NCBI RefSeq assembly: GCF_001424545.1
Contig: NZ_LMQL01000009.1
Location: forward strand, 124,001 to 188,000
Source: Ramlibacter sp. Leaf400
GTDB lineage: Bacteria; Pseudomonadota; Gammaproteobacteria; Burkholderiales; Burkholderiaceae_C
Length of the DNA stretch: 64,000 nt
Reading direction: 5' to 3'
Each line of letters starts with the position of its first letter. Position 1 is the first letter of the stretch. Below are positions 1-64,000 of the stretch, piece after piece. Under the pieces are notes generated by a model that saw nothing but the letters and a program-made list of their open reading frames with translations, did not search any database and had not been told where the DNA came from. Both the position numbers and the translations under genes were made by a program.

Positions 1-894
1 CATCAGGTAGCCACCGGTGTCGAAGTGCCGGTCGGCCAGCATCAGGGGCACGTCGAACTCGCCGCTGGGCAGCCGCAGGGCATTGGTGTTGGGGTCGTTC
101 TCGTTGCCCGAATCGAGGTCGTCGAAGGCCAGGAAGAAGCCGGCCATGCCGCGGTAGACGTTGGGCGCGGTGAAGTCGGCGCGGTGGTCGTGGTACCACA
201 TCGTGCCCAGGGCCTCGCGCGGATCGCCGATGCCGCCGTACTGGTCCACGCCGGCGTACACCATCGGGTAGTGGTGGTCCTTGTACTCGCCCGGCCGGGT
301 CAGCGTCGAGCCGTATGCGGTCTTGCTGAACCAGTCGACCGGGTAGCCGTCGCTCTCCGAAGGCGTGTGCAGGTTGTGCAGGTGCACCGAGATGTCGGGC
401 GAGCCGTAGCCCTGCAGGGCGTTGGGCAACTGGTTGCGGAAGCGCACCAGGATCGGCTTGCCGTAGCGGGCGTGGAACAGCGGGCCGGGCACCTGCCCTT
501 CATAGCCCCACACCTCCTGCGTCGGCAACTCCTGATGGAACCGGTGCGAGCCCACCTTGACGTCGACGCGGTACAGCAGCTGCGGCGGAAATCGGGTCCA
601 GGCCTGGTGGTCGGCGCGGCCGCATTCGGTGGCGTCGGCGATGGCAGCGCCCACCGGGCTGAGCGACGATTGCGGCTGGATCGGCTGCTGGATCGGCAGC
701 TCCTCCACCCAGGGCGTGGTGGGCGGGCTGGGCGGGCGCGGCGGCGGAAGCGCGGTTTGTCCGCCGGCCCGCTGCGGCGCCGCCACGAGACCCGCGGCCG
801 CCGACGCACCGACCGTCTTGAGCAGCATGCGCCGTGTGCCGCTGCGGGGCCCCCCGGCACCGGTTCCAGGACTTGAATCGTTTCGATCGCTCAT
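1..894 (-). CDS. Multicopper oxidase (Tat-exported), C-terminus cut by window edge
   Basis: Reading from the ATG at 894 gives 298 codons with no stop before the window edge, so only the N-terminal part is present. A twin-arginine signal is visible (GTRRMLLKTVGASAAAG, about residues 18-34). Two copper-ligand motifs of cupredoxin-type oxidases follow: HLHNLHTPSESDG and MWYHDHRADFT. The protein therefore probably acts in the periplasm, oxidising phenols, bilirubin-like compounds or metal ions with O2. A GGAGGT ribosome site lies only 3 bases before the ATG. It resembles the CotA/bilirubin-oxidase branch, but the C-terminal copper motifs that would settle this lie outside the window. Confidence 0.9.
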   Translation of the reverse strand, partial: MSDRNDSSPGTGAGGPRSGTRRMLLKTVGASAAAGLVAAPQRAGGQTALPPPRPPSPPTTPWVEELPIQQPIQPQSSLSPVGAAIADATECGRADHQAWTRFPPQLLYRVDVKVGSHRFHQELPTQEVWGYEGQVPGPLFHARYGKPILVRFRNQLPNALQGYGSPDISVHLHNLHTPSESDGYPVDWFSKTAYGSTLTRPGEYKDHHYPMVYAGVDQYGGIGDPREALGTMWYHDHRADFTAPNVYRGMAGFFLAFDDLDSGNENDPNTNALRLPSGEFDVPLMLADRHFDTGGYLM

Positions 895-1236
895 ACCACC
901 TCCGCTGCGCGGCACCCCGGATGCAAGACCGCCCCTTGCTTCGAGGCTCAAGGTGCGGCGCGTCGTCGATTCAATTTAGGTGGTTGCGCATCGCGGCGAC
1001 AGGGGCCCCGACAGCAAGTTCTGGGGAGGGGCGGCGGGCCAGCGCTGAGCCGCGCCTGGAGGCCCGCGGGCGAGTCACGGTGGCGGCGACGCCAGGGCGG
1101 GGCCTGCCGATCCATGGCGGATCGTTCCGCAAGGCCGCATCGGGCCCGCCTCGCGGGCCGTGGCGGCACCGCGATGAACGCCGCACCGGGTGCCGGCGGC
1201 GGCTTGCATCCCGTCACGATTGATCAAGCTTGGAGC
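895..1236. other. Intergenic stretch without a recognised gene
   Basis: About 340 bases between the divergently read multicopper oxidase and the terminator of the next minus-strand gene. The short open frames here have arginine/proline-rich shadow composition and no convincing ribosome site. The promoter of the oxidase should lie in its left part. I see no RNA gene or repeat. Confidence 0.5.
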
Positions 1237-1256
1237 AAAAAAACCGGTTGACCCGG
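1237..1256 (-). terminator. Possible intrinsic terminator
   Basis: On the minus strand a CCGG / CCGG stem with a 5-base loop (GTCAA) is followed directly by seven T residues, downstream of the small membrane-protein gene that ends at 1301. A second perfect hairpin (CGGCCGC-ATC-GCGGCCG, 1274-1290) precedes it. The stem is short, so confidence is moderate. Confidence 0.45.
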
Positions 1257-1300
1257 GGCGCCCCGTGGCGAGCCGGCCGCATCGCGGCCGAGGGCGGGCG

Positions 1301-1543
1301 TCAGCGCGGTGGCAGCACCGACTGCTGGAACTTCGATTCCGGCGGGAAGACGAGCGTCGACACCGCAGGATCGTGCAGGGTGTCGTCCCGACCCCTGCCC
1401 GCCTTCATCCACAGGAAGAGGCCTCCGCAGAGCAGCGCCAGCAGGGCGCCGGCCAGCAGCATGGCGCGGCCCTCGTACGCGGCCCAGGCGACGGCAGCGG
1501 CGGCGGCGACGGTGGCAAGGAGCCTCAGATGACTGGAAACCAT
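1301..1543 (-). CDS. Small two-helix membrane protein, unknown function
   Basis: An 80-residue protein if translation starts at the ATG at 1543 (MVSSHLRLLATVAAAA). A longer frame upstream adds only a shadow-like leader. Two hydrophobic segments are visible, about residues 5-22 (LRLLATVAAAAAVAWAAY) and 27-44 (MLLAGALLALLCGGLFLWMK). A basic turn and a polar tail of about 35 residues follow. I do not recognise the family. It stands alone, with a terminator-like hairpin downstream and a divergent membrane-protein gene at 1669. Confidence 0.6.
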   Translation of the reverse strand: MVSSHLRLLATVAAAAAVAWAAYEGRAMLLAGALLALLCGGLFLWMKAGRGRDDTLHDPAVSTLVFPPESKFQQSVLPPR

Positions 1544-1668
1544 GGCCCCAGCATACGGCAGGGCACCCGAGGCCACGCAAGTAGGGGATTTCAGGGATAG
1601 GCGAAGCCCGTCGACAACCGTGCGCCTGCCAAGGACGGCGCGGCAGAATACGGCGGCTCCTGCCGCCC

Positions 1669-2085
1669 ATGCTCACCACCATCGCGCCCTTCGCCACCCT
1701 CGTCCTCCTGCTGGTGTGGATGGGCTTCTTCATGCTGGGCTCGCTGCCGCTGATGATCCTGAAGCACGACACGCCGATGGACGCGCGCTTCATCCGCGGC
1801 CTGTTCGACGTGTACTACAAGGCCGTGATGGTCGCCGCCGCGGCCGGAACGCTGGCCCACGCCCTGGCCCATCGCCCGGCCACCACGGCGGTGATGGCGG
1901 CGGTGGGCGCCATCGCCTTCTGGAGCCGGCGCGGCATCCTGAGCCGCATGGACCGCCTGCGGACGACGATGACGGCGCACGACGCGGCGGGCATCCGCCG
2001 GTTCCGCCGCCTGCACGTGCTGGGCATGGTCCTGAACGTCGCGCAGCTGGTCGTGATCTGCGCCAGCCTTCCGGTCGTTCTCTGA
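1669..2085 (+). CDS. Four-helix integral membrane protein (DUF4149/DUF1772-like)
   Basis: 138 residues with about four hydrophobic segments: residues 5-28, about 48-62, about 70-85 and 118-137. The last helix begins RRLHVLGMVLNVAQLVV. The combination of a LH-G-N-Q pattern in the last helix with small size resembles membrane families annotated DUF4149 or DUF1772. That match is from memory of family patterns, not a search. No enzymatic motif is visible. It is followed by a convergent operon on the minus strand, so it is monocistronic. Confidence 0.65.
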   Translation: MLTTIAPFATLVLLLVWMGFFMLGSLPLMILKHDTPMDARFIRGLFDVYYKAVMVAAAAGTLAHALAHRPATTAVMAAVGAIAFWSRRGILSRMDRLRTTMTAHDAAGIRRFRRLHVLGMVLNVAQLVVICASLPVVL

Positions 2086-2123
2086 GCATCAGGCGCCAGG
2101 CGGACCCCGCCTGCGTCTGCGGG

Positions 2124-2834
2124 TCAGCAGGTCGGCCGGCCGTAGTTCTGCCAGCACAGGTCGCGGATGCGGCGCTTGTCCGCTTCGATGCGCTGCTGCG
2201 CCTCGACCTGCTGGCGGCGCTCGGCCGTCGCCACGCGGGCTTCGCGGGCGAGTTCCTCCTGCCGCCGCTGGCGCGCGGCCGATTCCTCCGTCCGCTCGTT
2301 GTGCCAGCGTTGCTGCGCCGAGATGGCGGCGCTGGTCGCCTGGAGGTTGCGCTCGGCGGCTTCGGCCTGCGCGTCGCGGATGCGCCTTTGCTCGGCGGCT
2401 TTCGCTTCCGCTTCCTGGCGCTCCTTTTCTTCCCGGGCCTGCGTCTCGGCCGCGATCTTCTGGGCCCGCTCGCTGGCCGCCCGCTGTTCGGCATTGCGCC
2501 AGGAGAGGAACCCGCCCGCGACGAACAGCAGGACGACGACCACCAGGCCGGCCCGCAGGAGCCGGGCGGCCGCCGACGGCTCGTCGGCCGGGGGCGGAGG
2601 CACGTAGGTGGTGCGGGGGCGCGCCTGCGCCAGCTTGCGGTCGTGCGCCGCGCGCAGGTCGGGCTTGCGCAGGATCTCGTATGCGGTGGTCGCCTGGTCC
2701 AGGCGCTCGCGCGCGCTCTCGGATTCCGCCAGCCGCTGCGGCGTGTAGAAGGTGCGGGCGCGCTGGAAAGCCTGCTCGATCTCCTCGGCCGAGGCGTTGG
2801 CCGGCACGCCGAGCGTGACGTAGGCGGACTTCAT
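2124..2834 (-). CDS. J-domain-like membrane protein with long coiled coil; HPD motif absent
   Basis: 236 residues from the ATG at 2834, which overlaps the stop of the upstream gene by 4 bases (ATGA), implying translational coupling. Residues 1-67 resemble a J domain (YVTLGVPANASAEEIEQAF, later TTAYEILRKPDLRAAHDR). The Hsp70-activating His-Pro-Asp is replaced by Tyr-Thr-Pro near residues 30-32, so DnaK stimulation is unlikely. A transmembrane helix lies at about 92-110. A highly charged Ala/Glu/Arg/Gln coiled coil runs from about 112 to 225, and two cysteines are near the end (LCWQNYGRPTC). It is probably an envelope or scaffold protein; function unknown. Confidence 0.7.
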   Translation of the reverse strand: MKSAYVTLGVPANASAEEIEQAFQRARTFYTPQRLAESESARERLDQATTAYEILRKPDLRAAHDRKLAQARPRTTYVPPPPADEPSAAARLLRAGLVVVVLLFVAGGFLSWRNAEQRAASERAQKIAAETQAREEKERQEAEAKAAEQRRIRDAQAEAAERNLQATSAAISAQQRWHNERTEESAARQRRQEELAREARVATAERRQQVEAQQRIEADKRRIRDLCWQNYGRPTC

Positions 2835-3466
2835 CGCGCCGCCGCTTCCGCGCGCCGCGCCGCCGCCACCGCCGCCGCACGATCGGCGGCCCGCCGCTGG
2901 CGCTCGAGCGACTGTTCGTACAGGAAGCGCTCCCTGCGCTCGCGGTGGTAGTCCGGCGTCTGGGCCGGCACGTGCACCCGCGACTGCGCGGCCACGCGGG
3001 TCTGCTCGAGCTCGCGTTCCGTCGGCACGCCCTTCTTCTGCTTCTCGGCCATGCACAGGCCTTCGAGCCGGCCGCGCGCCTGGAGGGGCGGTCCCTGGAC
3101 GTTCTTGAGGGTGATCAGCTGGTCGCGCAGGCGGCTCTTCTCCGCCACGCCCACGCGCTTGCGCTCATGGTCGGCCAGGATCGCTTCCATGCTCTCGCCG
3201 CCGTGCAGGCGCGTCCAGTAGGGCATCAGGTCGGCCGCCGAGCGCGCGCAGTCCTTGTCGGTGCCCTGGTTGACCTGGTCCACGTCGAAGCGGCCGGACG
3301 CGTAGCGCTTCTGGATCACCTGGTCCTCGCAGGGACGGTCCTGGTAGGTCCCGCCGCACCGGTACATCTGCTGCGACCAGGACGGGAGCGCCCAGGCGGA
3401 CAGCGCCAGGCCCAGCACGAGCGGCAAGGCGCCGCCCTTGTGCGACGTACGCGAAATGGTGGACAC
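2831..3466 (-). CDS. Secreted DUF4124-like protein with coiled-coil tail
   Basis: 211 residues. An N-terminal signal peptide (about 12-31, GALPLVLGLALSAWALPSWS) is followed by a short cysteine-containing segment (QMYRCGGTYQDRPCED). That segment matches the YRCxxxxGxxxYQDxPC style of DUF4124 proteins common in Burkholderiales. Residues about 90-211 are strongly charged and Arg/Ala/Glu-rich, predicted coiled coil. Its stop overlaps the start of the J-domain-like gene by 4 bases, so the two proteins are probably made together; both have coiled coils and may assemble at the inner membrane. The role is not known. Confidence 0.7.
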   Translation of the reverse strand: MSTISRTSHKGGALPLVLGLALSAWALPSWSQQMYRCGGTYQDRPCEDQVIQKRYASGRFDVDQVNQGTDKDCARSAADLMPYWTRLHGGESMEAILADHERKRVGVAEKSRLRDQLITLKNVQGPPLQARGRLEGLCMAEKQKKGVPTERELEQTRVAAQSRVHVPAQTPDYHRERRERFLYEQSLERQRRAADRAAAVAAARRAEAAAR

Positions 3467-3594
3467 CGTCCCGACTCCTCTGGCTTCTTATTACTTTGAT
3501 CATGTCAGCCGACGGTGGTGTTTGGCAATCGCGGCCCCCGGCCGGCCCGCAGGCCGACGCGAGAAAGCGACACGCGGTGGTGGCGTGCTCGCTT

Positions 3595-4488
3595 CTATCC
3601 GTGCGGCGCCTTCCCCGGCGGTGCCGACTTCTCCCGCAGGACCCCGTTGATCTCGGCGCCGAAGATCAGGGTCGTGGCGCTGATGTACATGAACACCAGC
3701 GTGGCGACCACGCCCGCGAAGCTGCCATAGAGCAGCGCCAGCTTTCCGGCCGTGCGCAGGGTGTACGACAGCGTGGCGGCGGCTGCCACCCACAGTGCGG
3801 CACCGACGAACGCGCCTGGCAGCACGGTATAGAGCCGCTGGCGGATGTCGGGCAGCCAGCCGTACATCAAGGCGTACAGCCCGACCAGCACCAGGAAGGC
3901 CGAGCCGTAGCGCACGCCGTTGTGGAGCCAGATGGCATCGCGCTGCGTGTCTGCACTCGCCTCCAGCAGTTGCCACACGTACGGCATGACGACCACCGAG
4001 CTGAAGGCCGCCAGCACCCCCGCCCCGACGACGACCGTGAACAGCGTGACCTTGAGGCGGGCCCTCCAGAACGAAAGCCCCCGCTCGAGGCCGTAGGCGC
4101 GGTTCAGCGCCGAGCGGATGGCCTGCATGCCCGACGACGCGGTCCACAGCGTCGCCAGCACGCCGATGGCCAGCAACGCCTGGTTGCGCCGGGCCAGCAC
4201 CTGCTCGATGACCGGCTGCATCGCGTCCCGCACCACCTGCGGCGCATAGCCCATGACGCGGTCGACCAGGGCCGCCGCGTCGCCCGGCTGCCCCACATAG
4301 GCGGCGGATGCGGACACCAGGATCAGCAGCGGGAACATGGCCAGCACCCAGGAGAACGCCAGACTGCCGGCCTGGTTGGCACTCTGGTGCAGGACGTAGT
4401 TGCGGATGGCCAGCAGCGTCACGCCCAGGACTGGCGTGGCCAGCGCGGCGTTCCGCACACGGCGCCAGCCTTCGCGAAGTCGGTTCAT
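3595..4488 (-). CDS. YihY/BrkB-family inner-membrane protein
   Basis: 297 residues from the ATG at 4488. A 31-residue upstream extension in the same frame has shadow composition and was rejected. Several transmembrane segments are visible, for example residues about 30-55, 105-125, 145-170, 190-210, 220-245 and 255-275. Family-typical features are ANQAGSLAFSWVLAMFPLL and GAEINGVLRE near the C-terminus, the latter matching the GAE-N signature of YihY/BrkB proteins. Members are polytopic membrane proteins of uncertain biochemical role, once mis-named ribonuclease BN. It is divergent from the unknown gene at 4569. Confidence 0.9.
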   Translation of the reverse strand: MNRLREGWRRVRNAALATPVLGVTLLAIRNYVLHQSANQAGSLAFSWVLAMFPLLILVSASAAYVGQPGDAAALVDRVMGYAPQVVRDAMQPVIEQVLARRNQALLAIGVLATLWTASSGMQAIRSALNRAYGLERGLSFWRARLKVTLFTVVVGAGVLAAFSSVVVMPYVWQLLEASADTQRDAIWLHNGVRYGSAFLVLVGLYALMYGWLPDIRQRLYTVLPGAFVGAALWVAAAATLSYTLRTAGKLALLYGSFAGVVATLVFMYISATTLIFGAEINGVLREKSAPPGKAPHG

Positions 4489-4568
4489 GGGCGCGGATTC
4501 CTTGTCATGAAGCGTGAGAGCCTTTCGTTTTCGGGGTCGTGCGGTGGATTTGCTGCCAACATCTTTCC

Positions 4569-5705
4569 ATGGCCACCGCATTCGCAGTTTCGATCATCGA
4601 CGCACTCCTGGGTTCGACGCTGGGGTCCGCCGGCCAGGACCCGGGCAATCGGGTCGCGCTCGAGGGCCTCACGTCGGCCCCCCGGGACGACGGCGCCCTC
4701 GAGGTCAGGATCCGAAGGCTGGAGGCGGCTTCGCTGCGCGTGGCCTCGGGGCCGCTCGTGCTGGAGGTCGGCCAGCTGGCCTTGGACGAACTGGTCGCGC
4801 TGGTGCGCTTCGAAGGGGGCCGGCCGCGCCTGTCCATGCTGGAGGCGGCCGGCGCCGAATGCTCGGGTGTGAAGCTGGCGGGTCCGCTGATCCTCCCGCC
4901 GTACCCGGGGGGCGGCAACGCGACAGGCCCTGCGGCCGCCGCGTCCTGGTCGCTCGGCCCGCTCGCTGCCGCGGACGGCACGATCCGCGCGGAGATCGTC
5001 GATGCGCACCTGCTGTTCGATGCGGACGTGACGGTGCCGGTCCGCCAGGGGCGCATCGACTTCAAGGACGCCACCGTCGAGCACGTGGGACCGGATTCGC
5101 GCATGGGGGCGAGCCGCCTCGGGCTCTATGTCGATGCGCCCAACGGGCGCAGCTACCTCTACCAGTTCTCGGTGCCGCCGGTCGCGGGCGTGGAGTACGA
5201 GCAGAGCGGCGCCTTGCTGGGACCGTGGGTCACGGACCGCGGCAGCCTGCAGCTGCAGCCCTTCGGTGAATGGCTGCTGCGCCAGCCCCTGGGCGGACAG
5301 GCCCAGGGCGTCACCGAGCAGGCGCGCCTGCTGTTCGACCGCACCGCGGTGTCGGGCGACCTGCAACTCAGCGACGGAAGGTTCGCGGCGCCTGGCGTGC
5401 AGGCCGACTTCGTGGGCCGGGCCCATGGCGACAACGCGGTTCGCCTCCACTCGCAAGCCGTGGGGCGGGGGCTCACCGTCGAGTTGGCGTCACTGTCGGT
5501 GCGCAACGCGGTCCTGGGCCCGGGGGACCTGCGGATCGGGTGCGACCAGGTGGCGGGTGCGCTCGCGCTGCGGCTTTCCGTCGAGGGCGCGCAACTGCGC
5601 TTTTCATTCGATCTCACGCAGATGAAGGCCGCCGGCGTGCGTCTCCTCGTGGGTGCGCAGCCCCCCTCCCCTTCGAGCTCTACAACGACCGGGCTGTTAG
5701 CATGA
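4569..5705 (+). CDS. Hypothetical protein, beta-rich, unknown family
   Basis: 378 residues from the ATG at 4569 (MATAFAVSIIDALLGST); an ATG ten codons upstream is also possible. There is no signal peptide or transmembrane segment. The protein alternates hydrophobic and charged residues as in a beta-rich fold (DGALEVRIRRLEAASLRVAS, GTIRAEIVDAHLLFDADVTV). The repeated pattern of short amphipathic strands is reminiscent of lipid-transfer or AsmA-like repeats, but I cannot assign a family. It ends 66 bases before the KaiC-like gene and could be co-transcribed with it. Reality as a gene is supported by codon bias and length. Confidence 0.7.
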   Translation: MATAFAVSIIDALLGSTLGSAGQDPGNRVALEGLTSAPRDDGALEVRIRRLEAASLRVASGPLVLEVGQLALDELVALVRFEGGRPRLSMLEAAGAECSGVKLAGPLILPPYPGGGNATGPAAAASWSLGPLAAADGTIRAEIVDAHLLFDADVTVPVRQGRIDFKDATVEHVGPDSRMGASRLGLYVDAPNGRSYLYQFSVPPVAGVEYEQSGALLGPWVTDRGSLQLQPFGEWLLRQPLGGQAQGVTEQARLLFDRTAVSGDLQLSDGRFAAPGVQADFVGRAHGDNAVRLHSQAVGRGLTVELASLSVRNAVLGPGDLRIGCDQVAGALALRLSVEGAQLRFSFDLTQMKAAGVRLLVGAQPPSPSSSTTTGLLA

Positions 5706-5771
5706 GGAAGACCTGAAGGGCTGCAAGTGTGACGGCCCAAGCACGCGTGCGCGGGTTCTTGAAAGACACCA

Positions 5772-7259
5772 ATGAACCCTGCCGGCCCAGCCGCACTCCT
5801 TTCCACCGGCATCCCAGGGCTGGACGTGATCCTTGGCGGTGGCCTCACGCCGCATCGCATCTACCTGGTCGAGGGTGAGCCCGGCACGGGCAAGACCACC
5901 ACCGGCCTGCAGTTCCTCAACGAAGGCGTGCTTCGCGGCGAAACGGTGGTCTACATCACCCTGGCCGAGAACCGTGAGGAGCTCACCGCCGTCGCGCTGT
6001 CGCACGGCATCGGCGTGGAGGGCATCCACATCCACGAGGTGCTGCCGACCGAAGACCTGCTGGCCGCCGAGCAGCAGTACACCACCTTCCACCCGTCCGA
6101 GGTGGAGATGGCCAGCACGCTCAAGCTGATCCTGAGCATCGTGGAGGAACTCAAGCCCAGCCGCATCGTGCTGGACTCGCTGTCCGAGTTGCAGCTGCTG
6201 GCCGATTCGCCGCTGCGCTACCGGCGCCAGGTGCTGGCGCTCAAGCAGTTCTTCTCCAATCGCCAGTGCACCGTGCTGCTGCTGGACGACCGCACGGCTT
6301 CGGCCTCGGGCGACCTGCAGGTGCGAAGCATCGCCCACGGTGTCATCCAGCTCGATCACCTGGTGAAGGACTACGGCGCGGAGCGCAGGCGCATCCGCAT
6401 CGTGAAGTTCCGCGGCCGCAGCTTCCTGGGCGGCATGCACGACTACAACCTGGTGCGGGGCGGGTTGTCCGTCCACCCTCGCCTGGTCGCGGCGAAGTCG
6501 CGCGGCATCACCGACCGCCGGCAGATGAGCACCGGCCTGCCCAAGCTCGACCTGCTGCTCGGGGGCGGCATCGAGCAAGGCACCAGCACCCTCATCGTCG
6601 GCCCCCCGGGCACGGGCAAGTCCTCGCTCGCCTCGCAGTTCGTGGCGGCCGCCATCGACCGCGGCGAACGCGCCGCCATGTTCCTGTTCGAGGAATCGGC
6701 CAGCAACATGCTCCACCGCAGCGACGGAATGAACCTGCGCATCCGCGAGGCGATGGACTCGGGCGCCCTCAGTGTCCAGCAGGTGGATCCCGCCGAACTC
6801 TCGCCGGGGCAGTTCTCCGCGGCCGTGTGCAAGTCGGTGGAAGCGGGCACCAAGGTGGTGGTGATCGACAGCCTCAACGGCTTCCTCAATGCCGTGCCCG
6901 ACGAGCGCTTCCTGACCACGCACCTGCACGAGCTGCTGACCTACCTGGGCCAGCACCAGGTGCTGACGGTGCTGGTCGCCGTGCAGCAGGGGATGCTGGG
7001 CGGGCAGATGTCCTCCGCGATGGACGCGAGCTACATCGCCGACAACGTGCTGATGCTGCGCTACTTCGAGGACAACGGCGAGATCCGCCAGGCGGTGTCG
7101 GTCTTCAAGAAGCGCGGCAGCGTCCATGAACGCACCATCCGCGAGTTCTCGATGTCCGCCGGGGGCATCGAGGTGGGCGAGATCCTGCGCGGCTACCGCG
7201 GGCTGCTGACGGGCATTCCCCTGCCGCTTTCCGGCGCCGTCCCGGACGCCAAGTCCTGA
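5772..7259 (+). CDS. KaiC-like double-domain RecA ATPase
   Basis: 495 residues with two tandem KaiC/RecA domains. Walker A motifs are GEPGTGKT (35-42) and GPPGTGKS (277-284). The second domain keeps the catalytic Glu pair (FEES, E307-E308). In the first domain the equivalent site reads AEN (A65-E66), so one Glu is missing. At the position of the cyanobacterial KaiC phosphosites Ser431/Thr432 this protein has Ser420-Tyr421 (MDASYIADN). The C-terminal VFKKRGSVHERTIREF block is well conserved. No kaiA or kaiB is present. Its stop overlaps the next start (TGATG), so it is made together with a histidine kinase; it is probably a signalling ATPase rather than a full clock. Confidence 0.93.
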   Translation: MNPAGPAALLSTGIPGLDVILGGGLTPHRIYLVEGEPGTGKTTTGLQFLNEGVLRGETVVYITLAENREELTAVALSHGIGVEGIHIHEVLPTEDLLAAEQQYTTFHPSEVEMASTLKLILSIVEELKPSRIVLDSLSELQLLADSPLRYRRQVLALKQFFSNRQCTVLLLDDRTASASGDLQVRSIAHGVIQLDHLVKDYGAERRRIRIVKFRGRSFLGGMHDYNLVRGGLSVHPRLVAAKSRGITDRRQMSTGLPKLDLLLGGGIEQGTSTLIVGPPGTGKSSLASQFVAAAIDRGERAAMFLFEESASNMLHRSDGMNLRIREAMDSGALSVQQVDPAELSPGQFSAAVCKSVEAGTKVVVIDSLNGFLNAVPDERFLTTHLHELLTYLGQHQVLTVLVAVQQGMLGGQMSSAMDASYIADNVLMLRYFEDNGEIRQAVSVFKKRGSVHERTIREFSMSAGGIEVGEILRGYRGLLTGIPLPLSGAVPDAKS

Positions 7260-8755
7260 TGGAACGTCGCGTCCTCGTGTACGGCCCGCCTGGCCGGGAT
7301 GCCCTGCTCGTCGAGAAAGTCTTCCGCACGGCGGCCCTCGAGGTGAGCCACTGCGACACCCCCGCGAAGCTGGCGGAGCAACTGCAGCTCGGGGCCGGTT
7401 CGCTCATGCTGGGCGAGGAAGTCCTGAGCCCCGCGACGATGGCCGTGGTCTCGGAGTACCTGGAGCAGCAGCCCGCGTGGTCCGACCTGCCGATCCTGCT
7501 GCTGGCCAAGCACGGGGCCGACTCCCTGGTGGCGCAGCGCGCGATCGAGAAGCTGGGCAACGTCACGCTGCTGGAGCGCCCGGTGCGCACCATGGCCCTG
7601 GTCAGCGCCGCCCGTTCGGCCCTGCGTGCGCGCGATCGCCAGTACGAGATGCGCGCCCTCAGCCGGCGCAAGGACGAATTCCTGGCCGCGCTGGCGCACG
7701 AGCTGCGCAATCCGCTTGCGCCGATCAGCAACGCGATGGCCATCCTGCAGCGCCAGCACCCTTCCCCGCAGACCGAAAAGCTCACCGGCATCGTCGAGCG
7801 CCAGGTCAGCCACCTCAAGCGCCTGGTGGACGACCTGCTGGACATCGCGCGCATCACCAACGGCAAGCTGGAGTTGCAGCGCTCGGTGACCAGCGTCGAG
7901 AAGATCGTCCAGCACGCGACCGAGATCGCGCAGGAGGGCATCACGGCGAAGGCGCACCGGCTCACGGTGCATCCGCTGCAAGGCCCGGTGGACCTGTACG
8001 CCGACCACGTGCGCCTGGTGCAGTGCGTCGCCAACCTGCTGGTGAACGCCGCCAAGTTCACGCCGCCCTCGGGCGACATCAGCCTGTCGGTGAACGTGGC
8101 GCCGCCGTGGGTCGAGTTCGTGGTGCGGGACAGCGGCAAGGGCCTGGAGCCGGAGTTCCTCGGCCGGATCTTCAACATCTTCTCGCAGTCGCGCACCGTG
8201 GGCGAGCCGACGTCGGGACTGGGGCTGGGCCTGCACCTCACCCGCGCCTTCGCCCAGCTGCACGGCGGCACGATCACGGCCCGCAGCGACGGGCCGGGCC
8301 ACGGGAGCGAGTTCGTGCTCAGCGTCCCCGTCGTGGTGAACGCGACGGGCGAGCAGGAGGCCAACCCGCGTCCGAGCGGCGGCCATCTCCATCGCAGCAT
8401 CCTGGTGGTGGACGACAACGTGGATGCGGCCAGCACCCTGGGCGCCCTGCTCACGCTGCAAGGCGCTTCGGTGGAGGTCGTCCACGACGGCGCGCAAGCG
8501 GTGGCGGTCGTCCAGCAGCACCGGCCGGAGGCCGTCGTCATGGACATCGGCATGCCGGTGATGAACGGCTATGACGCCGCGCGGGCCATCCGGGCCGCGA
8601 TGCCCGACGACGCGCCGACGCTCATCGCCCTGACCGGCTGGGGCCAGTACGCGGACAAGGCGCGCGCCCTGGAAGCAGGCTTCGACTACCACTTCGTCAA
8701 GCCGCTGGACATCGAGGACCTGATCGGCTGCCTGCACACGATCCGCTGCGACTGA
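7259..8755 (+). CDS. Hybrid histidine kinase: pseudo-receiver, HisKA, HATPase, receiver
   Basis: 498 residues. Residues 1-115 look like a receiver fold lacking the phospho-acceptor Asp (MLGEEVL where a D is expected; LPILLLAKHG and LLERPV blocks present). A HisKA domain has the H-box LAHELRNPLAPI with His147. The ATPase part has NLLVNAAKF, VRDSGKGLEPE and GLGLGLHLTRAF. A C-terminal receiver has DD (VVDDNVDAA), phospho-acceptor Asp429 (VVMDIGMPVMNG) and the KPLD lysine motif. There is no transmembrane segment, so the kinase is cytoplasmic. The overlap with the KaiC-like gene suggests the ATPase supplies the input. A separate DNA-binding response regulator is not present nearby. Confidence 0.93.
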   Translation: MERRVLVYGPPGRDALLVEKVFRTAALEVSHCDTPAKLAEQLQLGAGSLMLGEEVLSPATMAVVSEYLEQQPAWSDLPILLLAKHGADSLVAQRAIEKLGNVTLLERPVRTMALVSAARSALRARDRQYEMRALSRRKDEFLAALAHELRNPLAPISNAMAILQRQHPSPQTEKLTGIVERQVSHLKRLVDDLLDIARITNGKLELQRSVTSVEKIVQHATEIAQEGITAKAHRLTVHPLQGPVDLYADHVRLVQCVANLLVNAAKFTPPSGDISLSVNVAPPWVEFVVRDSGKGLEPEFLGRIFNIFSQSRTVGEPTSGLGLGLHLTRAFAQLHGGTITARSDGPGHGSEFVLSVPVVVNATGEQEANPRPSGGHLHRSILVVDDNVDAASTLGALLTLQGASVEVVHDGAQAVAVVQQHRPEAVVMDIGMPVMNGYDAARAIRAAMPDDAPTLIALTGWGQYADKARALEAGFDYHFVKPLDIEDLIGCLHTIRCD

Positions 8756-8791
8756 GCGCAGCGGCGCGGCTGGACGGGACGTCTTGCGCCG

Positions 8792-10186
8792 TCAGCCGAC
8801 CAGCTTCACCAGGTTGCCGGCGGCCGCGGCACCGAACTGCCTCACCCGGTCCCGCGCCGCGACCACCCCCGGATGGTCGCGGTAGCTTCCGCCGATCCGG
8901 CCCAGGGGATTCAGCCGCGTCCCCTTGGCCCAGGCCGCCAAGGCGGGAGAGGCCGCGCGGGCCCGCTCGCTGGCCAGGAGCGCCAGGTACGCGCGCAGGT
9001 AGTCGGCGCTCGTGTCCCAGTACTTGATGGCGGGACACAGGCGGTTCTTCTCCTCGTCGCTTTCGACCGTGGCCTCGACGACGCCCAGCAGGGCGAACTG
9101 GAAACTGGAGAAGCTCCAGAAGCAGGGTTGCACGGTGATCCGGTCGGGCTCGAAGATCGGCCGCGGGGTGCGGTACGCGAGGCCGCTCGCGGCGCAGTGC
9201 ACGTGCAGGGTGTCGGCATCGGTGGGCACCACGCCCCCGTCCAGCAGGATGCGATCGCGCTCGATCCGGCGCACCCGCCCCAGGCGCACCACGTCCTCGA
9301 TCTGGCGCAACAGCTTCTGTTCCGCCTCGCTGAGGATGGCGCCATGCAGCATCGTGGGCGCCACGTTGGGGTCCACGCGCAGGAGGAAGCCGTCCGCTTC
9401 GAGCCGCAGCATCGCGTCGTCCACCGAGCCGGCCTGCGCGAAAGCCTGCATCTGCAGGGCCACGCCGTCCAGGAAGGCGGGAAGTCCGTCGTGCGGCTGG
9501 TGGAAGCGGCGATTGAGCCACCACCCTTCCCGCGACTTGATCCAGGTGATGTCGGCCGGCGGCACGCCCTGCTCCAGCAACCAGACGCAGGTGTCCATCG
9601 CCGTCTTGCCCGCGCCGACGATGACGTACCGCCCTGCTCTCCCGTCGATGCGTGCCACTGCGCCTGCGGGGCACCAGCGCACCCCCTCGGCCACCTCGAA
9701 GGGCGGCGCCCCGACGGCGGGGATGGCGCCTTCCAGGTAGCTGGTGTCCACGAGCTTGCGCCGCACGCGCACCTCATGCGCGGCGCCGGTCAGGCGCGAG
9801 ACGAACGTGTGCCGGCCGTTCTCGCCGCCGGTGTGGTCGCTGCACGGGAAGTAGCGCACCCGCCCGGTCGGCAGGAAAGACTGCTGCATCACCCGGGCGA
9901 AATACGCGCGCAGTTCATCGGCGCCGGCGACCTCGTAGAAGCCGGCATTCACCCCCGAGCGGTCGATCGCATCCTGCCCCAGCGCGGTGGAACTGACGCC
10001 GTAGAAGGCGGACGGCTGGTGAAGCCGCACGAAGGGATAGGCATCGATCCAGTGCCCGCCGGGCGCATGGCGCCGGTCGACGATGGCCAGCGTGGCATCC
10101 GAGTGCGCAAGAAGCTCGTCGGCGATGGCCATGCCCGCCGCGCCGGCTCCGACCACGAGGTAGTCGACATCGAAAGCATTGCCCAT
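8792..10186 (-). CDS. FAD/NAD(P)-binding oxidoreductase, monooxygenase-like
   Basis: 464 residues from the ATG at 10186, preceded by AAGGGA; a TTG two codons upstream is less likely. The N-terminal dinucleotide fold has DYLVVGAGAAGMAIADE and an acidic strand end (LAIVDRRHAPGGHW). A second nucleotide fold (YVIVGAGKTAMDTCVWLLEQ) starts at about residue 185. The HPS/Trp-rich segment (IKSREGWWLNR) and overall length resemble flavin-containing monooxygenase or thioredoxin-reductase-like flavoproteins. Substrate unknown. It is convergent with the histidine kinase gene and seems monocistronic. Confidence 0.8.
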   Translation of the reverse strand: MGNAFDVDYLVVGAGAAGMAIADELLAHSDATLAIVDRRHAPGGHWIDAYPFVRLHQPSAFYGVSSTALGQDAIDRSGVNAGFYEVAGADELRAYFARVMQQSFLPTGRVRYFPCSDHTGGENGRHTFVSRLTGAAHEVRVRRKLVDTSYLEGAIPAVGAPPFEVAEGVRWCPAGAVARIDGRAGRYVIVGAGKTAMDTCVWLLEQGVPPADITWIKSREGWWLNRRFHQPHDGLPAFLDGVALQMQAFAQAGSVDDAMLRLEADGFLLRVDPNVAPTMLHGAILSEAEQKLLRQIEDVVRLGRVRRIERDRILLDGGVVPTDADTLHVHCAASGLAYRTPRPIFEPDRITVQPCFWSFSSFQFALLGVVEATVESDEEKNRLCPAIKYWDTSADYLRAYLALLASERARAASPALAAWAKGTRLNPLGRIGGSYRDHPGVVAARDRVRQFGAAAAGNLVKLVG

Positions 10187-10275
10187 GAACAATCCCTTTC
10201 AGCTCGGTCGGGTTCGCAGCAGGCCACCCTGCTGCCAGCCCCTGCGCGTGAACGGACCCGCGGCGCGACGCCCGG

Positions 10276-10575
10276 CTAGCCTGCGTCCGCCAGGAGCGCC
10301 GCGATGGCGGCGAGGTGCGCCTCTTTCAGGACCTGGGGCTTGACCTCGTCTTCCGCGGCCGTCTCGTTCTCATGCTCCTGCAGCGCGGAGCGCATCTCCT
10401 CCTGGCTGACCCAGACGATGGTCTCCGACCGCGGGCACATGTGCCGCATCGTGTGGTACCAGTAGTAGCCATCCGCCCCTCCGAACAACCTGTCGATGCC
10501 CGCCAGGTCGTTGGGTTTGACTTTGTGTTTCTGCAGGACTTCGTCGAGTACTTTGTGGGACAGGGTGAAAGGCAT
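10276..10575 (-). CDS. Small conserved-looking hypothetical protein
   Basis: 99 residues. It starts MPFTLSHKVLDEVLQKH, contains an aromatic and His-rich centre (GADGYYWYHTMRHMCPR) and ends with an acidic/Ala helix. There is no signal peptide, membrane helix or known motif. Composition and codon bias are those of a real protein rather than a shadow. It lies 89 bases upstream of the flavoprotein start on the same strand and might be co-transcribed with it. Function unknown. Confidence 0.6.
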   Translation of the reverse strand: MPFTLSHKVLDEVLQKHKVKPNDLAGIDRLFGGADGYYWYHTMRHMCPRSETIVWVSQEEMRSALQEHENETAAEDEVKPQVLKEAHLAAIAALLADAG

Positions 10576-10682
10576 GGGGCTGGCGCGCAGGAGATGCGTC
10601 GAAGGTACTCGGTGTGGCTGCCGATTCTACGAGCCGCGCCGGACCGGGTCCTTCACGGATGGGCTCGCATGGCCGGGAACGC

Positions 10683-11426
10683 CTAGCGCGGCTCCATGCC
10701 GTCCTGCCGCAGGTCCGCCTGCGCCTCGGGCGTCCTCAGGGCCGCCAGGAAAGCCTTGGCGGCCTCGGCCTGCGAGGCCGCCGCGTGAAGCCCACCGGCC
10801 CACACGGTGTAGTTCTGGACTTCGGCGGGCAGCGGGCCGAGGTACTGGATCCCCTTGGCGTGAATGAGCTCGGTCACCTGCTGGAAGCCCAGGTCCGCTT
10901 CGCCGCGGGCCAGCATCTCGCCGATCTGCGCGCCCGAGGGGGGCTGCACCAGTTTTGCACGCACCTGCTCCGCGACGCCGAGCTTCTCGAACAGACTCTC
11001 GAGGTAGCGCCCGCTCGCGCCGGACGAGATGGCGACCTTGCGGGCATCGACCAGGGCCTTCTTCAGGCCCTCCACGCTGCCGATGTCGGGCTTCGGTGCG
11101 TCGGCCCGCACCGCCGCGGCGACCGCCGTGCGCCCGAGGTCCACGCGCGAAGCGTCCACCACCTTCCCGTCCCGTGCCAGCCGCTCGAGCGCGGGCGCCG
11201 TCGTCAGGACGAGATCGGCCACCTCGCCCTCCGTCATCCTCTTGCTGATCGCCTCCGACCCGCCCCAGGTCAGCGCCACCTTGTGCCCGCTGGCGCCCTC
11301 GAAGCGCTGGGCGATCCGGATCACGGCGTCCTTCATGACATTGGGGGCGACCACCTTGATCTCCGCTGCCGGCGTTCCGGTCCAGGTCCCGGCGAGGATG
11401 AGAAAGGATGCGAACGGCTTCCACAT
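10683..11426 (-). CDS. Periplasmic substrate-binding protein, ModA-like (type 2 fold)
   Basis: 247 residues from the ATG at 11426. The signal peptide is MWKPFASFLILAGTWTGTPAA. The mature part begins EIKVVAPNVMKDAVIRIAQRFE and includes GGSEAISKRMTEGEVADLVLT, KVAISSGASGRYL and a C-terminal AKAFLAALRTPEAQ. This matches the molybdate/tungstate-binding (ModA/PBP-like 2) family. No ModB or ModC genes are adjacent, and the first oxyanion-contact region lacks the typical ASL-SL motif, so it may be a solitary binding protein of unknown ligand. Confidence 0.8.
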   Translation of the reverse strand: MWKPFASFLILAGTWTGTPAAEIKVVAPNVMKDAVIRIAQRFEGASGHKVALTWGGSEAISKRMTEGEVADLVLTTAPALERLARDGKVVDASRVDLGRTAVAAAVRADAPKPDIGSVEGLKKALVDARKVAISSGASGRYLESLFEKLGVAEQVRAKLVQPPSGAQIGEMLARGEADLGFQQVTELIHAKGIQYLGPLPAEVQNYTVWAGGLHAAASQAEAAKAFLAALRTPEAQADLRQDGMEPR

Positions 11427-11555
11427 AAGGGCTTCCTGTCGCGGGTGGATCCCGCGGGCAGGGTTGTACCGCGCCATTTGTGTGCGCCAACACGCGCAGC
11501 GTGACGCCTTGTGAACGAGACCGGGCGATGGCGATCCCCGTTCGAGAATGCCGGG

Positions 11556-12176
11556 ATGACCGACCTGCCCTACAGCGCCGCCGCGGATCGCAACAAGGAG
11601 CCCATCCTCGCCGAACTTGCGCGGATCCTCGGGCCGCGGGGCACGGCCCTGGAGATCGCTTCCGGCACCGGCCAGCACGTCGCCTTCTTCGCGGGCGTGC
11701 TGAAGGGCTGGGAGTGGCAGCCCACCGAAGCGGAACCCGGCTTGCTGCCTGTGATCGCCCGACGCAGCGCGCCGGCCGGCCTCGCCAACGTGCGCGCACC
11801 GCTGGTGCTCGACGTGATGGCCTCGCCATGGCCTTCCCCGTCCGCGCCGTTCCCGCATCCCTTCGATGCCATCTATTGCGCGAACATGCTGCACATCTCG
11901 CCGTGGAGCACCTGTGCCGCGCTCATGGGTGGCGCCGCGCGGCACCTGGCCGAAGGCGGGCTGCTGATCACCTATGGCCCGTACTTCGAGGCCGATCGTC
12001 CGGCCGCGCCCAGCAACATCGCCTTCGACGAGAGCCTGCGGGCGCGCGATCCGTCCTGGGGCATCCGGCAGGTGTCGGACGTCTCGGCGCAAGCGCAGCG
12101 GGCCGGCCTGGTGCTGCGCGAGCGGCATGCGATGCCCGCGAACAACCTGCTCCTGGTCTTCGCCAAGGGCGGGTGA
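11556..12176 (+). CDS. DUF938 class I SAM-dependent methyltransferase
   Basis: 206 residues from the ATG at 11556 (MTDLPYSAAADRNKEPIL); a GTG 45 bases upstream adds an unlikely leader. The SAM-binding glycine motif is ALEIASGTGQHVAFFA at about residues 30-45. The IYCANMLHISPWS and AEGGLLITYGPY segments are hallmarks of the DUF938 family. Substrate is not established for the family as far as I know. It precedes the dehydrogenase gene at 12229 by about 50 bases on the same strand and may be co-transcribed. Confidence 0.88.
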   Translation: MTDLPYSAAADRNKEPILAELARILGPRGTALEIASGTGQHVAFFAGVLKGWEWQPTEAEPGLLPVIARRSAPAGLANVRAPLVLDVMASPWPSPSAPFPHPFDAIYCANMLHISPWSTCAALMGGAARHLAEGGLLITYGPYFEADRPAAPSNIAFDESLRARDPSWGIRQVSDVSAQAQRAGLVLRERHAMPANNLLLVFAKGG

Positions 12177-12228
12177 GCCGGCAGGGCGACATGCGTCGCT
12201 ATCATCGAACGCGCTTCAAGGAGATCGC

Positions 12229-13119
12229 ATGAAGGTCGGCATCGCCGGAACCGGCAAGATGGGCAGCGTCGTGGCCGCACGGCTGCAATCGCTGGGGCAC
12301 GAAGTCAGCGTCTGGAACCGCACGCGAGCACGGGCCCAGCCGCTGCTGGACAGCGGCATCGGGTGGGCGGCAACCCCTCGCGAGCTGCTGGCCGCGTCGG
12401 ACGCCGTCATCACCTTCCTCACCTACGAAGCCGCGCTGGACGAGGTCTATCTCGCTCCTGCCGGCCTGCTGTCCTCTCCTTGCGGCGGCAAGCTGCTGGT
12501 CGAGATGAGCACGGTCGCGCCGGCCAAGCAGCAGCAGCTCGCTTCCCGCGCAGCGGAGGCCGGCGCCGCCTACGTCGAATGCCCGGTGGGCGGCAGCGTC
12601 GGCCCCGCCAAGGAGGGCAAGCTGATCGGTTTCGCCGGCGGCGCGGCCGCGGACGTGGAGCGCGCGCGCGAACTGCTGGCGCAGCTGTGCCGGCGCGTGG
12701 AGCACGTCGGCCCCCACGGGGCGGGCGCCACCATGAAGCTGGCCGTCAACCTGCCGCTGATGGTGTACTGGCAGACGCTGGGCGAGGCGCTCTCGCTGGT
12801 CGAGCCGTTGAAGCTGGACCCGGCCCGCGTGATCGACATCCTGTCCGACTCGTCCGGCGGGCCCAACATGCTCAAGGTGCGCGGCGGCATGATCGCCAAG
12901 GCGCTCGCCGGCGATGCGGGTGGCGCGGTCACGGTGGACATCGCCACCATGCACAAGGACGTGCAGAAGATGCTGCAGCTGGCCGGCAGCCTGCAGCGGC
13001 AGCTGCCCCTGACCGCACGGACGGCCCAGAGCCTGCGCGAGGCCATGGACGAGGGGCTGGCGCAGGCCGACTGCGCGCAGCTGCCGGTCTGGTGGCTGAA
13101 GGAAGCGGGCCGCGCCTAG
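12229..13119 (+). CDS. NAD(P)-dependent beta-hydroxyacid dehydrogenase (HIBADH family)
   Basis: 296 residues from the ATG at 12229, with AAGGAG just upstream. The Rossmann motif is GIAGTGKMGSVVAARL (residues 4-19). The substrate-binding motif is CPVGGSVGPAKEGKL and the catalytic lysine region is GAGATMKLAVNLP. These define the 3-hydroxyisobutyrate / tartronate-semialdehyde / glyoxylate-succinic-semialdehyde reductase family. The physiological substrate cannot be decided from sequence. It converges with the Bug-receptor gene, leaving only 10 bases between stops. Confidence 0.9.
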   Translation: MKVGIAGTGKMGSVVAARLQSLGHEVSVWNRTRARAQPLLDSGIGWAATPRELLAASDAVITFLTYEAALDEVYLAPAGLLSSPCGGKLLVEMSTVAPAKQQQLASRAAEAGAAYVECPVGGSVGPAKEGKLIGFAGGAAADVERARELLAQLCRRVEHVGPHGAGATMKLAVNLPLMVYWQTLGEALSLVEPLKLDPARVIDILSDSSGGPNMLKVRGGMIAKALAGDAGGAVTVDIATMHKDVQKMLQLAGSLQRQLPLTARTAQSLREAMDEGLAQADCAQLPVWWLKEAGRA

Positions 13120-13129
13120 GGGCCCGCTC

Positions 13130-14113
13130 CTAGTCGATCTTCATGTCGCGGATGATGGAGCGGAACTGGTCCATCTGGCGGCGGTAGATCGCGTCCTGCT
13201 CGGCGGCGGTGGAGCCGACCGCTTCGGCCCCCATGTCGGCCAGGCGCTTCTGCACCTCGGGATGCTTCACCGCCGCCACCACCTCGCGGTTAAGGCGGTC
13301 CAGCACGTCCTTGGGGGTCTTGGCCGGCGCGAAGACGCCGTTCCAGCCTTCCAGCTCGAGATTGGCGAAGCCGAGTTCCCGCACCGTGGGCACGTCGGGC
13401 AGCCCGGGGATCCGCTTGGATGCGGTCGTGGCCAGCGCCTTGAGCGTGCCGGCCTTGATCTCCGCCAGCGACGAGGACAGCTGGTCGCCGCCGACCTGGA
13501 GGCGACCGGCCAGCAGCTCCTGCTTGAGCGGCGCGGCGCCCTTGAAGGCCACGTGCTCCATCTGCACCTTGGTCTCGCGCTTGAAGCCCTCGCCCTGCAC
13601 GTGCATCGTCGAGCCCGGGCCGGTGGAGCCGTAGTTGTATTGCAGGCTGGGGTTGCCGCGCAGCAGGTTGCCCAGTTCGCGCAGGTCCTTGGCCGGCACG
13701 CTGGGGTGCGCGGTCCACACGAAGGGCACGTAGACGGCGATCGAGACGCCGGCGAAATCCGTGTCGGGATTGAACGGCGAGCGCTTGGACAAGGTCTGCG
13801 CCACCGACGAGAGCGGGAACGTCAGGTTGTGCATCATGATCGTGTAGCCGTCGGCCGGCGCCTTGGCGACCACGTCCGCCCCGATGGCGCCGCCCGCGCC
13901 GCCGCGGTTCTCCACCAGCACCGGCTGGCCCATCGATTCCGTCATGCGCTGCGCCACGAGGCGCGCCACGATGTCGGTGGTGCCGCCGGCCGGGAAGGGA
14001 ACGATCATCCTGATCGGCTTGGTCGGGTAGGCCTGGGCATGGGCCGTCGTCCCCATCAGCAGGCAGCTGGCCGAAACGGCCACGCCCAGCAGTGCTTTCA
14101 CGGTCTTTCGCAT
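13130..14113 (-). CDS. Bug-family periplasmic solute receptor (copy 1)
   Basis: 327 residues from the ATG at 14113, preceded by GGGGAAG. The signal peptide ends at about TTAHAQA. Bug/TctC hallmarks are YPTKPIRMIVPFPAGGTTD, GQPVLVENRGGAGGAIGAD and PDGYTIM-like (PADGYTIMMHN), plus HVAFKGAAP. These receptors bind small carboxylates or amides; many are solitary without membrane partners. It is transcribed divergently from a cytosine-deaminase-like amidohydrolase, suggesting that its ligand could feed that enzyme (inference). Confidence 0.92.
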   Translation of the reverse strand: MRKTVKALLGVAVSASCLLMGTTAHAQAYPTKPIRMIVPFPAGGTTDIVARLVAQRMTESMGQPVLVENRGGAGGAIGADVVAKAPADGYTIMMHNLTFPLSSVAQTLSKRSPFNPDTDFAGVSIAVYVPFVWTAHPSVPAKDLRELGNLLRGNPSLQYNYGSTGPGSTMHVQGEGFKRETKVQMEHVAFKGAAPLKQELLAGRLQVGGDQLSSSLAEIKAGTLKALATTASKRIPGLPDVPTVRELGFANLELEGWNGVFAPAKTPKDVLDRLNREVVAAVKHPEVQKRLADMGAEAVGSTAAEQDAIYRRQMDQFRSIIRDMKID

Positions 14114-14312
14114 CTGTTCTTCCCCTATGTGCATGTGCCGCGATGCGACCCGTCGGACCGATGGGTTCGCATGGCAGGTTGGAAGCATGCTAACTGCGGC
14201 CCGGCAGGCGGCGGATGCGGAGAATCCCTTGCGGCCCGCAGTTCAGGCAAGTCGCTGGCCCCTGTGCTTGGGCAACCTCTGCCAGCCAGTGCCGTCGCGC
14301 GCCAGAACTGCC

Positions 14313-15560
14313 ATGCTCACCGACATGCACACGAACCGTTCCCCCCAAGTGGCCGGGCAGGACTGCCTTCTGATCCGCAACGTGCGCCCCCCGGAGGCCG
14401 ATGCCCTCGACGTCTGGATCCAGGCCGGGCGCTTCGCCGCCTTCGGCCGGGACTTGGCCGTGCCCACCGGCTGCGCAGTGGAAGATGGCGGCGACGCCTT
14501 GCTGCTGCCCGGCCTCGTCGAAGGCCACACCCACCTCGACAAGACAATGTGGGGCCTGCCGTGGTATCGCAATGAGGTCGGTCCCCTGTTGACCGACAAG
14601 ATCCACAACGAGCGCAGTTTCCGCGCAGCCAGCGGCCACGACGCCGGCACCCAGTCCCTCGGGCTGGCCCGGGCGTTTCTGGCGCACGGCACGACACGGC
14701 TGCGGACCCACGTGGACATCGACACCCAAGGCGGTCTCGCTCACCTCGACGGCGTGCTTCGCACGCGCGCAATGATGGGTCCGCTGCAGGAGATCCAGGT
14801 GGTCGCTTTCCCCCAGTCGGGCCTGTTGTGCCGACCCGGAACCGCGGACCTGCTCGATCGCGCCATGGTGCAGGGCGCCGACGTCCTGGGCGGCCTCGAC
14901 CCCTGCGCGATCGACGGCGACCCGGTGGCATCGCTCGACGCCCTGTTCGCGATCGCGGACCGTCGCGGCTGTCCCGTGGACATCCACCTGCATGAGCCCG
15001 GCGCCATGGGTGCATTTTCGCTGGGCCTGATCCTCGACCGGACGCAGGCCCTGGGCTTGCGCGGGAAGGTGGCGATCAGCCACGCCTTCTGCCTGGGCGA
15101 AGTGCCCGATCGCGAGCGGGATGCGCTGCTCGCGCGCATGGCCGATCTCGGCGTCGTCGTCATCACCACGGCTGCGCCTTCACGTGTCGTTCCGTCCCTG
15201 ATGGCCTGCCGGGCAGCGGGCGTGACCGTGGTCGGCGGCAATGACGGCATCCGGGACACCTGGACGCCGTACGGTCTGCCCGACATGCTGGAGCGGGCGA
15301 TGCTGATCGGCCTGAAATACAACCTGCGCCGCGACGACGAACTGGCACTCGCCCTGGATTGCGTCACCGGCGCGGCCGCGCGCGGCCTCGGGTTCGCGGA
15401 CCATGGACTGGCGGTCGGGTGCCGGGCCGACGCCGTGCTGGTCGACGCACGCACCGTTGCGGAAGCCGTGGTTGCGCGACCGCCGCGGCGCTGCGTACTG
15501 GCGGCAGGCCGCATCGTCGCGCGCGGCGGCGTCTTGCTGTCGCAGGCCGTGGCCGCGTGA
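14313..15560 (+). CDS. Amidohydrolase, cytosine-deaminase-like
   Basis: 415 residues from the ATG at 14313; the ribosome site is weak and ATG 14325 is an alternative. Metal-site motifs of the amidohydrolase superfamily are GHTHLDKT, THVDID, DIHLHEPG, SHAFCLGE and GNDGIRDTWTPYG. The last resembles the GHD-D-W motif of cytosine deaminase and related N-deaminases. The enzyme probably hydrolyses an amine or amide on a cyclic substrate in the cytoplasm. Divergent Bug receptor suggests uptake of the substrate. It lies about 3 kb from the Rut-like operon, so a pyrimidine link is possible but unproven. Confidence 0.85.
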   Translation: MLTDMHTNRSPQVAGQDCLLIRNVRPPEADALDVWIQAGRFAAFGRDLAVPTGCAVEDGGDALLLPGLVEGHTHLDKTMWGLPWYRNEVGPLLTDKIHNERSFRAASGHDAGTQSLGLARAFLAHGTTRLRTHVDIDTQGGLAHLDGVLRTRAMMGPLQEIQVVAFPQSGLLCRPGTADLLDRAMVQGADVLGGLDPCAIDGDPVASLDALFAIADRRGCPVDIHLHEPGAMGAFSLGLILDRTQALGLRGKVAISHAFCLGEVPDRERDALLARMADLGVVVITTAAPSRVVPSLMACRAAGVTVVGGNDGIRDTWTPYGLPDMLERAMLIGLKYNLRRDDELALALDCVTGAAARGLGFADHGLAVGCRADAVLVDARTVAEAVVARPPRRCVLAAGRIVARGGVLLSQAVAA

Positions 15561-15599
15561 GCGAAGCCGGCGCGGCCGGCGCGTCGACCGCGACTCGGA

Positions 15600-16238
15600 T
15601 CAGAGGCCCGGTCGCGGGCTCGCCGGCTCGCCACCCGGGCGCTGCGGCGTGGCGGTGGGCCTGGGCTCCATCCACGCGATCAGCGAGGACCGCATCGCCT
15701 CCTCGACGGACAAGCCGACGGGCGTGACCCAGCTCGCGGGCACGAAGACGGTATAGCCGCCGATCATGTAGCCCATCGGCAGGTACACCGCCACCCGGTC
15801 GCCCGCCAGAAATCCGGGCGGCAAGTCGGCAAAGCTGCGCCGGGTGACCAACCCGACAATCTCGAGCTCGGTGCCGGGCACGCGCAGGATGACGACCTGC
15901 TGGCCGCCGGACTTGCCGGTCGGCGAGAAGTAGTCGGAGAAACTCTTGAGGGAAGAGTAGATGCTCTTCACGACCGGCAGCGTCGTGAAGGGGACCTCGA
16001 TGAACGCCAGTGCCTCCCGCACCTTCGCCTTGGACAGGAGGGCCCCGATGCCCACGATGAACAAGACGCCGAACAACAGGCCCATCCCGGGCACGTAGAA
16101 GCGGCCGATCAGCGGACTGAACAGCCACAGCGCCAGCGACTCGACCCAGCCCAGGAAGAGGGCCAGCACGTAGACGGTCAGCGCAAGGGGAAGTACGGTG
16201 AGCAGGCCTCGGAGAAAGTACTTGTAGAAGCGCTTCAT
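15600..16238 (-). CDS. DUF502 inner-membrane protein
   Basis: 212 residues. The N-terminal half holds two hydrophobic segments (about 8-32, RGLLTVLPLALTVYVLALFL, and 52-72, GMGLLFGVLFIVGIGALL). The conserved block IEVPFTTLPVVKSIYSSLKS and the GFLAGDRVAVYLPMGYMIGG segment are typical of the DUF502 family (LIKE COV relatives in plants). The C-terminal 25 residues are Pro-rich. Members are membrane proteins of unknown biochemical role. Monocistronic, divergent from the glycine-zipper gene. Confidence 0.9.
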   Translation of the reverse strand: MKRFYKYFLRGLLTVLPLALTVYVLALFLGWVESLALWLFSPLIGRFYVPGMGLLFGVLFIVGIGALLSKAKVREALAFIEVPFTTLPVVKSIYSSLKSFSDYFSPTGKSGGQQVVILRVPGTELEIVGLVTRRSFADLPPGFLAGDRVAVYLPMGYMIGGYTVFVPASWVTPVGLSVEEAMRSSLIAWMEPRPTATPQRPGGEPASPRPGL

Positions 16239-16421
16239 CGGGGCAATCTAGCACGCGCCCGAAGCAGCCCCGATGCCGCAAGCGCGCTGCCGATCGACGT
16301 CAGGCAGGGCCCGATGTTCTCGCTTCCGGGACGCCTTTGAGCGATACCTCTTGAAGCACATCCGGCGGGAAGCTCGACAGTGGATCCTTAAAATCGTTGC
16401 ATTCGCTACGAAGCTCAAACC

Positions 16422-16937
16422 ATGAAGCACGCCATCAAAGTTGTCCCGGTTGCATCCACCTTCCTTTGCCTTCTGTTGGCAACGCATGGTGTTGCGGCCG
16501 GGGATGTGGGGACTGCACTCGGCGGAGGAGTCGGAGGCGCCGCGGGTGCGCTGATCGGCAACCAGGTCGGCGGCAAGAACGGAGCCGTGATCGGAGGTGC
16601 GTTGGGCGGCGGCGTCGGCGCGGCCACGACGACTTCGGGATCGGGCAAGAGTGGCGCGATCGTGGGCGGCGCCGTGGGCGGCGGCGCTGGGGCCGCGGTC
16701 GGGCAAAAGGTAGGCGGCAGCACGGGAGCCGTGGTTGGCGCCGGCGCCGGCGGGGCGGTGGGAGCTGGAATCGGCAAGTCGCTTACCAGGAAGGATTCAG
16801 TGCAGACGCACGTCGCGCATCCCGCCCCGGCAGCCGTTGTCGTGCAGGCTGATGGCGACAAGCGGCACAAGGGCAAGCACAAGGGCAAGGGCCACCCCCC
16901 GGGTCGCGCGGTCGGCTGGCACAAGAACCACGACTAA
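16422..16937 (+). CDS. Secreted glycine-zipper protein
   Basis: 171 residues. A signal peptide (about 1-26, ending VAAG) is followed by about 90 residues of repeated glycine-zipper units such as GGVGGAAGALIGNQVGGKNG and GAVIGGALGGGVGA. These form small-residue helices that insert in or span the outer membrane in related proteins. The tail is basic (DKRHKGKHKGKGH). It is convergent with mmsA and ends at a GC hairpin and T run. Function unknown; probably an envelope protein. Confidence 0.82.
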   Translation: MKHAIKVVPVASTFLCLLLATHGVAAGDVGTALGGGVGGAAGALIGNQVGGKNGAVIGGALGGGVGAATTTSGSGKSGAIVGGAVGGGAGAAVGQKVGGSTGAVVGAGAGGAVGAGIGKSLTRKDSVQTHVAHPAPAAVVVQADGDKRHKGKHKGKGHPPGRAVGWHKNHD

Positions 16938-16941
16938 GAGC

Positions 16942-16961
16942 GCGGGCCCCGCCGAGTTTTT
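16942..16961 (+). terminator. Possible intrinsic terminator after glycine-zipper gene
   Basis: GCGG-GCC-CCGC forms a 4-bp stem, followed after 4 bases by TTTTT, starting 5 bases after the TAA of the glycine-zipper gene and ahead of the convergent mmsA stop at 16970. The stem is short. Confidence 0.4.
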
Positions 16962-16969
16962 CGTCCGGC

Positions 16970-18487
16970 TTACCGATTGCTCGGGAAGCTGAACATGACC
17001 CCTTCTCGAATGCCAGCCGAGGGCCAGCGCTGCGTGATGGTCTTGCGCTTCGTGTAGAAGCGCACGGAGTCCGGCCCGTAGGCATGCAGATCCCCGAACA
17101 AGGATCGCTTCCACCCGCCGAACGAGTGATAGGCCACCGGCACCGGCAGTGGAACATTCACTCCGACCATGCCGACCTGGATGTTGTCGCTGAAGAACCG
17201 CGCCGCTTCGCCGTCGCGAGTGAAGATGCAAGTGCCGTTGCCGTACTCGTGCGCGTCGATCATCTGCATCGCCTCCTCCAGCGACGCGGCGCGTATCACG
17301 CCCAGGACGGGGCCGAAGATTTCATCCTTGTAGATCGACATCTCCGGCGTGACGTGATCGAACAGGCAGGGGCCCAGGTAGTAGCCCCCCTCATGGCCCT
17401 CGACCTTCACGTTCCGGCCATCGACCACCAGTTTCGCACCCGACGCCACGCCGGCGTCCACATACGATCTGACCTTCTCGAAATGCGGCCTCGTGACCAG
17501 CGGTCCCATGTCGTTGGTGTCGTCGCTGCCGGGCCCGACCTTCATCTTGGCGATCTCCGCCTTCAGGCCTTCAACCACCGCGTCGCCTGCCTCGTTGCCG
17601 ATCGCGACCACGAGCGGGATGGCCATGCAGCGCTCGCCGCAGGAGCCGTAGGCCGCGCCCATCAACGCGCTCACCGCGTTGGGGATGTCCGCGTCCGGCA
17701 TCACCACGGCAAAGTTCTTGGCGCCACCAAGAGCCTGCACGCGCTTGCCGTGGGCACAGCCGGTGCTGTAGATGTACTCGGCGATGGCCGTGGAGCCGAC
17801 GAAGCTGATCGCCTTCACGCGGGAATCGGTCAGCAGCGTGTCCACGGCTTCCTTGTCTCCGTTCACCACGTTCAGCACGCCCGGCGGCAGGCCCGCTTCC
17901 AGCGCCAGTTCCGCGACGAAAAGCGTCGAGGAAGGCGTGCGTTCGGCGGGCTTGAGCACGAAGGTGTTTCCGCAGGCGACGGCCATCGGCCACATCCACA
18001 GGGACACCATCACCGGAAAATTGAACGGGGTGATGCCGCTGCACACGCCCAATGCCTGGAACTCGCTCCAGGAGTCGATGGCCGGTCCGACGTTCTTCGA
18101 GTGTTCGCCCTTGAGGAGCTGGGGTGCATAGCTGGCGAACTCGACGTTCTCGATGCCGCGGATGATCTCGCCCATGGCGTCGGACTGCACCTTGCCATGC
18201 TCGGCCGTGATGAGTGCGCACAGCTTGTCGGCGTTTTCTTCCAGCAGGGTCTTCATGCGACTCAGGACGCGCGCACGCTTGAGGGGCGGTGTGTTCCGCC
18301 ACGCGGGAAAAGCCGCCTGGGCCGAGGCGATGGCCTGTTCGACGGTCAGCTTGTCGGCCAGGGCGACACTCTTGCTGGACAGGCCGGTGGCCGGATCGAA
18401 GATCGGCTGGAAGCGGTCGCCGCCGGCGACGTGTCTACCGTCGATGAAATGACCCAACACGGTGGTCACGCTTTTGTCGCGATGCAT
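16970..18487 (-). CDS. mmsA: CoA-acylating (methyl)malonate-semialdehyde dehydrogenase
   Basis: 505 residues from the ATG at 18487; the in-frame upstream extension has shadow composition. Family signatures: ITPFNFPVMVSLWMWP, LGGAKNF and the catalytic region GSCGERCMA with Cys287. Known enzymes convert methylmalonate or malonate semialdehyde plus CoA and NAD to propionyl- or acetyl-CoA. Here it is the last gene of a Rut-like operon, 59 bases after rutD. It is well placed to turn the malonic semialdehyde made by RutC/RutD into acetyl-CoA, replacing the RutE reductase of E. coli (inference). Valine catabolism is the alternative role. Confidence 0.92.
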   Translation of the reverse strand: MHRDKSVTTVLGHFIDGRHVAGGDRFQPIFDPATGLSSKSVALADKLTVEQAIASAQAAFPAWRNTPPLKRARVLSRMKTLLEENADKLCALITAEHGKVQSDAMGEIIRGIENVEFASYAPQLLKGEHSKNVGPAIDSWSEFQALGVCSGITPFNFPVMVSLWMWPMAVACGNTFVLKPAERTPSSTLFVAELALEAGLPPGVLNVVNGDKEAVDTLLTDSRVKAISFVGSTAIAEYIYSTGCAHGKRVQALGGAKNFAVVMPDADIPNAVSALMGAAYGSCGERCMAIPLVVAIGNEAGDAVVEGLKAEIAKMKVGPGSDDTNDMGPLVTRPHFEKVRSYVDAGVASGAKLVVDGRNVKVEGHEGGYYLGPCLFDHVTPEMSIYKDEIFGPVLGVIRAASLEEAMQMIDAHEYGNGTCIFTRDGEAARFFSDNIQVGMVGVNVPLPVPVAYHSFGGWKRSLFGDLHAYGPDSVRFYTKRKTITQRWPSAGIREGVMFSFPSNR

Positions 18488-18546
18488 GGGAAACCTCTGA
18501 ATCTGATGGGGATGAAGCAGTGCCGGATCGTGTCGCCGCGAGCGGC

Positions 18547-19320
18547 TCACAAGTACAGGAAGTCCGTCACCACCGAGTTGAAGGCCGCGGGGTCCGTGAT
18601 GTTGGACGCGTGCCCCCCGTGGTCGAACAGGTGAAGGTGGGCGTTCGGCAACCCTTGCGCCAGGCGCTGCGAAGCGGTCCATGGCACGAGCACATCGTCA
18701 CGGGTCGCCACCACCAGCGTCGACGTCTGGATGTCGCCCAGCTGGGACGACACGTCGAAGGCCCTCAGCGCCGCAATGCGCTTGAGCAAGGTGTCGCGGC
18801 CCTGGAAGTGCCGGACACCGTGCGCTTCCTCCTGCGCCACCCATTCCGCGTGCTCCGACAGCCAGGCAGCGGGGTACAGGAAGAGAGGCTGCGCCTGCAC
18901 ATAGGCCTCGGCCCCGCCGGCGTCGAGCAAGCGCTGGCGGACTGCGAAGCAACGCGCGGTATGAGTGTCCAGCCGGTCCCATGCGTTGACCAGCACGAGA
19001 CGGTCCAGACGCTCTGGACAACGCCGTGCCAGCTCGAGCCCGACCAGGCCGCCGAGCGCATGCCCCATGAAATGGCAGCGGCCGATTTCGGCTTCGTCGA
19101 GGATGCCGATGACGTCGTCCACCATATGGGCGATGGAATAGCCCTCCGGCAACGGCTCCCGGTTGCGGCCGGTCCCGCGCTGGTCGTACAGCACGACGCG
19201 AAGCTGCGGAGCCAGCGCGTCGAGCTGCGGCTGCCAGTAAGACCCGGCGCCGCCCAAACCCGCGGAAAGCAGGATGGTCGGCGCACCGGCCTCGGTGCGA
19301 CCCCGGATCTCGTATTTCAC
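18547..19320 (-). CDS. rutD: RutD-like alpha/beta-fold protein (nucleophile position is Ala)
   Basis: 257 residues from a GTG at 19320 that overlaps the stop of the ATPase gene (GTGA). It matches E. coli RutD closely over its length as I recall that sequence: SAGLGGAGSYWQPQL, LYDQRGTGRN, GYSIAHM and QPLFLYPAAWL. RutD promotes aminoacrylate hydrolysis to malonic semialdehyde in pyrimidine catabolism. The nucleophile elbow reads GHALG with Ala88 where hydrolases have Ser, as I recall for E. coli RutD. His is kept in GGHASN. It sits directly upstream of mmsA and is probably co-transcribed with it. Confidence 0.9.
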   Translation of the reverse strand: MKYEIRGRTEAGAPTILLSAGLGGAGSYWQPQLDALAPQLRVVLYDQRGTGRNREPLPEGYSIAHMVDDVIGILDEAEIGRCHFMGHALGGLVGLELARRCPERLDRLVLVNAWDRLDTHTARCFAVRQRLLDAGGAEAYVQAQPLFLYPAAWLSEHAEWVAQEEAHGVRHFQGRDTLLKRIAALRAFDVSSQLGDIQTSTLVVATRDDVLVPWTASQRLAQGLPNAHLHLFDHGGHASNITDPAAFNSVVTDFLYL

Positions 19321-20099
19321 GCGGCCACCTCGATGCCGAGTTCACCCCAGATCTGGTCGTACAACAGGTTGAAGGCGGGCAGCTTGCGGATCCGCAGCGG
19401 GTGGCGGAACTCCGCGGGAATGTCGATGTCGTGCACGGCATGCACGCGCCCCGGCCGGTGGGTGATCACGACGATCCGGTCGGCCATCGTGATGGCCTCG
19501 CCCACGTCGTGCGTCACGAGCACGACGCTGCACTGCCGCTCGCGAATGATCCGCAGCATGTCGCCCTGCAGGATCAGCCGGGTCTGGCTGTCCAGTGCGG
19601 AGAACGGCTCGTCGAGCAGGATCACGTCCGGATTGAAGGCGAGCGTCCGCATGAACGCCACCCGCTGGCGCATGCCGCCGGACAGTGCGGACGGCAGGCT
19701 GTTCTCGAAATCTTTCAAGCCATAGGCCGAGATGAGCTCCCGCGCGATGCGGTCCGCTTCCTTGCGGGGGACGTGCCGCACTTCCAGCCCGATGATGACG
19801 TTCTCCAATACCGTGCGCCACGGCAGGAGCAGGTCCTTCTGCAGCATGTAGCCGACGTGGCCGGTGGCATCGTGCACTGGCACGCCGTCGATCAGGATCG
19901 AGCCCCGCGTGGGCTCCAGCAGCCCGGAGATGATGTTGAACAGCGTCGTCTTGCCGCAGCCGGAGGGACCGACGATGGCCACCACTTCTCCGCGCCGCAA
20001 ATCGAAGCTGATGTCCTCGATGGCGGTCACCGCCTTGGGCGTGCCTTCGTTGAACGTCATGCCGACGTTGCGGGCATTGAGTACGACGTCGCGCTTCAT
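19317..20099 (-). CDS. ABC transporter ATP-binding protein (nitrate/sulfonate/pyrimidine type)
   Basis: 260 residues. Walker A GPSGCGKTT (about 44-52), signature LSGGMRQRV, Walker B VILLDEPFSALD and the His-loop LVTHDVGEAI are all intact. It belongs to the SsuB/TauB/ThiZ-type group. Start and stop both overlap neighbours by 4 bases (rutD-like gene upstream, rutD downstream), so it lies inside one translationally coupled operon. With the permease at 20919 and binding protein at 22921 it completes an importer that would replace the RutG permease. Confidence 0.93.
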   Translation of the reverse strand: MKRDVVLNARNVGMTFNEGTPKAVTAIEDISFDLRRGEVVAIVGPSGCGKTTLFNIISGLLEPTRGSILIDGVPVHDATGHVGYMLQKDLLLPWRTVLENVIIGLEVRHVPRKEADRIARELISAYGLKDFENSLPSALSGGMRQRVAFMRTLAFNPDVILLDEPFSALDSQTRLILQGDMLRIIRERQCSVVLVTHDVGEAITMADRIVVITHRPGRVHAVHDIDIPAEFRHPLRIRKLPAFNLLYDQIWGELGIEVAA

Positions 20100-20908
20100 G
20101 GCTGCGCTCCTTGTTTCATCCGGTGTTGCTCCAGGAAGGCGAGCACCGTTTCGTTGAAAAGATCCGGTTCGGTCCGCGACATCGCGTGGGCGCCGTGCGG
20201 CATGCGGGCGAGCTGCGCCCCGGGGATGCGTCGCGCCAGCAGTTCCGAGGAATGAGGCGGCGTGAGGATGTCGTCGTCGGCCACCAGGACGAGGCTGGGA
20301 CAGCGGATCCGCTCAAGGTAAGGCAGGCCGTCGAACGCCATGATGCCGTTCAGGCGCGCCTCCAGGATCGAGGCGGAGGGCGATGCCCCGGTGGCCGTGG
20401 CCACCTCCCGTTCCAGCGCCTCGTCGTTCGCGCAGATGTAGTCCGGCGGATAGAGGAACAGCGGCGTGGCCCGGTGGTATTCGCCGGGACCCGCCTTCTG
20501 CAGCACCAGTCGGCGCAACCGCAGGCACCGGGCCATCTGCGCGTCCAGCGTCGCCCAGGTGGCGTACAGGACCAGGCTCGCGATGCGCGACGGCTGCGTG
20601 GCGGCCAGTACCTGCCCGATCGCGCCGCCCGTGGAGTGGCCCACCAGGTGGGCGCGCCTGATGTCCAGCGCGTCCATGAGCTTCAGCAGGTCCGCGGCCA
20701 TCAGCTCCACGGAGTACGGCATCTCGCAGCGCGTGCTGCGGCCAGTTCCGCGGTGGTCGTGGAGCACGACCTGGTAGCGCGCGGCGAGGGCTTCGACGTT
20801 CGGCTGCCAGTAGCTGGCCGCGCCGCCCAGCCCGGCGACCAGCAGCAAGGGTTCGCCCGTGCCGACGACCTCGTAGTGGATCTCGGCATCGCCGATGTTC
20901 ACGTGCAT
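20096..20908 (-). CDS. Second RutD-like alpha/beta hydrolase (Ser nucleophile present)
   Basis: 270 residues, clearly paralogous to the RutD gene two genes downstream: VAGLGGAASYWQPNVEAL, HDHRGTGRST, ATPLFLYPPDYI. Unlike that copy its elbow is GHSTGG with Ser92. An acid in VADDDILTP and a His in HGAHAMS complete a plausible catalytic triad, so it should be an active hydrolase. Its stop overlaps the ATPase start by 4 bases. Possible roles are aminoacrylate or carbamate-type hydrolysis, or removing a substituent from a modified pyrimidine breakdown product; none is proven. Confidence 0.88.
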   Translation of the reverse strand: MHVNIGDAEIHYEVVGTGEPLLLVAGLGGAASYWQPNVEALAARYQVVLHDHRGTGRSTRCEMPYSVELMAADLLKLMDALDIRRAHLVGHSTGGAIGQVLAATQPSRIASLVLYATWATLDAQMARCLRLRRLVLQKAGPGEYHRATPLFLYPPDYICANDEALEREVATATGASPSASILEARLNGIMAFDGLPYLERIRCPSLVLVADDDILTPPHSSELLARRIPGAQLARMPHGAHAMSRTEPDLFNETVLAFLEQHRMKQGAQP

Positions 20909-20918
20909 GGCGGCTCCC

Positions 20919-21779
20919 TCAACGCCAGGTGAGGCGACGCTCGATCCAGCCGACGATCGCGTCCAGGACCAGGGCGAGCGCCATCAGGGCGAAGATGCCG
21001 ACCCACACGCCATTCAGGTTGTAGAGCGTGCCGGCGTAGTACACCAGGTAGCCCAGCCCCTTTTCGGCCGAGATGTACTCGCCGACGACGGCGCCGATCA
21101 TGGCGAAGCCGATGTTGAGCCGGAAGGCCGACGCGATCCATGGCACGGACCCGGGCACGATGACCATGCGGAAGATTTGCAGCCGCTTGGCGCCGAGCGC
21201 CCGCAGCATGCGCACGTAGTCCTGATCGACCTCCTGGCTGCCGGTGTAGCTGGTGAGCAGCGCGACGATGAACGTGATGGCCGCCGCCACGGCGATCTTC
21301 GACTCGATGCCCACGCCGAACCACACGATGATGAGCGGCGCCAGGGCGATCTTGGGCAGGCCGTTGAGTGCCACCATCAGAGGCCGCAGGATGGCCGCGG
21401 CGGTCGGCGACAGCCACAGGAGCAATCCCGCGGCCGAACCGAGCACGCTGCCGATCAGGAAGCCGATGATGGCCTCCTGGGCGGTGACCCAGGTGTCGGC
21501 CAGCAGTTGCCCGGACGCGAGCCGGAGCACGAACTCGCGCCACACGCCGCTGGGCTGGCCATAGGAATAGACCGGGAGCCACTGGGCGCGCACCGCGACC
21601 TCCCATGCCAGGAAGATGCATGCGAGCAGCAGCACCTGACCGATCAGGACACGCAGCGCGGTCTTGCCGGTCCGCGGCCTGGGCCTGGCCTCGCGCGCCG
21701 GCTTTTCTGGTACTTGCGCGCCAGCTTGGGCGTCGGGTGGGCTGAAGGGCACGGCGGATACGGCGTTGGTGTGTGCCAT
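20919..21779 (-). CDS. ABC transporter permease (SsuC/ThiX type)
   Basis: 286 residues from the ATG at 21779; a GTG at 21785 overlapping the rutC stop is an alternative. A Pro-rich cytoplasmic leader of about 40 residues precedes about six transmembrane helices. The EAA-type loop reads RMLRALGAKRLQIFRMVIVPG and contacts the ATPase. Two bases separate this ATG from the rutC stop region, and 10 bases separate its stop from the next gene. It forms the membrane channel of the importer coded in this operon. Confidence 0.92.
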   Translation of the reverse strand: MAHTNAVSAVPFSPPDAQAGAQVPEKPAREARPRPRTGKTALRVLIGQVLLLACIFLAWEVAVRAQWLPVYSYGQPSGVWREFVLRLASGQLLADTWVTAQEAIIGFLIGSVLGSAAGLLLWLSPTAAAILRPLMVALNGLPKIALAPLIIVWFGVGIESKIAVAAAITFIVALLTSYTGSQEVDQDYVRMLRALGAKRLQIFRMVIVPGSVPWIASAFRLNIGFAMIGAVVGEYISAEKGLGYLVYYAGTLYNLNGVWVGIFALMALALVLDAIVGWIERRLTWR

Positions 21780-21781
21780 CG

Positions 21782-22171
21782 TCACTTCTCGCCGACGTAC
21801 GCCGTCGTGGCGATCTCGACCAGGAACTCAGGGCGCACGAGGTCGGCCCTGATGCAGTAGCGAGCGGGCGGACTCTCGGGAAAGTATTCCTTGTAGACGA
21901 CGTTCATGGCCGCGTAGTCGCCCAGGTCCTTCAGGAAGATCTGGTTGAACACCACGTCCTTCATCGTGCCACCGGCCGTCTCGATGACGGACTTGATGGT
22001 GTCCAGGACGATGCGTGTCTGCTCCTTGGCATCGCCCACGGCGAGGGTCTCACCCTTGCTGCCGATGGCGAGCGTGCCGGAAACGTAGACGAAACCGCCT
22101 GCCTTGACGCCGGGGCTGTAGGGCGCCAGCGGCGGAGCGGAACCGGGAGGGATGAGGACGGTGAAGGACAT
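21782..22171 (-). CDS. rutC: RutC, 3-aminoacrylate deaminase (RidA family)
   Basis: 129 residues, AGGAG upstream of the ATG. It tracks E. coli RutC through the whole length as I remember it: IPPGSAPPLAPYSPG, GGFVYVSGTLA, VIETAGGTMKDV, PARYCIRADLV and LVEIATTAYV. The RidA active-site Arg is in ARYCIRAD. The enzyme speeds deamination of 3-aminoacrylate in the cytoplasm. It follows rutB by 42 bases in the same operon. Generic RidA proteins lack this RutC-type start, so the specific assignment is good. Confidence 0.92.
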   Translation of the reverse strand: MSFTVLIPPGSAPPLAPYSPGVKAGGFVYVSGTLAIGSKGETLAVGDAKEQTRIVLDTIKSVIETAGGTMKDVVFNQIFLKDLGDYAAMNVVYKEYFPESPPARYCIRADLVRPEFLVEIATTAYVGEK

Positions 22172-22213
22172 GGGGTGGCTCCTGTCGTGAACGGGGAAAG
22201 GGCGGGCCGGCCT

Positions 22214-22900
22214 TCAGGCCGTGGCCGGCTCGACACAGGCTTCGACGAACTGGTCGACGGTGGTGGTCCAGCCGAAGAATCGTTCGACGTTGTAGACCGT
22301 CGCGTCCTGGATGTAGGCCGGGCCAGCCTGGAAGCAGGCGTCGCGGATCAGCACCGGGAAGTACTCGTGGAAGAAGGCGTCGCGGATGGTCGACTCGACA
22401 CAGACGTTGGTCGCCGTGCCGCACACGAGCATCGTGTCGATGCCGCGGCTGCGCAGGAGACTGTCCAGTGCGGTGCTCGTGAAGCCGCTGTAGCGCGGCT
22501 TGGGGATGACGATGTCCCCTGGACGCGGCTGGAGGGCATCCACGAAGGCGTAGTCCCAGGTGCCCTTCGTGAGCAGCATCCCGGCAAGCTCCGGGCGCTC
22601 GCGCATCAGCTTCAGCGAGTTGCCCTTGCGCTGGTTGACCGACCCCGGCCCACCGGCCTCCTTTTGTTCCCTGTCCCAGCCGTTCTGCAGCCAGAAGACC
22701 TGGATGCCAGACCTGTAGGCGGCATCCAGCGCGCGCTGGATCGCCGGGACGACGGAGGCGGTGGCCGAGAGATCGACCCCCAGGTGGCTGAAGTAGCCAC
22801 CGGGCGAGCAGTAGCCGTTCTGCATGTCGACCACCACCAGGGCGCTGCGCGCGGGATCGATTTCGAATGCTTCGGGACGGGCGGAAAGATGGAAAGGCAT
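22214..22900 (-). CDS. rutB: RutB, ureidoacrylate amidohydrolase (isochorismatase fold)
   Basis: 228 residues from the ATG at 22900. Catalytic Asp25 (VVVDMQNGYCSPGGY), Lys134 (IPKPRYSGF) and Cys167 (GTATNVCVES) form the cysteine-hydrolase triad. Segments FWLQNGWD, EAGGPGS, LTKGTWDY and TTVDQF match RutB rather than other isochorismatase-like hydrolases. RutB splits (peroxy)ureidoacrylate to aminoacrylate, carbamate and, on decay, CO2 and NH3. It is 20 bases downstream of the binding-protein gene. In E. coli it acts after RutA, which is absent here. Confidence 0.93.
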   Translation of the reverse strand: MPFHLSARPEAFEIDPARSALVVVDMQNGYCSPGGYFSHLGVDLSATASVVPAIQRALDAAYRSGIQVFWLQNGWDREQKEAGGPGSVNQRKGNSLKLMRERPELAGMLLTKGTWDYAFVDALQPRPGDIVIPKPRYSGFTSTALDSLLRSRGIDTMLVCGTATNVCVESTIRDAFFHEYFPVLIRDACFQAGPAYIQDATVYNVERFFGWTTTVDQFVEACVEPATA

Positions 22901-22920
22901 GGGAGAAGACGGATCGGTGT

Positions 22921-23982
22921 TCAAGCTTTCTTCACGGCCTTGGTCGCGCGCTCGGCGAACCGGTTGTCGACCATGTCCTCGTAGGGGCGGGGAGACTTCA
23001 CGGAACCTCCAGCCAGCTCCAGGGCCATGTTGGTGTCCCATTCCTGCTTGGAGATCGTCGGGTTCACGGGGATGGCCGTCGACTTGGTCAGGAGGTTCTC
23101 GCCCGCTGCGCGGATGACCGCGGGTTCCACCTGCGGGAACTCGGCGATCGAGGTCTTCACGAACAGCTCGCGGTCGGCGTGCAATGCGGCCTGGGACTCG
23201 GCGATGGCATTGCAGAAAGCCTGCACCAGCGCCGGGTCCTTCTCGACCAGGCTCTTCTGGGCGATCGCGGTCGTCCACGACAGCGGGCCGATGACGTCGG
23301 CGAAGGCGAACACGGGCTCGAGGCCGAACTTCTGCTTGGCCAGGCTCACGTCCCACTCGAACATGGTCGCGACGTCCGCACGCCCGTCGAGCACCGCTTG
23401 CGCCTGGGCGCCGGCCGGCAACTGCAGGAACTTGACCCCCGCGCCTTCGGGGTCGAAGCCGCCTCGCTCCTTCATGGCGAAGGTCGGCATCTGGATGGTG
23501 GAGGACGGGAACCGCAGCGTCGCGATCGTCTTGCCGCGGAAATCCTCGATCTTCTTGATGCTGGAGCCCGGCTTGGCGACGGCCCACATCGCCACTCCGC
23601 CAACGATCTTCGCGATGTTGGTCAGCTGGGCCCCTTCGTTGGTGGCGTTCACGGACATGCCCGCGCCGGTCACGGCGAAGCTCGCCTTGCCCGAGAGCAC
23701 GACGGGCACGGCCAGCGCGATGCCGCCGGCCGAGCTCACCGCCACGTCGAGCCCATGCTTGCGGAAGTAGCCGCCGTGCTTGGCGGCATAGAGCGACACG
23801 TACATGCCAAGGTGGATGGCCTCCGAGACGGAGATGCTCTTGAGGCCCTGGGCAATGGCTGGCGCGCCGACACTGCCAAGCAAGGCGCCGAAGCTGGCGG
23901 CACCTGCGCCGATCAGTACTTCTCTGCGGGTGCGGGTGATCACGGCCGGGGCCGTGATGGCTGGGATGGGGGGCTTGGTCAT
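22921..23982 (-). CDS. ABC transporter substrate-binding protein (NMT1/SsuA-like), Tat signal
   Basis: 353 residues from the ATG at 23982, preceded by AGGAGTTCCG; a GTG at 24003 is weaker. A twin-arginine signal TRTRREVLIGAGAASFG lies at about residues 16-32. The mature protein starts at about LKSISVSEAIHLGMYVSLYAA. The IALAVPVVLSGKASFAVTG and DFRGKTIATLRFPSS segments are typical of the NMT1/THI5/SsuA group, some members of which bind pyrimidines. First gene of the Rut-like operon, so its ligand is probably the precursor degraded by RutB/C/D. Confidence 0.9.
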   Translation of the reverse strand: MTKPPIPAITAPAVITRTRREVLIGAGAASFGALLGSVGAPAIAQGLKSISVSEAIHLGMYVSLYAAKHGGYFRKHGLDVAVSSAGGIALAVPVVLSGKASFAVTGAGMSVNATNEGAQLTNIAKIVGGVAMWAVAKPGSSIKKIEDFRGKTIATLRFPSSTIQMPTFAMKERGGFDPEGAGVKFLQLPAGAQAQAVLDGRADVATMFEWDVSLAKQKFGLEPVFAFADVIGPLSWTTAIAQKSLVEKDPALVQAFCNAIAESQAALHADRELFVKTSIAEFPQVEPAVIRAAGENLLTKSTAIPVNPTISKQEWDTNMALELAGGSVKSPRPYEDMVDNRFAERATKAVKKA

Positions 23983-24026
23983 CGGAACTCCTGTGAAGCG
24001 CACTCAGAGTACGGCGGGAGTTCGTG

Positions 24027-24065
24027 TTCTGTAAATTGCCGTCTCTGTCATGCCGTATTGCAGAA
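24027..24065. promoter_or_regulatory. Candidate operator upstream of the Rut-like operon
   Basis: TTCTGTAA (24027-24034) and TTGCAGAA (24058-24065) form an inverted repeat matching at 7 of 8 positions with a 23-base spacer. Within it TGCCGT occurs twice. It lies about 45-85 bases upstream of the binding-protein ATG, between that gene and the LysR gene, where an activator site would be expected. Confidence 0.45.
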
Positions 24066-24137
24066 AAGGCAACACTCCGAGGAGAGAACGGCGCCGCCGC
24101 CATGGCGGCTCCGGGAAAACACGGGGGGAAGGCAGCT

Positions 24138-25058
24138 TCAGGCCCGACGCTTCTTCACGTTCTTGCCGGCGACCGCAATCTCATCCGTGAGAAGGCTCAG
24201 GAAGGCGCGGGCAGCATGCGGCAGCGGCCGGTCACGATGCACGCACACGGCGGAGCGGGCCGCAGCGAAGTCCGGCTCGTCCACCGGCACCAGGAGAAGA
24301 GCACCCATCTCGACTTCGTGCGTGACGTTCAGCGCAGGCATGAAAGCGATGACCTGTCCCGTGACGGCCATCGTCTTCGTCAGCTCGAGCGAGTTGGTCG
24401 TGACGACTACCTTGGGCTCGTAGCCGTACTTGCGAACGGCCCGATCGAAGACCTGGCGCAAGCCGAAGCTGTGCTCGGGCAGCGCCAGCGGTTGCTTGCA
24501 GATATCCACCATGCGCAGGCTCTTGCGCCGGGCGTAGGGATGGCTCTTGGCCACCAGGCAGGAAATCGGCTCGATGAACTCGCCCACCACTTCGATTTCG
24601 GCCCGCGGCGCCGCATTGAAGGTGACGCCAATATCCGTCCAGTCCTCGAGCAGCGCCTCGACTATGCGGTCCGTCGGCGCCGTCTGCACGTTGAAGGAGA
24701 CGTCGGGGTAGCGCCGGTTGAACTCGGCAATGATGCGCGGCAAGAAGTCCGAGACCAGGCCTTCCAACACCCAGATCGTGATCTCGCCGCGTCGCAGCCC
24801 CCGCAGGTCGTCCAGTGCCACGCGTGCCCGCTCCAGGTCCTGGAAGATCCGCCGCGTTTCGCGATGCAGCACCTCGCCGGCGGCGGTGAGCTGGACACCG
24901 AGCTTGGAGCGCTCGAACAGCACCGCGTCGAACTCGTCCTCGAGCTGCGCGATCTGCCGGCTGACCGCGGAAGGCGCTACATGCAGTCGATCGGCGGCCC
25001 GCCGGACCGAACCGAGCTTGGCGACCTCGTGGAAGTACCGGATCGTCAGGAATCGCAT
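24138..25058 (-). CDS. LysR-family transcriptional regulator (next to Rut-like operon)
   Basis: 306 residues from the ATG at 25058. The winged helix-turn-helix is FHEVAKLGSVRRAADRLHVAPSAVSRQ split over residues 9-35, followed by IAQLEDEF and a LysR effector domain. The C-terminus is basic (KNVKKRRA). The gene lies on the same strand as, and 155 bases upstream of, the binding-protein gene of the Rut-like operon. It is the likeliest regulator of that operon. No RutR (TetR-type) gene is present. Confidence 0.9.
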   Translation of the reverse strand: MRFLTIRYFHEVAKLGSVRRAADRLHVAPSAVSRQIAQLEDEFDAVLFERSKLGVQLTAAGEVLHRETRRIFQDLERARVALDDLRGLRRGEITIWVLEGLVSDFLPRIIAEFNRRYPDVSFNVQTAPTDRIVEALLEDWTDIGVTFNAAPRAEIEVVGEFIEPISCLVAKSHPYARRKSLRMVDICKQPLALPEHSFGLRQVFDRAVRKYGYEPKVVVTTNSLELTKTMAVTGQVIAFMPALNVTHEVEMGALLLVPVDEPDFAAARSAVCVHRDRPLPHAARAFLSLLTDEIAVAGKNVKKRRA

Positions 25059-25146
25059 GCCGAGGCGAGGGGCGGTTGCGAAGGGGACGGCTATGGTACG
25101 GCATGCCGCGCGTGCGCCAGCAATTCGCACGCCCATTCCCAGGGCC

Positions 25147-28600
<3,454 letters not shown>

Positions 28601-28704
28601 CTAGAAACCGTAACAATCCCATTCACGATCGTTGTTTTGTCGAGCAACCCCTTGGTTCCCCCTCGGCACGCCCCTTAAATTGAGGGATCGACGGAGGCAG
28701 AGCA

Positions 28705-29448
28705 GTGGGTCTGGCGGCAGCGTGGTTCGTTCCCGGGGCGATCGCCCTGCTTGGTGTGCTCGTGGGTGTTCTCGGGAGCGTGGGGTGGGCTCGCCGCCAG
28801 GCGAAGGCCCGGCGGCGGATACCGAAGGACTGGCCGCTCGATCCGCGGGTCATCGCCAACTCGCAGGAGCGGCAGGTCTGGAACTACCTGCTGCGCACCT
28901 TCCGCGGCCAGCACGTCATGGTCAAGCTCCCCATCACGCGTTTCACCCTGCCCAGGAGCGGCGAGAACCGCGCGCACTGGTACCAGATGCTCAGCGGCGT
29001 GTACTGCACGTTCACCGTCTGCGGCCCCGATGGCCGGGTGATCGGCTGCGTCGACGTTCCCGGCCCCGGCGGCATCTCCAGGAGCAACCGGCTCCTCAAG
29101 CTCAGCCTGCTGTCCCAGTGCGGCATCTGCTACCGGATCGTCAGGCCCGACGAACTGCCGCAAGCCGCGGACATCCTGGAGGAATTCCTCGGGGATGAAC
29201 TGGCGCTCGCCCGGGTGGGTGACGGCATCGATGCGGCCGCCTTGGCGAAGGCCCGCCAGAAGCTGCGTGCGGCGGTCGATCGCCAGCGCCAGCAGCGGAC
29301 CGGCACGTCGACCTCCCCACCCAGCGAGTTCCCCTCGCAGCCCGCGGCTTCCGGCCCCTTCGTGGACAGCGGTTCCACCTCGGGCCCGTGGCAGCAGCCG
29401 GACTCGTTCATCGCGCCGCTGGACAGCCGTCTCGCCGCGCTGGCGTGA
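28705..29448 (+). CDS. DUF2726-like protein with N-terminal membrane anchor
   Basis: 247 residues from a GTG at 28705, with GGAGG about 8 bases before. A transmembrane helix (about 5-28, AWFVPGAIALLGVLVGVLG) is followed by a basic linker. A nuclease-like/DUF2726-type domain follows (about 53-165): QERQVWNYLLRTF, HVMVKLPITRF, FTVCGPDGRVIGCVDVPG, LLSQCGICYRIV. The C-terminal third is Ser/Pro/Gln-rich and probably disordered. Family role is unknown, possibly nucleic-acid related. Monocistronic. Confidence 0.7.
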   Translation: MGLAAAWFVPGAIALLGVLVGVLGSVGWARRQAKARRRIPKDWPLDPRVIANSQERQVWNYLLRTFRGQHVMVKLPITRFTLPRSGENRAHWYQMLSGVYCTFTVCGPDGRVIGCVDVPGPGGISRSNRLLKLSLLSQCGICYRIVRPDELPQAADILEEFLGDELALARVGDGIDAAALAKARQKLRAAVDRQRQQRTGTSTSPPSEFPSQPAASGPFVDSGSTSGPWQQPDSFIAPLDSRLAALA

Positions 29449-29461
29449 GGCCTGGAGCGGT

Positions 29462-29986
29462 TCAGGGCAGCACGACGTGGCGCCGCCAGGGCAGCCGCGG
29501 GTCCGCGTCGTAGTCGGCCACCACCCAGGCGCGGGTGGCGTGACCGGCCGCCTCGGCGAGGAAGTCCCGCACGACGCCGGCGGAGGCCGCATCCAGGGCG
29601 GCGAAGGGCTGGTCCAGGCAGGTGACGGTGGCGCCGCTGGCCAGCAGGCCCACGAGGGCGACCTTGCGGCGGCTGCCGGTGGACAGCATCGACAGCTTCT
29701 TGTCCAGGTGGGGCGCGAGCCGAAGCGCCTGCGCGAGGTCCTCCTGCAGCGCCGGGTCCCAGCGCGGGCAGCGCGGTCGCAAGGCGTCCCACACCTGGCG
29801 AGGCGTCAGGTCGTCCTGCCCCGGCAAGGCGAGGTCGAGCCAGAGCGCATCGAGCAGCTGCGCGGGCCCCGGCGGGCGTTCCAGGTCGCCCGCCAGGCGC
29901 CGCAGCAGGCGGGTCTTCCCCGCGCCCTCCTCGCCCGTCACCGCCACCAGGCCCGGGGGAAGTGGCAGCAGGTCGCCGGCGTTCAT
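29462..29986 (-). CDS. Short orphan ABC-type ATPase
   Basis: 174 residues from the ATG at 29986, overlapping the exonuclease stop by 4 bases (ATGA). It has Walker A GEEGAGKTRL, signature LSTGSRRKVAL and Walker B VTCLDQPFAALD, and a terminal ADYDADPRL where the His-switch usually lies. At about three quarters the usual length and without any permease gene, it is not obviously a transporter subunit. CcmA-like ATPases are the nearest in size. Coupling to a DEDDh exonuclease suggests a nucleic-acid-linked role, but this is inference. Confidence 0.78.
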   Translation of the reverse strand: MNAGDLLPLPPGLVAVTGEEGAGKTRLLRRLAGDLERPPGPAQLLDALWLDLALPGQDDLTPRQVWDALRPRCPRWDPALQEDLAQALRLAPHLDKKLSMLSTGSRRKVALVGLLASGATVTCLDQPFAALDAASAGVVRDFLAEAAGHATRAWVVADYDADPRLPWRRHVVLP

Positions 29987-30612
29987 TGCTCGCGCAGGGA
30001 CCGGAAGTAGCCCTCGATCGCCTTGGGCAAGGCCTTGCGAGGACAACGCTGCAGCTTCACCAGCAGGTCGTGCGGCGCGTCCTCCACCTCGTACCGCTCA
30101 CGGATGTCGGACTGGATGCGCGAGAGCAGCGCCGCCGCGACCTCGGCGTCCGCCATCGCGCGGTGGGCCCGCCCCGCCGGGGCAATGGAGTGGAAAGCCG
30201 CCAGCGAGCCGAGGCGCCAGCTGCCCGCCTGCGGATAGAGCCGGCGGGACAGCAGCAACGTGCACGCCATCGGCGGATCGGTGCGCTCGGGGCGGCCCAG
30301 CCGGGCCGTCTCCGCCGCCCAGAAGCGCTGGTCGAAGGAAGCGTTGTGCGCGACCAGCGGCATGCCGGCGACGAAACGCGCAGCCTCGGACATGACCTCC
30401 TCGGCCGGCGGCGCCGTGCGGATCATCTCGTTGCTGATGCCGGTGTAGGACTCGATGAAAGGGGAGATGCGCACGCCCGCGTTCATCAGGGACTGGAAGC
30501 GGCCGACGACCTGCGTTCCCTCCAGCACCACGATGGCGATCTCGGTGGCGCGGTCGCCCTGGGCGGGAGAAAGGCCGGTGGTTTCGAAGTCGATGACGGC
30601 AAAGGGCTTCAA
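29983..30612 (-). CDS. DEDDh 3'-5' exonuclease (DnaQ-like)
   Basis: 209 residues. Exo I motif VIDFETTG (Asp8, Glu10), Exo II HNASFDQRF and Exo III HRAMADAEVAA give the full DEDDh active site. It cleaves nucleotides from 3' ends of DNA or RNA with two metal ions. It resembles stand-alone DnaQ/PolC-type exonucleases rather than the polymerase III epsilon subunit, since it lacks the C-terminal clamp/polymerase-binding tail. Its stop overlaps the start of a short ABC ATPase gene, so both are translated together. Confidence 0.9.
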   Translation of the reverse strand: MKPFAVIDFETTGLSPAQGDRATEIAIVVLEGTQVVGRFQSLMNAGVRISPFIESYTGISNEMIRTAPPAEEVMSEAARFVAGMPLVAHNASFDQRFWAAETARLGRPERTDPPMACTLLLSRRLYPQAGSWRLGSLAAFHSIAPAGRAHRAMADAEVAAALLSRIQSDIRERYEVEDAPHDLLVKLQRCPRKALPKAIEGYFRSLREQ

Positions 30613-30700
30613 CGCGGGCCTTGGGGTGACGAACGCCTGAGTATGCCAAGCGGCGACGACGTCCTAGACTCCGATTCCTCCCCAACACGCCAAGGCCCGC

Positions 30701-31036
30701 ATGAAAGTCCCGCGCTCCACCGCGGCCGCCGCCGTCGCATGGCTCCTGGTGCACGCCCCGGGCGCGCAGTCCGCGTCGCCCGCGCCGCCTTTCGACGTTG
30801 CGTACAGGGCGTGGGAGGTGGTGACGGAACTTGCGCGGCACTACGGCGACCCGACGGTCAGCGGCGAGTGCGGCAAGACGTTCCGGCCCTTCGTCATTCC
30901 CGGCTTGCGCAGGCAGACCCCGCAGGAGCAGGACGTGGCCGCAGCGGCATGCTTGCAGGCCGCCCGGTCGGCCTGCACGAACGCAAAGTTGCGGACGCCG
31001 GCGGAGATCGCGAAGAAGTGCGAGGAGTTCAGGTAG
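30701..31036 (+). CDS. Small secreted cysteine-containing protein
   Basis: 111 residues. A signal peptide (about 1-25, AAAAVAWLLVHAPGAQSASP) precedes an about 85-residue domain with four cysteines (GECGKTF, ACLQAARSAC, KKCEEF) that could form two disulphides. I do not recognise the family. It is flanked by convergent MarR and divergent exonuclease genes, so it stands alone. Confidence 0.65.
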   Translation: MKVPRSTAAAAVAWLLVHAPGAQSASPAPPFDVAYRAWEVVTELARHYGDPTVSGECGKTFRPFVIPGLRRQTPQEQDVAAAACLQAARSACTNAKLRTPAEIAKKCEEFR

Positions 31037-31048
31037 TGGCCGCGGCCG

Positions 31049-31576
31049 TCACTCCACGCCCCGGATTTCTTCCAGCATGGTCTGCGCCTCTTCCTCCAGG
31101 GCCCCCAGCGCACGGATGAAGGTGTCGTAATCCGCCGGGCTCAGGCGTGATCGCAGCCTCGCCTCCCGCTCGAGCGACACCGGGACCCCGTCGCGCAGGC
31201 ATTCGACCGCAGCAGGGGTCAGCGCCAGGATCTGCTTGCGTCGATCCACCGGGTCGCTGGCCTGGGTGATCAAGCCCTTCTCCGCCAGTTCGAACGCCAC
31301 CCGGCTGACCTGGCTGTGGTCGAAGTTCGCCATGCGCGCCACTTCGCCCGATGGAGAAGTCCCGAGCCGGTTCAGGATCACCAGCACCCGCCACTGACGG
31401 CTCGTGAGCCCCAGGTTCTGCCGCACGGACGCATCCACCAGCCGGGAGATCGCCTGCGCCAGCACCGAGACACGGTAGGTGATCAGCCTCTCCGGGGCGT
31501 GGGCCGTCACCTGAGCCGCCGAGGCACGACGCGGACGCGGCCCCGCCCCCTTCTTTGCTATCGCACTATTTGCCAT
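31049..31576 (-). CDS. MarR-family transcriptional regulator
   Basis: 175 residues. A basic Ala-rich N-terminal tail (about 25 residues) precedes a winged helix domain: LGLTSRQWRVLVILNRLG, SGEVARMANFDHSQVSRVAF and the wing DPVDRRKQILALTPAA. MarR proteins usually repress divergent catabolic genes until a carboxylate or phenolic ligand binds. It is divergent from the CaiB/CitE/dehydrogenase/Bug operon and probably controls it. A palindrome TGCCATGGCA covers its start codon. Confidence 0.92.
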   Translation of the reverse strand: MANSAIAKKGAGPRPRRASAAQVTAHAPERLITYRVSVLAQAISRLVDASVRQNLGLTSRQWRVLVILNRLGTSPSGEVARMANFDHSQVSRVAFELAEKGLITQASDPVDRRKQILALTPAAVECLRDGVPVSLEREARLRSRLSPADYDTFIRALGALEEEAQTMLEEIRGVE

Positions 31577-31580
31577 GGCA
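31571..31580. promoter_or_regulatory. Palindrome over marR start codon
   Basis: TGCCATGGCA is a perfect 10-bp palindrome spanning the MarR start in the divergent interval with the CaiB gene. It might be an autoregulatory site, but it contains a common NcoI-like core and could be chance. Confidence 0.25.
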
Positions 31581-31699
31581 CATATTTTCCAGTAGGATCA
31601 AGTCCGTTTTCCGGGCACCGCCCTCATTTTCGATGCCGCTCCCGAGCCGCGCGCCGGGACGTCGCGGAATCCGTCGCCGCCCCCGAGCAATCCCATTCC

Positions 31700-32917
31700 A
31701 TGGAATCACTCGTGAACTGTAGTGCTCCCCCCAGCGTGCTCCACGGTGTGCGCGTGATCGACCTGTCGCGGCTGGTGGCGGGCAACATGCTCTCGCTCCA
31801 GCTGGCCGACTTCGGCGCCGACGTCATCAAGGTGGAGTCGCCCCGCGAGGGCGACACGCTGCGTCACTGGCGCGAAGACGTGGGAAGTGGCGAGGGCCTG
31901 GACGCATGGTGGCGCGTCTACGGCCGCAACAAGCGCAGCCTGGGCATGGACCTGCGCGACGCGCAAGGCATGGAAGTCCTTCGCAGTCTCCTCGCCACTG
32001 CCCAGGTGCTGATCGAGAGCTTCCGGCCCGGGACGCTGGAGGCCATGGGGCTGGCGCCCGAGACACTGCATCGCGCCAACCCGAAGCTCGTCATCGTCCG
32101 GGTGTCGGGCTGGGGTCAGAGCGGTCCTTACCGCGACCTGCCGGGATTCGGCAGCCTGCTGGAGGGATTCAGTGGCTTCGCCTACAAGCACTCGACGCAA
32201 GGCGTGCCGCGGCTGCCGAACATGGCCCTGGCCGACATGGTGGCCGGCCTGACCGGAGCGTTCGCCACCCTGGCGGCCTTGCGGGAAGTCGAGGTCAACG
32301 GCGGCCACGGACAGGTTGTCGACCTGTCGCTGCTCGAACCCATGCTGGCCATCATGGGGCCGGACGTGACGGCGTTCGCCGCCACGGGTCGCGTGCAGGA
32401 TGCCTCGGTGAAGATCGCATCACCACGGGGCGTCTACCGCTGCAGGGATGGCACCTGGGTGGCGATGTCGGGTTCGACCGATGCCATGGCCCGGCGCGTC
32501 CTGGAGGCGATCGGCAAGAGCGAACTCGCCAGCGACCCGCGCTTCGCCACCAACTCCGCGCGGCTGGCAAACGACGCGGAGCTGGACGGCCTGATCGCGG
32601 CCGCCATCGCGCAGCTGGATCAGGCCGAATGCCTGGCCTTGTTCCGGTCCCGGGGCGTCACCGTCGGCCCCATCTACGACGCTGGACAACTGCTCGCCGA
32701 CGAGCACGTGGCCGGGCGGGGCTGCTATGTCAGCGCGGACGATGCGGACCGTACCGTGATGCACAACGTCACGCCGCGCCTCAGCCGCACGCCTGGGAGC
32801 ATCCGGCACAGGGCGCCTTCCATCGGCGAAAACACCGTCGAACTGCTGCGCGAGGTCGGCGTCCAGGAAGCCGCCATCGCGGCGATGTCCGCCCGGGGAG
32901 CCATCCGATGCGGCTGA
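31700..32917 (+). CDS. CaiB/BaiF-type (class III) CoA-transferase, copy 1
   Basis: 405 residues from the ATG at 31700. Family features: VRVIDLSRLVAGNML, LADFGADVIKVESP, the GxNRS-like GRNKRSLGMDL and NMALADMVAGLTG with the catalytic Asp179. It would move CoA from a donor such as succinyl-CoA to an organic acid. The normally conserved AGP at the first loop reads AGN here, as in copy 2. It overlaps the CitE-like lyase by 10 bases, so a CoA ester made here is probably split by the next enzyme. Confidence 0.92.
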   Translation: MESLVNCSAPPSVLHGVRVIDLSRLVAGNMLSLQLADFGADVIKVESPREGDTLRHWREDVGSGEGLDAWWRVYGRNKRSLGMDLRDAQGMEVLRSLLATAQVLIESFRPGTLEAMGLAPETLHRANPKLVIVRVSGWGQSGPYRDLPGFGSLLEGFSGFAYKHSTQGVPRLPNMALADMVAGLTGAFATLAALREVEVNGGHGQVVDLSLLEPMLAIMGPDVTAFAATGRVQDASVKIASPRGVYRCRDGTWVAMSGSTDAMARRVLEAIGKSELASDPRFATNSARLANDAELDGLIAAAIAQLDQAECLALFRSRGVTVGPIYDAGQLLADEHVAGRGCYVSADDADRTVMHNVTPRLSRTPGSIRHRAPSIGENTVELLREVGVQEAAIAAMSARGAIRCG

Positions 32918-33750
32918 GCGAGGCACGGTCCCTGCTGTTCGTGCCCGCGACGTCCCCCGACCTGCTGGCCAAGGCGGCACAGCGCGGCGCCGATGCCCTG
33001 GTCGTGGACCTGGAGGATTCGGTTGCGCAGGAGCGCAAGGCCGAAGCCCGCCAGATGGCCGCGCAGGCCATCGGGCAGCTGTCGGCCCAGGCGCCGGTCC
33101 TGGTACGGGTCAATGCAGCACCGGATCTCCTCCAAGCCGACGTGCAGGCCTTGCCGCTCGGACAGCTGCGCGGCGTGCTGCTGCCCAAGGTGGAATCCGC
33201 CGCGCAGGTCCAGGCGCTGGCGCAAGGGCTGGCGGCGCGGCAGCCCACCGGTGCGAAGCCGCTGCCGATCGCTGCGCTCATCGAAACGCCGCTGGGCGTC
33301 CTTCGCGCGGAAAGCATCGCCACGGCGCACGCCAGCGTCTGCGCGCTCGGCTTCGGGGCGGAAGACTATGCCGCCGAGATGCAGGTGCAGGCCCAGCCGC
33401 AGTCGCTGCTCTGGGCCGCCCAGTCCGTGACGAACTGCGCCCGCGCTTTCCAGCTGGCCTGCTGGGGCCTGCCCGGCAGCGTGGCCGAGATCAACGACAT
33501 GGCCGCTTTTGCCGGGCTGGTGAAACTGGCCCGCGGCATCGGCTTCACGGGAACCGTTTGCATCCACCCGCGCCAGGTGCCGGTGGCGAATGCCGGATTC
33601 GGACCGACCGAAGAGGAACTCGCCTGGGCTCGCAAGGTCCTGGCGGCCGACCAGGAAGCGCGCGCCAAGGGACTCGGCGCCGCGACCCTCGACGGCCGGA
33701 TGATCGACCGCCCCATCGTGGAGCGCGCCCGGCGCTGGCTCCAGAGCTGA
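32908..33750 (+). CDS. HpcH/HpaI (CitE-like) lyase, copy 1
   Basis: 280 residues from the ATG at 32908, overlapping the CoA-transferase gene. Motifs: RSLLFVPATSPDLLAKA, LVVDLEDSVAQERK (metal/CoA-site acid), LLPKVESAAQV, IAALIETPLGV, GFGAEDYAAEM and CIHPRQV. Relatives cleave citramalyl-CoA, malyl-CoA or citryl-CoA-type esters by retro-aldol or retro-Claisen chemistry. It pairs with the CaiB enzyme upstream; together they would activate and cleave a hydroxy-dicarboxylic acid. Exact substrate unknown. Confidence 0.92.
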   Translation: MRLSEARSLLFVPATSPDLLAKAAQRGADALVVDLEDSVAQERKAEARQMAAQAIGQLSAQAPVLVRVNAAPDLLQADVQALPLGQLRGVLLPKVESAAQVQALAQGLAARQPTGAKPLPIAALIETPLGVLRAESIATAHASVCALGFGAEDYAAEMQVQAQPQSLLWAAQSVTNCARAFQLACWGLPGSVAEINDMAAFAGLVKLARGIGFTGTVCIHPRQVPVANAGFGPTEEELAWARKVLAADQEARAKGLGAATLDGRMIDRPIVERARRWLQS

Positions 33751-33762
33751 ACCCTGCAGGCC

Positions 33763-34797
33763 ATGACCGACAACCCAGGACAAACAACGGCCGGGTCCCG
33801 GCCTCGCCGGGAGGTGCTGGTCACCGCCCGCTTCTTCGACGCGCAAGCGATGGATGCACTGCGCGCCCGGGGCTTCGAAATCCACACTGGCGGCGTCGCA
33901 TTCGACGCGGTGGATTCGATGATCACCGGCGACATGCACGCGGCGCTGGAGCGCTGCAGCGCCTGGATCATGGGGATCCCGCCGGTCACGCGGGCGCTGC
34001 TCGAACGCTACCCCCACCTGCGGGCGCTGGCCCGGCGGGGTGTCGGCTACGACACCATCGATGCCCAGGCGGTGAAGGACCTCGGACGCCTCCTCACCAT
34101 CACCCCGGGCGCCAACGAGCCGACCGTGGCCGATCACACGGTGGGCCTGATGCTCGCCGTCGGCAAGCGCTTCTTCGAGTCGCACCGCCGCATGCAGGCC
34201 GGCACCCGGGCCGTGGTCGTCGGCAACGAACTATTCGGCAAGACGGTCGGCCTGGTCGGATTCGGCCGGATCGCCCGCCTCGTGGCCCGGCGGCTGCGAG
34301 GCTTCGACGTGCGCCTGATCGCGCACGACCCTTACGCCGACGAGCCCACTGCCCGCGAGGCCGGCGTCGAACTGGCCAGCCTCCAGGACGTGCTGGCGCT
34401 GAGCGACTATCTCAGCCTGCACGCTCCCCTGACCGACGGTACGCACCACCTGGTCAACCCGAGCACGCTCGCAGCCATGAAGCCGGGGGCCATCCTCGTG
34501 AACACGGCCCGCGGCGAACTCGTCGACGACGCGGCCCTGCTGGCGGCGCTGAAATCCGGAAAGCTGGCGGGTGCCGGGCTGGACGTGCTCGGGTCCGAAC
34601 GAGACCCGTCACTCGAAAGCGTCACGCGTGAGTTGCTCGCGCTGCCGAACGTGGTGTGCACGCAGCACACCGGCGGGTCGAGCCATGAAGGCCTGGCCCG
34701 CGCCAACATGCTCGCCGCCCGGTGCGTGATCTCCGCGCTGGACGACGCCACCCCCCTTCCGCCGGGCTGCGTCGTGGCCGACGGACGCTTGCGCTGA
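33763..34797 (+). CDS. D-2-hydroxyacid dehydrogenase
   Basis: 344 residues. The substrate domain holds LARRGVGYDTID. The NAD-binding motif is GLVGFGRIARLVARRL. Catalytic Arg, Glu and His fall in NTARGELVDDAAL, the segment after it, and CTQHTGGSS. It belongs to the PdxB/SerA-like group and would interconvert a D-2-hydroxyacid and a 2-oxoacid with NAD(P)H. It is 12 bases downstream of the CitE-like gene, so the operon probably handles a hydroxy-acid substrate or product. Confidence 0.93.
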   Translation: MTDNPGQTTAGSRPRREVLVTARFFDAQAMDALRARGFEIHTGGVAFDAVDSMITGDMHAALERCSAWIMGIPPVTRALLERYPHLRALARRGVGYDTIDAQAVKDLGRLLTITPGANEPTVADHTVGLMLAVGKRFFESHRRMQAGTRAVVVGNELFGKTVGLVGFGRIARLVARRLRGFDVRLIAHDPYADEPTAREAGVELASLQDVLALSDYLSLHAPLTDGTHHLVNPSTLAAMKPGAILVNTARGELVDDAALLAALKSGKLAGAGLDVLGSERDPSLESVTRELLALPNVVCTQHTGGSSHEGLARANMLAARCVISALDDATPLPPGCVVADGRLR

Positions 34798-34854
34798 CCG
34801 GCGCCCGGCCGGCGACCCGCTCACACCATTGATCCACCCAGGAGAGAGACACCC

Positions 34855-35838
34855 ATGAACGCCAAGTTCACCCCCCGCCGGCGACAGATCTGCATGGCTC
34901 TGGCCGCGGTTGCAGCGTTGCACGCCCCCGCCTTTGCCCAAGGAGCGTTCCCGGAGCGGCCGATCACCCTCATCGTGGGCTGGCCCGCCGGCGGCTCCGC
35001 CGATGCGCTGGCGCGGATGGTCGCCAACGACATGGCGGGAGCCCTGGGCCAGCCCATCGTCGTCGAGAACAAGGCGGGTGCAGGCAGCAACATCGGCTCC
35101 GAGTTCGTGGCCAAGGCCAGGCCGGATGGCTACACGATCATGCTGGCGACGTCGGCGTCGCACGGCTTCAACTCGGTCCTCTTCTCCAGGCTCCCCTACA
35201 AGCCGCTGGAAGACTTCGCGCCCATCGGGATGATCAACACCTCGCCCGGCACGATGCTGGTGCCGCTGGATTCGCCCTTCAAGTCGGTCCAGGACATCGT
35301 CAAGGCCGCCAAGGCCCAGCCCGGGAAGCTGAACTACGCCTCCGCCGGCATCGGCTCCTCGCAGCACCTGGCCGGCGCGATGTTCAGGAAGCTCGAGGAC
35401 ATCGACGTCACGCACATCCCGTTCAAGGGCGCGGGCCCCGCCATGACCGACCTGATGGCCGGACGGGTGGACTACATCATCACCACCGGCCCCCTGCCCT
35501 TCGTTCGGGGCGGCAAGGTTCGTCCGCTGGCGGTGGCCGCGCGCCAGCGCCACCCGGCCATGCCCGATGTCCCCACCTTCGAGCAGGCTGGCGTGAAGCT
35601 CTACACGGACAACTGGTACGGCCTGGTGGCGCCTGCCGCCACGCCGCGCCCGGTGCTGGACACGCTGAATGCGGCGCTGAACAAGGCGCTGGTCAAGCCC
35701 GAGATCCAGAAGCAGTTCATCGAGCAGGGCGCCTTCCCGGGCAAGCCGATGACGCCTGACGCGTTCTGGACGTTCGTCAGGAACCAGATGCCCGAGGCCG
35801 GCGAGCTGGTGCGGGTGTCCGGCGCCAAGGTGGAGTGA
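34855..35838 (+). CDS. Bug-family periplasmic solute receptor (copy 2)
   Basis: 327 residues, GGAGAGA upstream of the ATG. The signal peptide ends at HAPAFAQG. Bug signatures: FPERPITLIVGWPAGGSADALARM, GQPIVVENKAGAGSNIGSE split over two blocks, PDGYTIMLATSASH and THIPFKGAGPAMTDLMAG. It is the last gene of the MarR-flanked CaiB/CitE/dehydrogenase operon and would capture the operon's organic-acid substrate. No TctA/TctB membrane genes are nearby. Confidence 0.92.
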   Translation: MNAKFTPRRRQICMALAAVAALHAPAFAQGAFPERPITLIVGWPAGGSADALARMVANDMAGALGQPIVVENKAGAGSNIGSEFVAKARPDGYTIMLATSASHGFNSVLFSRLPYKPLEDFAPIGMINTSPGTMLVPLDSPFKSVQDIVKAAKAQPGKLNYASAGIGSSQHLAGAMFRKLEDIDVTHIPFKGAGPAMTDLMAGRVDYIITTGPLPFVRGGKVRPLAVAARQRHPAMPDVPTFEQAGVKLYTDNWYGLVAPAATPRPVLDTLNAALNKALVKPEIQKQFIEQGAFPGKPMTPDAFWTFVRNQMPEAGELVRVSGAKVE

Positions 35839-35901
35839 GCGCCGCGGCGGAACCCGGGATGGCGTTCCGCCGACGGGCTCCGTGCCACGCCGCGCCCTCG
35901 C

Positions 35902-37341
35902 TCAGGGCGGGCCACCACTTCCCGCCAGCGAATTGACCGTCTGCGGAACCTCCACCGGGTCCGCGCCCTGCACCACCACCTGTGCCACGGAAGGCACCCG
36001 GGCCCGCGAGGCGCCGATGCCCTCCATCACGGTGACGTGCACGCGCTGCACGCCGTTCACGCCCATGCCCTGGCGGTTCCAGCGGTTCTCGGGGTTGACC
36101 GGTTGCACGTCGCCGGCTTCGTCGGTCGCGCGGCAGGCCAGGATGTGCTCGCCCGGCGTGGCAGTCCAGTCGAACCGCCATTGCGTCCAGGCGAAGCGAT
36201 CCTCGGAGACGGGAACCAGCCGGGCCTCGCCCCAGGTCGCCGCACCGTCGGTGCTGACCTCCACGCGGGTGATGCGGCCGGCCCCCGACCACGCAACGCC
36301 CTGCAGGACGACGCGGCCGGGCGCGAGGAAGCGCTGGCGCGTGATCAGGTCCGGCATCCCAGGTGGCATGAGGAGCGAGTGCACCCGCTTGAAGGTGACC
36401 GGTTCGCCCGGCTCGCCCTTCACCTGCTGGTACCGGTAGACCTTCGACTGCTCGACACCCCGGAAGGGCTGGTTCAGCACCGTGATGGCACGCAGCCACT
36501 TCACGCTCGCCATGCCGTACCAGCTGGGCACCACCAGCCGCAGCGGGAACCCGTGCTGCGGCAGCAGCGGCACGCCGTTGTGCTCCCAGGCCAGCATCAC
36601 CTCGTCGCGAAGGGCTTCCTTGATCGGAAGGCTGCGCTCGAAGGCATGCTCGACGCCGAGGTCGATGCCCGTGTCCCATCCGGTGAACACGACTTCGACG
36701 GCATCGTCCAGCAATCCCGCCTGCTCCAGGATCGGCCGCAGCGGCGTGCCCGTCCACTGGTACTGGCCCATCGCTTCCTTGAACCACGGCACGTAGACGG
36801 CGCGGGGATGCAGCGTCGAGCGGCCCGTGCCGGCGCATTCGAGCGTGACCACCTGCTTGATGGTGGGCCGGCGCTTCAGGTCGTCGAGGCTGATCCGGGT
36901 CGGGTTGCGCACCCTGCCGTCCAGGGCCACGGAATAGCCCGCCGCGCTCAGCTGCGGAACGTCGAAGTGGATCAGCAGGTAGTGGGCGCCCAGGGGCGTG
37001 AGCGGCTCGCGCAGGAACTCGGCCTGCATCCCGTGGTTGCGGAAGGCCAGCACGGTCTCGGCCGCGCTGTACACGCGCGATGCGTTCTGCGGGTCGGGGC
37101 GGGCGGGGGTCGGCGTGTCCGGGACGGTCGTGCAGTTGCCCGGAGACACCTGGAGGGGGTTGCCGGTGGTCAGCTGCGAGGCGACCTTGGGGGCGGTGAG
37201 GGCGGCTGCTGTTGCCGCTGCGCCGGTGGCCAGGAAGTGGCGCCTGCCCGACCGGGAGACGCCGGGTTCGTCGGGATGGCTGCGGCCGGCCAGCCATCGA
37301 TCTCCGGCATGGCTGCGGAATGGCTTGAAAGGAAATCTCAT
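35902..37341 (-). CDS. Tat-exported sulfite-oxidase-family molybdopterin enzyme
   Basis: 479 residues from the ATG at 37341. Twin-arginine signal SGRRHFLATGAAATAAAL starts at residue 31. The molybdopterin domain has the Mo-ligand Cys169 in VVTLECAGTGR. RLVVPSWYGMASVKWL and the C-terminal Mo-co dimerisation domain (VEVSTDGAATW, WRFDWTATPGEH) are typical of sulfite oxidase/SoxC-like proteins. It would oxidise sulfite or a related compound in the periplasm. No heme subunit is adjacent, so its electron acceptor is unknown. A Pro-rich insert (about 70-85) is unusual. Confidence 0.88.
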   Translation of the reverse strand: MRFPFKPFRSHAGDRWLAGRSHPDEPGVSRSGRRHFLATGAAATAAALTAPKVASQLTTGNPLQVSPGNCTTVPDTPTPARPDPQNASRVYSAAETVLAFRNHGMQAEFLREPLTPLGAHYLLIHFDVPQLSAAGYSVALDGRVRNPTRISLDDLKRRPTIKQVVTLECAGTGRSTLHPRAVYVPWFKEAMGQYQWTGTPLRPILEQAGLLDDAVEVVFTGWDTGIDLGVEHAFERSLPIKEALRDEVMLAWEHNGVPLLPQHGFPLRLVVPSWYGMASVKWLRAITVLNQPFRGVEQSKVYRYQQVKGEPGEPVTFKRVHSLLMPPGMPDLITRQRFLAPGRVVLQGVAWSGAGRITRVEVSTDGAATWGEARLVPVSEDRFAWTQWRFDWTATPGEHILACRATDEAGDVQPVNPENRWNRQGMGVNGVQRVHVTVMEGIGASRARVPSVAQVVVQGADPVEVPQTVNSLAGSGGPP

Positions 37342-37675
37342 CGGTTCGCTCCTTGGATCTGACCTCCCTCCAGGGCTGAGCCCGGCTACCCGCGGGGCGC
37401 GAGTGCCGGTGCCTGCACGCGTGGGGCATGACGCGTGCCAAGCCGCGAAAGAGGCCTCCCCGTCGGGCACCGGTTCACGCTGGCTGCTGCAAACCGGCGG
37501 CGGCGAACGTTCCGCACGGCCGTTGCCGCGGCCGCGAACATTGGGGCAAGGGCCCCAGCTGGTCGGGTGAGGACACCCACCGCCGTGCGCGTCGTCAGGC
37601 GACTCGACGCGGGCTGCCAGTGAGAACCGCCGCGCCCGGCCGTAGTGGCGGCCACAACAGGGCTAGACTGCACCC
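37342..37675. other. Intergenic region with no recognised gene
   Basis: About 330 bases between the molybdoenzyme start and a small plus-strand ORF. It holds only Arg/Pro-rich shadow frames and presumably the promoters of the two divergent genes. I see no repeat or RNA gene. Confidence 0.5.
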
Positions 37676-37945
37676 GTGTCAACCTCACCCCCGAATACGC
37701 CCAGTCCCCTGAATACCGAGCACCGTGGCTGGAAGCTCCAGGCCCGCTGGCTCCAGTCCCTCTCGGCCGCCAGCGGCGGATGGGTGTGCTACGCCACCCG
37801 GCCTGCGTCGTCCCAGGAATTGAACCTCGGCCGCTGGCGCACCAGCGACGACGCCCTCGAGCATGGCCGCGCCTACGTCGACAGCAAGGTCGAGGCCCCG
37901 GCCCAGGTCGGCCAAAGGCCGAACGTCCAGAAGCGCCGCCTGTAG
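37676..37945 (+). CDS. Small hypothetical protein
   Basis: 89 residues from a GTG at 37676. A central conserved-looking block (GWKLQARWLQSLSAASGGW and LNLGRWRTSDDALEHGRAYV) suggests a compact domain preceded by a Pro/Thr-rich start and followed by a basic tail. There is no signal peptide. The start has little ribosome-site support. It converges with the basic protein at 37973. Function unknown. Confidence 0.5.
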   Translation: MSTSPPNTPSPLNTEHRGWKLQARWLQSLSAASGGWVCYATRPASSQELNLGRWRTSDDALEHGRAYVDSKVEAPAQVGQRPNVQKRRL

Positions 37946-37972
37946 GCCGGCGGCTCGCCCTTCGCGACGGCG

Positions 37973-38359
37973 TTACTTGGCCGGCTTCTTCGGCGACCTG
38001 CGTGCCGCCTCCAGGGCCGCGGCCTTCTCCGCGTGCTTCTCGGAGCGTGTCTTGCGCGCCTTGGGCTTCTTGGTTTCGTGGTCGCCCTTGGCTTCCTTGG
38101 TGGCCTTGGGCTTGTCCTTGGCCTGCGGGTGGTGCGTGCGCACCAGCCGGTCGAGGGCGCTGGGCCTGGGCAGCAGCGCCTGCGCCTTGCGCTTGTCCCG
38201 CTCCTCCTTGAGCAGCCGGCGCTCCTCGATCAGGGCGGCCTCGGCTTCGGACGGCTCCTTGTCCGCCCCGCCCTGTTCCATCCGGCTCATCATCGCGCGG
38301 TGAAGCGCCTGGCCGTTCGCCGAGATTTTCTTGGTCATGGATGCGATACGAGTCGGCAT
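37973..38359 (-). CDS. Highly charged, lysine-rich hypothetical protein
   Basis: 128 residues from the ATG at 38359; ATG 38338 (MTKKISANGQALHRAMM) is an alternative. About residues 30-60 are acidic/basic helix (SEAEAALIEERRLLKEERDK). The C-terminal half is Lys/Ala-rich (KDKPKATKEAKGDHETKKP). This histone-like composition suggests nucleic-acid or ribosome binding, but no domain is recognised. Confidence 0.55.
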   Translation of the reverse strand: MPTRIASMTKKISANGQALHRAMMSRMEQGGADKEPSEAEAALIEERRLLKEERDKRKAQALLPRPSALDRLVRTHHPQAKDKPKATKEAKGDHETKKPKARKTRSEKHAEKAAALEAARRSPKKPAK

Positions 38360-38494
38360 GTGGCAGTCCTGTTGGTGCGGGAGGGCCACTGTAGGCCAGC
38401 CCCGCGCTCGGCGCCAGCCTGTCGGCGTCACTGCGCGGGCCCATGCATGAGCAGGGTGCTCAGCAGGTCCTGACGCGTCCGCTGCGGTCGCCTG

Positions 38495-39790
38495 TCAGGG
38501 GATCGGGAACGGCTGCCCGTCAGGCGTCTGCGCCAGCGCGCGGTACTCGGCCATCCAGGTCGCCTCGGGAAAATTGACCGGGTCCCGTGGTGCGAGGTAC
38601 CGGACGATGTCGAAGTGGTTGAGCCGGTGGCCGACGGACTCGTTGTCCAGCCGGGCATCCCCCCGGATGTGCGCCATCAGCGAACGCATCGCGATGGCAT
38701 ACAACCAGGTGGCGGTTCCTACCCCATCGAGGCCGACCGCCGGAAAGTAGAGGTTCGGATGCCTGCGGCTGAGACAGAGCCCGCCACACCGCTCGTTCAG
38801 GTCCTCGACCGTGCGCACGGCCGCCAGGTCGGCATCGTCGAAGTACGACAGATCGACCTCGTAGCCCGTTCCCCAGAGCACCAGGTCCGCTTCGAGCGAA
38901 GAGCCGTCCGACAGCATCACGGTGTCGCCGACGATGGCCTCCACGCTCGCCTGCACCCTGCGGATGGCGTCGAACTGGGCCACCATTCGCGGCCTTCCCG
39001 GCACCAGCTGCTGTCGCTGCAGATCGACGGGCGCCCGCGGCAGGATGGCCTGCAGCCCGAACTTCTCGTAGCGTCCACGCAGGTCCGCGTCCAGCCCTGC
39101 GTTGATCTGGTGCGGCTTGGCCCCGGACATCTGCATGCGGCCGTACTCGCGCACGCTGCCCACGACGTGCTTGGGTTTGCGGGCGGGGGTGAACCAGCGC
39201 ACTTCCCCGTGGTGCACCCAGGCCAACGACTGCGCTCCGTGCTCCAGCGCAAGGTCCAGCAGGTCGAAAGCCGACGCGCCACCGCCGACGACCAGCACGC
39301 GCCGGCCTTTCAGCTCGGACGGATCGCGCAAGGTCGAAGAGTGGTATTCGCGCAGCGTCACCGAGTCCCGCCGCACCGGGGGCACACGCGGGCGGTTGTG
39401 CGCGCCGGTGGCAGCGATCAGGTGCCTGGCCAGGACGGTGCGGCCCGGCGTGACGACCTTCCATGCGCCATCCACCGGGCTCACCGAGTGCACCGGGCAA
39501 TCCAGGCTGATGCCGTCGGACAGGTCGAAGCGGCGGACCCAGGCCTCGATGTTCTTCAGGATGTCGGGCTGGAAGGGACTCTCGACGGCCAGATCGCCCA
39601 ACGCCCAGTCGCTCGTGCCGATCTGGATGTCCTGCCAGGGCGGCAGCTGGCGCCACAGGCCCCCGACGCCGGACTGCCTCTCGAACACATGCGCTTTCAG
39701 GCCGGCCTGCCGCGCGTAATGCAGCGCGATGACGCCGCAGATCCCGCCGCCGACGATGGCGACGTCGAGTGGTTCATGCTGCTCAGCCAT
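38495..39790 (-). CDS. Flavin-containing monooxygenase-like protein
   Basis: 431 residues. FAD motif DVAIVGGGICGVIALHYARQ at residues 9-28, then FERQSGVGGLWRQ. The second nucleotide fold is RRVLVVGGGASAFDLLDLAL. A typical LVLWGTGYEVDLSY block lies near residue 300, and a C-terminal LNHFDIVRY segment follows. Such enzymes use NADPH and O2 to oxygenate a soft nucleophile or a ketone. The Baeyer-Villiger fingerprint FxGxxxHxxxW is not clear. Monocistronic; substrate unknown. Confidence 0.87.
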   Translation of the reverse strand: MAEQHEPLDVAIVGGGICGVIALHYARQAGLKAHVFERQSGVGGLWRQLPPWQDIQIGTSDWALGDLAVESPFQPDILKNIEAWVRRFDLSDGISLDCPVHSVSPVDGAWKVVTPGRTVLARHLIAATGAHNRPRVPPVRRDSVTLREYHSSTLRDPSELKGRRVLVVGGGASAFDLLDLALEHGAQSLAWVHHGEVRWFTPARKPKHVVGSVREYGRMQMSGAKPHQINAGLDADLRGRYEKFGLQAILPRAPVDLQRQQLVPGRPRMVAQFDAIRRVQASVEAIVGDTVMLSDGSSLEADLVLWGTGYEVDLSYFDDADLAAVRTVEDLNERCGGLCLSRRHPNLYFPAVGLDGVGTATWLYAIAMRSLMAHIRGDARLDNESVGHRLNHFDIVRYLAPRDPVNFPEATWMAEYRALAQTPDGQPFPIP

Positions 39791-39851
39791 GGGGCCTCCG
39801 GGTGGGGGCGGTGACTATAGCGGCACCCGCTGGCCGCGGCCATTCCGTTTC

Positions 39852-39925
39852 TGGTCCGGAGCGGGATTGAAGCCGACGGACTCGCAATCCGCCGCAGCTT
39901 CGCCGCGTCTACCGAGGGGGGGCCG
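39852..39925 (-). other. Degenerate tRNA-like sequence at island edge (tentative)
   Basis: Read on the minus strand this contains GGTAGACGC (D-arm-like), CGGA-TTGCGAG-TCCG (a 4-bp stem with a 7-base loop) and GCTTCAATCCC...CCGGACCA (T-arm and 3'-end-like). No matching 5' acceptor strand is found, so it is not a functional tRNA. It could be an old attachment-site remnant or chance. Confidence 0.2.
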
Positions 39926-40005
39926 TCCTGTGTTCTGACCTCACCTCCGACGGTGTCTCAGTTCGCAGGCAGTTGTGCAAGAGATCGCCGCGCGCAGAAA
40001 GGAGC

Positions 40006-40992
40006 TTACTGCCTGTACCGAAGTTCAAACTTGGACTGACCGGAGAGCGACTTGAGATCGATTCGTTGCTGCAAGATATCCGAAGCCCCGGTGCCTGCCC
40101 TCACTCCAACGTTGCGAAACTGAACATTCGGATTTTCAGTGGTGAGAACGGCAGCCTCTTCGAATCTGGGCAATCTGTTGCCTGCCCAAGGCTCAATCTT
40201 GCTGAGACCTTCGGAATCGACAGAAAGCACACCCAATCGATTCGGTGCGATAGCGAACTCTTTGTTCGCGAAGACTCTACGATAGGTCTCCGCACTCGCT
40301 GCGATCGTGTTTAGATCTGCGGGCACGGTGCCTCCACTAACCACATCCAAGATGGCCCCATCGGAAGTCAAGAGCGTCTTTGCAACTGCGTTCGTCTTGC
40401 TGACAGCAGCAGCCAAAATCTCCGGATCGGACAGGTCTACGCCAGGTGAACTTACGAGAATATTCTCGAGAGAAGACGTGCTGGTACAAGTCGGCGCCAA
40501 TCCGGCAGAGCCGGGTGTGCACGTTTGCTTTGAGACGACACGTTTTTCAAGCTTCCAGCTTGGCCCGAACGTCGCCACGGCCCAGTACATCAAGTTCGCT
40601 CTCCATGTTGGCACTCCAGTAGCTCGCATACCGTAATAGAAGTTCCTGTGAGTGTCGTGGGCTGTGCGCTCCCTCGTTCGGCAGTAGTGGTCGTGGATTA
40701 CAGAGGCGTTGATGTACTGCCCCTCGAAAGGCCCCCCGATCACAGACCAAAATGGCTGTGGAATCGACGCCCCGTCTACTTCGACGTCTGCCGGTGTACT
40801 CCAGAGAAGTCCATTTGGATCTCGGAACCGAAAGGTCTGCCGCAGCTTGAATGTTGGCCGCGGCTGCGCGGATATGTTGAAAGTCCCTTGCAATTGATCG
40901 AGAAACGTTCCGAAGTGTTCTTGAGACGCAGCGGGACAGACGCTGAGGATCATAGCCACCGAAACGGCAACAGTACGTACTTGAGAGCCCAT
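40006..40992 (-). CDS. Secreted DUF1353 protein
   Basis: 328 residues from the ATG at 40992, chosen because GAGGAGAG lies just before it; ATG 41010 lacks this. Signal peptide TVAVSVAMILSVCPAASQ. The DUF1353 core (about 35-130) has FRDPNGLLWSTPADVEVDGA, IPQPFWSVIGGPF, NASVIHDHYC and HRNFYYGMRA. The remaining 190 residues have no known domain. DUF1353 proteins occur in phages and islands and may be hydrolase-like, with conserved His/Asp/Cys. Base composition is visibly more AT-rich than the flanks, a sign of transfer. Confidence 0.8.
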   Translation of the reverse strand: MGSQVRTVAVSVAMILSVCPAASQEHFGTFLDQLQGTFNISAQPRPTFKLRQTFRFRDPNGLLWSTPADVEVDGASIPQPFWSVIGGPFEGQYINASVIHDHYCRTRERTAHDTHRNFYYGMRATGVPTWRANLMYWAVATFGPSWKLEKRVVSKQTCTPGSAGLAPTCTSTSSLENILVSSPGVDLSDPEILAAAVSKTNAVAKTLLTSDGAILDVVSGGTVPADLNTIAASAETYRRVFANKEFAIAPNRLGVLSVDSEGLSKIEPWAGNRLPRFEEAAVLTTENPNVQFRNVGVRAGTGASDILQQRIDLKSLSGQSKFELRYRQ

Positions 40993-41288
40993 ATCTCTCC
41001 TCTCGTTCATTTCGCGTCAGCGTATGCCATCTTGATCATGTTGCGCAAGCGTGACGTCAGCGCCGGAAGGCCTATCAAACGTGTCTTACAGAGTGTCATT
41101 TTCCAGTACGTCCGTTCCGACTTACACCTGACACTTAGCACAGATCGTCCCTGCGCGAAGGATTGTCGGCCCTAACGTCGGGATGTCCGTCGGCGACCGG
41201 GTGGCGCATTCGCTCTCTACCGCAAACTCACAGCAGCTCAGCAGCGCAAGGATGTTCCGCGTACCATTGCGTCAGAAAAGGAGGGGGT

Positions 41289-42587
41289 ATGCACCCGACG
41301 TTTGAGGCGCTTTGCACTGCACTTGATCAACTTGCCGACAAGGTCACCGCCAACTGGTCTGACGATCGAACGGTGCGCGAGGTTTACGGCTGGCATCACC
41401 CGGCCGTGAACAGACACGACCTCGCCCAGCTGGCATCTGGGTTAGCAGAGCGCATTCGAGCTGCGGACGTCTTAGAGGTCGATGAGGATCAGGCAGAAGC
41501 ACTCTCAGACTTCCCACGTCGGCTAAAGCTGCTGCACAGCGAAACATTGCCGCACATGTTCAATGGAAATGGCCATCAGGCCATTCCCGCGTACATCGGC
41601 ACCCTTGAGGTGATCTCAGGTTTGCTGGCGCCACAAATCGGTTGGGTGCCAAGTCCCGAGCACCGGATGATGCCCGCACCTCTTGCTAGGCGTCTGCGTT
41701 CATACCACTCAACGCTGGATCAACTGGCGCCAAATGCTGAGCAGCTGCGCCAGCAGATCGCGCAGATCGAGGCGGCTACGGCGGCGGCAGAGAGCCTGCC
41801 CACGGACTTACAAGACTTGGCTGACGCTAGGAAGAAGATCGAAAAGTCCGCCACCGAGGCCTCTGAATTGTGGGGCAAGTTGGATGAGCGTGGCCGCGAA
41901 ATCACGCAACTTCTCGAGAAGGCGAAGAGCCATGAGCAGGCTTCAGCCAAATTGGTGGACCAATGCGAGCAGGCCTATCGCATCACCACTACTAAAGGGC
42001 TTGCTGCAGCATTCGACCAGCGTGCGTTCAAGATCGCATTCTCAATGTGGGTTTGGGTGGTAGGACTGCTCGTGGCACTCGTAGCAGCCAACTATCTTGG
42101 TGCAGAGCGAATGAAGCTGCTCTCAGCAGCCCTTGAGGGAGATGACCTCAAATGGGGAGTCATATGGATGCATGCCCTGATTTCTGTACTCAGCGTAGGC
42201 GCCCCGTTGTGGTTTGCATGGGTGGCAACGAAGCAACTGGCGCAGCGTTTCCGGCTTGCTGAGGATTACGGATTCAAGGCATCCGTTGCAAAGGCTTATG
42301 AAGGCTACCGAAAGGAAGCTGCCCGAATCGACCCTGTATTTGAGGCCCGCCTCTTCGGGGCAGCGCTTACCCGCCTCGAGGAGCCCCCGCTGCGCCTGGT
42401 GCAGGATGAGATTCATGGCAGCCCGTATCAGGAGCTGATCGGCTCCGAAGCATTTCAGAAGGCGCTGCAGCAGTTTCCCGAATTGCGCGACAAGTTCTTC
42501 GAAATTGCGCAGCGCGGAGTGGCAGCTGCGAAGCAGTTAAGCCGTTCGAAAGACGAGCCGCGTCAGGAAACTCCAGGCGCCCCCTGA
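41289..42587 (+). CDS. Coiled-coil protein with two transmembrane helices, unknown
   Basis: 432 residues from the ATG at 41289, preceded by GGAGGGGG. Residues about 1-150 are a soluble helical domain; 150-240 form a coiled coil (LRQQIAQIEAATAAAESLPT, ATEASELWGKLDERGREITQ). Two membrane helices lie at about 250-268 (WVWVVGLLVALVAANYLG) and 288-308 (WMHALISVLSVGAPLWFAWV). A C-terminal soluble domain (about 320-430) follows. I do not recognise the family. The island setting, next to a HEPN-like relic, makes a phage-defence effector possible but unproven. Confidence 0.75.
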   Translation: MHPTFEALCTALDQLADKVTANWSDDRTVREVYGWHHPAVNRHDLAQLASGLAERIRAADVLEVDEDQAEALSDFPRRLKLLHSETLPHMFNGNGHQAIPAYIGTLEVISGLLAPQIGWVPSPEHRMMPAPLARRLRSYHSTLDQLAPNAEQLRQQIAQIEAATAAAESLPTDLQDLADARKKIEKSATEASELWGKLDERGREITQLLEKAKSHEQASAKLVDQCEQAYRITTTKGLAAAFDQRAFKIAFSMWVWVVGLLVALVAANYLGAERMKLLSAALEGDDLKWGVIWMHALISVLSVGAPLWFAWVATKQLAQRFRLAEDYGFKASVAKAYEGYRKEAARIDPVFEARLFGAALTRLEEPPLRLVQDEIHGSPYQELIGSEAFQKALQQFPELRDKFFEIAQRGVAAAKQLSRSKDEPRQETPGAP

Positions 42588-43049
42588 CATGAGCCCCTCG
42601 CGTACGGTCCTCCGATATTCCGGGCTTCCGATGCTGCCGTATGCGAGACGCGCGGTGCCCTTGCAAGAACAGGCCATGACCGGATCGTTGAAGCAATAGC
42701 ACGCCTGCGAGCGCTGAACGGCAACCCGATCAGCAACTCGTGGTGGGCAAGCTGCAGGAAGAGCTGAAGCGGTTTCACACCCCGTCCTCGGATAAGACGA
42801 AGCGCACCTTCCTGGAGTACCTTGAAGTGGACGTGAAGGCCGGATGGAGGTGGCTGAACTACGATCATCAGTCGGCGAGGCGCACGCTGGACGAACTCGT
42901 CTCCAAGCGCGGGGATGCGGTACACCGTTCCCGGCCGCTCGCAGAGAACGAACGCCGGCCATCTGGTGAAGCGCGAAGAGCTTGAGAAGGCGATCCGCTT
43001 CATGAAGGGCTTGGTCGCTGCAAACGAAAAAGCTCTAGCGGAGCCTTGA
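42588..43049 (+). pseudogene. HEPN-like nuclease gene, broken by two frameshifts
   Basis: Joining three frame segments gives a coherent helical protein: RIVEAIARLRALNGNP (frame of 42588), then VVGKLQEELKRFHTPSS to LDELVSKRGDAVHRS (frame of 42740), then HLVKREELEKAIRFMKGLVA (frame of 42951) to a stop at 43049. The middle part holds an Rx4H motif (RGDAVH), the catalytic signature of HEPN ribonucleases. Shifts lie near 42722-42735 and 42925-42950, and the outer parts share one frame, so two single-base changes would restore it. The N-terminus is also not clear. Annotated as a decayed HEPN (RiboL-PSP-like) gene. Confidence 0.55.
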
Positions 43050-43132
43050 GCGGGCTGAACGTCTGTGTGGCACCTGCTATCGCCCCAGGCTGGCTCGGAA
43101 TGACTGCTCATGCCGGGAGCGGACAATGAGGA

Positions 43133-43675
43133 ATGGGATACCCAAGCAATAGCGATTTCACTTTACCCGAAGACGTGATACCTCGAGGCTTCCATGCTCT
43201 TGCCCGTTCAGACGCTCGGGTTCTGGTACTGGGGACGCTGCCAGGGGAGCGCTCCCTCGCGTGCAGCGAGTACTACGCCCATCCGCAAAATCGATTCTGG
43301 AGCATTGTGGGCGACATCCTGGGATTCGACCCACTCGGGTCGTATGACGCTCGCGTGCAGCATCTTCTCGACCATCGAATCGCACTCTGGGATGTCTGTG
43401 CCGCGGCCGAAAGGCCAGGCAGCCTGGACTCCAGCATTCGCTCAGAGACCGTGGCGCCGAATGATTTCTCCTCCTTTTTCGCCGACCACCCCGGGATTGT
43501 CCGGGTCTGCTTCAATGGGCAGCACGCAGCTAAGCTGTTCCAGCGACTTGTACGCGAGACTCTTCCTGCCGATTTGCCGTGCGACTGGGTATTGCTGCCC
43601 TCCACCAGTCCGGCAAACGCGTCGACACCACTTGAAGAAAAGCGGCGTGCGTGGGCTCAGGCGCTTCTGAGCTGA
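43133..43675 (+). CDS. Uracil/hypoxanthine-DNA glycosylase-family protein
   Basis: 180 residues. Motif 1 VLVLGTLPGERSLACSEYYA, then HPQNRFWSIVGDILGF, LWDVCAAAERPGSLDSSI and motif 2 LLPSTSPANAS. These match the stand-alone DNA-deoxyinosine glycosylase branch (UDG family 6). It would excise deaminated bases from DNA. The gene is the last of the AT-richer island and ends 19 bases before the convergent DUF3237 gene of the nic operon. Confidence 0.87.
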   Translation: MGYPSNSDFTLPEDVIPRGFHALARSDARVLVLGTLPGERSLACSEYYAHPQNRFWSIVGDILGFDPLGSYDARVQHLLDHRIALWDVCAAAERPGSLDSSIRSETVAPNDFSSFFADHPGIVRVCFNGQHAAKLFQRLVRETLPADLPCDWVLLPSTSPANASTPLEEKRRAWAQALLS

Positions 43676-43694
43676 GCGCGCTGCGACGGCCGAT

Positions 43695-44150
43695 CTAAAG
43701 CACTTCGTGGATCTGATAGATCGGCCCGCCAGCCTCGCGGCGGCCGGTGCCGATGGCGATGATCCGGTGCAGCCACTGCAGCCGGGGCGCACCGGTTTCG
43801 AACGTGGGCACGATGCGGAAGTAGTAGCTGGCCGGGTCCACGGCCTCGCCCGCGGCCAGGCGCGCCATGACGTCGGCGGGCCCGTGGCGCAGACCGCGGT
43901 AGGCCATGTGGATCAGCTCGCCCTCGCGCGTGCGAAGCTGAAGGCGCACGTCGAGCACGAGCACGCCGTCGGGCCGTGCCAGCATCCAGTCGCCCCCGGC
44001 CGAGCCCAGCACTTCGCCGCCGAGGCGCTCGCCTTCGAACGTGCCGCCCGCCACCGTAGCGACGCGTCGGCGCCCGGCCGGCGTGTCGCCGACGTCGACG
44101 ATCTCGGGCACCGAGAAACGCACTTCGAACAGGGGTCGGGTCTGGATCAT
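43695..44150 (-). CDS. DUF3237 protein, last gene of the nic operon
   Basis: 151 residues from the ATG at 44150 (MIQTRPLFEVRFSVPEIVDVG); an upstream extension was rejected. DUF3237 features: beta-barrel strands with GGTFEGERLGGEVL, GDWMLARPDGVLVLDVRLQL, AYRGLRHGP and YYFRIVPTFETGAP. Small soluble protein of unknown biochemistry, often found near aromatic-degradation genes. It follows the Bug receptor by about 130 bases on the same strand. Its position suggests a role in handling a nicotinate-pathway intermediate. Confidence 0.85.
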   Translation of the reverse strand: MIQTRPLFEVRFSVPEIVDVGDTPAGRRRVATVAGGTFEGERLGGEVLGSAGGDWMLARPDGVLVLDVRLQLRTREGELIHMAYRGLRHGPADVMARLAAGEAVDPASYYFRIVPTFETGAPRLQWLHRIIAIGTGRREAGGPIYQIHEVL

Positions 44151-44279
44151 GGGACTGGCCTCATTCGCAACAGGGGGCGGCCGCGAAACTGTAGTCGCTT
44201 TGCGGCCGCGCCGCCGCGACCCCTGCCCGTTCGCGAGCAGGAGCCACGCCGTCATGGCGGTGTCCACGTCGACAGCGCG

Positions 44280-45299
44280 TCAGTCCGGACGGATGGCGCG
44301 GGCCTTGATGACCGCGGCGTAGCGGTCGCTGTCCGCGACCATCGACGCGCGGAACTCGGCCGGCGTACCGAGCGCGGGCTCGGCACCGATCGCGCGGATC
44401 TGCTGCGCGATCTGCGGGTTGGCCAGCAGCTTGTTGACCTCGGCATTCACGCGGTCGACCACTTCCTTGGGCGTGCCGGCCGGCGCGAACAGGCCGTGCG
44501 TAGTGCCGGCGTCGAAACCCTTCAGGCCCAGTTCGTCCATCGTGGGTGTCTCGGGGAACTGGCTGGACCGCTTGGTGCCCGCCGTGGCCAGCAGCTTGAG
44601 CTTGCCGCTCTTGATGTGGGTGACCGACGCGCCCGAGTCGAACGAGTAGTTCACGTTGCCCGCCAGCAGGTCCTGCAGCGCCGGCGTCGTGCCGCGGTAC
44701 GGGATGTGCACCGTGTGCAGGCCGGCCATCGCCTTGAGCATCTCGCCGGCGATGTGCGGCGAGGTGCCGTTTCCGGCGCTGGAATAGCTCAGCTTGCCCG
44801 GGTTGGACTTCGCGTACTTCACGAACTCCTGGAAGTTGGCGTACGGCTGGTCGTTGCGGGTGACCAGGAAGATGTCGATGCGGCCGATGCCGGCGACGGG
44901 CACGAAGTCCTTCACCGGGTCGAAGCTCATCTTCGGCATCATGTGCGGCACCATCGTGAACGAGCTGCCCGCCGACACCAGCAGCGTGTAGCCGTCGGGC
45001 GCGGACTTGGCCACCGCCTCGGCGCCGATCAGGCCGCTGGCACCGGCCCGGTTGTCGATCACCACGGGCTGGCCGAGCGCCTGCGACAGCGGCGTGCCGA
45101 TCGCGCGCGCCACCACGTCGGGCGAGCTGCCCGGGGGGAAGTTCACGATCAGCCGGACCGGCTTGCTCGGCCAGGCCTGGGCCATCGACATGGCGGGCGC
45201 GAGCGCCGCGAAGGAAGCCGTGAGGGCGATCGCGGCCGCGTGCAGAGCGAAGCGGCGGCGGACCGGCGTGCGCTGCGGGGTGGTGGTTTCGAAGGACAT
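44280..45299 (-). CDS. Bug-family receptor in nic operon (copy 3)
   Basis: 339 residues. A longer N-terminus (TPVRRRFALHAAAIALTASF) carries twin Arg and the signal ends near AMSMAQA. Bug hallmarks: WPSKPVRLIVNFPPGSSPD, GQPVVIDNRAGASGLIGAEA in two blocks, APDGYTLLVSAG and VHIPYRGTTPALQDLLAG. It lies about 100 bases downstream of nicF and probably binds a pyridine carboxylate such as 6-hydroxynicotinate or nicotinate. Bordetella Bug27 is reported to bind nicotinate-type ligands, which fits. Confidence 0.92.
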   Translation of the reverse strand: MSFETTTPQRTPVRRRFALHAAAIALTASFAALAPAMSMAQAWPSKPVRLIVNFPPGSSPDVVARAIGTPLSQALGQPVVIDNRAGASGLIGAEAVAKSAPDGYTLLVSAGSSFTMVPHMMPKMSFDPVKDFVPVAGIGRIDIFLVTRNDQPYANFQEFVKYAKSNPGKLSYSSAGNGTSPHIAGEMLKAMAGLHTVHIPYRGTTPALQDLLAGNVNYSFDSGASVTHIKSGKLKLLATAGTKRSSQFPETPTMDELGLKGFDAGTTHGLFAPAGTPKEVVDRVNAEVNKLLANPQIAQQIRAIGAEPALGTPAEFRASMVADSDRYAAVIKARAIRPD

Positions 45300-45402
45300 G
45301 GAAACGCTCCTGGTGAAGGGATTTGCAATCAAGCGCCGGTGAGGGCGACGGAAGAACCTTGGCTCGGATGGGTTCGCAACTTCTGTGCCGCTGGCAACGC
45401 CG

Positions 45403-46050
45403 TCATGCCGCGATGCCGATGCTCTCGGCCACCGCATTCCACGGCGCGACGTCCGCGTACTTGCTGCGCATGTCGAACAGATTCGCGTCGTGCGGACCGA
45501 TGGCGCGATCGCCCACGCAGTCCTCGACGACGATGGGACGGAAACCCCACGACATCGCATCCACCACGCTGGCGCGCACGCACCCGCTGGTGGTGCATCC
45601 GGCCACGAGAAGGGTGCGCACGCCGCGCGCGGTGAGCCACGGCGCCAGTGCCGTGCCGAAGAAGGCGGAAGGCGCGGTCTTGCGCACCACCAGCTCGCCG
45701 GCCATCGGCGCGAGCTGCGGCACGAACTGGCTCGCGTCGGCCTCTTCGTGCAGCACGCGCATGCCGGGGATCTTCTCGCTGAAGACGTTGTGGTCGCTCG
45801 CGTCGTCCGCATAGACGATGCGGCTGTGCGCGATGGGCCAGCCCTGCGCGCGCGCGGCGGCCAGCAGCGGCACGCTGGCCTCGATCGCCTGCGCGATGTT
45901 GCCGCCGCCCAGCTGCGCCGGGTCGGCGAATCCGCGCACGAAGTCCACCACCAGCAGCCCGAAAGGCGGCTGCCGCCCGAGGGAGCCGCCCAGGCCCTGT
46001 CGACGGTAGACCTCCAGGTCCTTCGCGGCCTCCAGATCGCGCCCGCTCAT
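45403..46050 (-). CDS. nicF: NicF, maleamate amidohydrolase (isochorismatase fold)
   Basis: 215 residues from the ATG at 46050, overlapping the nicX stop by 4 bases. The cysteine-hydrolase triad is Asp36 (LLVVDFVRGFADP), Lys124 (VVRKTAPSAFFGT) and Cys157 (GCTTSGCVRAS). It is of N-carbamoylsarcosine-amidase/NicF type. NicF hydrolyses maleamate to maleate and NH3. The assignment rests on the family plus its position between nicX and the receptor. Confidence 0.9.
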   Translation of the reverse strand: MSGRDLEAAKDLEVYRRQGLGGSLGRQPPFGLLVVDFVRGFADPAQLGGGNIAQAIEASVPLLAAARAQGWPIAHSRIVYADDASDHNVFSEKIPGMRVLHEEADASQFVPQLAPMAGELVVRKTAPSAFFGTALAPWLTARGVRTLLVAGCTTSGCVRASVVDAMSWGFRPIVVEDCVGDRAIGPHDANLFDMRSKYADVAPWNAVAESIGIAA

Positions 46051-47105
46051 GCTTCGCCTCCCTTGACCATCAGTTCCTCGCACACCCTGCCCTCGCGCAC
46101 CACGACCAGGTCGTCCAGCATCACGGTGCAGTTGCGCATCGGGATGTCGATGTGGCAGGCCGTCGTGCGGCTGCCGCCCACCTCGTTGTTCGGGCCCAGG
46201 GACCACAGGAAGTTGCCGTCGAAGGCGCGCGCATCCATCCCGATGCTGGCCTCGCGGTCGTACAGGCCCAGCGTGCTCCAGCGGGCGCGCTTTTGCAGGC
46301 CCCAGCCGATGTGCGACAGCGCGTAGGCCTCCGGGTCGTGGAAGGACTCGACGTAGTCGCGCAGCAGCTCGGCATCGAGCCCGCCTTCGATGGCGCGCAC
46401 GTAGCCGCCTTCGACCTGCAGGGTGACCGGCGCCTGCACGTAGCACTTCTGCGGCAGCAGGATGTCGCCGCGGTCGAGCACCACGGTGCCGTCGCTGCCG
46501 CCTTCGTCGGCCCACGTGAGGATGAAGCCGCTGGGCCAGTGGTCCCAGCGTCCCGGCTGGTCGACCAGGCCGTATTCCTGCACCACCGGGTACTGGCCCA
46601 GCGAGCAGGTCAGGTCCGTCCCGGCCCGGGAACGCACGCGCATCGTCTTGCGGCCTTCGAACAGGCGCGCGGCCGACTGCACCCGCTCTTTGTCGGCGAG
46701 CGTGGGCACCATGCGCACCAGCACCTCGGGCGGTTCCACCGCCAGCAGGATGCGCGTGCCCGAGGACAGGATGTCGTGCTGCTCGGGCGAGAACAGCAGC
46801 GTCATCAGGTCCAGCACGTAGTCGCTCGCCTTCAGGGCGGCGATGGCCGGGCGGTTGCCGGTCAGCGGCGTGGTGCCCAGGTACGCGAGCGGATCGCGGC
46901 TGAGGGATTTCTCCGCGTTGACCGACGAGAGGTCGAGGCGGCTCACGCAGGCGCCGCGCGCGCTGGCCGAGGCGATGGCGCAGCGCAGGGTCTGCGGGTG
47001 CGTGCTTTCGCTGGTGAGCACGGTCACCATCTGCCCGGCGCGCACGCCCGACAGCGACAGCACCTGGTCCCAGGCGCGGACCAGGTCCGCATCACTCACG
47101 GCCAT
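46047..47105 (-). CDS. nicX: NicX, 2,5-dihydroxypyridine 5,6-dioxygenase
   Basis: 352 residues. It aligns from memory along the full length of Pseudomonas NicX: ILLAVEPPEVLVRMVPT, LGQYPVVQEYG, QPGRWDHWPSGFI, NEVGGSRTTACHIDIPMRNC. The three Fe(II) ligands fall at exactly the known positions: His265 (SHIGWG), His318 and Asp320 (CHIDIP). It opens 2,5-dihydroxypyridine to N-formylmaleamate. The 5' end overlaps nicD by 14 bases and its stop overlaps nicF, so expression is tightly coupled. Confidence 0.96.
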   Translation of the reverse strand: MAVSDADLVRAWDQVLSLSGVRAGQMVTVLTSESTHPQTLRCAIASASARGACVSRLDLSSVNAEKSLSRDPLAYLGTTPLTGNRPAIAALKASDYVLDLMTLLFSPEQHDILSSGTRILLAVEPPEVLVRMVPTLADKERVQSAARLFEGRKTMRVRSRAGTDLTCSLGQYPVVQEYGLVDQPGRWDHWPSGFILTWADEGGSDGTVVLDRGDILLPQKCYVQAPVTLQVEGGYVRAIEGGLDAELLRDYVESFHDPEAYALSHIGWGLQKRARWSTLGLYDREASIGMDARAFDGNFLWSLGPNNEVGGSRTTACHIDIPMRNCTVMLDDLVVVREGRVCEELMVKGGEA

Positions 47106-47919
47106 GGGAGCCTCCGTCGAAGGTGCATCCCAGGTGCTCGCCGAGCAGGCGCAAGAACCCCTCCTCGTCGTCCCAGGGGATCATGTGGCCCGCGTTCGCC
47201 GCGGTGGCTTGCCGCAGCCCGGGTGCGAGCCGGGCGATCTCGGCCAGGTCCTGCGGCAGGATCACGCCGCCGCGGCCAGCGGCCATCAGCAGGCCGGGCG
47301 TGCGCAGCCTGGGCAGGTCGGCATGGATGTCGTCCTCGTGGAAACCGTTGTAGGCCTGGACCACGGCGGCCTCGTCGCAGGTGTGCAGCCATTCGGCGCG
47401 CAGCTGCAGCTGCTGCTCGGTCCAGGTGGGCGAGAACGCGCGCAGCCCCTGCGCATCGGTGCCCTGCGTCGCGAGGCGGATGGAGTCCACGTACCACGAC
47501 AGGGGCGCGGGGTACGGCCGGCGGCCGGGTCCCGTCACCGGCGGGTCCACCAGCAGCAGGTGACCGATGCGTTCGGGGTTGCGCGCGGCGGCGCGGATCG
47601 CCACGCGCGCGCCCATGGAGTGCCCGAGCACGATCGCCTCGCGCCACTGCAGCGCGTCCAGCAGGCCGGTCACGTCGGCGGCCATCGCGTCCAGGCTGGC
47701 GTCCAGCCCGGGCCGGCTTTCGGACAGGCCGCGGCCGCGGAAGTCGAGCACGTGCACGTCGTAGTGCTGCGCGAGACGTTCCGCCACGAAACCCCAGGTG
47801 ATCGCCGGGCTGGTGATGCCGGGCAGCAGCAGCAGGCGCTTGCCCTGGCCGCCGTAGCGCAGCAGGTGCAGGCGCACGCCGTTGGCTCGCACTTGCAAGC
47901 CGTGGCAGAACCGGGTCAT
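47092..47919 (-). CDS. nicD: NicD, N-formylmaleamate deformylase
   Basis: 275 residues from the ATG at 47919, overlapping the nicE stop by 4 bases. Alpha/beta hydrolase with VRANGVRLHLLRYGGQGK, LPGITSPAITWGFVAERL, nucleophile Ser101 (VLGHSMGARV), VDPPVTGPGRRPYP and the terminal NAGHMIPWDDEEGF His. These blocks match P. putida NicD closely. It hydrolyses N-formylmaleamate to maleamate and formate. Confidence 0.95.
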   Translation of the reverse strand: MTRFCHGLQVRANGVRLHLLRYGGQGKRLLLLPGITSPAITWGFVAERLAQHYDVHVLDFRGRGLSESRPGLDASLDAMAADVTGLLDALQWREAIVLGHSMGARVAIRAAARNPERIGHLLLVDPPVTGPGRRPYPAPLSWYVDSIRLATQGTDAQGLRAFSPTWTEQQLQLRAEWLHTCDEAAVVQAYNGFHEDDIHADLPRLRTPGLLMAAGRGGVILPQDLAEIARLAPGLRQATAANAGHMIPWDDEEGFLRLLGEHLGCTFDGGSHGRE

Positions 47920-48689
47920 GACGCCACCGCCGCGGAGCGCGCGTACGCGCCGGACAAGAGGGCTCCGGCGTTGGGCACGACCGGGTCGAGCCCCAGTGCG
48001 CCGAGCATGCTGTAGACGGTGCACACCGCGGCCGACACCACGGGGATGCCGATTCGGTCCTGCACCGGCTGGATCGACGCCAGCGAGGGCATCTGCACGC
48101 AGGCCGAGAGCACCACGGCGTCGCAGTTGGCGGTGTTGAGCTTCCTGGACAGCTCGATCGGCGCGCGCGGGTCGCGGGCGCCGACGGCCAGGTTGTCCTG
48201 GATCTCGAGAGAGACCGCGTCCTGCACCTCGAACCCCTCGTTCTCGATGTAGTCCACGACCAGCGCCGTGAGCGGCTTCATGTAGGGCGTGAGCACCGCG
48301 ATCTTGCGGGCGCCCAGCGTCCGCAGCCCATCGATCAGCGCGCCGGCGCTGGTGACCACGGGCGCCGCCGCGCCGTTCTCCACCGTCAGCGAATGCAGGC
48401 GCTGCTCGGACTGCCGGTGGTAGCCGCGGCCCATGCTCATGATGGCGACCAGGCAGGCATAGCCCAGGACATCCACGCGCGCATCGGACAGCTCGAGCGC
48501 GCAGCGGCCGGAGTCGCCGTCCATCTTCGCCAGTTCTTCCTTCGTCACGTGCTTCATGCGCATGCGCGAGGAGTGGAAGCTGAAGCGCTCGGGCGCCACG
48601 GCCTCGCGGGCGCGCAGCATGGCCGGGATCTCCGTCTCCATGGTGGTGTTGGAACTGGGCACGATCTGGCCGACGCGGAAGTTCTTCAT
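47916..48689 (-). CDS. nicE: NicE, maleate cis-trans isomerase
   Basis: 257 residues from the ATG at 48689. Asp/Glu-racemase fold with VGQIVPSSNTTMETEIPAML, FSFHSSRMRMKHVTKEEL, GYACLVAIMSMG (Cys79) and LSACVQMPSL (Cys197), the two catalytic cysteines of maleate isomerase. It converts maleate to fumarate, the exit of the pathway. It is 11 bases downstream of the nicC-like gene and overlaps nicD. Confidence 0.95.
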   Translation of the reverse strand: MKNFRVGQIVPSSNTTMETEIPAMLRAREAVAPERFSFHSSRMRMKHVTKEELAKMDGDSGRCALELSDARVDVLGYACLVAIMSMGRGYHRQSEQRLHSLTVENGAAAPVVTSAGALIDGLRTLGARKIAVLTPYMKPLTALVVDYIENEGFEVQDAVSLEIQDNLAVGARDPRAPIELSRKLNTANCDAVVLSACVQMPSLASIQPVQDRIGIPVVSAAVCTVYSMLGALGLDPVVPNAGALLSGAYARSAAVAS

Positions 48690-48700
48690 CGCGAGACTCC

Positions 48701-49927
48701 TCAGGCGGCCAGCGGGGTGTCGAAGCGGCTGGTGCAGGACACCGCGTCGTACTCGTAGATCCATTCGGCGCGGATGCCCACGGCGTTGGGATTGCGTTCC
48801 TGCTCGCGCTGGTACTCGAGGTCGCGCTTGCGCTGCTCTTCCGGCGACGACAGGTGGTAGGTCCGGCCGCGTTCGCGCGCCTGCAGCTGCACCCGGCTCG
48901 TGCGCGGGCGGCGCTCGGCCTCGTAGGCGGCCAGCGCGGCGGGCACGTCGCTGCGGAAGTGGTCCAGCGCGCAGGCCAGCACGTAGCCGTCCTCGATGGC
49001 CATCGCGGCGCCCTGCGACAGGAAGGGCAGCATCGGGTGCGCCGCGTCGCCCAGCAGCGTGGCGTGGCCGACCGACCAGCGGTCCATCGGGTCGCGGTCG
49101 AACAGGCCCCACTTGAAGGTCTGGGTGCGGTCCGTGTTCTCGAACAGGCGGATCAGGTTCTCGTGCCAGCCGGCGTAGAACGACAGCAGCTCCTCGGTGG
49201 TGCTCGGCTCGGTCCAGCCTTCCTTCACCCAGGCCGGCGACTCGCCCACGGCGACGATGTTCACCGCCGCGCCGCCCTTCACGTAGTAGGTGACGACGTG
49301 GGCCTTGGGGCCCATCCAGAAGGAAGCGTCGGGGCTGACGTAGGGCAGCGGGTGCCGGTCCACCGGGACCAGCGCGCGCCAGCACATGTGGCCGGTGTAG
49401 CGGGCCTTGTCCGCGCCCCACAGGGCGTCGCGCACCGCCGAGTGGATGCCGTCGGCGCCGACCACCACGTCGGCCAGGTAGCGGGTGCCGTCGTCAAGGA
49501 CCACGGTCGCGCCGCCCGAAGTGGTTTCCACGCCGGTGCAGCGCACGCCGAAGCGCACCGACTCGGCCGGCAGGCCCGCGCACAGGATCGCGTGCAGGTC
49601 GGCGCGGTGCACGTGGTAGAACTCGGCGCCGAACAGGCCCGGGGCCGTGGCCTTCAGCGGCGTGCGGAACAGCTCGGTGGCCGTCTCCCAGTTGCGGCCC
49701 ACCATCGCCTCGGGCAGGAAGCCCACCCGCGCCAGCTCCTTCTCCAGGCCCAGCGCCTTGAGCACCTTCACGGCGTTGGGCGTGATCTGCACGCCGGCGC
49801 CGATCTCGCCGAAGGCCGACGCCCGCTCGAACAGACGGAACTCGATGCCGCGCGCGTGCAGGGCCCGCGCCAGCGTCACACCACCGATGCCGCCGCCGAC
49901 GATGGCGACGCGCAAGACTTTGCTCAT
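48701..49927 (-). CDS. nicC: FAD monooxygenase, probable 6-hydroxynicotinate 3-monooxygenase
   Basis: 408 residues. Class A flavin hydroxylase: FAD motif VAIVGGGIGGVTLARALHAR, DG motif VVVGADGIHSAVRDALWG and GD motif LLGDAAHPMLPFLSQGAAMA. NicC does decarboxylative hydroxylation of 6-hydroxynicotinate to 2,5-dihydroxypyridine, exactly the NicX substrate. Similarity to Pseudomonas NicC is only moderate and this protein has a longer C-terminal tail (about 25 residues). A picolinate-pathway hydroxylase (PicB-type) is an alternative. First gene of the operon, divergent from tetR. Confidence 0.8.
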   Translation of the reverse strand: MSKVLRVAIVGGGIGGVTLARALHARGIEFRLFERASAFGEIGAGVQITPNAVKVLKALGLEKELARVGFLPEAMVGRNWETATELFRTPLKATAPGLFGAEFYHVHRADLHAILCAGLPAESVRFGVRCTGVETTSGGATVVLDDGTRYLADVVVGADGIHSAVRDALWGADKARYTGHMCWRALVPVDRHPLPYVSPDASFWMGPKAHVVTYYVKGGAAVNIVAVGESPAWVKEGWTEPSTTEELLSFYAGWHENLIRLFENTDRTQTFKWGLFDRDPMDRWSVGHATLLGDAAHPMLPFLSQGAAMAIEDGYVLACALDHFRSDVPAALAAYEAERRPRTSRVQLQARERGRTYHLSSPEEQRKRDLEYQREQERNPNAVGIRAEWIYEYDAVSCTSRFDTPLAA

Positions 49928-49998
49928 CCAGATCTCCTGAGTTGCCGATGCGGCGGGCGGAAGGCTCGCCGCGTGCCTGCATTGAAACGGAAATTAAA

Positions 49999-50030
49999 CG
50001 ATCGACCAAATCAATTTAAATGGTCGACCA
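49999..50030. promoter_or_regulatory. Two operator-like sites between nicC and tetR
   Basis: CGATCGACCA (49999-50008) and the perfect palindrome TGGTCGACCA (50021-50030) share the core TCGACCAAAT and start 22 bases apart, two helical turns. They lie in the divergent promoter region and are good candidates for binding by the TetR-family protein. Confidence 0.6.
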
Positions 50031-50106
50031 AATAGTGGGGTTACAGGCCCTGGCCGCGGGGTGCGCGCGCAGGCGCTTGGGTAGACTGGGCGGCTTGCCT
50101 GATCCC

Positions 50107-50898
50107 ATGACCGCCCGCCCCAAATCCGCCCCCCGCCCCGCCCCCGTCGCCGCGCCCGTCGGCCGCAGCGGGGTGGCCACCCCGGCCCGCAAACGCGGTT
50201 CGGCGCGCACCGGTCCGGGCCGTCCGGAAGGCGAATCCAACCTGCGGGAAAAGATCCTGGACGCGGCCGAGATCACGTTCGCCGAGCTCGGCTACGCCGG
50301 CACCACCTTGCGCCTGGTGGCCGACGCCGCCAGCGTGACGCAGGCGCTGATCAGCTACTACTTCGGCTCCAAGCACGGCCTGTTCGAGGCGACTTTCCTG
50401 CGCCGGGGCCTGCCGATCTCGCAGCAGCGCACGGCCAACCTCGAGGCCCTGCAGGCGAGCGGCAAGCAGATCCGGTTGCGCGACCTGGTGCAGGCCTTCC
50501 TCTCGCCGGTGCTCGCGCTGCGGGCCACGCCGGAAGGCCGCCCCTTCCTGCGCCTGCAGGCGCGGCTGCACACGGAGCCGCCGAGCGTTTCGTACGAGCT
50601 GCGCACGCGGGTGTACGACTACTCCACCCGCCAGTACGTGGAAGCGCTCAAGCTCGCCCTGCCCGACCTGCCCGAACAGGACGTCTACTGGCGGATGGCG
50701 CTCATGGTCGGCGCCTACATGTACGCCTTCTCGGACACGCACCGCCTGGAGGTGACCGCACCCGGGCTGGTGGACCTGGACGACACCGAGGCGATCCTGG
50801 ACCAGATCACCGCATTCGTGGTCGCAGGTCTTCAGGCGCCGCCGAGCACGGCCGCTACGGCAGCGGGCTCGCCGCGGCGGGCGGCCTCAGCACGCTGA
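50107..50898 (+). CDS. TetR-family transcriptional regulator of the nic operon
   Basis: 263 residues from the ATG at 50107; an upstream GTG extension is unlikely. A Pro/Ala/Arg-rich leader of about 45 residues precedes the HTH: ILDAAEITFAELGYAGTTLR and VTQALISYYFGSKHGLFEAT. The C-terminal ligand domain is of the CecR/YbiH-like type. It is divergent from the nicC-like gene with two operator-like repeats in between, so it probably represses the nic operon until a pathway intermediate binds. Confidence 0.92.
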   Translation: MTARPKSAPRPAPVAAPVGRSGVATPARKRGSARTGPGRPEGESNLREKILDAAEITFAELGYAGTTLRLVADAASVTQALISYYFGSKHGLFEATFLRRGLPISQQRTANLEALQASGKQIRLRDLVQAFLSPVLALRATPEGRPFLRLQARLHTEPPSVSYELRTRVYDYSTRQYVEALKLALPDLPEQDVYWRMALMVGAYMYAFSDTHRLEVTAPGLVDLDDTEAILDQITAFVVAGLQAPPSTAATAAGSPRRAASAR

Positions 50899-50983
50899 CC
50901 ACCCTCCACGCGCGGGCCGCCAGCCCGGCGGCCGAGACGCTGGCCCAGACGAGCACGAGGGTGCCGGGGTCGACGAGGTTCAT
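50855..50983 (-). CDS. Possible 42-residue single-helix membrane peptide
   Basis: MNLVDPGTLVLVWASVSAAG begins a short frame with one hydrophobic helix and an Arg/Pro tail. It overlaps the 3' end of the tetR gene by 44 bases and has no clear ribosome site. It may be a chance frame. Confidence 0.25.
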   Translation of the reverse strand: MNLVDPGTLVLVWASVSAAGLAARAWRVVSVLRPPAAASPLP

Positions 50984-51074
50984 GATCACGGCCGTTCTTT
51001 CGGGGGACGGGCGGCAGCGGACCCGAGCGCATGCCCTGCTGTCCTGCACGTGGCGCCGGGCTTCGTGGCGGCCG

Positions 51075-52064
51075 TCAATCCACCTTCAACCCCGCGTCGC
51101 GGATGACCGGGGCCCAGCGGGTGATCTCGTCGCGGGTGATCGCGGCGAGTTCCCCCGGCCCCGCTTTCATGGCGGTCGCGCCCTGCGCGGCGAAGAAGGC
51201 TTCCATCTCGGGCAGGGCCTGGACGGACGCGACGGCCTTGCGCATCTGTTCGATGTGCTCCTTGGGTACCCCCTTGGGCGCATACATGGCCACCCACAGC
51301 TCGCCGACCAGGCCCGGCACCGTGTCGTTGGCGAGCGGGACATTCGGCAGCGCCGGCGCGCGCTGCAGCGAGGGCACCGCCAGGGCCTTGAGCTGCCCCG
51401 ACTTCACGAACTGCAGCGAGGCCGGGATGGTGCTGACCATGATGTCGAGGTTGCCGCCGATCACGTCGGTGAGCGCCGGCGCGACGCCCTTGTAGGGCAC
51501 GTGCGTGATCTGCACGCCCTGCGACTTCTTTGCCATCTCCATCAGCAGGTGCGAGAACGTGCCGTTGCCCGACGAGCCGTAGCTCAGCTTGCCCGGGTCC
51601 TTGCGGGCCAGCGCGATCAGTTCGGCCAGCGTGTTGGCGGGGAATTTCGGGTGGACCACGATCGCGTGCTGCACGACGGCGATGCCCGACACCGGTTCGA
51701 AGTCGTTGATCGGGTCGAACCCGGTGGACTTGTACAGGCTGGGATTGACCGCCTGGGCGCTGTTGACCGTGACCAGCCACACGCTGCCGTCCTTGGGCGC
51801 CGACTTCGCCACCCATGCGGACCCCACGTTGCCGCCCGCGCCCGGCCGGTTCTCCACGACCACGTTGGTTCCCGGCAGGAATTGCGGCAGGCGGGCCGCG
51901 ACGTTGCGCGCCATGACGTCGTTCGAGCCGCCGGCCGTCTGCGGCACCAGCAGGACGATCGACTTGGGCAGCTGCCCCTGTGCGAACACTGGCACGCTGG
52001 TGGCGAGCGGCGCCAGCGCAAGGGCGGCCGCGACGCGGCGGCGCAGAGGATCGATCTGGCTCAT
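51075..52064 (-). CDS. Bug-family periplasmic solute receptor (copy 4)
   Basis: 329 residues from the ATG at 52064, overlapping the CaiB stop by 4 bases. Signal peptide LRRRVAAALALAPLATSVPV; mature part LPKSIVLLVPQTAGGSNDV, GTNVVVENRPGAGGNVGSAW and THVPYKGVAPALTDVIGG. It is the last gene of the CitE-CaiB-Bug operon, so its ligand is probably the acid activated by the CoA-transferase. Confidence 0.92.
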   Translation of the reverse strand: MSQIDPLRRRVAAALALAPLATSVPVFAQGQLPKSIVLLVPQTAGGSNDVMARNVAARLPQFLPGTNVVVENRPGAGGNVGSAWVAKSAPKDGSVWLVTVNSAQAVNPSLYKSTGFDPINDFEPVSGIAVVQHAIVVHPKFPANTLAELIALARKDPGKLSYGSSGNGTFSHLLMEMAKKSQGVQITHVPYKGVAPALTDVIGGNLDIMVSTIPASLQFVKSGQLKALAVPSLQRAPALPNVPLANDTVPGLVGELWVAMYAPKGVPKEHIEQMRKAVASVQALPEMEAFFAAQGATAMKAGPGELAAITRDEITRWAPVIRDAGLKVD

Positions 52065-53233
52065 GGTTCTGTCTCCTGCTGGCGGGTTGGCGGCGTGACC
52101 AGGTGCTGGTCCTGCCCGATCTGCGGCGCCGTGCTGCGGATGCGTCCCGGCGTGCGGGACAGGCGCGGGAACACGTTGTGCATCACGACGCTGCCCAGCT
52201 CTGGGTCGGGCACCTCGACCAGCACCTCGCGCTCCCTGACGTGCGGGTGCTGCATCAGTTCGTCGACGTTCAGCACCGGCCCCACGGTCACCTCGTGCCG
52301 GCCGAAATGGGCCAGGTTCTCCTGCAGCGTCCGCTGTCCGATGAAGCCGCCGATCAACTCGTCGAGCGCATCGACGTTGGCGATGCGCGCGGCGTTGTCC
52401 ACGAAGAGCGGATCGCGCGCGAGTTCGGGCCGGCCGATGGCCGCCAGCACCCTTTCGGCCATGCGCTGGGTGGAGCCCGACATCACCATCCAGTGCCCGT
52501 CGCTGCACAGGTAGGCGTTGCGCGGCGCGGCATTCTCCGCGCGGTTGCCCAGCCGCCGCGGGCGCCTGCCGGTGTGCTGGTAGATCGCCGCATCGGGGCC
52601 GAGCACGCCGATCATCGGCTCCAGCAGCGAGAGGTCGACGACCTGCCCCTCGCCGCCATTGACTTCCACCTCGCGCACGGCCGCGAGCGTGGCGAAGGCG
52701 CCCGAGAGGCCGGCGATCATGTCGGCCAGGCCCAGGTTGGGCAGGGCGGGCGGCTTGTCCGGAAAGCCGTTGCGTTCGGCGAAGCCGCTGAACGCCTCGA
52801 CCAGCGTGCCGAAGCCCGGCCGCTCGGCGTAAGGGCCCGTCTGGCCCCAGCCGGAGATGCGGACGATCACCAGCTTCGGGTTGACGGCGTGCAGGTCGTC
52901 GGGACCGAGGCCGAAAGCCTCCATGCCGCCATGGCGGAAGCTCTCGATCACCACCTGCGCCTGCGGCACCAGCTGGAGCAGGGCGTTGCGATCGCCTTCG
53001 TCCTTGAGGTCGAGCCGGATGCTCTTCTTGTTGCGGCCGTAGACCTTCCACCACAGGGCCTTGCCGCCGTTCTTCCAGTCGCGAAGGGTGTCGCCCTGCG
53101 CGCTTTCCACCTTGATGACTTCGGCGCCGAAGTCGGCCAGCTGCAGCGTGAGCATGTTGCCTGCCATCAGGCGGGACAGGTCCAGCACGCGGATGCCCGC
53201 CAGGGGCAGGCGGCTGGTGGCGCTCTCCTTCAT
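52061..53233 (-). CDS. CaiB/BaiF-type (class III) CoA-transferase, copy 2
   Basis: 390 residues. IRVLDLSRLMAGNMLTLQLA, FGAEVIKVESAQGDTL, the GRNKKSIRLDLKD segment, ISGWGQTGPYAERPGFGTL and catalytic Asp171 (NLGLADMIAGLSG). It is clearly paralogous to the copy at 31700, sharing the AGN variant of the usual AGP loop. Start and stop overlap the CitE-like gene and the Bug gene by 4 bases each, so all three are translated as a unit. Confidence 0.93.
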   Translation of the reverse strand: MKESATSRLPLAGIRVLDLSRLMAGNMLTLQLADFGAEVIKVESAQGDTLRDWKNGGKALWWKVYGRNKKSIRLDLKDEGDRNALLQLVPQAQVVIESFRHGGMEAFGLGPDDLHAVNPKLVIVRISGWGQTGPYAERPGFGTLVEAFSGFAERNGFPDKPPALPNLGLADMIAGLSGAFATLAAVREVEVNGGEGQVVDLSLLEPMIGVLGPDAAIYQHTGRRPRRLGNRAENAAPRNAYLCSDGHWMVMSGSTQRMAERVLAAIGRPELARDPLFVDNAARIANVDALDELIGGFIGQRTLQENLAHFGRHEVTVGPVLNVDELMQHPHVREREVLVEVPDPELGSVVMHNVFPRLSRTPGRIRSTAPQIGQDQHLVTPPTRQQETEP

Positions 53234-54141
53234 GCGGCCTCCTTGCGAGCACGCGCGCGGCGTGCCTGCAGGGCATCGTAGCGCGCGAGGAACCTGCGCG
53301 CCTTCACGGCGATCGGCTCGTCGATCATGCGGCCCTCGTGCGCGACGGCGCCCCGGCCCGCGGCCACGGATGCGTCGAAGACCTCCAGCAGGCGGCGCGC
53401 CTTATCGGCTTCCTCGGCAGTCCCGCCGAACACCTCGTTGACGATCGGCACCTGCGCCGGATGGATGCAGATGGCTCCGCGCATGCCGATCGCCTTGGCC
53501 TGGAGGGCCACCGCGCGGTACGCGGCGGTGTCGGTGAACTCGGCCACGGTGCCGGGCAAGCCCATGGGTTGCAGGCCCGCGGAAGCGGCGGCCAGCGCCA
53601 GCATCTGCGCCGGGACCGCCATGCCTTGCGGGGCCGAGGCGATCCCCATGGAGGCGCCGAAGTCCTCGGTGCCGAAGAGCAGGCCGGCCAGCCGGGGCGA
53701 GGATTGCGCGATCGCCTGGGCATTGCAGATGGCCAGCGCCGATTCCAGCAGCGCGACCACGCGGACGCTGCCGGCCACGCGCCCCAACCGTGCTTCCAGC
53801 GCCCGCATGTCCTCGTCGAGCTGCACGACCTGAGCGGGCGTCTCCACCTTGGGCACCAGCAGGCCGTCGGCGCCCGCGGCGATCGCCGCCTCCAGGTCGG
53901 CCGCCAGCAGGTCGGGCTCGTTGTTCACGCGGACATGGATGGGCACGCCCGCGCTTTCCTGCAGTCGAGGCACGAAGGCCGCGAGGTTGGCGCGGGCGGC
54001 CGCCTTGGCAGGGCGGGCCACCGCGTCCTCGAGGTCCAGGATCAGCGCGTCGGCACCTCGCTGCCCGGCCTTGGCGAGGAAGCGGTCCGTGTCGGCCGGC
54101 ACGAACAGCATGGAACAGGGTTCGACAGGGGTGGGGCTCAT
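53230..54141 (-). CDS. HpcH/HpaI (CitE-like) lyase, copy 2
   Basis: 303 residues. CSMLFVPADTDRFLAKAGQR, ALILDLEDAVARPAKAAAR, LLVPKVETPAQV, VVALLESALAI, FGTEDFGASMGI and CIHPAQVPIVNEVF. Same family as the copy at 32908, with an acid-rich metal site. First gene of the CitE-CaiB-Bug operon; it would cleave the CoA ester made by the next enzyme. Citramalyl-, malyl- or related CoA esters are candidate substrates. Confidence 0.92.
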   Translation of the reverse strand: MSPTPVEPCSMLFVPADTDRFLAKAGQRGADALILDLEDAVARPAKAAARANLAAFVPRLQESAGVPIHVRVNNEPDLLAADLEAAIAAGADGLLVPKVETPAQVVQLDEDMRALEARLGRVAGSVRVVALLESALAICNAQAIAQSSPRLAGLLFGTEDFGASMGIASAPQGMAVPAQMLALAAASAGLQPMGLPGTVAEFTDTAAYRAVALQAKAIGMRGAICIHPAQVPIVNEVFGGTAEEADKARRLLEVFDASVAAGRGAVAHEGRMIDEPIAVKARRFLARYDALQARRARARKEAA

Positions 54142-54256
54142 GCGGCCATTTTGGCGCGCCTTTGCGCTGGCGCCACGAGTTGCCGTCCAGGGGCGAGCGC
54201 CGTGGGCAGTCAGCTGACCGGTGGCTCAGCGCGTTGGCCGCGAGACGGCTCAGGTC

Positions 54257-54466
54257 CTAGTGCGCGACGCTGAGGGCCTGCAGCTGGTCGACTTTCCTCT
54301 GTGCATCCACCAGCAGCTTCCTCACCTCCTCGATGGAACTGCGCTTGATGCTCCCGTCCTTCACGAGCGAATCAAGGCTGCGGAGCATGTCCTGCAGCTC
54401 ATCGCGCTTCTTCACGGCGTCCTGCCACTCGTCCCGTCTTGCCTTGCCTTGTTTCCGAGGATCCAT
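54257..54466 (-). CDS. Small coiled-coil protein
   Basis: 69 residues, strongly helical and charged (KARRDEWQDAVKKRDELQDM, SIEEVRKLLVDAQRKVDQLQ). There is no signal peptide. Composition differs from shadow frames, and the start at 54466 is an ATG. Function unknown. Confidence 0.55.
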   Translation of the reverse strand: MDPRKQGKARRDEWQDAVKKRDELQDMLRSLDSLVKDGSIKRSSIEEVRKLLVDAQRKVDQLQALSVAH

Positions 54467-54727
54467 CAGCTGTCCCTGTCAGGTTCCGAACTCCAAACCC
54501 TCCCGCACAGCCTTGTTCAGGTGCCCAGCACGGTGCAATGAGGCCTTGGAGATGAACGCTGGGGGCCGCTGGTTTATTCCCTCCGTTCCGGGCGATTCAG
54601 GGTCGCGATAGTCGAGCTGGCCTGGAAGCGCTGGTGCGACGTCATCCTGATGGTGAGTCCCGGGAACCTGGACGCATAGGAGAGACACGTCTCCCGTTCC
54701 AGAATGCCGGGGTCTGGAGGTCTTTCC

Positions 54728-55015
54728 ATGCTAAAGCTCAACGCGGTGCTGCTGGCTTCGGCCCTTGCGGGATGCAGCACTCCAATCAGTCAAGGCGGCA
54801 AGTCCGAGATCGTGTCTGCCGCTAACGAGACGATCCGCATGCGCTGGAATCCGCAACTCACGAACGAGCGCGAGATGCGGTCCGTAGCGATCGCCTTCTG
54901 TGGCGGCCGGGATGTCGACGAGCTCCAGTCCTTGCCGGACACCGATGCTTCAAGCGGCCTGCAGGCGAAGACCTGGCGCTGCAAACTGTTCCCCGGGTTC
55001 GCTGGCGGTCGGTAG
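54728..55015 (+). CDS. Small lipoprotein
   Basis: 95 residues from the ATG at 54728. The lipoprotein signal MLKLNAVLLASALAGCSTP has a clear lipobox ALAGC with Cys17. The mature part has two more Cys (FCGGRD, WRCKLF) that could pair. No family recognised. Confidence 0.65.
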   Translation: MLKLNAVLLASALAGCSTPISQGGKSEIVSAANETIRMRWNPQLTNEREMRSVAIAFCGGRDVDELQSLPDTDASSGLQAKTWRCKLFPGFAGGR

Positions 55016-55040
55016 TGGTTCTGTGATTCGGCCTATTGGC

Positions 55041-55265
55041 TCAGGAGCGAACGCCGTCGCCTGGCACCCCGACGCCGGCTACCACCGGTGCGAGCGGTGT
55101 GCCGTCCGCGCCGACGAGTTCTATGCCCACTCCGGGCCCGCCCGTGTCAGTGTCGTCCACGCGGCTCGTTTTCGGCGCCCTCATGGACGGCGCGCGTTCG
55201 GCGGCCAGCGATTGCTGCAGCGCGACGCCCGCGGCGACGCCTGCTAGGAAAGTAAACAACCTCAT
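55041..55265 (-). CDS. Small secreted or anchored hypothetical protein
   Basis: 74 residues. MRLFTFLAGVAAGVALQQSL is a signal peptide or anchor, and the rest is Gly/Pro/Asp-rich and probably unstructured. AGGAGC precedes the ATG at 55265. Function unknown. Confidence 0.5.
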   Translation of the reverse strand: MRLFTFLAGVAAGVALQQSLAAERAPSMRAPKTSRVDDTDTGGPGVGIELVGADGTPLAPVVAGVGVPGDGVRS

Positions 55266-55484
55266 TGCATGCTCCTGGTGACGGCATCATTTAGCCGCCC
55301 CGCAGCAGCACTGTGTATCGGACGCAGCCGGGCCGTCTGTAGGAAAAGGCGGTTTCAGAGAGCCGAGCATCACCACCCGGTCGAACGGCGTGAAGTGGCC
55401 CACCGTGCGCTTGGAGCGAGAACAGTTTCAAGTCGCTTGGACTGCTTGCCGTGCACGAGCATCTCGATCGACTATAAGAACGGA

Positions 55485-55691
55485 ATGCTGACTTCAGACC
55501 AGGTTTGCGAACCGGGTTTTTACCGGTACTACGACGCCGGGGGCCACCCGGTAGTGGTGGTTGAGATTGCTCCCGCTGAGGCGCCGGAGCCGCACCTGGA
55601 GGTGCGATTCGAAGGGCGGGAGGAGTGGGTGATGCTCGCCGACCTGTCTGGCAGGTTCGAAGGCCCGCTCAGGAGCGTGGGCGGATCTTGA
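55485..55691 (+). CDS. Small hypothetical protein
   Basis: 68 residues from the ATG at 55485 (MLTSDQVCEPGFYRYYDAGG). It has an alternating strand pattern (HPVVVVEIAPAEAPEPHLEV, VRFEGREEWVMLADLSGRFE) suggesting a small beta fold. The longer upstream frame has shadow composition. The ribosome site is weak. Similar short proteins with a GxYRxxD start occur in Burkholderiales, as I recall. Confidence 0.5.
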   Translation: MLTSDQVCEPGFYRYYDAGGHPVVVVEIAPAEAPEPHLEVRFEGREEWVMLADLSGRFEGPLRSVGGS

Positions 55692-55734
55692 CGACCGTCT
55701 TCAAGGCAGGCGGCGGGGTGGCAACCTGCCGGCC

Positions 55735-56639
55735 ATGAACTCCCTGCAGCCCTTGCGAACCCTGGAAGCCGGCGTGCTCGCCGTCGCGTTCCACGAGTCG
55801 GGCCCGGCGGACGGCCCGCCGGTGTTCCTCATGCACGGCTTTCCGTACGACATCCATGCGTACGCCGAGGTCGCTCCCGCACTCGCGCAGGCCGGCTGCC
55901 GGGTCATCGTTCCCTACCTGCGCGGCTACGGGCCGACGCGGTTCCTGCAGGCGTCCACGCCGCGCTCCGGCGAGCAGGCCGCGCTCGGTGCGGACCTGCT
56001 GGCCCTGATGGACGCGTTGGCGGTCCCGCGGGCCGTGCTGGCGGGGTACGACTGGGGCGGGCGCGCCTGCTGCGTCGTGGCGGCCTTGTGGCCACAGCGC
56101 TGCGCCGGCCTGGTCTCGTACAACAACTACAACATCTTCGACCACGCGCGGGCGATGGAACCCGACACGCCCGGGAGCGAGCGCCAGCTCTGGTACCAGT
56201 ACTACTTCCATTCCGAGCGCGGGCGCGAGGGCCTGCGGCGCCACCGGCGTGATCTCGCGCGCCTCTCTGGGAGACCTGGTCGCCGAGCTGGCGGTTCGAC
56301 GACGCGACGTTCGAGCGCACGGCGGCCGCCTTCGACAACCCGGACTTCGTCGACGTGGTGATCCATTCGTACCGGCACCGCTACAACCTCGTGCCCGGCG
56401 ACCCGGCCTGCGCCGACATCGAGCGGCAACTGGCGATGCAGCCGCCGATCACGGTGCCGACGATCACCTTCGACGGCGCCGACGACGGCGTGCGCCCGCC
56501 CTCGCCCGCCTCCGCGCATGCGCACCGCTTCACCGGAACGCGCGAGCACCACGTGGTGCCCGGCGCGGGCCACAACCTGCCACAGGAAAAGCCGGCAGTG
56601 TTCGCGCAGGCTGTGCTGCGGCTGGTGCGCGGGGGCTGA
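55735..56639 (+). pseudogene. Alpha/beta hydrolase with internal frameshift
   Basis: The first part (from ATG 55735) is an epoxide-hydrolase-like fold: VFLMHGFPYDIHAYAEVAPAL, PYLRGYGPTRFL and nucleophile elbow AGYDWGGRAC, which has Asp as in haloalkane dehalogenases and epoxide hydrolases. Near 56261-56268 (CTCTCT) the frame shifts. After it, WETWSPSWRFDDATFERT, VIHSYRHRYNLVPG and GAGHNLPQEKP continue the protein to a stop at 56639. One lost base would explain the break. It may be a real pseudogene or a sequencing error. Confidence 0.8.
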
Positions 56640-56649
56640 AGGCCGCCGC

Positions 56650-58585
<1,936 letters not shown>

Positions 58586-58594
58586 GAAAGCCCC

Positions 58595-60040
58595 ATGCGC
58601 GTCTTCAGCGGCGGCATCGCCACCGAAACCAACACCTTCGCGCCGATGCCCACCGGGCTCGCGTCGTTCCGCGACCGCGGCTACTTCCCGGCCGGCAAGC
58701 ACCCGGACCACTTCAACTTCTTCGCCGGGCCGCTGTGGGCGGCGCGCCTGCGCGGCAAGGACAGGGGCTGGGATCTCCGGGAAGGGATGATCGCCGCGGC
58801 CCAGCCGAGCGGCACCACCACCCGCGCCGCCTACGAGGAACTGCGCGCCGAGCTCCTGGCGGACCTGCGCAACGCCATGCCGGTCGACATGGTGGTCCTG
58901 GCCCTGCACGGGGCCATGGTGGCCGACGGCTACGACGATTGCGAGGGCGACCTCCTGATGCGCGTGCGCGAGATCGTCGGGCCCGACGTCGTGGTCGGGG
59001 CCGAGCTGGACCCGCACAACCACCTCACCAGCACGATGGTGGAGAACGCCGACGTGCTGGTCTGCTACAAGGAATATCCCCACACCGACGTGCTGGAGCG
59101 CGCGCTGGAGCTGGTGGACCTGTGCGCGGCCAAGGCCGAAGGACGCATCAAGCCCGTTGCCGCGGTGGTCGACTGCCAGATGGCGGTGACGATCCACACC
59201 TCGCGCCAGCCGGCGCGCGCCTTCGTCGACCGCCTCCAGGCGATGGAAGGCAAGGACGGCGTGCTGTCCGTCTCCATCACGCACGGCTTTCCCTGGGGCG
59301 ACGTGCCCGACATGGGCACCAAGGTGCTGGTCTACACCGACGGCGACGCCGCCCAGGCCCGGTCGCTCGCCCGGCAGGTGGCCGACGAGCTGATCGTCAT
59401 GCGGGACCAGCTGCAGCCGCCCAACCCGGGCATCGACGCGGCGCTCGACCAGGCGCTCGCCTTCGAAGGCGGGCCGGTCGTGATCTCCGACGGCGCCGAC
59501 AACGCCGGCGGCGGGGCCGCCAGCGATGCCACCTTCTTCCTGCAGCGCATGGTGGAGCGCGGCGTCACCAGCGCGGCCATCGGCCCTTTCTGGGACCCGA
59601 TCGCCGCGCGCATCGCCGGCGAGGCCGGTGAAGGCGCGCGCCTGCACCTGCGCATCGGCGGCAAGGTCAGCCCGCTCTCGGGCGCGCCGCTCGATCTCGA
59701 ATGCACCGTCAAGCGCGTGGTCCACGAGCACATGCAGACCGGCCTCGCCAACACACCGACGGCGATGGGCGAGAGCGCGCTGGTGGAGCACGACGGCATC
59801 GAGATCCTGCTGTGCTCGCTGCGCAACCAGGCGATGGGCACCGACCTCTTCACCGGCATCGGCTGCGACCTCGCGGCCAAGAAGATCATCGTGGTGAAGT
59901 CCTCGCAGCACTTCCACGCCTCCTACTCGCAGGTGGCCAGGCACGTCATCTACGCGGCCGCGCCCGGCGCCGTGACGCTGGACCTGACCACCCTGCCCTA
60001 CCGCAAGATCAAGCGGCCGAAGTGGCCGATCGACGCCTGA
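58595..60040 (+). CDS. M81 (MlrC-like) metallopeptidase
   Basis: 481 residues, 9 bases after the oxidoreductase. N-terminal VFSGGIATETNTFAPMPTG, VVLALHGAMVADGYDDCEGD, GAELDPHNHLT, GFPWGDVPDMG and the C-terminal LSGAPLDLECTVKRV are typical of M81 proteins. MlrC opens small microcystin fragments, and related enzymes act on odd or D-amino-acid-containing peptides. With the DadA-like oxidase and peptide importer it suggests use of D-residue peptides (inference). Confidence 0.93.
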   Translation: MRVFSGGIATETNTFAPMPTGLASFRDRGYFPAGKHPDHFNFFAGPLWAARLRGKDRGWDLREGMIAAAQPSGTTTRAAYEELRAELLADLRNAMPVDMVVLALHGAMVADGYDDCEGDLLMRVREIVGPDVVVGAELDPHNHLTSTMVENADVLVCYKEYPHTDVLERALELVDLCAAKAEGRIKPVAAVVDCQMAVTIHTSRQPARAFVDRLQAMEGKDGVLSVSITHGFPWGDVPDMGTKVLVYTDGDAAQARSLARQVADELIVMRDQLQPPNPGIDAALDQALAFEGGPVVISDGADNAGGGAASDATFFLQRMVERGVTSAAIGPFWDPIAARIAGEAGEGARLHLRIGGKVSPLSGAPLDLECTVKRVVHEHMQTGLANTPTAMGESALVEHDGIEILLCSLRNQAMGTDLFTGIGCDLAAKKIIVVKSSQHFHASYSQVARHVIYAAAPGAVTLDLTTLPYRKIKRPKWPIDA

Positions 60041-60061
60041 AGAAAACCGAAGGAGAACGCC

Positions 60062-61645
60062 ATGCAAAGACGCACCCTCGCCGCACTCGCCCTCGCAGTG
60101 GGCGCCACCCTCGGCCTGGCCAGCCCCGCCAGCTTCGCGCAGGGCAAGACCCTGAAGGTGGTGGCGCACGCCGACGTGAAGATCCTCGACCCGACCTTCA
60201 CCACCGCCTACATCAGCCGCAACTTCGGCTACATGGTGTACGACATGCCGTTCGGGCTGGACGAGAAGGGCGAGCCCAAGCCGCAGATGGTCGAGAAGTA
60301 CACGACCTCCAAGGACGGCCGGCTGTGGACTTTCACGCTGCGGCCCAACCTCAAGTTCTCCGACGGCAGCCCGGTGCGCGCCGCCGATGCCGTGGCGTCC
60401 ATGCAGCGCTGGACCTCCAAGGACAGCGTCGGCCGCGCCATGACCGCGATCTCCTCGCCCGAGTGGAAGGCGGTGGACGACAGGACCTTCACGCTCACGC
60501 TGAAGGAGCCCTTCGGCATGGTGCTGGAAGGGATGGCCAAGCCGTCCGGCTTCCCGCCGGTGGTGCTGCCCGAGCGGCTCGCCAAGTTGCCGACCACGCA
60601 GCCGCTCACCGAGGTGCTGGGCTCCGGTCCCTACATGTTCAAGCGCGACGAGTGGGTGCCCGGCAACAAGGCGGTGTTCGTGAAGAACCCGCACTACGTG
60701 CCGCGCGCCGAACCTGCCAACGGCCTGGCGGGCGGCAAGAAGGTCACCTTCGACCGCGTCGAGTGGCTCTACATCCCGGACTCCAACAGCGCCGTGGCCG
60801 CGCTGCGCAAGGGCGAGGTCGACCTGATCGAGCAGGTCCCGCCCGACTACATCAACCCCCTGCGCGGCGACGCCAACGTCAAGCTGCTGCCCTCGGGCTC
60901 CTGGCAGGGCTGGATGGTGATGAACCAGCTGCACCCGCCGTTCAACAACCCGAAGGTGCGGCAAGCCGTGCTCAAGGCCGTGAACCAGGACAAGTTCATG
61001 GCCGCCATGGGCTACCCCAAGGACCTGCGCGTGACCCAATGCGCCACGTTCTTCATCTGCGGCAGCGCGAACGAGACCTTCGCCGGTGCCGAGCCCTGGC
61101 GCCAGTCGGACGTGAACAAGGCCAAGCAGCTGCTGGCCGAGTCCGGCTACAAGGGCGAGAAGGTCGTGCTGCTGGTCCCCAGCGACATCACCTACCTCAA
61201 CGCCGAGGCGCTGATGGCCGCGCAGACCATGCGCAGCATGGGCATGAACGTGGACATGCAGACGTCCGACTGGGCCACCATCGGCGCCCGCCGCGCCCGC
61301 AAGGACGCGCCCGACGCCGGCGGCTGGAACATGTACGTCACCGTGGCCGGCAGCTTCGACGCCGACTCGCCGATCACCAACGCGTACCTGAGCGCCGCGT
61401 GCGGCACGGCCCTGCCGGGCTGGCCCTGCGACAAGCAGCTGGACGAGCTGCGCACCGCGTGGCTGAAGGAGACCGATCGCGCCAGGCGCAAGCAGCTGCT
61501 CGACCAGTTCCACGCCCGCGCCTTCGAGGCCCTGCCCTACATCAACGTCGGCCAGTACTCGCCGGCGATGGCGGTGCGCAAGGAGGTCAGGGGCAGCGAG
61601 AAGATGTGGGGCGGCCTGCCCCTGGTCTGGAACCTCGACAAGTAA
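60062..61645 (+). CDS. Oligopeptide-type ABC substrate-binding protein (SBP family 5)
   Basis: 527 residues, AAGGAG upstream. Signal peptide RTLAALALAVGATLGLASPA ends near FAQG. DppA/OppA hallmarks: ISRNFGYMVYDMPFGLDEKG, DGRLWTFTLRPNLKFSDGSP, SGPYMFKRDEWVPGNKAVFV and AVLKAVNQDKFMAAM. It captures short peptides or similar solutes in the periplasm for the permeases encoded downstream. Confidence 0.93.
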   Translation: MQRRTLAALALAVGATLGLASPASFAQGKTLKVVAHADVKILDPTFTTAYISRNFGYMVYDMPFGLDEKGEPKPQMVEKYTTSKDGRLWTFTLRPNLKFSDGSPVRAADAVASMQRWTSKDSVGRAMTAISSPEWKAVDDRTFTLTLKEPFGMVLEGMAKPSGFPPVVLPERLAKLPTTQPLTEVLGSGPYMFKRDEWVPGNKAVFVKNPHYVPRAEPANGLAGGKKVTFDRVEWLYIPDSNSAVAALRKGEVDLIEQVPPDYINPLRGDANVKLLPSGSWQGWMVMNQLHPPFNNPKVRQAVLKAVNQDKFMAAMGYPKDLRVTQCATFFICGSANETFAGAEPWRQSDVNKAKQLLAESGYKGEKVVLLVPSDITYLNAEALMAAQTMRSMGMNVDMQTSDWATIGARRARKDAPDAGGWNMYVTVAGSFDADSPITNAYLSAACGTALPGWPCDKQLDELRTAWLKETDRARRKQLLDQFHARAFEALPYINVGQYSPAMAVRKEVRGSEKMWGGLPLVWNLDK

Positions 61646-61654
61646 ACCCCGCGC

Positions 61655-62593
61655 ATGGGCTACTTCCTGCGGCGCCTGGCCGCCACCCTGCCGGTGATGG
61701 CGGTGGTGGCGGTCGTGGTCTTCCTGCTGATCCACCTCTCGCCCGGCGACCCCGCGGCGCTGATCGCGGGCGACCTCGCCACCACGGAAGACATCGCCCG
61801 GCTGCGCGTGGCGCTGGGGCTGGACCAGCCGCTGTGGAAGCAGTTCCTGCTGTGGACCGGGCGCATCCTCACCGGCGACCTGGGCACGTCGATCTTCACC
61901 AACGTGCCCGTCACGCAGCTGCTCGCGCAGCGGCTCGAGCCCACGCTGTCGATCGCCTTCATCACGATGGCGCTGGCGATCGTGCTGTCGATCCCCCTGG
62001 GCACCCTGGCCGCCTGCAAGGCCGGCGCCTGGATCGACCGCGCGGTGATGGTGTTCTCGGTGCTGGCGTTCTCGGTGCCGGTGTTTCTGGTCGGCTACCT
62101 GCTGATCTACGGCTTCGCCATCCAGCTCGGCTGGTTTCCGGTGCAGGGCTACGTGCGCCTGGCCGAAGGCGGGGTCGGCGGCTGGCTGCGCAGCCTGGTC
62201 CTGCCCTGCACCAACCTCGCGCTGCTCTACATGGCGCTGCTCACGCGCATGACGCGCGCGACGGTGCTGGAAGTGCTGCAGGAGGACTACATCCGCACGG
62301 CCCGCGCCAAGGGCCTGGGCGTGCTCGCCGTGGTCGGCCACGCGCTGCGCAACGCGGCCGTGCCCATCGCCACCACGATCGGCGTGGGCATCGCGCTGCT
62401 GATCGGCGGCGTCGTGGTCACCGAGACCGTCTTCGCAATCCCCGGCGTGGGCCGGCTCGTGATCGACTCCGTGCAGCGCCACGACTACCCGGTGATCCAG
62501 AGCGTGCTGCTCCTGTCGGCCGGCGTCTATGTCTTCATCAACCTTCTGGTCGACCTGAGCTACCGCTTCTTCGACCCGCGCATCCGCTACTGA
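61655..62593 (+). CDS. Peptide ABC transporter permease (DppB type)
   Basis: 312 residues. [20 protein letters not shown] starts the first helix; [15 protein letters not shown] is the conserved periplasmic loop. About six helices and an EAA motif ([20 protein letters not shown]) give the DppB/OppB profile. It pairs with the DppC-type permease six bases downstream. Confidence 0.94.
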
Positions 62594-62598
62594 CCCGA

Positions 62599-63488
62599 AT
62601 GTCCGCCGTGCTGCCGCCCACCCCCACCGTGCCGCAGGACGAGGGCTTCGCCCCCGCGCCGCCGCGGCGCTGGCGCTGGCTGCGCAAGAACCCGACGCTG
62701 GTGCTCGGGCTCGTGCTGCTGGTCCTGATGGCCGCCCTGGCCCTGGCCGCGCCCTGGATCGCCACGGCCGACCCGCAGGAGATCGATCCTTCCGCGCGCC
62801 TGCAGGCGCCCGATGCGCAGCACTACTTCGGCACCGATGCCCTGGGGCGCGACGTGTTCAGCCGCGCCGTGCTGGGGGGGCGCGTCTCGCTCATCGTGGG
62901 GCTCTCGGTCGCGGTGCTGGCCTCGGTGCTGGGCGTCGTGCTGGGGCTGGTCGCGGGCTTCGTGCGCTGGGCCGACGGACCGATCATGCGGGTGATGGAC
63001 GGCCTCATGGCGATCCCGGGCATCCTGCTGGCCATCGCGCTCATGGCCGTGACCCGGGCCAGCCTCACCACCGTCATCGTGGCGATCACGGTGCCGGAGA
63101 TCCCGCGCGTCGTGCGCCTGGTGCGCTCGCTCGCGCTCACGCTGCGCGAGCAGCTCTTCGTCGAGGCGGCGCATGCGGTGGGCACGCGGTTGCCGGCCAT
63201 CCTGTCGCGCCACGTCCTGCCGAACATGATCGCACCGCTGGTGGTGCAGGCGACCTTCGTGGCCGCCTCGGCCGTGCTGATCGAGGCGTCGCTCTCCTTC
63301 CTGGGCGTGGGCGTGCCGGCGCAGACGCCCAGCTGGGGCAACATGATGGCCGAGGGCCGCAACGTGGTGGCCGTCGCCTTCCACATCATCCTGTACCCCG
63401 GCCTCCTGCTGGCGGCGACGGTGCTGGCGATCAACATGGTGGGCGACGGGTTGCGCGACGCCCTCGACCCGCGCCTGGCGAGGCAGCT

Positions 63489-63492
<4 letters not shown>
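62599..63492 (+). CDS. Peptide ABC transporter permease (DppC type)
   Basis: 297 residues from the ATG at 62599. A Pro-rich leader is followed by a first helix ([20 protein letters not shown]). [20 protein letters not shown] is the DppC signature, and [20 protein letters not shown] is the EAA loop. Its stop overlaps the GTG of the ATPase gene by 4 bases. Confidence 0.94.

Positions 63493-64000
<508 letters not shown>

Follow-up and report, generated by a model that had tools for sequence, protein, structure and literature searches.

A rut-type gene block that lacks rutA and carries its own ABC importer in Ramlibacter: a candidate route for ring-opened ureidoacrylate

Genes of the block

The window (the whole 64 kb stretch of Ramlibacter sp. 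Leaf400 DNA analysed here) carries, on its minus strand, a LysR-type regulator gene followed by genes in the order SBP-rutB-rutC-permease-rutD1-ATPase-rutD2-mmsA. Intergenic distances within the block range from -4 to +59 bases. Profile scores and identities to E. coli proteins confirm, on this strand, all of the genes named in the sequence-only reading of this DNA. The features are:

24138..25058, minus strand: LysR-type regulator, 306 aa (PF00126 and PF03466 on a longer frame)
22921..23982, minus strand: SBP of the importer, 353 aa (PF09084 NMT1 on the frame 22921-24003)
22214..22900, minus strand: rutB, ureidoacrylate amidohydrolase-like, 228 aa (E. coli RutB-like; PDB match 8bkd)
21782..22171, minus strand: rutC, 3-aminoacrylate deaminase-like Rid protein, 129 aa (TIGR03610)
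20919..21779, minus strand: importer permease, 286 aa (PF00528 on a longer frame from 21785; SsuC/TauC-like)
20096..20908, minus strand: rutD1, alpha/beta hydrolase, 270 aa (TIGR03611; GHSTGG motif)
19317..20099, minus strand: importer ATPase, 260 aa (PF00005; TauB/SsuB-like)
18547..19320, minus strand: rutD2, RutD proper, 257 aa, GTG start (TIGR03611; GHALGG motif)
16970..18487, minus strand: mmsA, CoA-acylating (methyl)malonate-semialdehyde dehydrogenase, 505 aa (TIGR01722 on the longer frame 16970-18682)

The LysR gene lies directly upstream of the block and codirectional with it, outside the interval first read (16970..23982). It is 84% identical to the regulator upstream of the matching block in Variovorax sp. 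UMC13 (locus L003), and a LysR gene adjoins the block in other genomes too. A promoter/terminator scan gave nothing beyond chance, and a tRNA scan found no tRNA.

RutB, RutC and RutD are known to act after RutA. The window RutB shares 57% identity with its E. coli counterpart (218 residues compared), which is also its top hit in the PDB (8bkd, E 2.9e-84). Residues D24, Q26, N72, W74, K133, Y136 and C166 are conserved relative to E. coli. Its score against TIGR03614 is 313 bits, under the cut-off of 377.95, and in the RutB tree it falls inside a clade composed only of block sequences (17 rows, 99/98 support), with six rut-operon rows placed apart. RutB from Bradyrhizobium-type blocks is ~70% identical to the E. 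coli enzyme and scores over the TIGR03614 cut-off. RutC, 55% identical to E. coli RutC, scores just over the TIGR03610 cut-off (169.3 bits; 169.1), and its Arg104 is conserved in 56 of 56 sequences. Among related loci, the catalytic residues of RutB and RutC are conserved in every readable sequence.

Both RutD proteins exceed the TIGR03611 cut-off of 238.5, rutD1 at 240.3 bits and rutD2 at 375.9. The former has a serine at the nucleophile position, which E. coli RutD lacks; the latter, 45% identical to E. coli RutD, has an alanine there, as E. coli RutD does. The occurrence of two RutD types, with and without the serine nucleophile, may help settle the role of RutD.

MmsA scores 633.7 bits against TIGR01722 (cut-off 448.5). 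The gene lies next to the block in the window but in no locus among the 54 related ones, although a few of their contigs stop at the block or just beyond it, and it is the third family member of its own genome, where two others score higher. On these grounds mmsA was rejected as a defining part of the block, and the proposal that it marks the route is weakened. Conversion of malonic semialdehyde to acetyl-CoA by MmsA is, from the sequence, plausible in this genome. Separately, two weak aldehyde-dehydrogenase matches lie at the outer edges of loci L010 and L045; these were left out of the mmsA count.

Recurrence of the block and distribution of RutA

The 54 related loci come from alpha- and betaproteobacteria, and 51 of them contain SBP, rutB, rutC, permease, rutD and ATPase together. 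The flanks available for the 53 rutB-bearing loci, reaching at most 10 kb in either direction, contain no rutA, rutE, rutF or rutG; as a control, the same queries recover rutA in five rut operons. E. coli RutA, RutE, RutF, RutG and RutR likewise have no match in the window at E <= 1e-4, as had been claimed of RutA, RutE, RutF and RutG for the flanking regions.

The sequence-only reading allowed that RutA might lie elsewhere. Across the whole genome, the RutA model gives a single match, which lies within an NRPS and stays below threshold (38.6 bits; cut-off 498.3). The genome has only two PF00296 proteins and neither is RutA; the second belongs to the MsnO8 family (NCBIfam 387.9, cut-off 166.95) and has no RutA model match at E <= 1e-5. 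A RutA elsewhere in this genome was therefore rejected and, as far as RutA shows, the genome has no complete rutA-F set outside the window. RutA is likewise missing from 38 of 46 other block genomes and present in eight; 12 of the 46 are MAGs, in which gene absence is weak evidence.

Three genomes contain the block plus a rut operon that carries its own rutB. In Pararobbsia (L045), the block is reduced to SBP-rutB-permease-ATPase, and rutC and rutD lie ~65 kb away as part of a rut operon. Both arrangements count in favour of import of the RutB substrate. Five genomes (four Tardiphaga-like, one Pseudooceanicola) have the block and, elsewhere, a rutA without other rut genes; in three of these five, the RutB of the block is the only RutB at E <= 1e-60. 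This last arrangement suits a block fed by internal RutA and counts against import of the RutB substrate.

Other routes of uracil use were also surveyed. URC4 is present in 23 of 47 genomes and dihydropyrimidine dehydrogenase, of the reductive route, in eight of 47 at E <= 1e-120; at that threshold the latter is absent from Ramlibacter sp. Leaf400. RutA, URC4 and dihydropyrimidine dehydrogenase are all lacking in 16 of the 47. URC marker genes occur in the Ramlibacter genome on another contig, unlinked to the block. The URC pathway was rejected as a general source of ureidoacrylate because URC4 is confined to those 23 genomes and because the route is not known to have a ureidoacrylate intermediate. 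The reductive route was set aside as well, on the counts above.

Clustering of the flanking ORFs revealed no conserved ring-opening gene beside the block. The widest cluster, outside block genes, antisense frames and regulators, spans 13 loci at scattered positions, and all ten members scanned of its 17 are TctC-type receptors. Elsewhere in the Ramlibacter genome, a hydantoinase-family gene lies near genes for a TPP enzyme, xylose-isomerase-like and 3-hydroxyisobutyrate-dehydrogenase-like proteins and a TRAP transporter. Given these neighbours, it may belong to ureide use.

The importer and its relatives

The importer is complete, comprising SBP, permease and ATPase (PF09084, PF00528, PF00005). 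The SBP scores 94.6 bits against PF09084 (gathering score 20.5), making it an NMT1/THI5-like SBP, and has near its N-terminus a twin-arginine stretch that we take to resemble Tat signals. Curated models for sulfonate-type importers are not reached: the SsuA model gives 48.2 bits (cut-off 163.5), the SsuC model 96.5 (347) and the TauB model 195.1 (357). The permease lies under the SsuC and TauC cut-offs, the ATPase under the TauB/SsuB equivalog cut-offs. Sequence comparison of the SBP with the PDB yields weak matches only. The nearest folds to its AlphaFold model (pLDDT 86.3) are of the ThiY/Thi5/SsuA/NrtA class. The fold does not decide the ligand, as these solved structures include binders of pyrimidine/thiamin as well as of sulfonate, nitrate and bicarbonate.

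Distant importer relatives (24-32% identity) adjoin annotated amide or C-N hydrolases in 16 of 17 inspected loci, hand-picked out of 51 records, with one of the 17 lacking such a gene; TauA-type control importers have such a neighbour in none of seven. Closer sister importers share ~40% (SBP), 55-61% (permease) and 58-60% (ATPase) identity with the window. Each of the two sister loci has an acyl-CoA synthetase gene downstream. This hints that the cargo is a carboxylic acid, as would suit ureidoacrylate but not uracil. In an order-wide search of 399 genomes with the sister SBP as query, scoring the best five candidates, only the Ramlibacter genome itself matched at E <= 1e-45, which leaves the sister contexts at two. 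A sample of 298 other genomes from its taxonomic family yielded one match to the window SBP at E <= 1e-60 (best six candidates per genome), and that match is of the sister type without rut genes.

A proposed pathway, its alternatives and known systems

Taken together, the conserved block without rutA, the hydrolase neighbours and the reduced SBP-rutB-permease-ATPase block suggest that the cargo of the importer is the substrate of RutB itself, and not uracil. We consider it about evenly balanced whether the block is a self-contained system for uptake and degradation of externally made ureidoacrylate, its 2-methyl form (the one derived from thymine) or a closely similar ureide. If so, the ABC importer would take up the ureidoacrylate acid and RutB would cleave it to carbamate and 3-aminoacrylate. 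RutC would then convert 3-aminoacrylate to malonic semialdehyde, both enzymatic steps being predicted from orthology and conserved residues. One or both RutD proteins could assist in a hydrolysis, for instance the loss of carbamate. In Ramlibacter sp. Leaf400 only, MmsA would complete the route to acetyl-CoA. The LysR regulator probably senses the imported compound, and uracil itself is probably handled by the unlinked URC-type genes. The suggestion that a ureidoacrylate-like compound arises by another route is thereby favoured; on the basis of gene neighbourhoods, we modify it in that the compound would be imported and not made inside the cell. The results speak neither for nor against a modified pyrimidine as the substrate.

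In one alternative, the importer would carry uracil, thymine or a different pyrimidine, whose ring would be opened inside the cell to ureidoacrylate by an unlinked enzyme unrelated to RutA. The SBP fold class does include the pyrimidine binders ThiY and Thi5, and a split uracil pathway is possible in the five genomes with a lone rutA. We nonetheless regard it as unlikely, since the flanking ORFs offer no conserved ring-opening candidate, neither PF00296 protein of the Ramlibacter genome is RutA, markers of three known routes are all missing in the 16 genomes noted above, and amide hydrolases adjoin the importer relatives.

Alternatively, the block could degrade a different amide or ureide, for example a plant- or soil-derived N-acyl- or N-carbamoyl-enamine acid, with the serine-type RutD1 removing a further group. 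The sub-cut-off score and separate clade of the window RutB would fit this, as would the serine of RutD1 and the variety of amide hydrolases beside importer relatives; in addition, E. coli RutB is active on a gamma-lactam (PMC12553813). Against it, the checked catalytic residues of RutB and Arg104 of RutC match E. coli, and the Bradyrhizobium-type RutB is close to the E. coli enzyme. On balance this is rather improbable. That the block is a functionless leftover of a rut operon after chance loss of rutA seems very improbable: its rarity in the family would agree, but the frames are open, the catalytic residues are conserved, and the same layout, always with an importer, recurs in distant lineages.

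Returning to import of ring-opened ureidoacrylate, its broader form is a widespread, RutA-independent pyrimidine branch, in which environmental ureidoacrylates would enter through a dedicated ABC importer and pass to RutB, RutC and RutD. Judged from sequence, this is a tentative proposal to which we give somewhat less than even weight. If true, a pool of ureidoacrylate in the environment would have gone unrecognised, fed by leakage from RutA-bearing microbes, by plants or by chemical pyrimidine breakdown. The block also points to a nutrient not commonly looked for, ureidoacrylate or a relative. As RutB, RutC and RutD are tied to an importer and most carriers lack RutA, the annotation "uracil utilisation" may be wrong for block-bearing genomes.

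The block appears to be a previously undescribed form of the Rut pathway. No account of an importer-linked rut cluster lacking rutA turned up in the open-access journal literature or in passages of PMC4433059, PMC13207237, PMC5343134 and PMC5806882. Titles and opening lines of abstracts in the open-access literature gave nothing on ureidoacrylate, under its other names, as a nutrient, which counts against the import reading.

Among known systems, URC (URC1/URC4) is an alternative uracil route with enzymes unrelated to the block. The importer resembles NMT1-type systems (SsuABC, TauABC, ThiXYZ) in SBP fold and in permease and ATPase families; unlike SsuABC and TauABC, it falls under the curated cut-offs and has no sulfonate-cleaving enzyme in its operon. 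Plasmid clusters of importer plus amidase, acetamidase or isochorismatase-type genes (for example in Skermanella, Roseomonas and Geobacillus) also place a related SBP, permease and ATPase beside a C-N hydrolase, but their SBPs belong to the distant relatives above; their isochorismatase-type hydrolases are 28-38% identical to the window RutB over aligned parts. With E. coli rutABCDEFG (NC_000913), the block shares rutB, rutC and rutD orthologues whose checked catalytic residues are conserved. It differs in that the window has no rutA, rutE, rutF, rutG or rutR, and in the addition of an ABC importer, a LysR regulator, mmsA and a second RutD with a serine nucleophile.

Gene content of the cluster and a probable uracil route in its genome

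The cluster and the other window genes discussed here are:
25058-16970, minus strand: lysR, importer substrate-binding protein (SBP), rutB, rutC, permease, rutD1 (Ser-type), ATPase, rutD2 (Ala-type), mmsA
25147-26067, minus strand: another LysR-type regulator, immediately upstream of the cluster's LysR
14127-15560, plus strand: PRK05985-group amidohydrolase (546.5, cut-off 408; cytosine-deaminase matches are weaker), near mmsA on the opposite strand
11974-13119, plus strand: 3-hydroxyisobutyrate-dehydrogenase-like gene, unlinked to the block, which might take malonic semialdehyde as substrate
45445-45774, minus strand: another isochorismatase-type cysteine-hydrolase-like stretch, ~31% identical to the window RutB

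The sequence-only reading had placed rutB, rutC, two rutD genes, an ABC importer and mmsA in one cluster, and all are present, with intergenic distances from SBP to mmsA of 20, 42, 2, 10, -4, -4 and 59 bases. Family models score RutC at 169.3 (cut-off 169.1), rutD1 and rutD2 at 240.3 and 375.9 (238.5), MmsA at 633.7 (448.5) and RutB, which falls below its cut-off, at 313 (377.95). E. coli RutB is 57% identical to the window RutB, whose top structure matches are RutB crystal structures. The absence of rutA, rutE, rutF and rutG around the cluster, also proposed in that reading, stands: E. coli RutA, RutE, RutF, RutG and RutR queries return no match within the 64-kb window at E ≤ 1e-4.

The further option that RutA lies elsewhere in the genome did not survive a full-genome check. 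Across the 4.59-Mb assembly (15 contigs; 100% complete, a computed figure), the RutA model scores at best 38.6 bits (cut-off 498.3), within an NRPS, and the two PF00296 proteins belong to other families, one inside an NRPS (TIGR04020) and one to MsnO8. In this genome a DUF1688 (URC4-like) gene adjoins a GTP-cyclohydrolase-II-like gene, with an amidohydrolase near (G000:C10:140241-141446), and L114:9504-10772 has the same arrangement. Both probably represent the bacterial URC uracil pathway, so another uracil route is probable in this genome.

Judged from aligned residues, the block enzymes look intact. Among 58 RutB sequences (from 53 related loci and the window, plus four copies in rut operons), D24, Q26, N72, W74, K133 and Y136 never vary, and 57 have C166, the remaining one having a gap; the catalytic and binding residues given in PMC12553813 are the same ones, numbered one higher. 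Arg104 of RutC, the 3-aminoacrylate deaminase whose R104A form is inactive according to PMC8113886, occurs in 56 of 56 sequences. The same paper suggests that RutD may assist carbamate loss, and reports that growth on uridine required neither RutC nor RutD. RutD falls into two types by its nucleophile position, Ser (GHSTG) or Ala (GHALG, GHAIG, GHAVG), the latter sharing the residue of E. coli RutD. Both types occur in the window and in 11 of the 54 related loci; 7 have Ser only, 33 Ala only, and in 3 RutD is missing or cut. RutA also converts thymine to 2-methylureidoacrylate (PMC7662398), which would suit MmsA too.

Recurrence and history of the block

An SBP search from a 25-sequence alignment gave 63 loci in named genomes, of which 54 (L003-L056; SBP identity at least 40%) were kept and nine at 23-26% dropped. 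All six core genes are present in 51. The exceptions are L035, ended by its contig, Pararobbsia L045, with SBP, rutB, permease and ATPase only, and L056, missing rutB, rutC and rutD; in L049 and L050, rutB lies after the ATPase gene. No locus of the 54 has mmsA next to the block, although L005, L016, L035 and L055 stop at the block or shortly beyond.

Near the 53 rutB-bearing loci (up to 10 kb per side, shorter at contig ends; E ≤ 1e-8, at least 35% of query), no rutA, rutE, rutF or rutG was found. The same queries recover rutA in five rut operons (L109, L111, L112, L140, L141), so the method is able to detect it. The only flank match is a RutF-like reductase in L056, which aromatic-hydroxylase and other flavin reductase models match better, all below cut-off. 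Besides block genes, clustering of flanking ORFs in the related loci gave antisense frames of these genes, two kinds of LysR-like regulator and one cluster of 17 ORFs from 13 loci (10 of 10 members scanned are TctC receptors, in scattered positions); no ring-opening partner gene was seen among them.

In the RutB tree, the window protein is nearest to Variovorax UMC13 (87%), then to the Rhodopseudomonas type, within a block-only clade of 17 rows (support 99/98) apart from six rut-operon rows. The fewest changes that explain the tree number two, and a single origin of all blocks is still compatible. In the window's own taxonomic family, with the best six candidates per genome scored, the SBP finds a match at E ≤ 1e-60 (39%) in one of 298 other genomes sampled, and that match is of the sister type. 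This pattern suggests an alphaproteobacterial donor.

Cargo of the importer

The RutA scan covered 46 block genomes, representing 50 loci, and RutA exceeds its cut-off in 8 of them; 12 of the 46 are MAGs by record title, and 26 of the other 34 have no RutA. URC4 occurs in 23 of 47 genomes and dihydropyrimidine dehydrogenase in 8, with RutA and both of these missing in 16, 8 of them isolates. Three RutA carriers (Variovorax UMC13, Bradyrhizobium BR 10289, Pararobbsia) hold, in addition to the block, a rut operon that has a separate rutB. The other five, the Tardiphaga-like G015-G018 and Pseudooceanicola G024 (two tandem copies), have rutA without any other rut gene in the 14-16 kb read. In G015, G016 and G024 no RutB other than that of the block reaches E ≤ 1e-60; G017 and G018 each have another, weaker RutB. 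These five genomes speak for a tie of the block to uracil there, and are the main evidence against ureidoacrylate import. The loci concerned are L107, L110, L116, L117 and L108, and the Pseudooceanicola pair adjoins a branched-chain-type ABC transporter.

Import of ureidoacrylate or a near ureide draws on other observations. The reduced Pararobbsia block retains the importer and rutB alone, as if the imported compound were the RutB substrate. In the nearest sister importers, L056 (Acidovorax MAG) and L120 (same family), an acyl-CoA synthetase comes next (L056:5767-10100, L120:5212-9485), suggesting a carboxylic acid cargo; uracil is neither a carboxylic acid nor an open ureide, and ureidoacrylate is both. 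L120 also carries, downstream, a frame whose domains are FlK and DSBA, and a urocanase-family gene. Structures matched by the predicted SBP model (pLDDT 86.3) include binders of thiamin, pyrimidine, sulfonate, nitrate and bicarbonate, so the fold does not choose the ligand. Together with the plasmid survey below, the chance that the importer carries ureidoacrylate or a near relative is about even.

Related SBPs (24-32% identity) were also surveyed on plasmids, in 17 hand-picked loci out of 51 records (with flanks of 6 kb in the first seven loci and 4 kb in the others). All except Paenibacillus have an annotated amide/C-N hydrolase alongside (amidases, acetamidase/formamidase, isochorismatase-type cysteine hydrolases, carbon-nitrogen hydrolase, cytosine deaminase), divergently transcribed in Martelella and Tistrella. 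None of seven control loci found with E. coli TauA has one within 4 kb, one unspecified alpha/beta hydrolase and one RidA gene not being counted (16/17 versus 0/7, one-sided Fisher P = 2e-5, with hand-chosen rows, unequal flanks and non-independent related records).

Comparison with known systems

On Geobacillus plasmid pGARCT (L137:2065-5584), ssuB, ssuC and an SBP gene precede a gene annotated rutB; its product shares only 32-36% identity with the RutB sequences compared, and the name looks over-assigned. No description of a RutA-less rut block with an importer was found in the open-access literature searched. The block, which recurs across genomes, is a version of the Rut pathway that lacks RutA and has an importer of its own.
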